Shown here: piece by piece, positions 1-39,043 of the stretch
How positions within the stretch are numbered: position 1 is the first letter of the stretch
Layout: every line of letters begins with the position of its first letter
Program-made: the position numbers and the translations under genes
NCBI GenBank assembly: GCA_017465055.1
Contig: JAFTWZ010000016.1
Coordinates: forward strand, 1 to 39,043
Direction: 5' to 3'
Length of the DNA: 39,043 bases
From: Alistipes sp.
Lineage (GTDB): Bacteria; Bacteroidota; Bacteroidia; Bacteroidales; Rikenellaceae
The notes under the pieces: model-generated
Seen by the model: the letters and a program-made list of their open reading frames with translations, nothing else
Databases searched by the model: none
What the model was told of the DNA's origin: nothing

Positions 1-1
1 A

Positions 2-79
2 TTAGATACAACACTCGACAAATTTCGAGGCGATGGGCTGTACTTTGACGTACTGCCCATTGACAAGATAATTTGTTAG
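2..79 (+). CDS. possible 3' end of an unidentified gene cut by the window edge
   Basis: Frame 2 of the plus strand is open from the window edge to a TAG at 77-79 and encodes about 25 residues ending LYFDVLPIDKIIC. Codon choice (GAC, TAC, CTG, AAG) resembles that of neighbouring genes, so this may be the C-terminus of a gene converging on clpB. The fragment is too short to assign to a family. The same bases also form a palindrome (31-62), so the open frame could be fortuitous. Confidence 0.3.
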   Translation, partial: LDTTLDKFRGDGLYFDVLPIDKIIC

Positions 80-154
80 CGGCAGAAGATGATGCCTTAT
101 CTCAACAAAGAACGACAAAATAGACTCTTTATTCAGCCTCAGATAATAAGTCTG

Positions 155-2743
155 TTAGTTTTCAAATCGTAGGCCATCATCCGTAGCATCTACGGTGATT
201 GGCTTGGTGCGGTCCACAGCGCCAGCAAGGATGCGCTTCGAGAGGGTGTTTACCACCTCGCGCTGTATCGTACGCTTTATTGGGCGAGCGCCATACAAGG
301 CATCGAAGCCAACGTCGGCAATAAAGCGACGCGCTGCCGAGGTGTAGACGAACTCTATGCCGTTGTGTCGCAATAGACGAGCTACGGCACGAAGCTGCAT
401 ATCGACAATCTTCTCGATATCGCCACGACGTAGTGGCTCGAACATAACAATCTCGTCTACGCGGTTGATAAACTCTGGCTTCAGGTTACGCTTCAGGAGC
501 TCAACAACCTCACTCTTCGTGCGCTCCACGACCTCAGAGTCGACAGCGTCGGCACCTGCCAGGCGCTCGGCGATAATCTGCGAGCCCATATTCGAGGTCA
601 TAATGACTATCGTATTGCGGAAGTCGACGGTGCGGCCCTTGTTATCCGTAAGCCTGCCATCGTCCAAGAGCTGCAACAGCGTATTGAAGACATCGGGATG
701 GGCCTTCTCAATCTCATCAAGCAGCACCACGCTATATGGCTTGCGACGCACAGCCTCGGTAAGCTGGCCACCCTCGTCGTAGCCGACATATCCCGGAGGC
801 GCTCCTACGAGGCGCGAGACAGAGTGACGCTCCTGGTACTCCGACATATCGATACGCGTAAGCATCTGGTCGTCGTTGAAGAGGAACTCGGCTAATGCCT
901 TCGCAAGCTCGGTCTTACCTACGCCCGTGCTACCGAGGAAGATGAACGAGCCTATAGGCCTACGACCATCGCTAAGGCCTGCACGCGAGCGGCGCACGGC
1001 ATCCGACACAGCCGCTATAGCCTCCTCTTGGCCTACAACCCTACGATGTAGTTCCTCCTCCATACGCAGCAGCTTCTCGCGCTCCGACTCGAGCATACGG
1101 TTAACAGGTATGCCCGTCCAGCGCGATACCACCTCGGCGATATCGTCGGCCGACACCTCCTCCTTAATCATCGCCGTGGGCGCTGCTAAGCGCAGCTCCT
1201 CCTCGAGCGTGGCCACACGCTTCTCCAGTTCGACGATAGTGCCGTAGCGCAGCTCTGCCACGCGGCCATAGTCGCCAGCGCGCTCGGCCTGCTGGGCCTC
1301 GAGTTTAGCGCGCTCGATAGACTCCTTAGCCTGCTGCAGCGCCTGCAGACGGTCACGCTCCGACTGCCACTTAGCCCTATGCGACGTATACTCTCCACGC
1401 AGCTCATCAATCTCGACGTCGAGGCGCGCGATACGCTCACCGTCGTTCTCGCGGCGTATGGCCTCACGCTCAATCTCGAGCTGGCGGATACGTCTGTCGA
1501 GCTGGTCTATCTCCTCGGGTACGGAGTTCATCTCGAGACGCAGGCGCGAAGCAGCCTCGTCGACAAGGTCGATAGCCTTATCTGGCAAGAATCGCTCGGT
1601 GATATAGCGATGCGACAGCTCTACCGAGGCGATGATTGCCTCATCCTTGATACGCACGCGGTGGTGACTCTCGTAGCGCTCCTTGAGACCTCGCATAATA
1701 GAGATAGCATCCTCGGTGGAAGGCTCGTCGACCATAACCTTCTGGAATCGGCGCTCGAGGGCTTTATCCTTCTCGAAGTACTTCTGGTACTCGTCGAGCG
1801 TCGTAGCACCTATGGTGCGCAGCTCGCCACGCGCCAGTGCAGGCTTCAGGATGTTGGCAGCATCCATAGCTCCCTCGCTCTTACCTGCGCCCACAAGCGT
1901 GTGTATCTCGTCGATAAAGAGTAGCACACGCCCCTCGGCCGAGATGACCTCCTTAACTACCGCCTTGAGACGCTCCTCGAACTCGCCCTTATACTTTGCA
2001 CCAGCCACCAGCGCACCCATATCCAACGAGTATACCACCTTGTCCTTCAGATTCTCGGGCACATCGCCACTCACTATACGCTGGGCAATGCCCTCGGCAA
2101 TGGCGGTCTTACCCACACCAGGCTCGCCGACAAGTATAGGGTTATTCTTCGTTCGGCGCGACAAAATCTGCAACACGCGACGTATCTCCTCATCGCGGCC
2201 AATCACAGGGTCGAGACGCCCAGCAGCGGCACCATCGTTGAGGTTTATCGCATACTTACCCAGCGCGTCAAACTCCAATTCGTCGCTCTCGGAGTCTATG
2301 GTAGCCCCCTTGCGAAGTTCCTTAATGGCGGCGATAAGCTGGTTGTGATCTACGCCATTACGTCGCAGTATGTCGCGTGCCGCGCCGCGCTCCTTAGCCA
2401 CAGCAACCAACAGATGTTCTACCGAGGCGTAACGATCGGAGAATGTGCGCGTAAGGTCGACTGCCGCCTGCACCACGGCCGAGCTCTCGCGCGAGAAGAA
2501 CACGTCGCCTACGGCACCCTCTACGCGTGGCAGGCGCTCTATAGCCTCCGTAACCTCACCTCTGATGGCCTTGATGTTTACGCCCACACGACCGAGGAGG
2601 TGGCACGAGAGAGACTCATCCTCGGCGATAGCGGCAGCTAATATATGCAGTGGCTCGAGCGACTGCTGCCTACGGCTCTGCGCCACGGTCATAGCCTCGC
2701 GCAATAGCTCCTGGGCTTTGATTGTAAGTGTGTTAATGTTCAT
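155..2743 (-). CDS. clpB: ATP-dependent disaggregase ClpB
   Basis: Cytosolic Hsp100 AAA+ unfoldase that works with DnaK to extract polypeptides from heat-induced aggregates. At 862 residues it has the usual ClpB length. The order is an N-terminal Clp repeat domain (about 1-145), AAA module 1 with Walker A GEPGVGKT (206-213) and Walker B LLFIDE (274-279), the coiled-coil M domain (about 405-520) that separates ClpB from ClpA and ClpC, then AAA module 2 with Walker A GSTGVGKT (604-611) and Walker B VVLLDE (672-677). The ATG at 2741-2743 gives the canonical start [14 protein letters not shown]. It is divergent from the S46 peptidase gene. No TAnnTTTG box was found before it, so its promoter may be of another kind. 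Nothing is missing or truncated. Confidence 0.97.
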
Positions 2744-2944
2744 ATTCGCAATTTATTTGTTCGTTTGATTCGAAACGCGACAATAATGTTGCCAATCGTA
2801 AAAAGAAGAAATTTTGTCACTCAACGGATAGAAATAACGACAAAGCGTCATATCTATAACCAAAATAGATGCCATAATGACAGAATATTTCTCTCGTTGT
2901 CTCACTTTTTAATCCACATATACAATAATTTGGCAATTTTATCG

Positions 2945-2952
2945 TATATTTG
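2945..2952 (+). promoter_or_regulatory. -7 promoter element TATATTTG of the S46 peptidase gene
   Basis: TATATTTG matches the Bacteroidetes TAnnTTTG consensus and lies 37 nt before the ATG at 2990. A TTTG at 2929-2932 is only 12 nt upstream, too close to be a normal -33 element, so only the -7 box is supported. Confidence 0.55.
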
Positions 2953-2989
2953 CCATAAATGAATACTAACTACAAAAGGTATAATATCT

Positions 2990-5071
2990 ATGAAAAAACT
3001 ATTGACACTTGTGGCTATGGTAGCTATCGCCTTTAGCGCCGTGGCCGATGAGGGTATGTGGCTACTACCCTACATCAAGAAGATGAACAGCAAGGACTTA
3101 AAGCAGCACGGCTGCAAGCTCAAGGCCGAGGATATCTATTCGGCCGAGAAGTCGTCGCTCAAGGATGCTATCGTTGTCTTCGGTGGCGGCTGTACTGGCG
3201 AGATTGTATCGCCCTATGGTCTGCTCTTTACCAACCACCACTGTGGCTACGACGCCATCCAGAAGCTCTCAAGCGTCGAGCACGACTACCTTAAGGATGG
3301 CTTCTGGGCTCAGAACAATGCCGAGGAGCTCCCAGCCGAGGGTCTCTCAGTACGCTTCGTACGCCACATCTTCGACGTTACGGCCGATATCGTAGGTAAC
3401 ATCCTATCGACAGCCTCGCAGCAGGAGTATGAGGCAGCTGTCTCGGCAAACAAGAAGGCCGTAATCGCCAAGCTCGAGGCCGAGCACCCTGGTATGCAGA
3501 TTATCATCCCTTCGTTCTTCGGTGGCAACCAGTTCTTTGCCTTCGCCTACGAGGTATACACCGACATCCGCCTTGTCGGCACTCCTCCATCCTCTATCGG
3601 TAAGTTTGGTGGCGACACCGACAACTGGATGTGGCCACGCCACACAGGCGACTTCTCTATCTTCCGCGTATACGCTGGCAAGGATAACCGCCCCGCTGCA
3701 TACTCTGAGGAGAACGTGCCATACAAGGCTGAGAAGTGGCTCAACATCTCGCTTAAGGGAGTAGAGGAGGGCGACTTCGGTATGATTATGGGCTTCCCAG
3801 GCTCTACCGAGCGCTACAAGACCTCGCACGAGATCGACTATATGCTCGAGGTGGATAATCCTCAGCGCATCTACATCCGTGGCGAGCGCCAGCAGATATT
3901 GCGCAAGTTTATGGACGAGGATCAGGCCGTACGTATCAAGTACGACGCTAAGTATGCTCAGTCGGCAAACTATTGGAAGAACTCTATAGGTATGTCGCGC
4001 GGCATCGAGAAGCTAAATGTTCGCGCTAAGAAGGCCGAGCAGGAGGCTCAGTTCCAGGCGTGGGCCGAGAAGAATACCCTTCCCGAGGAGCGATATACTG
4101 AGGCCTTGCGTCTTATCGCCGAGTCGCAGAGCGAGGCACGTCAGGAGAATGCCACACTGCAGTATCTCTCTGAGGCATTCCTACAGTCTGTCGAGCTTGT
4201 ACAGACGATGCTCGGTGTCGAGGACTTCGAGCAGTTCTACCAGAACTACGACGCTACGGTAGACCGCGCCGTGGCCAAGCGTATGTTCCAGATCTACCGC
4301 GAGAATAACGAGCTTCTCCCATCTATCTACAATAAGATAGATTCGGAGTTTGGTGGCAATAGCGACGCCTATGTTGACTGGCTCTACGACAATACTATGC
4401 TCAGCTCGCTCGAGAGCTACAACAAAATTCAGGCCCTCGACGCCGAGGCTCGTCAGGAGGCCTTCCTCAACGACCCTGCATACGAGCTTGCCTCGTCGCT
4501 TATCGAGCTCTACCGTCAGCTCGTACCTCAGATTATGGCCGCCGACACTAAGTTTGCCGAGGGTCATCGCCTCTACATCAAGGGTTTGATGATGATGCAG
4601 CCCGATAAGGCGTGGGCTTCGGATGCAAACTTCACCATCCGCCTAACCTACGGTAACGTGCTCCCATACAGCCCTGCTGACGGTGTCATCTACCAGCACT
4701 ACACAACGTTGGAGGGTGTTATGGCCAAGGAGGATCCATCGAACCCCGTAGAGTTTACCGTGCCTGAGCGCCTCAAGGAGCTATACGCAAAGAGGGATTA
4801 CGGCCGCTATGCCGATAAGAATGGTGAGCTTCCTGTAGGCTTCCTCGTAAACTGCGATATCACAGGAGGTAACTCTGGCTCGCCAGTTATGAACGCTAAG
4901 GGTGAGCTTATCGGTCTTGCCTTCGACGGTAACTGGGAGGCAATGTCGGGCGACGTAGCCTTCGAGCCTGAGCTTCAGCGCACCATCGCCGTAGATATCC
5001 GCTACGTGCTCTTCGTCATCGAGAAGTTTGCTGGTGCTGGCTGGCTCCTCGACGAGCTTACGATTAAGTAG
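2990..5071 (+). CDS. S46 family dipeptidyl peptidase, DPP7-type
   Basis: Serine exopeptidase that releases dipeptides from oligopeptide N-termini, probably periplasmic or surface-bound; used by Bacteroidetes to feed on peptides. The 693 residues begin with a Sec signal peptide (about 1-19, cleavage near AVA-DEG). The chymotrypsin-like triad can be read as His84 in TNHHCG, Asp221 in HTGDFS and Ser629 in GNSGSP. Residue 647, in FDGNWE, is Gly. In characterised relatives Gly at this S1-pocket position goes with hydrophobic P1 preference (DPP7), while Arg marks the acidic-specific DPP11; assignment to the DPP7 side is therefore inference from one residue. The gene is monocistronic, with its own -7 box and a strong terminator at 5097-5132. 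Confidence 0.93.
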   Translation: MKKLLTLVAMVAIAFSAVADEGMWLLPYIKKMNSKDLKQHGCKLKAEDIYSAEKSSLKDAIVVFGGGCTGEIVSPYGLLFTNHHCGYDAIQKLSSVEHDYLKDGFWAQNNAEELPAEGLSVRFVRHIFDVTADIVGNILSTASQQEYEAAVSANKKAVIAKLEAEHPGMQIIIPSFFGGNQFFAFAYEVYTDIRLVGTPPSSIGKFGGDTDNWMWPRHTGDFSIFRVYAGKDNRPAAYSEENVPYKAEKWLNISLKGVEEGDFGMIMGFPGSTERYKTSHEIDYMLEVDNPQRIYIRGERQQILRKFMDEDQAVRIKYDAKYAQSANYWKNSIGMSRGIEKLNVRAKKAEQEAQFQAWAEKNTLPEERYTEALRLIAESQSEARQENATLQYLSEAFLQSVELVQTMLGVEDFEQFYQNYDATVDRAVAKRMFQIYRENNELLPSIYNKIDSEFGGNSDAYVDWLYDNTMLSSLESYNKIQALDAEARQEAFLNDPAYELASSLIELYRQLVPQIMAADTKFAEGHRLYIKGLMMMQPDKAWASDANFTIRLTYGNVLPYSPADGVIYQHYTTLEGVMAKEDPSNPVEFTVPERLKELYAKRDYGRYADKNGELPVGFLVNCDITGGNSGSPVMNAKGELIGLAFDGNWEAMSGDVAFEPELQRTIAVDIRYVLFVIEKFAGAGWLLDELTIK

Positions 5072-5096
5072 TCGAAGATGTAATATTGTATAAAAG

Positions 5097-5132
5097 TTGG
5101 GTTGCCCGTTTGCTGGCAACCCAATTTTCTTT
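5097..5132 (+). terminator. rho-independent terminator of the S46 peptidase gene
   Basis: A perfect 10-bp stem, TTGGGTTGCC (5097-5106) with GGCAACCCAA (5115-5124), has an 8-nt loop and is followed by TTTTCTTT. It begins 26 nt after the stop codon. The loop and 3' arm also contain the -33 element and part of the spacer of the queA promoter. Confidence 0.9.
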
Positions 5133-5139
5133 ATCTTTG
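5109..5139 (+). promoter_or_regulatory. queA promoter, TTTG-N19-TATCTTTG
   Basis: The -33 TTTG lies at 5109-5112 in the loop of the upstream terminator. The 19-nt spacer is optimal, and the -7 box TATCTTTG is at 5132-5139. The queA ATG begins only 7 nt after the -7 box, which predicts a leaderless or almost leaderless mRNA. Confidence 0.8.
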
Positions 5140-5146
5140 CGCCACT

Positions 5147-6364
5147 ATGGAACGTCATATCGATATCAACGACTTCAACTACGAGCTGCCCGAGGAGCGC
5201 ATTGCCAAGTTTCCGCTCGAGGAGCGCACCTCGTCAAAACTCCTTGTCTACGACAATGGAAATATCGGCGAGAGCCGCTTTTGCAACGTAGCCGACTACC
5301 TGCCCGAGGGCGCAATGCTCGTATTTAATAATACGCGCGTGGTACGCGCGCGCATAGTGATGCATAAGGCCTCGGGAGCACGTATCGAGGTATTCTGTCT
5401 TGAGCCTACAAGCCCTGCAGACTACGAGCGCGCCTTTGCCCAGCAGCAGACGTCGGAGTGGAGCTGCATAGTCGGCAACCTCAAGAAGTGGAAGGAGGGT
5501 CAGGTGGGCATCGACTTCGAGTACAAGGGCGAGCAGCACACGTTGCGCGCCGAGATTGTCGAGCGCGGCACACGCGAGCACATCGTACGCTTCCGCTGGT
5601 CGGCAGCGTGTAGCTTCGGAGAGTTGCTCGAGACCCTCGGACGCATACCCATCCCGCCATACCTCAACCGCGAAAGCGAAGAGATAGACAACACCCGTTA
5701 CCAGACCGTCTACGCCCGTTTCGAGGGCTCGGTAGCAGCACCTACTGCAGGCCTACACTTCACGCCCGAGCTTATCGCTTCGATGAAGGATAGAGGCTTC
5801 AGCTTTGCCGAGGTTACGCTACACGTGGGTGCTGGCACCTTCCTGCCCGTCAAGGATGAGGATGCTGCCAAGCACGCTATGCACACCGAGCACTTCTCCG
5901 TAACACTCTCAGCACTTACCGAGCTACGCGCAAAGTGGGGCAACATCGTCGCCGTGGGTACAACCTCGGTACGCACCTTAGAGTCGCTTACAGCCTTAGC
6001 GTGGCGCGTACGTTGCAGCTCTACGCCCGACACCGAGCGCACCGTAGGTCAGTGGGAGCTATACGACATCCCCGAAACATTTACCGGAGGCGATGCTCTC
6101 GATACGCTCATCGAGTATATGCAGCGCGAAGGCTTGGAGTCGCTCAAGGCAACGACGCAGATAATGATTACGCCGTTGGGTTACCAGTTCCGCATCGTAA
6201 GCTACATAATCACCAACTTCCACCAGCCTAAGTCTACGCTACTACTGCTTGTGAGCGCCTACGTAGGCGACAGCTGGCACGACATCTATCGCTACGCTCT
6301 CGACAACGACTTCCGCTTCCTGAGCTACGGCGATTCATCGCTGCTTAAGGTCGACAAGCGATAG
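5147..6364 (+). CDS. queA: S-adenosylmethionine:tRNA ribosyltransferase-isomerase QueA
   Basis: Transfers and isomerises the ribosyl moiety of AdoMet onto 7-aminomethyl-7-deazaguanine at position 34 of tRNAs with GUN anticodons, making epoxyqueuosine in the cytosol. Family motifs are clear: FPLEERTSSKLL near the start, LVFNNTRVVRAR, GRIPIPPYLNR, RFEGSVAAPTAGLHFT, HVGAGTF, GTTSVRTLES and NFHQPKSTLLLL near the C-terminus. The ATG at 5147 (MERHIDIND) was chosen, giving 405 residues. The frame is open upstream to an ATG at 5102, but that start lies inside the terminator hairpin and upstream of the promoter. No Shine-Dalgarno sequence fits before 5147, in line with leaderless translation. No other queuosine gene is nearby. 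Confidence 0.96.
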   Translation: MERHIDINDFNYELPEERIAKFPLEERTSSKLLVYDNGNIGESRFCNVADYLPEGAMLVFNNTRVVRARIVMHKASGARIEVFCLEPTSPADYERAFAQQQTSEWSCIVGNLKKWKEGQVGIDFEYKGEQHTLRAEIVERGTREHIVRFRWSAACSFGELLETLGRIPIPPYLNRESEEIDNTRYQTVYARFEGSVAAPTAGLHFTPELIASMKDRGFSFAEVTLHVGAGTFLPVKDEDAAKHAMHTEHFSVTLSALTELRAKWGNIVAVGTTSVRTLESLTALAWRVRCSSTPDTERTVGQWELYDIPETFTGGDALDTLIEYMQREGLESLKATTQIMITPLGYQFRIVSYIITNFHQPKSTLLLLVSAYVGDSWHDIYRYALDNDFRFLSYGDSSLLKVDKR

Positions 6365-6466
6365 CTGAAAGTGTGTTATAGGAGGGAGAATCTCCATAGT
6401 CCATAATTCTACTATTTCGGAACTGAGCAATATTTCCGATTTAGAACAAATTCCAATAAACAGGTT

Positions 6467-6512
6467 GAAAGTGCTAATAAAATTAGATTTTATTGGTACT
6501 TTCTTCGTTTTT
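6467..6512 (+). terminator. rho-independent terminator downstream of queA
   Basis: A 17-bp stem (6467-6483 with 6487-6503, two G:U pairs) has a 3-nt TAG loop and is followed by TTCGTTTTT. It lies about 100 nt after the queA stop and 7 nt before the -7 box of the next gene. I see no gene in the stretch between the queA stop and this hairpin. Confidence 0.8.
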
Positions 6513-6518
6513 AATTTG

Positions 6519-6526
6519 TATATTTG
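6519..6526 (+). promoter_or_regulatory. -7 promoter element TATATTTG of the NPD-family gene
   Basis: TATATTTG lies 39 nt before the chosen ATG at 6566. The nearest -33-like triplet, TTG at 6493-6495, is 23 nt upstream inside the queA terminator, longer than the usual spacer. Confidence 0.6.
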
Positions 6527-6565
6527 CGAACTCATTTTGTAAAACATATATACAAATTACCAACT

Positions 6566-7645
6566 ATGAATTCACTAAAAATTGGAGACCTTATCGCCAA
6601 GCTACCCATCATTCAGGGCGGTATGGGTGTCGGCATCTCACTCTCGGGCCTTGCCTCGGCCGTAGCGAACGAGGGCGGTGTCGGCGTTATATCATCTGCA
6701 GGCCTCGGCCTGATATATCACGACCCTAAGAGGAGCGTTGCCGAGGCGGCAATCGAGGGTCTTAAGGCCGAGCTACGCAAGGCTCGCGCCAAGACCGAGG
6801 GTATAATCGGTGTTAACGTAATGGTCGCGATGACCAACTTCGCAGATATGGTGCGCACCGCCGTTAAGGAGGGTGCAGACATCATCTTCTCGGGCGCTGG
6901 ACTACCCCTAAACCTACCATCGTTCCTTAGCGAGGGGGCTAAGACCAAGTTAGCACCTATAGTATCGTCGGCGCGCGCTGCAAAGCTGCTGTGCGAGAAG
7001 TGGTGGAACGAGTATCGCTATACACCCGATGCTATCGTCGTCGAGGGGCCAAAGGCTGGTGGCCACCTCGGATACAAGGCCGAGCAGCTTACCGACACGG
7101 AGTACAGCCTCGAGAGCATACTGCCTCAGGTTGTCCAGACCGTCAATAGCTTTGCCTCAGCACACCAGTGCCACATACCTGTAATCGCTGCGGGAGGTAT
7201 ATATACGGGCGAGGATATCTACAACGTTATGCAGTTGGGTGCTTCGGGCGTGCAGATGGGAACACGCTTTGTGACCACCGAGGAGTGCGATGCCGACATA
7301 GGGTTCAAGCAGGCATATATCGATGCTAAGGAGAGCGACATAGAGATTATCCAGAGCCCTGTAGGTATGCCTGGACGCGCGGTGCATAGCTCCTTTTTGG
7401 AGAGCGTCAAGCAGGGCCTTAAGCGACCTAAGCAGTGCGCCTACAACTGCATACGCACCTGCGACGTAGTACACAGCCCCTACTGCATAATGTTAGCTCT
7501 GTACAACGCCTTCCGAGGGCAGTTAGACAAGGGTTACGCCTTTGCTGGGGCTAACGCCTGGCGAGCCGAGAAGATTGAGAGCGTCAGACAGGTATTCGAG
7601 AGCTTAGTCGCGGAGTTTAACGCGTTGAGAGATAGGCTTAGGTAA
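6566..7645 (+). CDS. FMN-dependent NPD-family oxidoreductase (nitronate monooxygenase / FabK-like)
   Basis: TIM-barrel flavoprotein of the 2-nitropropane dioxygenase superfamily, which includes nitronate monooxygenases and the enoyl-ACP reductase FabK. Seen in the sequence: the N-terminal PIIQGGMGVGIS strand and loop, VEGPKAGGHLG near the middle with the family's active-site His region, then IPVIAAGGIYTG and GASGVQMGTRF, which bind the FMN phosphate. The start at 6566 (MNSLKIGDLIAKLPIIQ, 359 residues) is used because the frame open to 6524 begins within the promoter. The C-terminal part has four cysteines in CAYNCIRTC...PYC, possibly a metal or Fe-S site; I recall similar clusters in anaerobe homologues but cannot check. 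Whether the substrate is an enoyl thioester or a nitronate cannot be told from the sequence. Confidence 0.85.
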   Translation: MNSLKIGDLIAKLPIIQGGMGVGISLSGLASAVANEGGVGVISSAGLGLIYHDPKRSVAEAAIEGLKAELRKARAKTEGIIGVNVMVAMTNFADMVRTAVKEGADIIFSGAGLPLNLPSFLSEGAKTKLAPIVSSARAAKLLCEKWWNEYRYTPDAIVVEGPKAGGHLGYKAEQLTDTEYSLESILPQVVQTVNSFASAHQCHIPVIAAGGIYTGEDIYNVMQLGASGVQMGTRFVTTEECDADIGFKQAYIDAKESDIEIIQSPVGMPGRAVHSSFLESVKQGLKRPKQCAYNCIRTCDVVHSPYCIMLALYNAFRGQLDKGYAFAGANAWRAEKIESVRQVFESLVAEFNALRDRLR

Positions 7646-7663
7646 CATCAAGATTTATACAAC

Positions 7664-7702
7664 AGCAAGGGACTGACCTTTTCGGATCAGTCCCTTGTTG
7701 CT
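7664..7702. terminator. hairpin between convergent genes, probable bidirectional terminator
   Basis: An 11-bp perfect stem (CAAGGGACTGA at 7666-7676 with 7687-7697) sits in the 73-nt gap between the convergent NPD and panB genes. Neither side has a long T-tract, so termination efficiency is uncertain. Confidence 0.6.
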
Positions 7703-7718
7703 ACTTAATCGCAGAATA

Positions 7719-8534
7719 TTAGTACTGCTCCTTCTCGTTGGGGAAGTCACGGCTCTTAACATCGTCGACATAGTGGCCTACAGCCTCCGAAATAGTAGTG
7801 CCGAGATCGGCATAGCGGCGCAGGAAGCGGGGAGAGAAGGCCTGCGTGATGCCGAGCATATCGTGGGCAACGAGCACCTGGCCATCGGTAGCGCCACCAG
7901 CACCAATGCCAATAGTCGGTATGCGCAGCTCCTCCGACACTCGCTTACCGAGCGTAGCTGGAATCTTCTCCAAGACTAAGGCAAAGCAGCCTGCCTCCTC
8001 CAAGAGGTGAGCATCGCGCACCAACTTTGTAGCCTCGGCCTCATCCTTAGCACGCACGTTGTATGTACCGAACTTATGTATCGCCTGGGGCGTAAGTCCG
8101 AGGTGTCCCATAACGGGGATACCTGCCGAGAGTATACGGTTCACCGACTCGAGAATCTCCTCGCCACCCTCGAGCTTAACGGCATCGGCCTCGGTCTCCT
8201 TCATAATCCTCACGGCCGAATCGAGGGCCACCTTCGAGTTACCCTGGTATGTGCCGAACGGCAGGTCGACAACAACAAGGGCGCGCTCCACAGCACGCAC
8301 AACCGATTTAGCGTGATAGATCATCATATCGAGGGTTATAGGCAGCGTAGTCTCAAAGCCAGCCATAACGTTGGCAGCTGAGTCGCCCACGAGGATAACA
8401 TCGACGCCCGCCTGATCGACAATCTTGGCCATAGAGTAGTCATACGATGTTAGCATAGCGATCTTCTCGCCACGCTGTTTCATCTCCGTAAGGCGCAGCG
8501 TAGTAACTGCCCTTAGTGTACTTTCAACTGACAT
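7719..8534 (-). CDS. panB: 3-methyl-2-oxobutanoate hydroxymethyltransferase PanB
   Basis: First committed step of pantothenate/CoA synthesis: transfers hydroxymethyl from methylene-tetrahydrofolate to 3-methyl-2-oxobutanoate, giving ketopantoate. It is a cytosolic TIM-barrel enzyme. The 271 residues match the family length. The Mg2+ ligands Asp51 (VGDSAANV), Asp90 (VVVDLPFG) and Glu122 (KLEGG) and the catalytic Glu189 (LVLEKIPA) are all in place relative to the E. coli enzyme. MGHLGLTPQ and [15 protein letters not shown] are also family motifs. It stands alone here; panC and panD are not in the window. A -7 box lies 64 nt upstream. Confidence 0.96.
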
Positions 8535-8597
8535 AGTTTTGCAAATTTTAATTTGTCATCCTCGGAGCAATAGCACTCTCCCAAGACTAATATTCAG

Positions 8598-8605
8598 CAA
8601 AGGTA
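8598..8605 (-). promoter_or_regulatory. -7 promoter element TACCTTTG of panB
   Basis: Reads TACCTTTG on the minus strand, 63 nt before the panB ATG. No TTTG was found at the expected -33 position. Confidence 0.5.
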
Positions 8606-8663
8606 TACAAAAAAGTGATACATCGAGCATCGCAGCTCAGAAAATATATTCTCTATCTCCGAC

Positions 8664-9935
8664 CTATCTTCTGCGTCTAAATGTCAGCAGACAGAATATT
8701 GTCACCAGGAGCATAAAGCATAGGCTCACAATACGAAATCCTACGGCCGTAGAGCACATAAACTCCTTGTAGGGAAACATCTCGTTTATCAGGCTCGCGC
8801 CATCCCAAATGGCCGAGAAGAGCGTGAGGCTGGTGATGACGAAGAGCAGGCGGTTCATACGCGAGTCGGCGCGCTTTTCGCGTATCATATTCTGTCGCTC
8901 GATACGCTCGTATACGCGGCTCTTCTCGCTCTCTATCTCCAACGCCTTAGATATATGGTCGTCGATCATTCGCGGCAGGAAGTTGTACGATATATCGATA
9001 AAGTAGTACTTAGCCTCGAAGTCATCGTACGTCTCGCTAATCATCGAACGGCGTGAACGGCGCTTAGCAACATCGTAGTCATTGTTTAGCGCAAAGAGGT
9101 ATACCTTAACAAAGAGGCAGTAGAGGTATATCATCCCGAAGTAGTTATCTATCCAGTTGCAGCGATTGCTATCCGAGATATCGACACCGAGAATTGTAAA
9201 GCTATCGATAAGCGACAGCGCCATCCAGTTATTGTAGACCGAGAGGCTATTTTGCGCCATAATCTTATTGAAGTGCACGTCGCTCATACCATCCAATGCT
9301 TTAGCACCACTTGGTTTCAACGATAGCGTAGCCAGGTCGTAAAGACTTCTATCGTTGAACTTGGCCTCGCTGTCACACTCGTCGACATTCACAATCTGGA
9401 ATATCTTGAGTTTGTTGCCATAGAGCATCAGGTGTTCGTAGCGCGATGCCACATTCTCAACATCTCCAATAGCGCTGCAGTAGCTCATAATAGGCTCTAC
9501 GGCGACATCGACGAATGGCTTTATACTCTCGTTATCGTCGTAGTTCATTATGTTGCGCAACTGGAACATCACGCGGCTAATGTCGTCGTAGTCGTCTGTC
9601 TCCATCGAGACCATAATGCTAAAGAGCGCTATGTCGAAGGGACAGATATAGATACCGAGACGCTCAACTTGCACTTTATATTGACGCTCTCCGAACTCGA
9701 GTGTCACCTCTCCCCTCTCCGCGTCGAGGTCATAGACATAGCGGTTGAATCCGTCGATACCCTGGCTCTTATCGCCAAAGCATACGTCATAAAAACGCGA
9801 GTAATAGTAGCGGTGGCCTATGTTACGCTCTTTGTCACTCTTCACCGCGTGCTGCCATTTGGCGTCGTGCCCCTCAGGCGTCAGCTGCGCACCCCGTGTC
9901 GAGAAGTTACCGCATATAATACCAGTATAGTGCAT
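8664..9935 (-). CDS. unrecognised protein with two C-terminal membrane helices, divergent from the STAND NTPase
   Basis: I do not recognise this 423-residue protein. There is no signal peptide. Residues 1-320 look soluble, with a mixed N-terminal part (about 1-110) and then helices. About 325-361 forms a long, highly charged helix (EIESEKSRVYERIERQN). Two hydrophobic segments follow at about 362-387 and 398-419, joined by a short loop, and the protein ends RRRR. This layout (soluble domain, long charged helix, two closely spaced C-terminal helices) recalls CorA-superfamily channels, but the GMN signature is absent, so that is only a structural guess. It is transcribed away from the 1396-residue NTPase gene across a 227-nt shared intergenic region, which suggests joint regulation or function. 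No sign of truncation. Confidence 0.75.
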   Translation of the reverse strand: MHYTGIICGNFSTRGAQLTPEGHDAKWQHAVKSDKERNIGHRYYYSRFYDVCFGDKSQGIDGFNRYVYDLDAERGEVTLEFGERQYKVQVERLGIYICPFDIALFSIMVSMETDDYDDISRVMFQLRNIMNYDDNESIKPFVDVAVEPIMSYCSAIGDVENVASRYEHLMLYGNKLKIFQIVNVDECDSEAKFNDRSLYDLATLSLKPSGAKALDGMSDVHFNKIMAQNSLSVYNNWMALSLIDSFTILGVDISDSNRCNWIDNYFGMIYLYCLFVKVYLFALNNDYDVAKRRSRRSMISETYDDFEAKYYFIDISYNFLPRMIDDHISKALEIESEKSRVYERIERQNMIREKRADSRMNRLLFVITSLTLFSAIWDGASLINEMFPYKEFMCSTAVGFRIVSLCFMLLVTIFCLLTFRRRR

Positions 9936-9966
9936 AGTCTCTTTTGATTTTTTTCGTTACATTATA

Positions 9967-9998
9967 CAAAAGTAATAAAAAGTATCGCAATACACAAC
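9967..9998 (-). promoter_or_regulatory. promoter of the membrane protein gene, GTTG-N20-TACTTTTG
   Basis: On the minus strand a GTTG (9995-9998) lies 20 nt upstream of TACTTTTG (9967-9974), 31 nt before the ATG at 9935. The -33 element is one base off TTTG. Confidence 0.5.
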
Positions 9999-10106
9999 GA
10001 TAGTAGACTAAAAATAGTTAACCCCGAGGGTCGACACACACTCTATATAGCACCGCACGCTCTGAAAAAACTCGCTTTTAAACTCCTTTTATTCCAAAAA
10101 AAATCG

Positions 10107-10114
10107 TATCTTCG
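10107..10114 (+). promoter_or_regulatory. -7-like element TATCTTCG of the STAND NTPase gene
   Basis: TATCTTCG differs by one base from TAnnTTTG and lies 48 nt before the ATG at 10163, following an A-rich tract. No clear -33 element was found. Confidence 0.4.
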
Positions 10115-10162
10115 CACAATAGTAGGCTTTATCTACTCACAACAACAATTAACCCACCGATT

Positions 10163-13100
10163 ATGTCACGCTATAAACTACTACGCAACTACACCGCCGA
10201 GGAGAACGAGCAACACCAGATGCTTATCGAACGAGCCATCAACGAGCTACCCTTTAGCCTTGCGCACCCCTTAGACCAACTGCGCCAGAGTCTCGACGAG
10301 GAGGACTACTACCGCTCTATGATTCTCGCTCTGGACCTGGTCGAGGTGTCGCTACAGTGGCTCTCGACGCTAATGCTCGTGCGCCTCATATCCCACCCTA
10401 CGCATAGCGCCAAGAGTATGGAGCGTATGCAGCGCGTTGTAACTAAGATAGATACTAAGCGCTCGCTATCGATGGGCGACTGGCTGGTAGAGATATTCGT
10501 ACCCTTAGCCACATCGCTTAGAGAGGATATTCCCAATGACCCTATGGCCGAGGCTATCGCCAAGCATCTATTCAAGGGCAACGCCTGTCGCCTGCTCGGC
10601 GATAAGCGCGAACCCAGCGTGGTAAACATACGTAACGAGTACCGCGGACACAGCACAACACTATCGCAGGAGCTATATCGCGGTGTGGTATACACCCTCG
10701 AGACACACCTTTTAGCACTGCTCAATGCCACCGCACCACTGCATAGCGGCGACTACTACTCGACCAAGGAGGATGTCGCACGTGGTCCTCTGCGCATAAG
10801 CCATAAAGGCTCTGCTACCCACGATTATAATCCCTCGACCGAGGCCGTAGCCGCAAACCACTACTACGCTACGATAGATACTGCCTCGGGGCGCCAGACC
10901 TACGACCTCTTCCCACTTATCTACTGCTCCGACGAGGGGTATGTCTACATCTTCCAGACACTCGGCGAGGATAACATAGCCTACATATCGTCGAACATAC
11001 ACGCGCCACGCATACACCACGACAACTACAACGACCACTTCGATGCTCTGCTACAGAATATCGACAAGTCGTTCGATATATCGAAGGAGCTAAATTGGGA
11101 GGAGATACAGCAGGCGCTAAGTGGCGAGTCGAAGCGCTACTTGGCGAGGATATACAGCGAGAAGAAGTACAACCGCGAGCTCTTCATCGACCACCGCGAC
11201 TTAACGGCACTACTCCACGACTTCTACGCCAGCGACAAGACGATACTACCACTCCTGGGCGAGGCTGGCCAGGGTAAGACCAACCAGCTATGTTTCTGGG
11301 CCGAGGAGCATATAAACAATGCCGACGGTGTGGTTATCTTCAGCAGTAGCGACTTCGCGGTTATGGGTCTTGAGACGCGCCTACGTAAGATTCTCGGCTA
11401 CGGACCTCGCCGCGACATACACAAGATAGTGGATATGATGCACGCGCGTGCGGTGCAGAGCGGCAAGCAGATATATGTCATCTTCGATGCACTCAACGAG
11501 TGTCTCTCCTACGCCGACACCTCAGACATCGAGGGTCCTCTGGCGCTCTACAACGAGATATACCGCATACTCATATCCCCGAGCGAGGTTGGTGGCAAGA
11601 GCCGATACCCCAACATAAAGATACTCTTCAGCTGCCGTAGCTACACCTTCAAGTCGCTCTTCGGTGGTATCGCCGAACGCGATGGCGACATAATGCTTCT
11701 CGGTGGCGACAACACCCCCACGGCCGTGCGCGGCTTCAGTGGCGAGGAGCTGCAGCGCGCCTATGGCGTATATCAGGAGCTGTACCAGATGGAGACACCA
11801 TTCGATGAGCTTAGCCGCGTAGCTACCGTACGTCTAAAGGATCCTTTGGTGCTGAAGATAGCCTCGGCAAACTACCTTAGCCGTAGCCTTCCAGAGGATA
11901 TTCACAGCTACGCCTCGATAACGCTCTTCGACAAGATGTTTCGCGATATGGAGAGCTCCTACGCCGGACATAAGCAGGGAGAGATACTTCTCCGTATCGG
12001 TAGCTACATACTCGATGGTTACCTCGGTGGCCAGGCAATAGATAGCATCTCGGAGGCTATGCTCCACGAGGCTTACGACGATGTAACGTCGCCTGTGCAC
12101 CAGCTCTCGAGGCTCATATACAAGCAGGATGGTACCTCGGTGGCATATGGCGAGCTTATAAACCGCCCCGAGAGACCTATACTCCGACTGGTCGACGTCA
12201 TCGGAAGCGACTCTAAGTCGTTGCAATTTATCTACGAGCGATTCTTAGAGTACATCCTCGCCCGTGTCTTCGTCGCCCGAATGCGCGAGGGCATAGCCTC
12301 ATACATAGCTATAGCTCCCGAGCGCTACATCGAGAGCCTCACACGAGCTAAGACCAATGTAGTATTTATGGGAGCTATGCGCAACGCCCTGATTATCGAC
12401 CTACTACACACCCACGACTACACCACCTTGCTGACGTTGGCACGCGACTATAGCTCCAACTATGAAGCCTCGGCACTTATAAGCGACGTGTGCAACACGC
12501 TGGTGCGCGAGAACTACGAGGGCGAGATATTTAGGCTCATCGAACTTATGCTCAATGCCAACTTAGAGGATGGCACGGAGGTAACCGCCAAGCTCAACGC
12601 TCTGACTAAGAAGATAGATAAGGGTCAGGCCACAAGCGATGTGATACGCCAGCACCGCGAGCTCCACAGCCGCCTCGAGCCCATCATACGCCTCAGGCAG
12701 ATGGCCTTAGTCAACACCTTCAATGGTCTACTGCTGAGCGACTACTTCAACGAGGAGCTGTATACACTAAAGCCTATGGAGCTTGTGTGGCGTATGGTGT
12801 GCGACCCAATTAAGGAGGTTGCCGACGACGCCTGCACCTACGCCTACTACCTCTCGAACCATAGCCACACGCTCGACTACACACCTCTTAAGCGTAACCT
12901 TACGGAGTATATCGTCGAAGAGATGTATGCGCTTGTCAAGTCGCGCAGTCTTCTCACTAACCTCGCCGTAGGTCGCCTACGTAGGCGCGCCATCATCTTC
13001 ATCGAGTCGGCGGTGCGCATCACTACGCTGCTTATCATCGACTCGCTACTCTCCGAGACCGACGAGGGACGTAAGCGTGTCGTAGCACTTATCGACCAGG

Positions 13101-14353
13101 TGCGCGACATTATGCGCTACGTGAGTGGCCGCTGGTTGCTTATCCGTGTGGTTATGCCCTTCTTGCAGCTAATAATGCGCAAGCAGATAACCTTCCAGAG
13201 CAGCTATGTCAACAACGCCATCGAGTATCAGCGTTTCTGGGACGATGGAGCGATACCCCACAATGCTGCCGACGAGGCTACGTGGGATAGGGTCTCGTTG
13301 CGCGAATGCCTCTCGTTCTTAGGCTACAGCGTAGCTACCGATGCTGAGCGCCAGACCCTCGATGCCGACTTCGAGCGCTTCCGCCGTAAGATTGTGTCGT
13401 GCTACGCTACGGGCGACAGCTTCAGCTACTTTGTCGTCGAGCGTATGCTCATCGTTATGGGCGTCAGCCGCTGGGAGAGCCTCTATGAGATGTATCGCGA
13501 CGACCTCTTCCGCGCAAGCCGCCAGAGCCCGTGGAACGACTACTCGCAGATGTCGCTCTTGTACAACCTCTTCCATACAGGCCTAAACATCGAGCTAAGA
13601 CCCGAGCTACTGGCTCTCTACAGCCAGCAGGCAGAGGATTGGACACTACGCTGCCGCGGTGAGTTCGTAGCGCCGTATAGCGCTAAGGCAAATACTAAGG
13701 GACGCTACAAGCGTAACGTGCTGAGCTGGTACGCCGCACTCTACTGCACACACTCGGGCGACAATAGGCCTCTGGAGGGTGATAATCGCTGCGTACCACT
13801 AATCTATAAACTTATAGATCAGGCTATCGACACGCGCGACAAGGAGCTTTTGTTCCACCTTATGGACAACATTTCGGAGATAGTCACCGACTTTGGCTTT
13901 GTAAACACTGCCCTGGCGCTGGTATACCACATCCTCTCGCGCATAGATAACAGCGAGCTACTTAACGAGATAGACTCTGTTAAGCTCGACCGCGACGGCA
14001 TCTACAGCAGCGACACCGCCACGCTTATCGGCAACATTCTGAGCACGGCGAAGAACTACCAGCCTATCGCCGTCGACACCTTCCTCAGGCGCGACATCGT
14101 AGGCCTTAGCTTCCCAGCCATCTCGCAGTACCGCGAAGATATTCTCGGCTATAATCCGAGTGGCGAGTCGCTCTCAGACCTGCTGACACACAAGTTCGGC
14201 AAGTTCGTTGTATGGACTCTTATCCACCAGCCCGAGGTTAACGCCTTTGCACGCCGCGCTGTCGATGGCGCTGTCGACGCAAAGAGTTGCTTCGACTGGT
14301 ACGACAAGGTTGTACGACTTGCCTTCCGCGAGCTATTCCGAATAAATGTGTAG
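10163..14353 (+). CDS. large STAND/NACHT-like P-loop NTPase with HEPN-like N-terminal motif
   Basis: A 1396-residue multidomain protein I cannot place in a named family. Residues 1-195 are helical (LPFSLAHPLDQL near the start) and contain RNEYRGH at 157-163, which fits the R-x(4-6)-H ribonuclease motif of HEPN domains with the common Asn after Arg. Residues 235-285 are strand-rich (LFPLIYCSDEGYVYIF). A P-loop NTPase follows: Walker A GEAGQGKT (366-373), Walker B IYVIFDALNE (437-446) and a sensor-like strand ILFSCRS (487-493). From about 540 to the end it looks all-helical, like HEAT/ARM-type repeats. No signal peptide or membrane segment is seen. Sensor-NTPase-effector architecture of this kind is common in bacterial conflict systems; the function here is inference. 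Codon use matches its neighbours. A single intact frame covers it. Confidence 0.8.
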   Translation: MSRYKLLRNYTAEENEQHQMLIERAINELPFSLAHPLDQLRQSLDEEDYYRSMILALDLVEVSLQWLSTLMLVRLISHPTHSAKSMERMQRVVTKIDTKRSLSMGDWLVEIFVPLATSLREDIPNDPMAEAIAKHLFKGNACRLLGDKREPSVVNIRNEYRGHSTTLSQELYRGVVYTLETHLLALLNATAPLHSGDYYSTKEDVARGPLRISHKGSATHDYNPSTEAVAANHYYATIDTASGRQTYDLFPLIYCSDEGYVYIFQTLGEDNIAYISSNIHAPRIHHDNYNDHFDALLQNIDKSFDISKELNWEEIQQALSGESKRYLARIYSEKKYNRELFIDHRDLTALLHDFYASDKTILPLLGEAGQGKTNQLCFWAEEHINNADGVVIFSSSDFAVMGLETRLRKILGYGPRRDIHKIVDMMHARAVQSGKQIYVIFDALNECLSYADTSDIEGPLALYNEIYRILISPSEVGGKSRYPNIKILFSCRSYTFKSLFGGIAERDGDIMLLGGDNTPTAVRGFSGEELQRAYGVYQELYQMETPFDELSRVATVRLKDPLVLKIASANYLSRSLPEDIHSYASITLFDKMFRDMESSYAGHKQGEILLRIGSYILDGYLGGQAIDSISEAMLHEAYDDVTSPVHQLSRLIYKQDGTSVAYGELINRPERPILRLVDVIGSDSKSLQFIYERFLEYILARVFVARMREGIASYIAIAPERYIESLTRAKTNVVFMGAMRNALIIDLLHTHDYTTLLTLARDYSSNYEASALISDVCNTLVRENYEGEIFRLIELMLNANLEDGTEVTAKLNALTKKIDKGQATSDVIRQHRELHSRLEPIIRLRQMALVNTFNGLLLSDYFNEELYTLKPMELVWRMVCDPIKEVADDACTYAYYLSNHSHTLDYTPLKRNLTEYIVEEMYALVKSRSLLTNLAVGRLRRRAIIFIESAVRITTLLIIDSLLSETDEGRKRVVALIDQVRDIMRYVSGRWLLIRVVMPFLQLIMRKQITFQSSYVNNAIEYQRFWDDGAIPHNAADEATWDRVSLRECLSFLGYSVATDAERQTLDADFERFRRKIVSCYATGDSFSYFVVERMLIVMGVSRWESLYEMYRDDLFRASRQSPWNDYSQMSLLYNLFHTGLNIELRPELLALYSQQAEDWTLRCRGEFVAPYSAKANTKGRYKRNVLSWYAALYCTHSGDNRPLEGDNRCVPLIYKLIDQAIDTRDKELLFHLMDNISEIVTDFGFVNTALALVYHILSRIDNSELLNEIDSVKLDRDGIYSSDTATLIGNILSTAKNYQPIAVDTFLRRDIVGLSFPAISQYREDILGYNPSGESLSDLLTHKFGKFVVWTLIHQPEVNAFARRAVDGAVDAKSCFDWYDKVVRLAFRELFRINV

Positions 14354-14359
14354 CACACG

Positions 14360-14390
14360 CTTGCCGTAAAGCATATTTGTTGTAACTTTG
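14360..14390 (+). promoter_or_regulatory. promoter of the GDPD gene, CTTG-N19-TAACTTTG
   Basis: CTTG (14360-14363), a 19-nt spacer and TAACTTTG (14383-14390) lie just after the NTPase stop codon and 26 nt before the next ATG. The downstream gene pair is therefore probably a separate transcription unit from the NTPase. Confidence 0.7.
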
Positions 14391-14415
14391 TCGTAGGTAA
14401 TTATAACCCCGATTT

Positions 14416-15273
14416 ATGATTAAAATAGTTATAAAGATTATATTAACACTTTTGGCCGTCGCAGGCATATGGTTAGCACTGTCGTGCACACACGCGATGG
14501 CCACATTGGGAGATGATCGAATGAAGGAGAATATCGTAATCACCGCACATCGTGGCGGCGCAGGCTATGGCCCCGAGAATAGCCTCTCGTGCATACGTCG
14601 CTCGTTGGATGCCGGAGTGCCATCGATAGAGATCGACGTGCAGCTAACAAAGGATGGCCACGTAGTGGTATGTCACGACAACAAGGTCAACCGCACAACA
14701 AACGGCCGAGGTAAGCTCTCGGAGATGACCCTTGATAAGCTCCGCGCCCTGCGCCTTGTAGACGCCGATGGTAACGCCTTAGACGAGTCTCTACCACTAC
14801 TTAGTGAGGTGCTCGAGCTGATTGATGGCCGAGCACACCTGCTACTCGAGATTAAGCGCTACCGCGACACAGCCGACAAGTTACAACAGGCTGTTGCCGA
14901 CGAGCTTCGTCGCCACAACGCCTTAGAGTGGACCACGGTGCAGTCGTTTAGCGACCTTACGCTTAGCCAGATGCACGCACTTGTGCCCGAGTTACGCCTC
15001 GAGAAGCTCGCCTTCTGCAAGATTTTGGGACTACCACTACTCTTCGACGGCGGTCTGAGACACTTTAGCCTCGAGCGCTATGCGCACGTTGAGTCTATAA
15101 ACTTCTTCTACGGCGGTATCTCCGAGAAGTTTGTCGAGGAGCTACACCACGCCGGCAAGCGCGTGAGGATATGGACCGTAAACGAGCCAGAGAGACGCCC
15201 TAACCTATCGGTCGACGGCATCATTACGGACTATCCCGACCTTCTGATGTCGCACTTAGGCACGGAGAAGTAA
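14416..15273 (+). CDS. glycerophosphodiester phosphodiesterase (GDPD) family protein
   Basis: TIM-barrel metal-dependent phosphodiesterase, normally hydrolysing glycerophosphodiesters to glycerol 3-phosphate and an alcohol. Family residues are visible: His45-Arg46 in AHRGG, Glu54 in PENS, Glu72 and Asp74 in EIDVQ, His87 in CHD, plus EIK in the middle and WTVN near the C-terminus. The N-terminus (about 1-25) is a hydrophobic export segment ending LALSC; this is a weak lipobox, so it may be a lipoprotein or simply membrane-anchored, with the enzyme outside the cytoplasm. The beta-galactosidase gene follows after only 38 nt, with no promoter seen between them, so the two are likely co-transcribed. 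Confidence 0.9.
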   Translation: MIKIVIKIILTLLAVAGIWLALSCTHAMATLGDDRMKENIVITAHRGGAGYGPENSLSCIRRSLDAGVPSIEIDVQLTKDGHVVVCHDNKVNRTTNGRGKLSEMTLDKLRALRLVDADGNALDESLPLLSEVLELIDGRAHLLLEIKRYRDTADKLQQAVADELRRHNALEWTTVQSFSDLTLSQMHALVPELRLEKLAFCKILGLPLLFDGGLRHFSLERYAHVESINFFYGGISEKFVEELHHAGKRVRIWTVNEPERRPNLSVDGIITDYPDLLMSHLGTEK

Positions 15274-15311
15274 CTGAGTAGAGCTGTTTAAACCTAATAC
15301 GATAACCCATT

Positions 15312-17804
15312 ATGAGACGAGTAGTGATTATGTTGCTTGGCATCATAGCCTTTACCGCTATGGCCGAGGCTCAGGTGCGTAGTGAGCAACTCTTGGAGCG
15401 AGGTTGGCGTTTTACACGCGACGACAGCCCCACGTTTAGCCTTGTGGAGTGCGACGATAGTGCCTGGCAACAGGTGACAATACCCCACGACTGGGCTATA
15501 TACGGTCCATTTAGCATAAACAACGATCGCCAGAATGTGGCCATCACGCAGGATGGTCAGAAGGAGGCTATGGAGCACGCTGGACGCACCGGAGGTCTCC
15601 CCTTCGTGGGCGTAGGATGGTATCGCCTAAAGTTCGATATCGCAAGCCTTGAGGATAACCGCGTAACGCTCATCTTCGACGGAGCTATGAGCCACGCGCG
15701 CGTCTATGTCAATGGTCACGAGGCGGGTTACTGGCCCTATGGCTACAACTCGTTCCACTTAGACGTCACGCCATACGTCAACGAGGGAAGCAACCAGCTT
15801 GCCGTGCGCCTCGAGAATAAGCCCGAGTCGTCGCGCTGGTATCCAGGCGCAGGCCTCTACCGCAACGTGCACCTCGTAGTTACCAACGACGTGCACATCC
15901 CCGTGTGGGGCACGCAGATCACTACACCCGAGGTTACCAAAGATTATGCTAAGGTGGTAATGCGCACCGAGATATCCTTGCCCGAGGGTGCTGAGGCCAA
16001 GCACTGTAAGCTCGTTACCGACATCCTTAACGCCGAGGGCGTGGTTGTTGCCTCGTCAGAGGATGGCATCGGCCTCTACAACGACAGAGTCATAGAGCAG
16101 TGTATCGACGTAGCACGCCCCGAGCTATGGAGCGTCGATAGCCCTACGCTCTACACCGCAGCGTCGAAGCTTTACTACGATGGCGAGCTACGCGACGAGT
16201 ATACCACACACTTCGGCATCCGCACCATCGAGATTATCCCCGAGAAGGGTATGTTTATCAACGGCGAGCTTACGAAGTTCAAGGGCGTCTGCAACCACCA
16301 CGACTTAGGTCCTTTAGGTGCTGCCGTCAACGATGCCGCCATACGCCGCCAGATACGTATAATGAAGGATATGGGCTGTAATGCTATACGCACGTCGCAC
16401 AATATGCCAGCTCCAGAGCTTGTTGCCGCCTGTGACCAGATGGGTATGATGCTTATGCTCGAGTCGTTCGACGAGTGGCGTACCGCCAAGCTCGCTAATG
16501 GCTACCACAACTACTTCGACGAGTGGGCGGAAAAGGATATTGTCAACCTCGTGCGCCACTACCGCAACAACCCCAGCGTGGTGATGTGGTGCATAGGCAA
16601 TGAGGTTCCCGACCAGGGTGACCTTATCTGGGGTCCTAAGCTCTCGCGTATGTTGCAGGATATATGCCACCGCGAAGACCCTACGCGCCCCGTAACACAG
16701 GGTATGGATCAGCCTCATAACGTCGTATATAACAATATGGCAGCTACGATGGACGTGGCGGGCTTTAACTACCGCCCACACCTCTACGGCGACAACTATC
16801 TACGCCTGCCACAGCAGATAGTGCTCGGCTCGGAGACCGCCTCTACGGTGAGTAGCCGTGGCGTCTATAAGTTCCCTGTTGAGCGTCGCTCGATGGCCAC
16901 CTACGACGACCACCAGTCGTCGTCGTACGACGTGGAGCACTGCGGCTGGTCGAACCTCCCCGAGGATGACTGGCTCTGGCACGACGACTTCTCGTGGGCC
17001 ATTGGCGAGTTCGTATGGACTGGCTTCGACTACTTAGGCGAGCCTACGCCCTACTATACCGACTGGCCAAGCCACTCGTCGCTCTTCGGCATTGTGGACC
17101 TTGCAGGTCTGCCTAAGGATCGCTACTACCTCTATCGTAGCCACTGGAACAAGGATGTCGAGACGCTCCACATACTCCCCCACTGGACGTGGCCAGGACG
17201 CGAGGGCGAGACCACACCTATATTCGTCTATACGAACTACCCCTCGGCCGAGCTCTTTATCAACGGCGTGAGCCAGGGCGTGCGCACTAAGGATATGAGC
17301 GTCACGTGGGAGAATAGCGCCGACAAGGAATCGATGTTGTCGCTGAAGCGTCAGCAGCGCTACCGCCTTATGTGGATGGACACGAAGTACGAGCCGGGCG
17401 TTGTCAAGGTTGTGGCCTACAACGACAAGGGCGAGGCTGTAGCCGAGAGCGAGGTGCGCACCGCAGGCAAGCCTCACCATATAGAGCTCGAGGCCGACCG
17501 CACAACCATCAAGGCCGATGGTCGTGACCTATCGTTCGTAACGGTCAAGGTCGTTGACAAGGATGGCAACCTCTGCCCCGATGCCTCGCATAGCATCGCA
17601 TACACTGTCTCGGGCGAGGGTTTCTACCGTGCAGGTGCCAATGGCGACCCAGTATCGTTGGAGCTCTTCCACGAGCCTAAGATGCGGGTGTTCAAGGGTA
17701 TGATGACTGCCATAGTCCAGAGCGATGGCGACAGCGGCAAGATTACGCTACGCGCCACGTCTAAGGGTCTTAAGAGCGCCAAGATAGAGATCTCGGCCGA
17801 GTAA
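15312..17804 (+). CDS. secreted glycoside hydrolase family 2 protein, beta-galactosidase-like
   Basis: Exported retaining glycosidase of 830 residues. A Sec signal peptide (about 1-20, MRRVVIMLLGIIAFTAMAEA) is followed by the GH2 sugar-binding jelly roll (about 25-190, with GVGWYR and GAGLYRNV), an immunoglobulin-like domain (about 195-305) and the catalytic TIM barrel (about 310-610). The acid/base is Glu431 in CIGNE; the nucleophile is Glu508 in VLGSETA. The C-terminal portion resembles DUF4982 (HWTWPG...VYTNYPSAELFINGVSQG region, about 615-710) followed by an invasin-type Ig-like domain. The exact substrate, a beta-galactoside or a glycan of host or plant origin, cannot be told from sequence. 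It is probably the second gene of the GDPD operon; no SusCD pair is nearby. Confidence 0.92.
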   Translation: MRRVVIMLLGIIAFTAMAEAQVRSEQLLERGWRFTRDDSPTFSLVECDDSAWQQVTIPHDWAIYGPFSINNDRQNVAITQDGQKEAMEHAGRTGGLPFVGVGWYRLKFDIASLEDNRVTLIFDGAMSHARVYVNGHEAGYWPYGYNSFHLDVTPYVNEGSNQLAVRLENKPESSRWYPGAGLYRNVHLVVTNDVHIPVWGTQITTPEVTKDYAKVVMRTEISLPEGAEAKHCKLVTDILNAEGVVVASSEDGIGLYNDRVIEQCIDVARPELWSVDSPTLYTAASKLYYDGELRDEYTTHFGIRTIEIIPEKGMFINGELTKFKGVCNHHDLGPLGAAVNDAAIRRQIRIMKDMGCNAIRTSHNMPAPELVAACDQMGMMLMLESFDEWRTAKLANGYHNYFDEWAEKDIVNLVRHYRNNPSVVMWCIGNEVPDQGDLIWGPKLSRMLQDICHREDPTRPVTQGMDQPHNVVYNNMAATMDVAGFNYRPHLYGDNYLRLPQQIVLGSETASTVSSRGVYKFPVERRSMATYDDHQSSSYDVEHCGWSNLPEDDWLWHDDFSWAIGEFVWTGFDYLGEPTPYYTDWPSHSSLFGIVDLAGLPKDRYYLYRSHWNKDVETLHILPHWTWPGREGETTPIFVYTNYPSAELFINGVSQGVRTKDMSVTWENSADKESMLSLKRQQRYRLMWMDTKYEPGVVKVVAYNDKGEAVAESEVRTAGKPHHIELEADRTTIKADGRDLSFVTVKVVDKDGNLCPDASHSIAYTVSGEGFYRAGANGDPVSLELFHEPKMRVFKGMMTAIVQSDGDSGKITLRATSKGLKSAKIEISAE

Positions 17805-17824
17805 CACACGGCGATAGATACAGC

Positions 17825-17866
17825 AAGGGCAGGTCACTTAATAGTAGGCCTGCCCTTATTGTGTTT
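17825..17866 (+). terminator. terminator downstream of the GH2 gene
   Basis: A 9-bp stem, AAGGGCAGG (17825-17833) with CCTGCCCTT (17849-17857), has a 15-nt loop and is followed by the moderately T-rich ATTGTGTTT. It begins 20 nt after the GH2 stop and faces the convergent efflux operon. Confidence 0.6.
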
Positions 17867-17887
17867 ATTAGGTTATTCTATTATAGT

Positions 17888-17967
17888 AACTCATAATAAC
17901 CCATCGCAACCCACCGAAAGCCATCGAAAGCCACCGTAAGCCATCGTAAGCCATCGCAACATATACG
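17888..17967. repeat. 10-bp tandem repeat array 1 (8 units)
   Basis: Eight consecutive 10-nt units in exact register, from AACTCATAAT through AACCCATCGC and AAGCCATCGA to AACATATACG. The plus-strand consensus is AAsCCAtCGn. The array stops 2 nt before the stop codon of the outer-membrane efflux gene, so it occupies the end of the convergent GH2/efflux intergenic region. The period is not a multiple of three, which argues against coding origin. Confidence 0.85.
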
Positions 17968-17969
17968 AT

Positions 17970-19355
17970 CTATTTATCTTGCTCGCGACTCTCCTCCCTC
18001 TCGCTACCGCCACCTAAGGCTATGTAGAGGTTTACGCATCCCTGAATCTCGTCGAAGCGGTCGCTGATGGCCGCAATCTGACCAGCAAGCAAGCTCTGCT
18101 GCGCGGTAAGCACCTCGAGATATGTCGTAGAGCCATAATCCATAAGTAGCTGCGTAGCCTCGGCAGCCTTAGCTAACGCCTCAACTTGACTTGTGCGCAA
18201 CTGCAGCTTCTGGCGCGCGGTCTGCACCTGCGAGAGAGCGGTATTTACCTCGCTACCAGCGTTTAGAAGGCTCTGCTCGAAGGCTAACATCACCTCCTCG
18301 CGCTGCGCCTCGGCAATGCGCACCTGAGCACGTAGCTTACCCGAGTTGAAGATAGGCGCCGTGAGCGATGCGGCGGCCGAGAGAATCAAACCTCCAGGAT
18401 TGGTGACAATAGAGCCGACGTTATTTGTCCAGCCGAGAAGGCCGCTAAGCGTGAGCGTTGGGTAGAGCTGCGAACGTGCTGCCGCCGTAGCGTAGTGCGC
18501 CTGCATAAGCCTATACTCGGCCATACGCACATCGGGGCGACGCGAAAGGAGCGATACGGGGACTCCTATGCTTAGCTCCTCGGGCATCTGCTGCTCATCG
18601 AGCGTGCCGCGCGCGATGCTGTGAGGAGCATCGCCTAACAGCGCACAGAGGCTACTCTCAACAGCCACGATGCTATGCTCTATGTCGAGCAGCGTGGCGT
18701 GGGCATCGTAGGCCGCAGCCTCTATCTGAGCCACACCTGCCGCGTTGGCCATACCGCCCTCCATCAACGCACGCATAGTCTCGGCGCTGCTATCGAGCGA
18801 CGCGGCGACAAGGCGCGTAGCCTCGTGCTGGCCGTCGAGCATAAGGAGCGTGTAGTAGTAGTTGGCAATGGCCGAGATGAGCTGCACACGCACCGCCTGC
18901 TGATACTCCTCCGACTCGGCATATACGGCCTTAGCCCTGCGCTTGGCGTTGGTGATACCTCCGAAGATGTCTATCTGCCACGAGGCCGAGAGAGGCGCGG
19001 TGTAGGTCCAGCTGGCCTTCGAGCCATCGAAGCTCGAGACGCCACCATTGGGTGCGAGGTTAAACGATGGCAGGTAGGCAAGGCGTGCCGACTTAAGTGC
19101 CGCCTCAGCCTCCTCGATACGCCAGTGCGCAGCCTGCATATCGGTATTATGCTCAAGGCCATAGCGTATAAGCCCCTGAAGCTCTTCATCGGTAAAGAAC
19201 TCCTCCCACGCGAGCTGGGCAACCGAGACGGTATCGGTTTCGACGTTCTCTGCACCATAGAGCCCACCAGTCGCCACCTCGGGGCGCTCATAGGGCTTGT
19301 AGATACCACAGCTGGTAACCACAGCGGCTAAAACTATTACTATATATCTCTTCAT
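17970..19355 (-). CDS. outer-membrane efflux lipoprotein (TolC/OprM/NodT family)
   Basis: Outer-membrane exit duct of the tripartite pump encoded with the two genes upstream. The signal peptide ends in a lipobox, VVTSC (Cys16), followed by GIYKPYERP, typical of OprM/CusC lipoproteins. Two OEP repeats follow, each with long coiled-coil helices; LLSRRPDVRMAEYRLMQA and ARSQLYPTLTLSG are family signatures of the second half. At 461 residues the length is normal. It is the last gene of the operon, 21 nt after the RND pump gene. Substrate not predictable. Confidence 0.92.
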   Translation of the reverse strand: MKRYIVIVLAAVVTSCGIYKPYERPEVATGGLYGAENVETDTVSVAQLAWEEFFTDEELQGLIRYGLEHNTDMQAAHWRIEEAEAALKSARLAYLPSFNLAPNGGVSSFDGSKASWTYTAPLSASWQIDIFGGITNAKRRAKAVYAESEEYQQAVRVQLISAIANYYYTLLMLDGQHEATRLVAASLDSSAETMRALMEGGMANAAGVAQIEAAAYDAHATLLDIEHSIVAVESSLCALLGDAPHSIARGTLDEQQMPEELSIGVPVSLLSRRPDVRMAEYRLMQAHYATAAARSQLYPTLTLSGLLGWTNNVGSIVTNPGGLILSAAASLTAPIFNSGKLRAQVRIAEAQREEVMLAFEQSLLNAGSEVNTALSQVQTARQKLQLRTSQVEALAKAAEATQLLMDYGSTTYLEVLTAQQSLLAGQIAAISDRFDEIQGCVNLYIALGGGSEREESREQDK

Positions 19356-19376
19356 AACTATATCTATATCATCAAA

Positions 19377-22300
19377 TTAGCTCACTCTCTTATCCTCACT
19401 CTTCTCTATCGGTTTAATCTTCTCCTGCAGCCACTGGAATGCGATAAACAGACCTGGCACTAAGAATAGCAGTGCGATAGTACCTATAAGCATACCGCCC
19501 ACAACGCCCGAGCCGAGCGACGAGTTACCATTAGCACCTACGCCCGACGAGAACATCAGTGGCAACATTCCGAAGATCATCATAAGCACCGTCATAAGGA
19601 TAGGCCTTAGACGCGCACCTGCCGCCTCTAACGCGGCATCCTTGAGGCTCATACCCGCATTGCGGCGCTCCGTAGCGTACTCCGTAAGCAGGATAGCGGT
19701 CTTCGACAGCAGACCGATAATCATAATCATACCCGTCTGGAGGTAGATATTATTCTCAAGGCCCATAATCTTGGCAAATACCAAGCAGCCTAATAGACCT
19801 GCGGGCACGGCAAGGAGAACAGCAAATGGTGTCAGGTAGCTCTCGTAGAGCGAGGCAAGGAGCAGGTAGATAAGCAGGAAGCAGATGCCATATACGGCAA
19901 CGGCGTTGCTCGAAGTGCTCTCCTCCTCGCGCGTGAGGTCGCTAAACTCATAGTCGTAGCCTCGTGGCAACATCTGCTCGGCAGTCTCCTTGATAGCGCG
20001 TATCGCATCACCCGACGAGTAGCCCTCGGCAGCCTCGCCACTAACCGCTATCGAGGTGTACATATTGAAGCGGTTCAAGGTCTCTGGGCCATATATCTTT
20101 GTCAGCGTAACAAACTGGCTCACAGGAGCCATTTCGCCATTGACGCGCACAAATACATTATCCAAAGTCTCGATATCGCCTCTATCGCCAGGCGCCGCCT
20201 GCAACATCACGCGGTAGACCTTCGAGAAGCGGTTGATATCCGACACATACTGACCACCGTAGTAACCACCTATCGTTGCCAGCACATCCTTAGGCGATAT
20301 GCCTGCACGCTTACACTGTGCAGCGTCGACGTCGACCATATACTGCGGATAGTTGACGTTATAGGTCGTATATGCTAAGCCTATCTCGGGACGCTGGTTC
20401 AGAGCAGCGATAAACTTCATCGACACCTCGTAGAAATCCTCGATAGAGCCACTATTTAGATCCTGCAGGTGGAGCGAGAAACCACTGGCCGTACCGTAGC
20501 CCGAGATCATCGGCGGCACGATAGCGATAACCTGAGCATCCTTAACATCGGCGCACAGGGCCATAATCTTCTGGCTTAGGTAGCTCACGTTGTCGGTATC
20601 CTCGGGGCGAAGCTCCCAGTTCTTAAGTCGCACGATGATAGTACCGTACGACGAGCCCTGACCTGAGATGATACCGTAGCCCGAAATCTTACAAGAGGAG
20701 TCTATCTGCTCGATGGTCGAGATACGCTGGCTCACCTGCTCCATAACCTTGTCGGTCTGCTCGAGCGTAGAGCCTGGGGCCATAGTGACGTTGACCATAA
20801 TAGTACCCTGATCCTCCGAGGGCACAAGGCCTGTCTTGGTCGTAGAGAAGAGGTACACCATAGCCGCGATGACGACGATAAGCGTACCCCACAGTGCCCA
20901 CTTGCGGTTGATAAAGAAGCCTACGCCACGCTTATAGTGCTTCACAAGAGCATCGAACGCAGCATTGTAGGCATTGGCCAAACGTGTGCCGAGGCCCTGC
21001 TTATGCTCGCCCTCGGCGTGGGGCTTAAGCATTATGGCGCAGAGCGCTGGCGAGAGCGTCAGAGCGTTGATACCCGAGATACCCACGGCTATAGCCATCG
21101 TAATACCAAACTGCGTATAGAATATTCCCGACGTACCGCCCATCATCGATACGGGGATAAACACTGCCATAAATACCAGCGTCGAGGTCACAATCGCCGA
21201 CGATATGCCCTGCATAGCATCTACCGTAGCCTGGTATGCAGAGCGGTAACCAGCCTCGAACTTAGCCTGCACAGCCTCGACGACGATAACGGCATCGTCG
21301 ACAACAGTACCGATGGCCAACACCAACGCAAAGAGCGTAAGCATATTGATAGAGAAGCCCAAGAGCGCCAGGGCCGCGAACGTACCGACAAGCGACACGA
21401 TAATCGAGATAAGCGGAATAATCGACGAGCGCACACTCTGCAGGAAGATAAAGACTACCAAGATAACTAAGATGATAGCCTCGACCAGAGTCTTGACCAC
21501 CTCGTGTATCGAGGCGAAGAGGAACTCGTTGCTATCCATAATGCTCACGAACTCAACGTCACGAGGAGCCTTCTCCTGCTCCTCCTTGATAAGCTCGTCG
21601 ATGGTCTTAAGCACCTGCGTAGCATTCGAGCCTGGGGTCTGATAGAGCATCGCCACCACACCATTGTGGCCATTTACCGTAGAGGTAAAGGCGTAAGTCT
21701 CGTTGCCGAACTCGACGTCGGCTACATCCTTAAGGCGCAACACCTCGCCCGTAGGTAGCGACTTAATCACTATCTGGTCAAACTCCTCGGGCGTAACCTT
21801 ACGGCCTCGATAGCGCATCGTGTACTGAAACGTACCTCCCGAGTTCTCGCCTATGTTACCTGTCGATGCCTCGATATTCTGCTCGGCAAGCACCGCGTTT
21901 ATGTCTGCAGGCACAAGGCCGTGCTGAGCCATAGCATCGGGCCTAAGCCATATACGCATCGAGTATTTCGAGCCGAGCGTCATACACTCGCCCACACCAT
22001 TGATACGCAGCAGCTTAGGCTGTATATTATTAACGAAGTAGTTCGACAAGAAGGTCTCGTCGTAGGTACCCTCGGGCGAGTAGATACCTATAGCCTTGAT
22101 TATCGAGGTCTGCTTCTTAGCCGTCTGCACACCCATACGCGTCACCTCGGCAGGAAGCACCGACGTAGCTCGCGTAACGCGGTTTTGCACATTTACCGCG
22201 GCCATATCGGGATCGGTACCCTGTTGGAAGAATACCGAGATTGTAACCTTACCAGTATTCGATGCCGTAGAGGTCATATAGGTCATATTCTCCACACCGT

Positions 22301-22511
22301 TAATCTGCTCCTCGAGGGGCGCGATAACAGACTTCTGGATGGTCTCGGCCGAGGCTCCTGGATAGGAGGTTGTTACGTTGATAGTCGGAGGTGCTATCGT
22401 CGGAAACTGCTCGATAGGCAGCGACAAAAGGCCCACGATACCTGCCAACATTATGGTTACAGATATCACCGTCGAGAGCACCGGGCGGTCTATAAAGTGT
22501 TTTAAATTCAT
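19377..22511 (-). CDS. RND efflux pump, inner-membrane HAE1-type transporter (AcrB-like)
   Basis: Proton-driven drug transporter of the inner membrane, trimeric in the family. It has 1044 residues with the expected twofold architecture: TM1 at about 10-30, a large periplasmic porter loop, TM2-6 at about 340-500, then a second TM and loop and a final TM bundle. The proton-relay aspartates are present as Asp405-Asp406 in GTVVDDAVIVVE. LPIEQFPTIAPPTINV at the N-terminus is the HAE1 signature and argues against a heavy-metal (CzcA) pump. It lies 59 nt after the adaptor gene and 21 nt before the outer-membrane factor gene, in the usual adaptor-pump-duct order. Substrates of such pumps are typically hydrophobic drugs, bile salts or detergents; none is shown here. 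Confidence 0.95.
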   Translation of the reverse strand: MNLKHFIDRPVLSTVISVTIMLAGIVGLLSLPIEQFPTIAPPTINVTTSYPGASAETIQKSVIAPLEEQINGVENMTYMTSTASNTGKVTISVFFQQGTDPDMAAVNVQNRVTRATSVLPAEVTRMGVQTAKKQTSIIKAIGIYSPEGTYDETFLSNYFVNNIQPKLLRINGVGECMTLGSKYSMRIWLRPDAMAQHGLVPADINAVLAEQNIEASTGNIGENSGGTFQYTMRYRGRKVTPEEFDQIVIKSLPTGEVLRLKDVADVEFGNETYAFTSTVNGHNGVVAMLYQTPGSNATQVLKTIDELIKEEQEKAPRDVEFVSIMDSNEFLFASIHEVVKTLVEAIILVILVVFIFLQSVRSSIIPLISIIVSLVGTFAALALLGFSINMLTLFALVLAIGTVVDDAVIVVEAVQAKFEAGYRSAYQATVDAMQGISSAIVTSTLVFMAVFIPVSMMGGTSGIFYTQFGITMAIAVGISGINALTLSPALCAIMLKPHAEGEHKQGLGTRLANAYNAAFDALVKHYKRGVGFFINRKWALWGTLIVVIAAMVYLFSTTKTGLVPSEDQGTIMVNVTMAPGSTLEQTDKVMEQVSQRISTIEQIDSSCKISGYGIISGQGSSYGTIIVRLKNWELRPEDTDNVSYLSQKIMALCADVKDAQVIAIVPPMISGYGTASGFSLHLQDLNSGSIEDFYEVSMKFIAALNQRPEIGLAYTTYNVNYPQYMVDVDAAQCKRAGISPKDVLATIGGYYGGQYVSDINRFSKVYRVMLQAAPGDRGDIETLDNVFVRVNGEMAPVSQFVTLTKIYGPETLNRFNMYTSIAVSGEAAEGYSSGDAIRAIKETAEQMLPRGYDYEFSDLTREEESTSSNAVAVYGICFLLIYLLLASLYESYLTPFAVLLAVPAGLLGCLVFAKIMGLENNIYLQTGMIMIIGLLSKTAILLTEYATERRNAGMSLKDAALEAAGARLRPILMTVLMMIFGMLPLMFSSGVGANGNSSLGSGVVGGMLIGTIALLFLVPGLFIAFQWLQEKIKPIEKSEDKRVS

Positions 22512-22570
22512 CTTATGTTACAATCTACTTATTATCAACTGTTTACTCTATTGCTATGTGGCATCGAAGG

Positions 22571-23674
22571 CTACTTCTGCTCCTTAAGCGTTACGGGCGT
22601 ACCCTCGCGCAACATAGCCACACCCTCGGTGATTATCACCTCGCCAGCCTCGAGTCCCGAGCGCACGATATAGTTCTGACCATCGTACTTCGCTACCTCG
22701 ACAATCTTCGACACGGCCTTGCCATCGACTGGCTGGTATACATAGGTCTTGTCCTGCACCTCGAAGGTGGCGATGCAAGGGATGACTATCTGATTGGCCT
22801 CGATATATCTGAGAACCACATTGCCCGAGCCACCACTAAGGAGTAGACGTCCAGGATTGGGGAATACGGCACGCAGCGACACAGCGCCAGTCTGCTGATC
22901 GACCAGACCACTTACCGACTCAATCTTACCCTTATGTTCGTAGATAGTACCATCGCTAAGCTCAAGCTCGGGGAGTGGAAGCGCCGCGAGCGCCTCGCTC
23001 ATAGAGCCGTGCTGACGCGTAAGTTTGAGTAGCTCCTTCTCCGTAAGCGAGAAGTAGACGTACATCTCCGAGTTGTCCGACACCGAGGTCAGCGGCCTTG
23101 CCATCTGTGGGCCTACAAGAGCACCGACGCGGTATGGCAGCGTGCCGACAACACCCTCCGACGGAGCTTTCACTACGGTGTAGCTTAGACTATTAGCCGC
23201 ATTAACGCGCTGCGCCTCGGCCTGCGCCAATGCCGCCTTTGCCGTGAGCAGCTGGTTGCGCGCCACGCTCAGCTCATACTCCGAGATTACGTTCCGAGCA
23301 CGTAGCTCTACCTTGCTGTCGTAGGTAAGCTGCGCTGTCTCGACACCCGCCTTTGCCGCCTCGACATTAGCCTCGGCAGTTGTCAGCGCCGCCTTGAATG
23401 GCACCTGGTCGATAATAAAGAGGGTCTGACCACGCTTCACGCGCTCACCCTCGACAACCTTTACCTCCGATATCGTACCACTGACCTGGGGCACAATATC
23501 GATATCCTGACGACCACGTATCGACGCCGAGAATCGACTCTCCACCTCTGTATCGGCCGTAGCTACCTCGATATATCCGTACGTTGCAACCTGCTCAACC
23601 ACAGGCGCTTGTCCACATCCTACAAAAAGCGTAGCCATCGCAGCAGCCACACCAAGAGACACACTCCTCTTCAT
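22571..23674 (-). CDS. RND efflux periplasmic adaptor lipoprotein (AcrA/MexA-like)
   Basis: Membrane-fusion protein linking the RND pump to the outer-membrane duct. It has a lipoprotein signal, LFVGC with Cys20. The order is the lipoyl/barrel-sandwich half (VPQVSGTISEVKVVEGERVKRGQTLF, cited by its start at about residue 60), an alpha-helical hairpin (about 100-165), the second lipoyl half (VKAPSEGVVG), the beta-barrel and the membrane-proximal domain. At 367 residues it is of normal length. First gene of the operon, with a good sigma-type promoter about 55-85 nt upstream. No TetR- or MarR-type regulator gene is adjacent, so control, if any, is from elsewhere. Confidence 0.94.
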   Translation of the reverse strand: MKRSVSLGVAAAMATLFVGCGQAPVVEQVATYGYIEVATADTEVESRFSASIRGRQDIDIVPQVSGTISEVKVVEGERVKRGQTLFIIDQVPFKAALTTAEANVEAAKAGVETAQLTYDSKVELRARNVISEYELSVARNQLLTAKAALAQAEAQRVNAANSLSYTVVKAPSEGVVGTLPYRVGALVGPQMARPLTSVSDNSEMYVYFSLTEKELLKLTRQHGSMSEALAALPLPELELSDGTIYEHKGKIESVSGLVDQQTGAVSLRAVFPNPGRLLLSGGSGNVVLRYIEANQIVIPCIATFEVQDKTYVYQPVDGKAVSKIVEVAKYDGQNYIVRSGLEAGEVIITEGVAMLREGTPVTLKEQK

Positions 23675-23729
23675 ACATTCTATAATTAAGTTTCTTTTTT
23701 AATTTTCTTGACGAAAAAATAATTTCACG

Positions 23730-23758
23730 CAAAGATAACTATTTTTTCAGATTGACAA
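23730..23758 (-). promoter_or_regulatory. promoter of the RND efflux operon, TTG-N18-TATCTTTG
   Basis: On the minus strand TTG (23756-23758) precedes TATCTTTG (23730-23737) by 18 nt. The -7 box lies 55 nt before the adaptor ATG and should start transcription of all three efflux genes. Confidence 0.75.
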
Positions 23759-23850
23759 TAAGTTATAGGTAGTTTTTTCGTCTGATGGAGCGAATATTAG
23801 TGATAGAACAGTGTGGACTCTGTTGCTGAGGTGTGGTCAATGGGGATGCT

Positions 23851-23910
23851 TAGTTATGATAAGTTTCGATGGGTTAATATGAGTTACGATGAGTTACGAT
23901 GAGTTAATAT
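23851..23910. repeat. 10-bp tandem repeat array 2 (6 units, inverted orientation)
   Basis: Six exact 10-nt units on the plus strand: TAGTTATGAT, AAGTTTCGAT, GGGTTAATAT, GAGTTACGAT, GAGTTACGAT, GAGTTAATAT. Their reverse complement (consensus ATnnTAACTC) is the same family as arrays 1 and 3. The array lies about 110 nt upstream of the efflux operon promoter. Confidence 0.85.
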
Positions 23911-23940
23911 GAAGAGATTCTTAACGCAGTACCCTTGCAG

Positions 23941-24000
23941 TCATAGTAACTCATTTTAACCCATAGAAACTCATTGTAACCCACAGATACCCATAATTAT
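23941..24000. repeat. 10-bp tandem repeat array 3 (6 units)
   Basis: Six 10-nt units on the plus strand: TCATAGTAAC, TCATTTTAAC, CCATAGAAAC, TCATTGTAAC, CCACAGATAC, CCATAATTAT. It is 30 nt from array 2 and opposite in direction, so the pair makes a long imperfect inverted repeat just downstream of the btuB stop codon. No other feature is seen in the rest of the 357-bp gap 23675-24031 apart from the efflux promoter. Confidence 0.85.
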
Positions 24001-24031
24001 AAAGTGCGCCTGCGGTATAGTAGCTTGCTCG

Positions 24032-26110
24032 CTACCACTTTGGCGTGATACCGACGAAGAGTTCGAAATTGATGCCTGGCATAGGGCGCGAGAGCACCGA
24101 GAGGTACTCCTCGTCGAAGATATTATTTACCAGACCCTTGAAACTCAGCTCGGCCCAGCGTAGCTGCAGCGACTTCTCGAGCGATATGTTCGACATATAG
24201 TATTTGGGCAGACGGCCCGTGAGCGACAGGTCGTTAGACGACATAGTATATCTCTCCGAGTAGTGACACCACATATAGCTGAAGGCCCAGCCACGCCACG
24301 ACACCACGCCAGTAAGCGAGGCCGAGTGACGCGGCACATATGGTAGCTGCTTACCTACCGACCTATCGGCTGCCGAGATAGGCTCGCCAACGTTTATCGA
24401 GGGGGTGTAGGAGTAGTTAGCGTCGAGGCGCAAGGCCCACTGGCGTCCTAACCGAACGTCGACATTAGCCTTAAGTTCAACGCCATAGCTATGCACATCC
24501 TTGACATTGCGAGGCGAGAAGAAGCCCTTAGTCGTAGGCAGCCAAAGTATCCAGTCCGAGATATGTGAGTCGAACCACGTTGCCGAACCTCGGAGTTTGA
24601 CCTGCTCGAAGAGGCGCCCCTCCGACGAGATGCCGACATCGTAGGTCCAGCCACGCTCGCTACGAAGGTTGGGGTTACCGCCAGGCATAAAGTATAGGTC
24701 GTTAAGCGTAGGATAGCGATAGTTGCGCGACACCGAGGCCTTAGCTACCACATTTCCGCGCTTAGATATCTGCACATCGGCCATAAAGGCTGGCACAAGG
24801 GGCGAGAGCTCGCGCCCCACAAGCTCCTCGCGCAGCGTGAGGCTCATACCCACGCGATCACAAGGTCTATAGCGCGCCGTAGCTGCTGCCGAGAGCTCGA
24901 TACGCGCCTGATTATATCCAACGATACCCGTACCTCCCTGCTGCAGGCGTATGGCGCGGTCGCGGCTTTGGACAAAGTGCTGATGCGCCGTCAGCGAGCC
25001 AGAGAAGTGCCACCTATCGCCCACATAATACTCCACCTCGGCCTTGCCATAGATGGTGTTTACGTGGCTCTCCGAGGCGGTCATCGTGGTCATTATACCA
25101 CTACCTGGGTCACGCTTATAGTCGTAGTTCTGCGTAGTGTGCGTATAGCCACCACTGAGGTTGAGCATATAGCTTGTGCCTCGATGACTCCACGAGGCCA
25201 CGGCACGTAGCGTGTGCTCCTGCTGCCGATTGTCGAATTTTGTGTCGTCGGCATAGTCGGTAGTGAGCAGCGGAAGCTCACGATTCGAGTATACGTACCA
25301 CGCCCCGAGCGACACCTTATCGCCCTTGTCGTTGTGCCACCACGCCTCCTGCAACACATTAAGGTCGAAGTATGAGCCACTCTCGTTACGCTCCTCGGGG
25401 TAGTACTGCTCTACGATGTTCATATCCTCATCGTAGATATTTAGGCGCTTATCACGATTAGTGTATTTAAAGTCGTTGGGCGACGAGGCCACAGATATAC
25501 GCGTCGATAGTTGCCACCTCTTGCTGCCCCATAACAGGCGTAGATACTCATCGAAGGTGCGGAACGAGCCTACACCCTGCGTATAGCTGAGCTTAAAGCC
25601 GTTGACATCTGTAGGTGCTGAGCCGAGGAGTATAGCGCCACCCAAAGCTCCAGCGCTGTGCGACACCGACGAGCTGCCGTGCAGTATCTCGGCGCTATCG
25701 ACAAAATAGGAGGGTATCATCGAGAAGTCAACCATACCGAGCATCGGCGAGTTGAGCTTCATACCGTTCCACGTAACGGCTGTATGTGATGGCGACGTTC
25801 CTCGAAACGACACCGTCGAGAGCGTAGCACGCCCATAGCTCTTGACGAATATCGAGCTTCCGAAGGTGAGCACATCTGCCATCGAAAGCGATATGCTACG
25901 CTTAAGGTGGAGACTATCGATGGTGGTCTTGCTCACACCTATATCGCGCAGTGGGCGGTCGGCCAAGACGTCGACAGTCTCGATATCGTAGTGGCGCACG
26001 GTGGTCTCCTGGGCTGAGAGCGTAGCGGGCAGCGATGCGATGCTAATAATAAGCACCACAGCCGCCACAATAGCGTTTATATATTCTCTCGAGACTCTCA
26101 TCCTTAGCAT
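24032..26110 (-). CDS. btuB: TonB-dependent outer-membrane receptor, BtuB-like cobalamin transporter
   Basis: A 692-residue gated beta-barrel expected to import cobalamin using TonB energy. A signal peptide (about 1-33, ending LSAQE) is followed by a TonB-box-like IETVDVLA, a plug domain (about 45-165, with VSFRGTSPSHTAVTWNG and the family HGSSSVSHSAGALGG stretch) and a 22-strand-type barrel ending in the aromatic residues GITPKW. The cobalamin assignment rests on context: it is the last gene of an operon led by a cobalamin riboswitch and directly follows a BtuG-like gene. Its ATG (26108-26110) abuts the btuG stop codon at 26111-26113, so translation is probably coupled. There is no SusC-type carboxypeptidase-like N-terminal domain. 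Confidence 0.88.
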   Translation of the reverse strand: MLRMRVSREYINAIVAAVVLIISIASLPATLSAQETTVRHYDIETVDVLADRPLRDIGVSKTTIDSLHLKRSISLSMADVLTFGSSIFVKSYGRATLSTVSFRGTSPSHTAVTWNGMKLNSPMLGMVDFSMIPSYFVDSAEILHGSSSVSHSAGALGGAILLGSAPTDVNGFKLSYTQGVGSFRTFDEYLRLLWGSKRWQLSTRISVASSPNDFKYTNRDKRLNIYDEDMNIVEQYYPEERNESGSYFDLNVLQEAWWHNDKGDKVSLGAWYVYSNRELPLLTTDYADDTKFDNRQQEHTLRAVASWSHRGTSYMLNLSGGYTHTTQNYDYKRDPGSGIMTTMTASESHVNTIYGKAEVEYYVGDRWHFSGSLTAHQHFVQSRDRAIRLQQGGTGIVGYNQARIELSAAATARYRPCDRVGMSLTLREELVGRELSPLVPAFMADVQISKRGNVVAKASVSRNYRYPTLNDLYFMPGGNPNLRSERGWTYDVGISSEGRLFEQVKLRGSATWFDSHISDWILWLPTTKGFFSPRNVKDVHSYGVELKANVDVRLGRQWALRLDANYSYTPSINVGEPISAADRSVGKQLPYVPRHSASLTGVVSWRGWAFSYMWCHYSERYTMSSNDLSLTGRLPKYYMSNISLEKSLQLRWAELSFKGLVNNIFDEEYLSVLSRPMPGINFELFVGITPKW

Positions 26111-27169
26111 TTAATTTCGCCAGCAGAACGACCCAGGGATTATGCCCACGTAGAACTCATCGATAAGCTCCGCGCGACTATTATAGCGATATATCTTACC
26201 CTGCTGCGTGTAGTCCACAGCATCGGCCACATATACATCATCTGTTTTTGGGTCGACCGTAAGGCCGTAGTATATCGTGCCTCGGCTATCGAGAAATGGG
26301 CGCACAGGCACGCGCTCTGAATCGACACTCATAGCCCATATGTCGTCGTTTATCCAGTAGAGGGTATCTCCCCTGCCATTAAGCTGCACCTCGGAGGGGG
26401 CGTCACCCTTGCGGAATCGGAACTCAGCCTCAACGGTGAAACTCTCTGTGTCGATACGATAGAGCGTAGGTACCTCGTAGCCATAGGGTGAACCATCGTA
26501 GCCACCATCGGTAACGGTCCAGAGCTTGCCGTTGCAATCGAGCGCCAGCGACGTAGGCTGAATGCCTACCTCCAATTCATCGACAATGGAATCTGTGTCG
26601 GTATCGATTTTAAGGATTCTATTTTGGTACGACCAGCAGTTGACATAGAGGTATTTACCCTGCTGCACCATCTGCTCCGTAGAGCCCTGCTCCATAGTCA
26701 TATTTGGCACCTCGATGTAGCCAGTAATCTCATAGCGCTTAGGGTCTACGACAAATATGCGGTTATCCCATATCTGCGTCACGTAGGCCTTCTCGTCCGA
26801 AACGAAGTGTATGTATCGTGGCGACGTAAGCCCCGTTATGCGACCTACCTCACGGAAGGTGTCGAGGTCGATGGCAAATATTATGTGTGAATTGTTAACT
26901 ACTACCCAGCCACGGTCGTTATATATGGTCATCGACTGCGCCACATCGCCGAGCTTCATAGCGTTAGCGCGATAGAAGACCTCATTTTCCACCTCCTTAG
27001 TATCGGGATTATAGTACGAGAGTGTGGCGTTGCCATACTGAAAGTTACCCTCGTTGCATATGTAGAGACCACGCGACGAGGAGTCGATATCGAACTTCTC
27101 TTCGAGGCCATAGTCCCACTCCATACAGCCAACTGTAAATAACACTAATATTGGCAATAACCACCTCAT
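26111..27169 (-). CDS. btuG: BtuG-like surface lipoprotein, YncE-type beta-propeller (cobalamin capture)
   Basis: Predicted surface lipoprotein that binds B12 and lids BtuB, as shown for BtuG of Bacteroides thetaiotaomicron. The ATG at 27169 gives MRWLLPILVLFTVGC, a lipoprotein signal with Cys15; an alternative in-frame ATG at 27187 overlaps the upstream gene and adds six polar residues before the signal, so it was not chosen. The mature part is repetitive: blades with LYICNEGNFQYGNATLSYY, WVVVNNSHIIFAIDLDT, AYVTQIWDNRIFVVDP, LYVNCWSYQNRILKIDTDT and LWTVTDGGY spaced about 40-45 residues apart, consistent with a seven-bladed propeller (DUF5074/YncE type). It lies 7 nt after the upstream stop and immediately before btuB. 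The BtuG assignment combines fold and context. Confidence 0.82.
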   Translation of the reverse strand: MRWLLPILVLFTVGCMEWDYGLEEKFDIDSSSRGLYICNEGNFQYGNATLSYYNPDTKEVENEVFYRANAMKLGDVAQSMTIYNDRGWVVVNNSHIIFAIDLDTFREVGRITGLTSPRYIHFVSDEKAYVTQIWDNRIFVVDPKRYEITGYIEVPNMTMEQGSTEQMVQQGKYLYVNCWSYQNRILKIDTDTDSIVDELEVGIQPTSLALDCNGKLWTVTDGGYDGSPYGYEVPTLYRIDTESFTVEAEFRFRKGDAPSEVQLNGRGDTLYWINDDIWAMSVDSERVPVRPFLDSRGTIYYGLTVDPKTDDVYVADAVDYTQQGKIYRYNSRAELIDEFYVGIIPGSFCWRN

Positions 27170-27176
27170 AATCTCA

Positions 27177-28877
27177 CTATTGTACAATCTCTACAACGTT
27201 ACACACCTCGGTCGATAGCTCTCCAAGCCAGCCGCTCTTAGCCTGCACGGCCGACTGAATCTTAACAAAGTCGATATACTCCAACTCGATAGGCTTACCC
27301 AACACATCGATGGCGTTATCGATGTCGAGGCTGTTTATGCCCTCCGAGCAATCACGCTCCGAGGCGTTATCGACATATCCCCAGTCGTAGGCAGGCTGCA
27401 CCCACATCGAGCCATTGCCCGAGCGGTCGTAGTTGCGTGCCTCGAGGCGTGTACCACGGAGCGTATAGCTATCGGTCGTAATCCAAGTTGGGTAGTACGA
27501 TGGCTGGTTGTGGAACGATGCCAGATAGTCTATCGTGCCACTGCCACCCTTGTTATCGGTCCAGCCAACGGGCATACCAGATGCCGTAGGGCGGTAGTAT
27601 GTCACCTCGTAATCCTGATATGTTGTACCCTTACCTGTCTCCGAGCCGCGCAATTCATACCACGTGTCGTCGGCCAGGCCATTGCCATTCTCATCCTGCA
27701 TAACCCACACAACGCCAGGCTCCGATGAACCCTCGAACGAGTTACCCGTAATTGCTATGTCGGCGCCCGAGATATTCTCGACGCTGTGGTCAAAACCTAC
27801 GACGATATATCCACCAAACGCTCCGAGCGACACCCAGTTGTTCTGTCGCAGACGACCCTCGGCATAGGCACGTGCATCCTCCGATGTAAGCTCCTCGCCC
27901 GTAAAGCCACCAGTCTTCATATCGCCAATAAACTGGCCAGGCGCTGGCATATACTCCACCACCTCGCTAAAGACGCTCGCCGAGGCTGCCGTGCGCACGC
28001 GACGATGCAGACCCTCCTTGATAACCTCGATAGTGAAGGTATGGCTTACCTCAATAGGCTCATTTATATATGTCGTAGCCTTAACCTCAAGTGTATGCTG
28101 GCCTATCTCCGTAGAGTTAAAGAGGAAGTGTGCTCTATTGCTATTTGAGCCCTGCTCTTGGCCATCAAGCACCCAAGTATAGGTAACGCCCTCACTCTTA
28201 TTTATCTGCGATGGGCGAATCAGCAGCGTACGACCCTCGACGACGTGATACTCCGTGGCGTCAAATTCGTATATCAGTTCGAGGTCCTCGGCATTTACCA
28301 CCTCTATGGTCACACTGTCCGTTGCCTCGCCGTGGGGATTCGTTGCTGTAGCTACAATGCGATAGGTACCAACCTCCGTGGCCTCAAACTCGTAGTTGGT
28401 GACATCCTTGGCCACCTCCTCGCCGTTTACCGACCACACCACCTCGCACTCGTGCTCGGTCTTGCGTAGCGTTGCGGTGATTGTCTGCTTATAGCCCACC
28501 GCTACGACGATATCATCCATAGCAATCTCTATTGCAGGGGTGTCAGGTGCCGTAACATCAATACGCATCTCCTCACTGTCGCTACCCGTGTCGGTAGTCA
28601 CAGTCAGCTTTACGTAATACTCACCAGCCTCCTCGGCCATAAACACATAGGCTCGCTCCGTACCGACAACCTTCTCGTCTATAACCCACTCGAACGTAGC
28701 ACCCTCGGCATTGCGATATTCGGGCGCAAGGCGTATCTCCTCGCCAACCTCAACGCTATATACACCATCTCCCTCGATAATAATCTCAGGGAGTATCGCG
28801 GTGATCACCTCGTCGCGATTACACGACGAGGCGATTACCATCAACACACTTAAAATCAAAAATCTAAATCTATTCAT
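27177..28877 (-). CDS. PKD-repeat surface lipoprotein of the cobalamin operon
   Basis: A 566-residue predicted lipoprotein (MVIASSC, Cys19) with no enzyme motif recognised. Three immunoglobulin/PKD-like repeats span about 30-115, 118-198 and 200-290; each has a late aromatic or hydrophobic strand followed by GxY or GxH and a VT/VK strand (for example AGEYYVKLTVTT, VGTYRIVATATNPHG, IGQHTLEVKAT). The C-terminal 270 residues form a distinct domain with GGYIVVGFDHSV, WVMQDENGNGLADDTWYELRG and DWGYVDN; such domains occur in Bacteroidetes proteins encoded next to BtuG and BtuB, which suggests B12 binding or scaffold work at the cell surface. It lies 35 nt after the DUF4465 gene. Correspondence to the BtuH class of B12-binding lipoproteins is possible but unproven here. 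Confidence 0.75.
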   Translation of the reverse strand: MNRFRFLILSVLMVIASSCNRDEVITAILPEIIIEGDGVYSVEVGEEIRLAPEYRNAEGATFEWVIDEKVVGTERAYVFMAEEAGEYYVKLTVTTDTGSDSEEMRIDVTAPDTPAIEIAMDDIVVAVGYKQTITATLRKTEHECEVVWSVNGEEVAKDVTNYEFEATEVGTYRIVATATNPHGEATDSVTIEVVNAEDLELIYEFDATEYHVVEGRTLLIRPSQINKSEGVTYTWVLDGQEQGSNSNRAHFLFNSTEIGQHTLEVKATTYINEPIEVSHTFTIEVIKEGLHRRVRTAASASVFSEVVEYMPAPGQFIGDMKTGGFTGEELTSEDARAYAEGRLRQNNWVSLGAFGGYIVVGFDHSVENISGADIAITGNSFEGSSEPGVVWVMQDENGNGLADDTWYELRGSETGKGTTYQDYEVTYYRPTASGMPVGWTDNKGGSGTIDYLASFHNQPSYYPTWITTDSYTLRGTRLEARNYDRSGNGSMWVQPAYDWGYVDNASERDCSEGINSLDIDNAIDVLGKPIELEYIDFVKIQSAVQAKSGWLGELSTEVCNVVEIVQ

Positions 28878-28912
28878 ATATTTGTTTGAGTCACTTTATT
28901 GCCTCCGTAAAT

Positions 28913-30139
28913 CTACTCCCAACGCACCGCCACGTCGTCGTAGGCAAAGTATGCAGGGCAGTTCATACCGTAGCTACCAATCTGGTCCTCAGATGCCGAG
29001 AAGTTAAAGGCTATCTTAGCCACCTTACCCAGCGGCGACAAATCCCACTTTGTCCACTCCGTAACCAGTACGCCATTCTCGCATAGTGCAAACTCTACCG
29101 AGCCTGTCTCCTCTTCGTTAGCATTGTAGCCATATGCCACAATTTTGATATAGGTACTCTCCGTAGCAGGAGCGTTAAAGCCATCGCCATAGGTCAGCGA
29201 GTTAAGCACGTAGCAGGTGTTCGTTACATACATATGGTCTATAACACGCTCTACGCCATCAGCAAACTCCAATGTCTGCAGCGAGGCATCGTATATCTGC
29301 GAGTTGAAGAAGTCGAAATATCCATTGTGCACCGCAAAGTTTGCCGAGCCGTTGTGACCACCTATCGGGTTAGCCATCTGCAGCTCATACCAGCCGTTGT
29401 GGCCCTCGGGGAGCGTCGCATAATCCTCGATAACGTAGTTCGAGACTACGTGACCACCACCCCAATAGGGTGTTGCGAACGAGTGGAATAGCTCGGTATT
29501 ACCCTCGTCGTACCAATAGTATACATCGGTCGCATAGTCTGTGTACGTTAGCGAGCCACCATACTGCGCGTCGTCAATAAGGTCGCTCCAGGTCGTAATC
29601 TCAGCTCCGCCATAGAGCGTGTAGCCTGCGAACTTGGCATCGGCATCCTCGAACGACAGTGTACGAAGCGTGTATGTCGAGCCTTCGCCCTCACCCTCAT
29701 TGCCATTATCCTCGCTACCAGCCTTTGGCAAGCGAATTACGCGGCCATCTGTAAGAGTGATGATTACCTCGGTATCAGTCTCCTCTACCGACTCAAACAT
29801 CGAATCGCCATCAGCACCGTCCTTACCATCCTGGCCATCAGCACCATCCTTACCGTCGGCACCATCAGCGCCATCCTTACCATTGCGAACGGTCACCTGC
29901 GAGCCATCGCTGAAGGTGAGCACCACGCCCTCGTCGGTAGTCTCCGTAGCGACGATAACCTTACCGCCACTCAGTGCATCCATCAGAGCCGTGAGGGTAT
30001 CTATATCCTCGCGATTCTGGTCGATTTCACTCTCCAGTTCACCAAATTTGTCCCAGATTGCCCCATCGTCGTACGAGCAACCCACCATTGCTGTCAGCGT
30101 AGCTACTACGCCAAGAGCCAAGCATACAATCTTCTTCAT
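28913..30139 (-). CDS. DUF4988/DUF4465 lipoprotein with collagen-like linker, first gene of the cobalamin operon
   Basis: A 408-residue predicted surface lipoprotein (AMVGC, Cys21). Residues 25-60 form a short coiled coil (FGELESEIDQNREDIDTLTA), followed by a beta segment like DUF4988 (about 60-86). Residues 87-112 are an uninterrupted Gly-X-Y collagen-like run (GKDGADGADG...), and a second DUF4988-type beta segment (EVIITLTDGRVIRLP) follows it. An acidic Gly/Glu linker (about 143-153) leads to the C-terminal DUF4465 domain (about 157-408), rich in aromatics. It is the first gene after the cobalamin riboswitch, so expression should fall when B12 is plentiful. Function unproven; a role in binding or presenting corrinoids at the surface is inferred from context. 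Confidence 0.78.
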   Translation of the reverse strand: MKKIVCLALGVVATLTAMVGCSYDDGAIWDKFGELESEIDQNREDIDTLTALMDALSGGKVIVATETTDEGVVLTFSDGSQVTVRNGKDGADGADGKDGADGQDGKDGADGDSMFESVEETDTEVIITLTDGRVIRLPKAGSEDNGNEGEGEGSTYTLRTLSFEDADAKFAGYTLYGGAEITTWSDLIDDAQYGGSLTYTDYATDVYYWYDEGNTELFHSFATPYWGGGHVVSNYVIEDYATLPEGHNGWYELQMANPIGGHNGSANFAVHNGYFDFFNSQIYDASLQTLEFADGVERVIDHMYVTNTCYVLNSLTYGDGFNAPATESTYIKIVAYGYNANEEETGSVEFALCENGVLVTEWTKWDLSPLGKVAKIAFNFSASEDQIGSYGMNCPAYFAYDDVAVRWE

Positions 30140-30349
30140 AATGTTGTTGTTAAAAGGTCATTCTCCGTAAACTTTAACAAACGACACTATGCCTATATGG
30201 GCGATTAGTGGACTGCTACCACGATGCAAAGCCTACAATCCAAAGGGTACTCCCCTACCGATATTCCATAGGCTACACCTATATGTACTCTTGAAAAACT
30301 CAAGTCGCAGACACGCCCATTCGCCGCAGGCATAATCTCGTTATATACG
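30140..30349 (-). promoter_or_regulatory. leader between cobalamin aptamer and first gene, likely expression platform
   Basis: About 210 nt of untranslated leader separates the aptamer from the ATG. It contains a long-range stem: AGGCAT (30328-30333) pairs with ATGCCT (30189-30194) and CGCCCAT (30314-30320) with ATGGGCG (30197-30203). The stem closes a loop of about 110 nt starting right after the aptamer. No T-tract terminator is evident, so control could be on translation or on a structure not resolved by eye. Confidence 0.45.
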
Positions 30350-30520
30350 CTTGGCAGGTCTTCTGACTCGTCTTGCCCAACGATGCCTTCCCAGGGTGTT
30401 ACCCCCAGTGACAATAGATGTCGTAGGGCTGTATAAGACTCACAGCAGCGGGAACTGTTCGGGATTTTCACCCGATTCCCTTTTAATCTCTTCGAGGCGC
30501 AGGCCTCTTAAGAACCAATA
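30350..30520 (-). ncRNA. cobalamin riboswitch (AdoCbl class aptamer)
   Basis: Read on the minus strand, the conserved blocks come in the right order: GGGAATCGGGTGAAAATCCC (core beginning near 30481), then CAGTTCCCGCTGCTGTGAG, then the strand TGTCACTGGGGG with TGGGAAGGC, and finally the B12 box AGTCAGAAGACCTGCC (30354-30369). An extra small hairpin, AGGCctgcGCCT, lies at 30496-30507. It directs the five-component cobalamin operon downstream, where B12 binding normally lowers expression. Confidence 0.95.
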
Positions 30521-30526
30521 CTGGCG

Positions 30527-30534
30527 CAAAGATA
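30527..30534 (-). promoter_or_regulatory. -7 promoter element TATCTTTG of the riboswitch-led operon
   Basis: TATCTTTG on the minus strand immediately precedes the cobalamin aptamer, so the transcript would begin a few nucleotides before it. No TTTG is at the usual -33 distance. Confidence 0.65.
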
Positions 30535-30682
30535 TAAAAAAATATTCTATAGTCGAGCCACTTTTATAAGATTTTTTTACGGCTCTCTCTATGTTTGTTT
30601 TAATCGGCTTAAAGTTTTTTAGGACTATTAAGATCATTAGAACTGTGAAAAAGGTGAATACGAAGGTGGAATTAACCCGACC
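30535..30682. other. AT-rich spacer without recognised feature
   Basis: About 150 nt upstream of the riboswitch promoter contains T-runs and no plausible open frame or RNA. It ends where the mosaic repeat array begins. Confidence 0.5.
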
Positions 30683-31127
30683 AATTTTTGATTAGAAGGC
30701 TGCAGATGTGGTGCATCGCATAAGAAGATCCCCTCGGGATAGTACACGTAGTACAGCCCGAGGTAACAAGGCCTAATTTTTGATTATAAGGCTGCAGATA
30801 CAACGCTCGGCAAAAATGCCGTCGATGGATAGCACCGCCAAATTTTTGATTAGAAGGCTGCAGATGTGGCCTATCGCATAAGAAGATCCCCTCGGGATAG
30901 TACACGTAGTACAGCCCGAGGTAGCAAGGCCCAATTTTTGATTAGAAGGCCGCAGATACAACGCTCGGCAAAAATGCTGTCGATGGGTAGTACCACCCAA
31001 TTTTTGATTAGAAGGCTACAGATGTGGTGCATCGCAAAAGAATAGACCTCGGGATAGTACTCGAAGTACAGCCCGAGGTCTATTACTTGTAGGGATGTGC
31101 CGCAGATGCAGCCTTATAATCGAAAAT
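30683..31127. repeat. mosaic A-B-A-B-A intergenic repeat array
   Basis: Two alternating units share a common start (AATTTTTGATTA, then AAGGCTGCAGAT with small changes). Unit A is 92 bp (30683-30774, 30841-30932, 30999-31090) and unit B is 66 bp (30775-30840, 30933-30998), giving a 158-bp super-period. An inverted partial copy of the common start closes the array at about 31103-31127. Each A unit contains a hairpin CCTCGGG...CCCGAGG with an inner GTAC/GTAC pair. Unit B has a small CGGCA/TGCCG hairpin, degraded in the second copy. No transposase is present. Confidence 0.9.
31041..31084 (-). terminator. extended hairpin of the third A unit, probable terminator of the MFS gene
   Basis: AATAGACCTCGGG (31041-31053) pairs perfectly over 13 bp with CCCGAGGTCTATT (31072-31084), with inner GTAC pairs. 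It lies 56 nt beyond the MFS stop codon on the minus strand. The flanks are only modestly T-rich. Confidence 0.5.
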
Positions 31128-31139
31128 TATAATCGAAAA

Positions 31140-32498
31140 TTACTTAATGTTAGGAAGCTCAAGCCCATAACCCTTCTTGCTATCCTCGCGCTTAAGCCAG
31201 AATCCGAAGAATAGAGCGAATACGCCGAATGACGAGAAGATAACCATAGGGAGGGTATAGCCGCCAGTAGCATCCAAAACCTTACCGATAACCACTGGCA
31301 CGAGGAGCAAGCCCCAGTTCTGAATCCAGAAGATTACGCAGTATGCCGAACCCAAGATGCGCTCGTCGATAATCTTTGGTACTGATGGCCACAAAGCTGC
31401 TGGCACCAACGAGAACGATACTCCGAGGATGGCGATGATAGCCACTGCCAACACCTTAGATGGGAACATAGGCAAGAGGAATGCGAAGCTGAGGTGACAA
31501 GCAATCATAATGATTGAACCTACCATAAGCATCGATGCTGCCTTACCCTTACGGTCGATAAAGCCACCGAGGAATGGAGTGAGGACCATTGCCAGGATTG
31601 GGAAGCAGCTGAAGAGCTGTGCACCATTGGTGATGCCGAGAGTCTTATCCAAGAAGTCGGGAGCGTAGCGCTGGAATGGGAAGATAGCCGAGTAGTACAA
31701 CACGCAGAGCAGAGCTACCAACCAGAACATCTTGCTGGTGAAGATGAGCTTCAGGTCGCTGAGCTTGAACTCCTCGCCACTCTCCTCCTTAACGAGCTCG
31801 CCTGCAGCCTCGAGCTGAGCGTCGAACTTACGATCCAAGAGCACGAATACGAAGTAGAAGATAAGACCAATCATAAGGAGTACTGCACCAAAGGCTACAG
31901 GAGCAGATACCGAGTTACCGAACGACTCCGATACCATAGGCGAGAGCCACATAGCTGCAAATACGCCGAGACGAGCGATAGACATCTCGAGACCCATAGC
32001 CATAGCCATCTCCTTACCCTTGAACCACTTTGCAATAGCCTTAGACACCGTAGTACCAGCCATCTCGCAGCCACAGCCGAAGATCATAAAGCCCAAGCAC
32101 GAGAGCTTTGCCGAGCCAGGCAGCGCTACCCACCAAGAGTTAAGCCAAGCCTCGAGGCCTGTGCCTACGAACCACTCGCTCATAGCATAGAACTTGATGC
32201 AAGCACCGATAACCATCAGCGAGGCCGACAGCAGACCCGTAAAGCGGATGCCCATCTTGTCGAGGATGATACCTGCGAAGATGAGGAAGAAGCAGAACAC
32301 ATTGAGGAAGTACTCCGAAGCGGCATATGTACCGAAGGTACTACTATTCCACGAGAGCGAGGTCTCCAAGAGCTCCTTAAGAGGCGAGAGCATATCGACG
32401 AACATATATGCGAAGAACATCATCAGTGCGATGAGTATCAACGCAGTCCATCTCACAAACGCCGAATCGTTGAGTTTTCGTTGAATTGTTTGAGTCAT
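31140..32498 (-). CDS. major facilitator superfamily transporter, MFSD1-like
   Basis: A 452-residue inner-membrane transporter with about 12 predicted helices. A cytoplasmic loop rich in charge (LDRKFDAQLEAAGELVKEESGEE, starting near residue 225) separates the two six-helix halves. The loop 2-3 motif is present in variant form (ILDKMGIRFTG, and FIDRKGKAASM in the second half). The overall pattern is like the Bacteroidetes MFS proteins related to eukaryotic MFSD1, for which dipeptide transport has been described; substrate here is inference. It is downstream of the TPR gene on the same strand, 71 nt away, and its 3' end runs into the mosaic repeat. No clear TAnnTTTG box precedes it. Confidence 0.85.
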   Translation of the reverse strand: MTQTIQRKLNDSAFVRWTALILIALMMFFAYMFVDMLSPLKELLETSLSWNSSTFGTYAASEYFLNVFCFFLIFAGIILDKMGIRFTGLLSASLMVIGACIKFYAMSEWFVGTGLEAWLNSWWVALPGSAKLSCLGFMIFGCGCEMAGTTVSKAIAKWFKGKEMAMAMGLEMSIARLGVFAAMWLSPMVSESFGNSVSAPVAFGAVLLMIGLIFYFVFVLLDRKFDAQLEAAGELVKEESGEEFKLSDLKLIFTSKMFWLVALLCVLYYSAIFPFQRYAPDFLDKTLGITNGAQLFSCFPILAMVLTPFLGGFIDRKGKAASMLMVGSIIMIACHLSFAFLLPMFPSKVLAVAIIAILGVSFSLVPAALWPSVPKIIDERILGSAYCVIFWIQNWGLLLVPVVIGKVLDATGGYTLPMVIFSSFGVFALFFGFWLKREDSKKGYGLELPNIK

Positions 32499-32569
32499 AA
32501 CGTTTAAATTTAAGTTATTAATAAAAATTTGTTTAGTGTATCTCTCCTCTTCAGTTGCCGCGCAACGGG

Positions 32570-34576
32570 CTAATGTTTAACCCCTTGCAGCTGACGCAGG
32601 ATGTCGTAGGCCGACTCTATACCCAGCTCGCCAGCCTTCGAGAGGTCTAAGCACCCCTTGCGCGTATCCTTCATAAATATCTGTACTAAAGCGCGATTAT
32701 AGTACGCCTCGCCCATACTTGGCTCGAGTTCTATGGCCTTCGTATAGTCCTCGTAGGCCTCGGGGAGCTTACCCGAAATAGCCATCAGGTTAGCACGGTT
32801 GTAGTAGGCCTCGGCAAAGTCGGGATAGAGCTTCAGCGCCTTGTTTATATCCTCGATAGCCTCGTCGTAGCTATAGGTGCGCGACGTGTTGCTATTAAGC
32901 CTCTTGGCAGGGTCTGAGTCGAGCGTTATTGAGTGGTACGAGTTGTCTATCGACGATATAAAGTCGATCATCTCGGCACGCGTAGTCGCCCTATTAAGGT
33001 ACAAGAACGGATTTGTCGGATTGAGGTGTATAGCCTCCGAGAATGTAGCCACGGCGTTGGTATACTGCTTGATGAGCGACTGCGAGATACCGCGCTCGAA
33101 GAGCAGATGCCACTGCTTCTCTTCGCTACTACGCACCCTCTCGGCCAAACGGCGATCGATAGCCAGCAACGTATCTGGCTCGAGGTTGGTAGTGCGGCAG
33201 TCGAGACGCAGGCGGTCATTATCGAAGCCCTCGACAAATGCCTTGACGCGCTCCGTGGCGTAGCGAGTAGTACGCCTATCTATCACAACGCTGTCGGCAT
33301 CGAGCAGCGTGAAGCGGAACATAGGTATCAATCTTAGGCCATCGTCGCCCGTCTGTGCCGAGGTCGAGGCTATGCGCTCGAAGTTACGCTCCAGAAGGCG
33401 GCTCTCGAACGAGAGTAGCTTATCGAGGCGCTGCGTCGTATCGCTATATATCGAGTAGTCGGGATCCTTGAGTCGCGTACTATGCTCGGCAATCTTACGT
33501 TGTGCCGTGCGCTCGTCGCTCTCAGCACCACGCACATCGTGGCGCATACGTCTGAGGTAGCCACGCCTAAGGTAGGCATTGGCAAAGTCGGGATATAGCT
33601 CTATGGCACGCGAATAGTCATCTATGGCGGCGTCGATATCGCCTAAGCGGGCGTGTATCATAGCGCGGTTATAGTAGACTAAAACGTTCTCTGGCGCAAG
33701 CTCAGCTACGGTGTTAAAATCCTCGAGTGCGCGGTTGTAGTCACCCACCTCGGTGCGCACAATGGCACGGTTGAAGTATCCGAGGGTGCTGGCCGTGTCG
33801 AGCTCGAGCACCTTGTCGAGATCCTCGAGCGAGAGCGCTGGGCGGCTCATATAGCTACGCACGAGGGCGCGATTGAAGTATCCTGGCACATAGCTACTAT
33901 CCGAGGCTATGGCCATATCGAAGTCGTTGGAGGCCTCCTCGTAGCGCTCCTGCTCCATATAGAGCACACCTCGGCGATTGTATGCCTCGGGGTCTTCGCG
34001 ATTGGTGCGCACCGCCTGGTTATAATCCTCGAGCGCGCGGAGCGTATCTTTCAAATATAGGTAGCTTGTGCCGCGGTTGATGTATGCCGCGACGTTGCGT
34101 TTCTCGTAGCGAATATATTTGTTGAAGTCCTCAATAGCCTTGTCGAACTGCTGGTTTAAGAGGCGCGTGACGCCACGGCTATAGTATGGATCGGGCAGGT
34201 CGGGACGTAGCTCTATAGCTTGGCGGAAGTCGCCGAGGGCGTCGTCGTAGTTACCCAGACGCGAGCGCGTGATGGCTCGATAGTAGTAAGCGCCCGTAAA
34301 TACGGGATTAAGCTCTACGGCACGCGTAAAGTCGCTATCGGCACCCACCAAGTCATCCATATTGTACTTGGCGATACCGCGCAAGAAGTATGCGTCGAAA
34401 TCCTCGGCATCGTGGCGCAGGAGTACGTTGAGCACCTCGATGGCCTCGCGATAGTTGTTATCGGCCATACACTGCTGCCCCACCCAGTAGATATAGTTAC
34501 GGTTATACTGCGCCGACACCTCGCGCGGAAGTGCCAACGTAAATAATAACAGTATGCCGACTATAATGCCTCTCAT
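32570..34576 (-). CDS. exported tetratricopeptide-repeat protein
   Basis: A 668-residue protein with a Sec signal peptide (about 1-22, ending REVSAQ), so probably periplasmic or outer-membrane associated. About nine TPR units run from residue 25 to 345, with repeats of the AYYYRAITRSRLGNYDDALGDF kind every 34 residues. A non-repeat linker (about 350-480) holds beta-like segments (LRLIPMFRFTLLDADSVVIDRR region), and three or four further TPRs follow to about 660. No catalytic motif. Such proteins act as scaffolds; the partner is unknown. It begins 48 nt after the era stop codon on the same strand and may be co-transcribed with era. Confidence 0.85.
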   Translation of the reverse strand: MRGIIVGILLLFTLALPREVSAQYNRNYIYWVGQQCMADNNYREAIEVLNVLLRHDAEDFDAYFLRGIAKYNMDDLVGADSDFTRAVELNPVFTGAYYYRAITRSRLGNYDDALGDFRQAIELRPDLPDPYYSRGVTRLLNQQFDKAIEDFNKYIRYEKRNVAAYINRGTSYLYLKDTLRALEDYNQAVRTNREDPEAYNRRGVLYMEQERYEEASNDFDMAIASDSSYVPGYFNRALVRSYMSRPALSLEDLDKVLELDTASTLGYFNRAIVRTEVGDYNRALEDFNTVAELAPENVLVYYNRAMIHARLGDIDAAIDDYSRAIELYPDFANAYLRRGYLRRMRHDVRGAESDERTAQRKIAEHSTRLKDPDYSIYSDTTQRLDKLLSFESRLLERNFERIASTSAQTGDDGLRLIPMFRFTLLDADSVVIDRRTTRYATERVKAFVEGFDNDRLRLDCRTTNLEPDTLLAIDRRLAERVRSSEEKQWHLLFERGISQSLIKQYTNAVATFSEAIHLNPTNPFLYLNRATTRAEMIDFISSIDNSYHSITLDSDPAKRLNSNTSRTYSYDEAIEDINKALKLYPDFAEAYYNRANLMAISGKLPEAYEDYTKAIELEPSMGEAYYNRALVQIFMKDTRKGCLDLSKAGELGIESAYDILRQLQGVKH

Positions 34577-34624
34577 TGTCTGTGCTCAACAGCTTCTTAT
34601 TATCTCAGGAAGATTGCTAATTGC

Positions 34625-35509
34625 CTACTCCAACTCATAGCCGAATCTACGGAGCTGACCCTCGGAGTTGCGCCACTCCTCGTTGACCTTGACGTATAGT
34701 TCGAGGTAGACGCGCTTACCGAGAAACTCCTCGAGGTCGTGGCGTGCCGCCTGGCCCACCTTTTTCAACTTCTCACCCTTGTGGCCTATGACTATACCCT
34801 TCTGCGAGCTGCGCGACACGTATATCGTCGCCTGTATGCGGTCAATGGTCGCCTCCTCCTTGTAGCTCTCGATGGCAATCTCACACGAGTATGGAATCTC
34901 CTTATCGTAGTTTAAAAGTATCTTCTCGCGGATAATCTCCGAGGCAAAGAATCGCAGTGTCTTATCCGTGAGCGTATCCTTCGGATAGAAGGGTTCGCCC
35001 TCGGGCAGGCGCTCAAGAATCAGATCGAAGATACCCTCGATATTGAAGCGCTCCTTAGCCGAGCAGGGGGCTATGATGGCGTCGGGCAGACGCTCCTGCC
35101 ACTTGGCTACTAACTCCTCGAGCTTAGCAGGCGTAGTGAGGTCAACCTTGTTGATTACCACAATGGTGGGTATTCCCGAGAGCCTCACCTTCTCGATTAT
35201 ATCCTCCGAGCGCGAGGTCTCCTCGACGGTATCGGTAACATAGAGCAACACATCGGCATCGGTAATAGCTCCGCGCACAAACTTCATCATCTTCTCCTGA
35301 AGCTTGTAGTTGGGCTTGAGGATACCAGGAGTGTCGGAGTAGACTATCTGGAAGTCGTCGCCATTGACGATACCCATAATCCTATGGCGCGTAGTCTGCG
35401 CCTTGGAGGTGATTATCGAGAGTCGCTCGCCTACGAGCTGGTTCATCAGTGTCGACTTACCGACGTTGGGATTACCGATTATATTTACAAAGCCACTGCG
35501 GTGTGCCAT
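34625..35509 (-). CDS. era: ribosome-assembly GTPase Era
   Basis: GTPase that binds the 3' end of 16S rRNA during 30S maturation. At 294 residues it has the normal length. G1 GNPNVGKS (12-19), G3 DTPG (59-62) and G4 NKVD (120-123) are intact, and the C-terminal KH RNA-binding domain has IGHKGEKL (241-248). The ATG at 35507-35509 (MAHRSGFVNIIG) is chosen; the frame stays open upstream to 35713 but that extension crosses the promoter and overlaps the start of the sigma-factor gene. A good promoter lies about 64-95 nt upstream. It is divergent from the primary sigma factor gene. Confidence 0.96.
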   Translation of the reverse strand: MAHRSGFVNIIGNPNVGKSTLMNQLVGERLSIITSKAQTTRHRIMGIVNGDDFQIVYSDTPGILKPNYKLQEKMMKFVRGAITDADVLLYVTDTVEETSRSEDIIEKVRLSGIPTIVVINKVDLTTPAKLEELVAKWQERLPDAIIAPCSAKERFNIEGIFDLILERLPEGEPFYPKDTLTDKTLRFFASEIIREKILLNYDKEIPYSCEIAIESYKEEATIDRIQATIYVSRSSQKGIVIGHKGEKLKKVGQAARHDLEEFLGKRVYLELYVKVNEEWRNSEGQLRRFGYELE

Positions 35510-35572
35510 AGTATTTGCTATTGTTCTTTTGTAGTAAACGTTATAAGCGTATACATATGTATATACGATTTG

Positions 35573-35604
35573 CAAATATAGCACTTTTTCAGTAAAGGTG
35601 CAAA
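35573..35604 (-). promoter_or_regulatory. era promoter, TTTG-N20-TATATTTG
   Basis: On the minus strand TTTG (35601-35604) is separated by 20 nt from TATATTTG (35573-35580). It lies in the 195-nt region shared with the divergent sigma-factor gene. Confidence 0.75.
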
Positions 35605-35704
35605 ACTTTTTTCTGTGGTAGATGAAACAAATAGGCCACAACGCACGTATATATGTCAAAAATAAAGGATAACGGAATAATTGTTGTAAGAAGAGTAAGA
35701 TTTT

Positions 35705-36565
35705 ATGCGTCAATTAAAGATTACAAAGTCGATTACTAACCGCGAGAGCGCATCGCTCGACAAGTATCTCCAGGAGATTGGTAAAGAGGAACTTATATCC
35801 GTAGAGGAGGAGGTAGAGCTCGCCCAACGAATACGTAAGGGCGACCAGGAGGCTCTCGAGAAACTCACGAAGGCAAACCTACGCTTCGTAGTCTCTGTAG
35901 CTAAGCAGTATCAAAACCAGGGCTTGAGCCTTCCGGACCTTATCAACGAGGGTAACCTCGGACTTATCAAGGCCGCCGAGAAGTTCGACGAGACACGAGG
36001 CTTTAAGTTTATCTCGTATGCCGTATGGTGGATACGCCAGTCTATCCTGCAGGCTTTGGCCGAGCAATCGCGCATCGTGCGTCTGCCACTGAACCAGGTA
36101 GGCTCACTGAATAAGATTAACAAGGCCTTTGCGCGCTTCGAGCAGGAGCACGAGCGCACCCCATCGGCCGAGGAGCTTGCCCACGAGCTTGAGCTTCCTA
36201 AGGAGAAGGTTACCGACACGTTGCGTGTTGCAGGCCGCCACATCTCGGTAGATGCACCATTTGCCGATGGCGAGGACAACTCACTATTGGACGTATTGGT
36301 CAACACCGACTCGCCTAATGCCGATCGCGGACTTATCAACGAGTCGTTGGCTACGGAGGTAGAGCGTGCTTTGGAGATTCTCACCGAGCGCGAGAGGGAT
36401 ATCATCCGCTACTTCTTCGGCATCGGATGCTCGGAGATGACCCTCGAGGAGATAGGCGAGAAGTTCGACCTTACGCGTGAGCGTGTGCGTCAGATTAAGG
36501 AGAAGGCCATCCGCAAGCTCCGCCAGTCGCAGCGTAGCGCACTTCTTAAGTCATACTTAGGATAG
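35705..36565 (+). CDS. rpoD: primary RNA polymerase sigma factor (RpoD family, short Bacteroidetes form)
   Basis: Directs RNA polymerase to housekeeping promoters. The 286 residues lack the long region 1.1 and non-conserved region of proteobacterial sigma70, as is typical of Bacteroidetes. Region 1.2 ([10 protein letters not shown], 17-26), region 2 with [15 protein letters not shown] (76-90) and the -10-contacting helix [10 protein letters not shown] (105-114), region 3 (about 135-200) and region 4 with the helix-turn-helix [20 protein letters not shown] (beginning near 244) are all present. The TTTG/TAnnTTTG promoters found across this window fit the specificity known for this sigma type. 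No clear promoter of its own could be read. A strong terminator lies about 90 nt after the stop. Confidence 0.95.
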
Positions 36566-36651
36566 TACTCAAAATTATATTTAGGTATTAGGACGAGCAG
36601 TTAATAGTAGCGAATAGTAGTTCGCAGGCTCTGTCTGCTAAGGAGTTTTCG

Positions 36652-36688
36652 AAGGGTAGTTCGCGACTGCGGCACTACCCTTTTTTTT
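36652..36688 (+). terminator. rho-independent terminator of the sigma-factor gene
   Basis: AAGGGTAGT (36652-36660) pairs with ACTACCCTT (36674-36682), and a run of eight T follows the last C. A smaller hairpin, GCGAA/TTCGC, lies before it at 36610-36625. The long 3' tail could be a structured untranslated region. Confidence 0.9.
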
Positions 36689-36761
36689 CGCGTGCAAGAT
36701 AAACGGCTCAGTCGTAAATTCCGGTAGGGATTGAAAAAAATCATGCAAAAATAGTAGCTAA

Positions 36762-36863
36762 ACGAAATATAAATTTCGTCACCCCGAGGAGGAGCAAGTA
36801 TGAGTTTGTGGAGTGTGATAACGCCACTATGCTCCGACGTGGGGGTCTTCCGCTGTTTATAGG
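36762..36863. repeat. structured intergenic element of nested inverted repeats
   Basis: A perfect hairpin ACGAAAT-ataa-ATTTCGT (36762-36779) is followed by nested complementary segments: ACCCC with GGGGT, GGAGCA with TGCTCC and GTGG with CCAC within about 36781-36848. No open frame of note. It resembles REP-like intergenic elements of Bacteroidales, but no second copy is seen in this window. Confidence 0.5.
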
Positions 36864-36950
36864 GCCGTGCAGAGTGTGATTGATAGTTGTGTGTGACGCG
36901 CGGAGTGCGATTGATAGTCGTGTGTGCCGTGCGGAGTGTGATTGCAACTC
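36864..36950. repeat. 31-bp direct tandem repeat, 2.8 copies
   Basis: Units at 36864-36894, 36895-36925 and 36926-36950 (partial) share the core GAGTGTGATTGATAG followed by TTGTGTGT, with few changes. Directly follows the structured element. Confidence 0.85.
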
Positions 36951-36985
36951 TTACGTATCAGTGCGGAAGTATAAACAAATGAAGA

Positions 36986-37051
36986 TCGCCACAGAATTGC
37001 ATAGACCCAAGTAGGTATCACCACCGCTCGTAGATGCAATTCTTCGCGATG
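36986..37051. repeat. inverted repeat with 31-nt loop
   Basis: AGAATTGCAT (36993-37002) is repeated in inverse orientation at 37034-37043, and ATCGC/GCGAT extends the stem beyond a small internal loop. It lies in non-coding DNA between rpoD and guaB. No T-tract follows. The rest of 37052-37180 shows nothing recognisable. Confidence 0.6.
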
Positions 37052-37180
37052 ACGTACTATGTTATTAATTACTCCACCAGAAGTATCGCCTGATCCAGAT
37101 AAACTAACCACCCTACCCCATCGAAATTCACGATCAATTATCACACATAGCAAATATTCCCAATTTATTCTCGCCGAGGC

Positions 37181-37211
37181 TTGCTATTATCAGAAAAATT
37201 CATTAATTTTG
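37181..37211 (+). promoter_or_regulatory. guaB promoter, TTG-N20-TAATTTTG
   Basis: TTG (37181-37183) is followed after 20 nt by TAATTTTG (37204-37211). This predicts a leader of roughly 165 nt before the guaB ATG; the leader has a small CTGTG/CACAG hairpin near 37235 but no riboswitch I recognise. Confidence 0.6.
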
Positions 37212-37383
37212 CGCGCAACATATTAACCTTTGCTCTGTGGGCTACACAGTAGGCAGACAAGCGTATGGTCGAAGGCGCAGCGGTGTTAATGAGCGCAGTA
37301 GCGTTGAGAGGCATAGCGACATTGACCACAGACGCGCGATTGTGACTATGCATATAGCCCAGAGCCTTAAAACGTAGTTTGCT

Positions 37384-38859
37384 ATGTCATTTATCGATGA
37401 AAGGGTACTGCCAACAGGTTTGACATTCGACGATGTGTTGCTCGTACCAGCCTATTCTGAGGTTCTGCCTCGCGAGGTCTCGACACAAGGTCGTTTCTCT
37501 CGAAATATCACACTTAACATACCTATCGTGTCCGCAGCTATGGACACCGTAACGGAGGCCACGCTGGCCATAGCCCTCGCTCGCGAAGGCGGTATAGGCG
37601 TTATTCACAAGAATATGTCTATAGCGGCTCAGGCGGCACACGTGCGTCGCGTAAAGCGTGCCGAGAGCGGTATGATCTACGACCCGGTGACCATCCTCAA
37701 GACCAACACCGTGGGCGATGCATTGCAGCTGATGCAGGAGAATAAGATCGGTGGCATCCCTGTAGTAGACGACGAGGGTATGCTCATAGGCATAGTTACG
37801 AACCGCGACCTGAGATTCCAGAGCGATATGTCGCGCCTTATCGACGAGGTGATGACTAAGGAGAACATAGTCACCACTCACGAGAAGGATCTTAAGTCGG
37901 CAGCCGAGATACTCCTCGCAAACAAGATTGAGAAGCTCCCTGTAGTCGACAACAACGGCAAACTTATAGGACTTATCACCTACCGCGATATCACCAAACT
38001 CAAGGATAACCCTAATGCCTGCAAGGATGCTAAGGGACGTCTGCGCGTAGCAGCAGGTATCGGCATCACGCCCGACGCTATGGATCGCGTAGCTGCCCTT
38101 GTGGCCGAGGAGGTAGATGCCGTAGTGCTCGACTCGGCTCACGGACACACTAAGGGTGTGGTGACACTGCTCAAGCAGATTAAGGCTACATATCCCGACC
38201 TCGACGTTGTGGTTGGTAACATCGCCACTGCCGAGGCTGCTAAGTATCTCATAGAGAATGGTGCCGACGGCATCAAGGTAGGCATAGGCCCTGGCTCAAT
38301 ATGTACCACACGTATCATTGCGGGCGTAGGCGTACCACAGCTCTCGGCTATATATGCTGCCTCGACAGAGGCTAAGAAGGCAGGTGTGCCTATCATCGCC
38401 GATGGCGGTCTTCGCTACTCAGGCGATATCGTTAAGGCGCTGGCTGCGGGTGGCAACTGCGTAATGGTGGGCTCGATGTTCGCTGGCACGGAGGAGTCGC
38501 CAGGCGAGACTATCATATACAACGGCCGTAAGTTCAAGGCATACCGCGGTATGGGCTCTATCGACGCTATGAAGGCAGGCTCGGCAGACCGCTACTTCCA
38601 GAAGGGCTCGGAGGGTAACATCATGAAGCTCGTGCCCGAGGGTATCGTGGGTCGCGTGCCTTTCAAGGGTAAGCTCTCAGAGACGGTATACCAGCTCGTG
38701 GGCGGTATTCGTGCAGGTATGGGCTACTGCGGCGCTAAGGATATCGAGACGCTGCAGCAGGCACGCTTCATTCGCATCACCTCGAGTGGCGTAACGGAGA
38801 ACCATCCTCACGATATCACCATCACCAGCGAGACGCCTAACTACTCGCGCGGCGAGTAA
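37384..38859 (+). CDS. guaB: inosine-5'-monophosphate dehydrogenase GuaB
   Basis: NAD-dependent oxidation of IMP to XMP, the rate-limiting step to GMP. At 491 residues it is of standard bacterial length. The TIM-barrel catalytic domain ([15 protein letters not shown] at 13-27) is interrupted by two CBS domains (about 95-205) that regulate the enzyme. The catalytic Cys307 is in [29 protein letters not shown] and the flap region with YRGMGS follow. The ATG at 37384 gives [10 protein letters not shown]. guaA starts 94 nt downstream on the same strand with no promoter visible between them, so the two are likely co-transcribed. Confidence 0.97.
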
Positions 38860-38899
38860 TACGAAGCATAGCTCGGGATGCCAGCAAGTAAGGAGAGGT

Positions 38900-38934
38900 G
38901 CTAATTGCTAATTGCTAAGTGCTAATTGCTAATT
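38900..38934. repeat. five-copy 7-bp tandem repeat (GCTAATT)
   Basis: Units GCTAATT, GCTAATT, GCTAAGT, GCTAATT, GCTAATT lie between guaB and guaA. One further isolated GCTAATT lies near the era stop codon at about 34614. Such short repeats can change copy number by slippage. Confidence 0.9.
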
Positions 38935-38953
38935 GACGAACAACTAACACTAT

Positions 38954-39043
38954 ATGACTGAGAAGATCTTAATCATTGACTTCGGGTCGCAGTACACCCA
39001 GCTCATCGCACGCCGTGTGCGCGAGATGCAGGTATATTGCGAG
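38954..39043 (+). CDS. guaA: GMP synthase GuaA (5' part, cut by window end)
   Basis: The last 30 codons start at ATG 38954 and read [20 protein letters not shown] followed by [10 protein letters not shown]. This is the start of the class I glutamine amidotransferase domain of GMP synthase, which aminates XMP to GMP. Placement directly after guaB supports the call. The rest of the gene lies outside the window, so the ATP-pyrophosphatase domain cannot be checked. Confidence 0.93.

Follow-up and report, generated by a model that had tools for sequence, protein, structure and literature searches.

Among the described systems closest to the locus analyzed here, Avs1 to Avs4 are credited with nuclease action (PMC12931631, in part). 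Immunity by the type III-B CRISPR system of Bacteroides fragilis requires its CorA, a protein that binds SAM-AMP and presumably disrupts the membrane (PMC10600005, in part), and excerpts of the 2025 CRISPR classification treat CorA with type III only (PMC12669027). Bacterial HEPN-STAND proteins are mentioned in PMC3710099 (in part), which also gives the rule that a polar residue follows the R of the HEPN motif Rx4-6H and names an accessory Ex3[KR] motif. Neither a GDPD nor the CorA protein is named in excerpts of two papers about STAND-type or BREX-related systems and one about TRADD-N systems (PMC7159879, PMC12839542, PMC8195603), and in a search of the open-access literature we found no description of a CorA-STAND or GDPD defence system.

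The window (the whole stretch of DNA analyzed, 39,043 nucleotides) contains a gene for a CorA-like membrane protein that diverges from a gene for a STAND NTPase, followed by a gene for a GDPD-family phosphodiesterase. We read these three genes (corA-like, STAND, gdpd) as a cassette that is gained or lost as a whole and is most likely an abortive-type anti-phage system, an interpretation held with moderate confidence. The features are as follows:

7719-8534, panB, flanking the cassette
8535..15311, no strand assigned, whole cassette, between panB and galB and absent at the empty site
8664..9935, minus strand, CorA-like membrane protein, 423 aa, candidate membrane effector (open reading frame; PADLOC CorA-like profiles)
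8688..8846, minus strand, C-terminal transmembrane hairpin region of the CorA-like protein, about residues 364-416 (hydropathy)
10163..14353, plus strand, STAND NTPase, 1396 aa, candidate sensor (open reading frame; Avs2 PADLOC profile)
10631..10651, plus strand, HEPN-like motif RNEYRGH, residues 157-163, in the N-terminal domain (R157, N158 and H163 invariant in 19/19)
11258..11281, plus strand, Walker A GEAGQGKT, residues 366-373 (G366, A368, G369, G371, K372 and T373 invariant in 19/19)
11477..11500, plus strand, Walker B VIFDALNE, residues 439-446 (D442, A443, N445 and E446 invariant in 19/19)
11843..14350, plus strand, long C-terminal region, residues 561-1396, presumed sensor part (about as conserved as the NACHT core; sensor role putative)
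14416..15273, plus strand, GDPD-family phosphodiesterase, 285 aa, third component (Pfam PF03009, E 2.4e-34; directly 3' of the STAND gene)
14425..14481, plus strand, N-terminal hydrophobic anchor or signal of the GDPD, residues 4-22 (hydropathy)
15312-17804, GalB-like beta-galactosidase (galB), flanking the cassette (893.8 bits, slightly short of the model cut-off of 900)

Two further genomes of the genus (L057 and L060) have panB adjoining galB, with spacings of 126 and 199 bp. Since panB and galB are neighbours in these relatives, the three genes that separate them in the window come and go as one cassette. The survey yielded 39 panB matches and 30 loci were examined, two of which were empty and one was the window itself; in the remaining 27 galB was absent within 1.5 kb, which is uninformative either way. 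A GDPD gene was undetected in both empty-site genomes (85% and 80% complete), and the cassette copy is the sole GDPD gene of the window's genome. Terminal repeats were not evident by eye in the one junction alignment inspected. The original prediction described a divergent pair of a two-helix membrane protein and a 1396-residue STAND NTPase as a candidate two-gene conflict system; both reading frames are present with these positions and sizes, and the Walker motifs it had pointed out carry invariant key residues. Its statement that the pair lacks a metabolic neighbour was inaccurate, as panB and the GalB-like beta-galactosidase flank the cassette, and it missed the third gene.

To describe the linkage, homologous loci were collected, most of them from metagenome-assembled genomes, and duplicates were counted once (L020=L008, L037=L010, L040=L009, L041=L011, L047=L034). 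The CorA-like protein was found at 31 distinct loci, all in Bacteroidota, and 22 of these carry this STAND, a biased fraction because most of the three-gene loci came from the search with the CorA bait. With the STAND as bait, all four genomes with a long match (G000, G136, G347 and G447) have all three genes. The GDPD gene, which was never a search bait, lies directly downstream of the STAND gene on the same strand in 21/21 loci with downstream DNA, at a spacing of -4 to +85 bp. Most loci have the divergent arrangement, while the genes are co-directional in L036 and L046 and rearranged in L034; gene content is constant. Alongside the GDPD gene, L034 and L046 also carry an uncharacterised 'small' gene, whose protein has no significant solved-structure relative by sequence profile. 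Left out were L039, in which a stop interrupts the STAND (STAND alignment), L019, in which the contig ends inside the STAND (STAND alignment and GDPD count), and the CorA fragment L024 (CorA-like alignment), whose genome encodes the STAND, the GDPD and the absent beginning of CorA on a different contig.

Across 19 loci, the distance matrices of the three proteins are correlated with r of 0.957, 0.920 and 0.934, values that none of 2000 permutations reached; shared host ancestry may be an added contributor. The three genes form a conserved unit, and the recurrence of the divergent pair in other genomes shows that it is not due to chance. Homologues of the pair are usually adjacent, and they are not part of the core genome: a survey of the family that covered 150 genomes, that of the window among them, found the STAND in two and the membrane protein in five. 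Long STAND matches were detected in three of 393 genomes of the order and one of 395 of the phylum, weak partial matches in G417 (E 2e-4) and G472 (E 8e-5) being left out. What stands of the predicted conflict system is accordingly a conserved, patchy, accessory unit whose best profile matches are Avs2 and CorA-like defence families; neither of the two proteins matches a characterised housekeeping family.

Like Avs2 (AVAST type 2), the cassette STAND has an N-terminal domain, an NTPase and a long C-terminal half, and its NACHT-type core with the preceding stretch matches the Avs2 PADLOC profile (residues 291-447, E 4e-8). All 19 aligned STANDs, which include the window protein, match this profile, around the NACHT core only. 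The similarity spans about 160-200 of the 1396 residues, and with the NCBIfam Avs2 model NF041813 the protein scores 22.8 bits against a cut-off of 1000 over residues 282-446 only, short of a full-length match. It further differs from Avs2 in that its N-terminus bears RN-x4-H without a recognised nuclease profile and that two extra genes are linked to it. The C-terminal region is about as conserved as the NACHT core, with a mean pairwise identity of 0.42-0.51 vs 0.47. By sequence profile the STAND has no significant solved-structure relative, its peptide patterns matched no stretch in viral contigs, and the protein had no match on plasmids.

As in HEPN-STAND proteins, the RN-x4-H motif lies N-terminal to the STAND NTPase, and it conforms to the Rx4-6H rule, including the polar residue after R, in 19/19 proteins. 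In contrast to these proteins, the cassette STAND lacks a HEPN profile match: when all 19 N-terminal regions were scanned with Pfam (E up to 10, although the HMMER filters discard most matches beyond 0.1), the matches were few, weak and scattered, and none was to a HEPN family. An Ex3[KR] motif is not evident, E61 being invariant but position +4 a glutamine in the window protein. The HEPN-like motif of the original prediction is present, its RNA-cutting role is putative, and the N-terminus is possibly of HEPN type, a likeness known from the motif by itself.

The membrane protein resembles CorA of type III CRISPR (Bacteroides fragilis Cmr, SAM-AMP) in combining a large soluble part with a C-terminal helical hairpin, and its C-terminal half matches two PADLOC CorA-like profiles (E 1.1e-10 and 1.9e-6), which we take to stand for CRISPR accessories. 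They are matched by 23/30 and 21/30 of the aligned membrane proteins at E <= 0.001. The two predicted membrane helices are borne out as two C-terminal hydrophobic segments in 29 of the 30, the window's included, under a simple hydropathy cut-off (exception L045). One relative (L010, of the 31 loci) lies at a Cas10 locus, whereas the cassette protein is linked to a STAND instead of Cas10 and partnered with a GDPD; no recognised NrN, DEDD or lyase lies beside its gene. No cas gene is among the six window neighbours that were scanned, the window's CorA-like gene does not sit at a Cas10 locus, and the Cas10 of this genome is on another contig. GMN is the signature of Mg channels. These letters occur in 0/30 aligned proteins, and PF01544 is absent among the Pfam matches at E <= 0.01. 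No significant similarity to housekeeping CorA channels was found, hhalign against ten of them giving a probability of 6.8%; the ten were chosen by requiring the letters GMN, so that GMN in them is no finding. The CorA-like protein has no significant solved-structure relative by sequence profile and no match in phage records.

The third protein is a full-length match to the glycerophosphodiester phosphodiesterase profile PF03009 (120 bits, gathering score 23.6). H45, R46, E54, N55, E72, D74 and H87 are invariant in 20/20 aligned proteins, and the catalytic residues, as which all of these but N55 are read, are therefore kept. Its best solved-structure match is 2pz0. It is set apart from other glycerophosphodiester phosphodiesterases by an N-terminal anchor or signal and by its constant linkage to the STAND gene. 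The hydrophobic segment is found in 19/20 aligned GDPDs (absent from L030). Since lysine or arginine precedes it in 17/20, the protein is probably anchored with its catalytic domain facing the periplasm, which would be the wrong side for cytosolic messengers. In the GDPD tree (L092 left out as too short; L087, L094 and L096, wrong-frame reading frames, disregarded) a long, well-supported branch separates off five other genomic GDPDs from the same order, and the cassette GDPDs are not resolved as a single clade.

In the mechanism that we propose, the long C-terminal half of the STAND would recognise an intracellular phage product, the protein would then oligomerise with ATP, and its N-terminal domain, which may be a HEPN-type RNase, would turn on the response. 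The CorA-like protein would be the membrane effector and open or disrupt the inner membrane. The anchored GDPD would act at this membrane too, on phosphodiesters that are most likely derived from lipids, and would serve either as a second effector or to regulate the CorA-like one.

An active STAND could instead make or trigger a nucleotide-type signal that gates the CorA-like protein as a channel, with the GDPD removing the signal as NrN does for CorA in type III CRISPR. The GDPD belongs to a phosphodiesterase family and the CorA-like family has its member at a Cas10 locus, but several observations make this rather unlikely: the GDPD tracks the STAND and not CorA, none being near the nine CorA-like genes without this STAND (one of them on a 3.2-kb contig); it probably faces the periplasm; no cyclase or nucleotidyltransferase family is among the matches listed for the STAND; Cas10 was not found in three of four three-gene genomes tested with a Cmr2-type model; and L034 and L046 carry the 'small' gene besides the GDPD. 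That a HEPN-type RNase at the STAND N-terminus is the only killing part, with the membrane protein and the GDPD anchoring, restraining or cleaning up, is the version closest to the sensor and RNA-cutter of the original prediction, and we consider it unlikely. The invariant R-N-x4-H with its polar residue and the HEPN-STAND proteins on record speak for it; the unmatched HEPN profile, the missing Ex3[KR] motif and the description of the membrane protein's family as an effector in other systems speak against it.

GDPD enzymes usually work in glycerophospholipid turnover, and the flanking families among the matches listed are mostly housekeeping; both would also agree with a module for the envelope or for lipid homeostasis, its STAND sensing a host membrane signal and the other two proteins adjusting the membrane. 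Such a function outside defence is quite improbable given the patchy distribution of the STAND, the presence or absence of the cassette between otherwise adjacent panB and galB, and the defence families among the best profile matches of the STAND and the membrane protein. It is very improbable, finally, that the GDPD is a mere passenger beside a two-gene system. GDPD genes are common in bacteria (11/14 control genomes) and one cassette-type copy lacks an adjoining STAND (L022 20373-21248, identical to L120 5589-6464), but the gene is present in every assessable locus with short or overlapping spacing, its divergence is correlated with that of its partners, and no GDPD gene was detected in the two empty-site genomes.

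Clustering of the cassette with known defence genes, which the original prediction had proposed to look for, is weak, and that few neighbours are defence genes speaks against the anti-phage reading. We scanned 87 of 94 selected flanking reading frames from 20 loci, the window's flanks excluded, in a set without controls from which frames over 1100 aa had been removed beforehand and in which some are probably in the wrong frame. With PADLOC (E <= 1e-20) none of the best 25 of 37 profiles was matched by more than two of them, and several were helicase types; the Pfam matches were mostly housekeeping among the best 25 of 125 families.

The preferred reading, an anti-phage cassette, joins NLR-like sensing with a family of membrane effectors described until now with CRISPR. 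It also brings in a GDPD enzyme, which our search of the open-access literature did not find in any described defence system. The cassette lends itself to asking what gates CorA-like effectors and why a phosphodiesterase partner accompanies them, and as a compact three-gene unit with clear boundaries it suits one-plasmid testing. We suggest tentatively, and with considerable doubt, that bacteria use the CorA-like protein as an all-purpose membrane effector for several sensors, namely type III CRISPR in some loci and at least three STAND types in others (the one with GDPD, a NACHT protein of roughly 2200 aa, and nSTAND1). Were a small molecule to gate it, as happens in CRISPR, these STANDs would be NLR-like sensors signalling to a membrane channel via a diffusible messenger, and the GDPD would be the matching phosphodiesterase or a second membrane-directed weapon. 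The relatives L011 and L042 lie beside the large NACHT protein, which differs from the cassette STAND, and the two distant relatives L044 and L045 beside nSTAND1 proteins. Two findings speak against the main reading of the cassette. L009 (97% complete genome), L026 and L035 have a CorA-like gene without the STAND anywhere in the genome. In the CorA-like tree the STAND-GDPD copies do not form one clade; there are four label changes, at least three of them forced by well-supported branches.

Both ORFs of the original prediction are present in the window with the predicted positions and sizes, and a third gene, encoding a GDPD (Pfam GDPD, E 2.4e-34), adjoins the pair:

8664-9935, minus strand: CorA-like membrane protein, 423 aa (ORF)
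10163-14353, plus strand: STAND NTPase, 1396 aa (ORF)
14416-15273, plus strand: GDPD, 285 aa

This cassette lies between panB and galB, and the cassette of locus L017 occupies the same location. Two further genomes of the genus have panB directly beside galB (126 and 199 bp between them), showing that the extra DNA of the window consists of the three cassette genes only. No GDPD was detected in these two genomes (85% and 80% complete), and the cassette copy is the sole GDPD of the window genome.

Named genome contigs were scanned with five membrane proteins as bait, which yielded 29 loci, all with Bacteroidota titles; five of them coincide with contigs of the genomes sampled below. The scan set, the window and L046 (genome G347) make up 31 distinct CorA-like loci. 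A window-type STAND is present at 22 of these (the window, L008, L017, L018, L019, L021, L022, L023, L025, L027-L034, L036, L038, L039, L046 and L024/L121), a share that is biased since the CorA-like protein served as bait for most loci. The predicted pairing was thus recovered, but a unit of two genes proved too small: the GDPD, never used as bait, lies directly downstream of STAND on the same strand (-4 to +85 bp) in 21/21 assessable loci. L019 is outside this count because its contig ends within STAND; L019 has a weak 24% GDPD match elsewhere. Pairwise protein distances across 19 loci are correlated for CorA-like/STAND (0.957), CorA-like/GDPD (0.920) and STAND/GDPD (0.934), values reached in none of 2000 permutations. 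The cassette is almost certainly a genuine three-gene unit.

The GDPD catalytic set is invariant in all 20 aligned proteins. An N-terminal hydrophobic segment (19/20), preceded by a Lys or Arg at one of residues 2-9 (17/20), suggests that the catalytic domain is periplasmic. An extra cassette-type GDPD with anchor and no adjoining STAND was observed in L022 (20373-21248, identical to L120 5589-6464), about 9 kb from the full cassette of the same genome.

In the family sample (150 genomes, including the window genome) the CorA-like protein was matched in five genomes and STAND in two, and the order sample (393 genomes) gave five STAND matches, three of them long (the window genome G000, G447 and G347). 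A deeper profile (E <= 1e-10) applied to 395 genomes of the phylum found a full-length STAND in the window genome only, and five further genomes matched around the NACHT region alone. STAND is thus rare and patchy, and its long form is confined to the order in the genomes sampled.

The CorA-like protein carries a membrane hairpin. The window protein matches PADLOC CorA-like (E 1.1e-10), as do 23 of the 30 aligned membrane proteins; we take these profiles to describe type III CRISPR accessory proteins. Pfam CorA was not matched, the letters GMN occur in 0/30 aligned proteins, and a profile comparison with ten housekeeping CorAs was not significant. From these comparisons the protein is a relative of PADLOC's CorA-like, and kinship with magnesium channels is not demonstrable. 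Nine of the 31 loci lack a window-type STAND:

L010: CorA-like gene in a Cas10 locus
L011 2200-8973; L042 11774-18424: NACHT protein of ~2200 aa beside CorA-like
L044 9683-14558; L045 5753-10852: nSTAND1-WD40 and nSTAND1 proteins adjoining CorA-like
L009 9023-10330; L026 9983-11296; L035 9983-11299: CorA-like genes, partner not evident
L043: CorA-like gene on a 3.2-kb contig

No GDPD match was found at these nine loci, and no window-type STAND in the genomes of L009, L026 and L035. The membrane proteins of L044 and L045 are only distantly related and sit on long branches, and that of L045 shows one membrane segment only. Copies linked to Cas10 or to NACHT fall into a single, well-supported group of the CorA-like tree, to which L034 attaches with modest support. 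Four changes of the STAND-GDPD label are needed, at least three of them forced by well-supported branches, so exchange or loss of partners has occurred repeatedly. L011 and L042 represent a second kind of system found in Rikenellaceae, made up of CorA-like, a small protein and the NACHT protein; no cas genes were seen beside them by eye, and the L042 NACHT gene is interrupted by a stop.

The Walker residues of STAND are invariant in 19/19 proteins. PADLOC's Avs2 profile matches all 19 locally, but this likeness does not extend further, the NCBIfam Avs2 score being far under cut-off. The predicted HEPN motif holds as a motif: R157, N158 and H163 are invariant in 19/19 and fit the HEPN rule of PMC3710099, Rx4-6H in which R is followed by a polar residue. 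However, the N-terminal regions gave no HEPN profile match.

The Cmr2 model matched twice, each time under its cut-off: on a different contig of the window genome and at the L010 locus of G022. It found nothing in the trio-bearing genomes G136, G347 and G447, or in G106 and G127. Judged by this model alone, the trio is not tied to Cas10. The window genome has a single CorA-like match, the cassette copy, and therefore its Cas10 locus (L050 8198-16364, contig G000:C38) is without a CorA-like protein of this family. This locus is type III CRISPR-like, with ORFs resembling Cmr RAMPs and a Csx1-like protein by eye.

Immunity by B. fragilis Cmr requires both CorA and the phosphodiesterase NrN; CorA binds SAM-AMP, and immunity is abolished once its membrane part is removed (PMC10600005). 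NrN is replaceable by a SAM-AMP lyase (PMC12255297), CorA was tallied in 53 type III loci, a different activator being suspected for one clade (PMC11229360), and III-D loci with CorA are described as without known SAM-AMP-cleaving enzymes (PMC12669027). Avs1-Avs4 are nucleases sensing phage packaging proteins, and Avs5 works via an N-terminal Sir2 domain (PMC12931631). By analogy with this literature, and because of the conserved features of the unit, STAND would be the sensor, the CorA-like protein the membrane effector, linked to STAND by contact or a messenger, and GDPD a membrane-facing phosphodiesterase. Judged from sequence, the cassette probably has a defence role; the full division of labour we favour modestly. 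Counting against this reading, CorA-like genes occur without STAND, and clustering with defence genes is weak, few neighbours of cassette loci being such genes. Searches of an open-access library turned up no description of the STAND, CorA-like and GDPD combination. Each part is of a known kind, and what would be new is their combination as a proposed STAND-based defence whose effectors are provided in trans.

Proteins of 181-197 aa that form one family are encoded immediately next to CorA-like genes in Cas10, NACHT and STAND-GDPD loci:

L010 8738-9283; L011 8980-9534; L034 10853-11446: small protein
L042 11216-11767; L043 1769-2359; L046 5134-5709: small protein

The L034 copy matches nothing in Pfam or PADLOC, the L010 copy nothing in PADLOC, and a six-member profile gave no more than a chance-level match against PDB sequences. 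H13, H17-F18 and G47-S-K-F50 are invariant, and the protein is a candidate CorA partner that would degrade a messenger or act as a regulator. Elsewhere in the window, a NodT-type outer membrane efflux gene (17970-19355) lies beside ORFs (19377-22511 and 22571-23674) that by eye resemble an RND pump and its adaptor.
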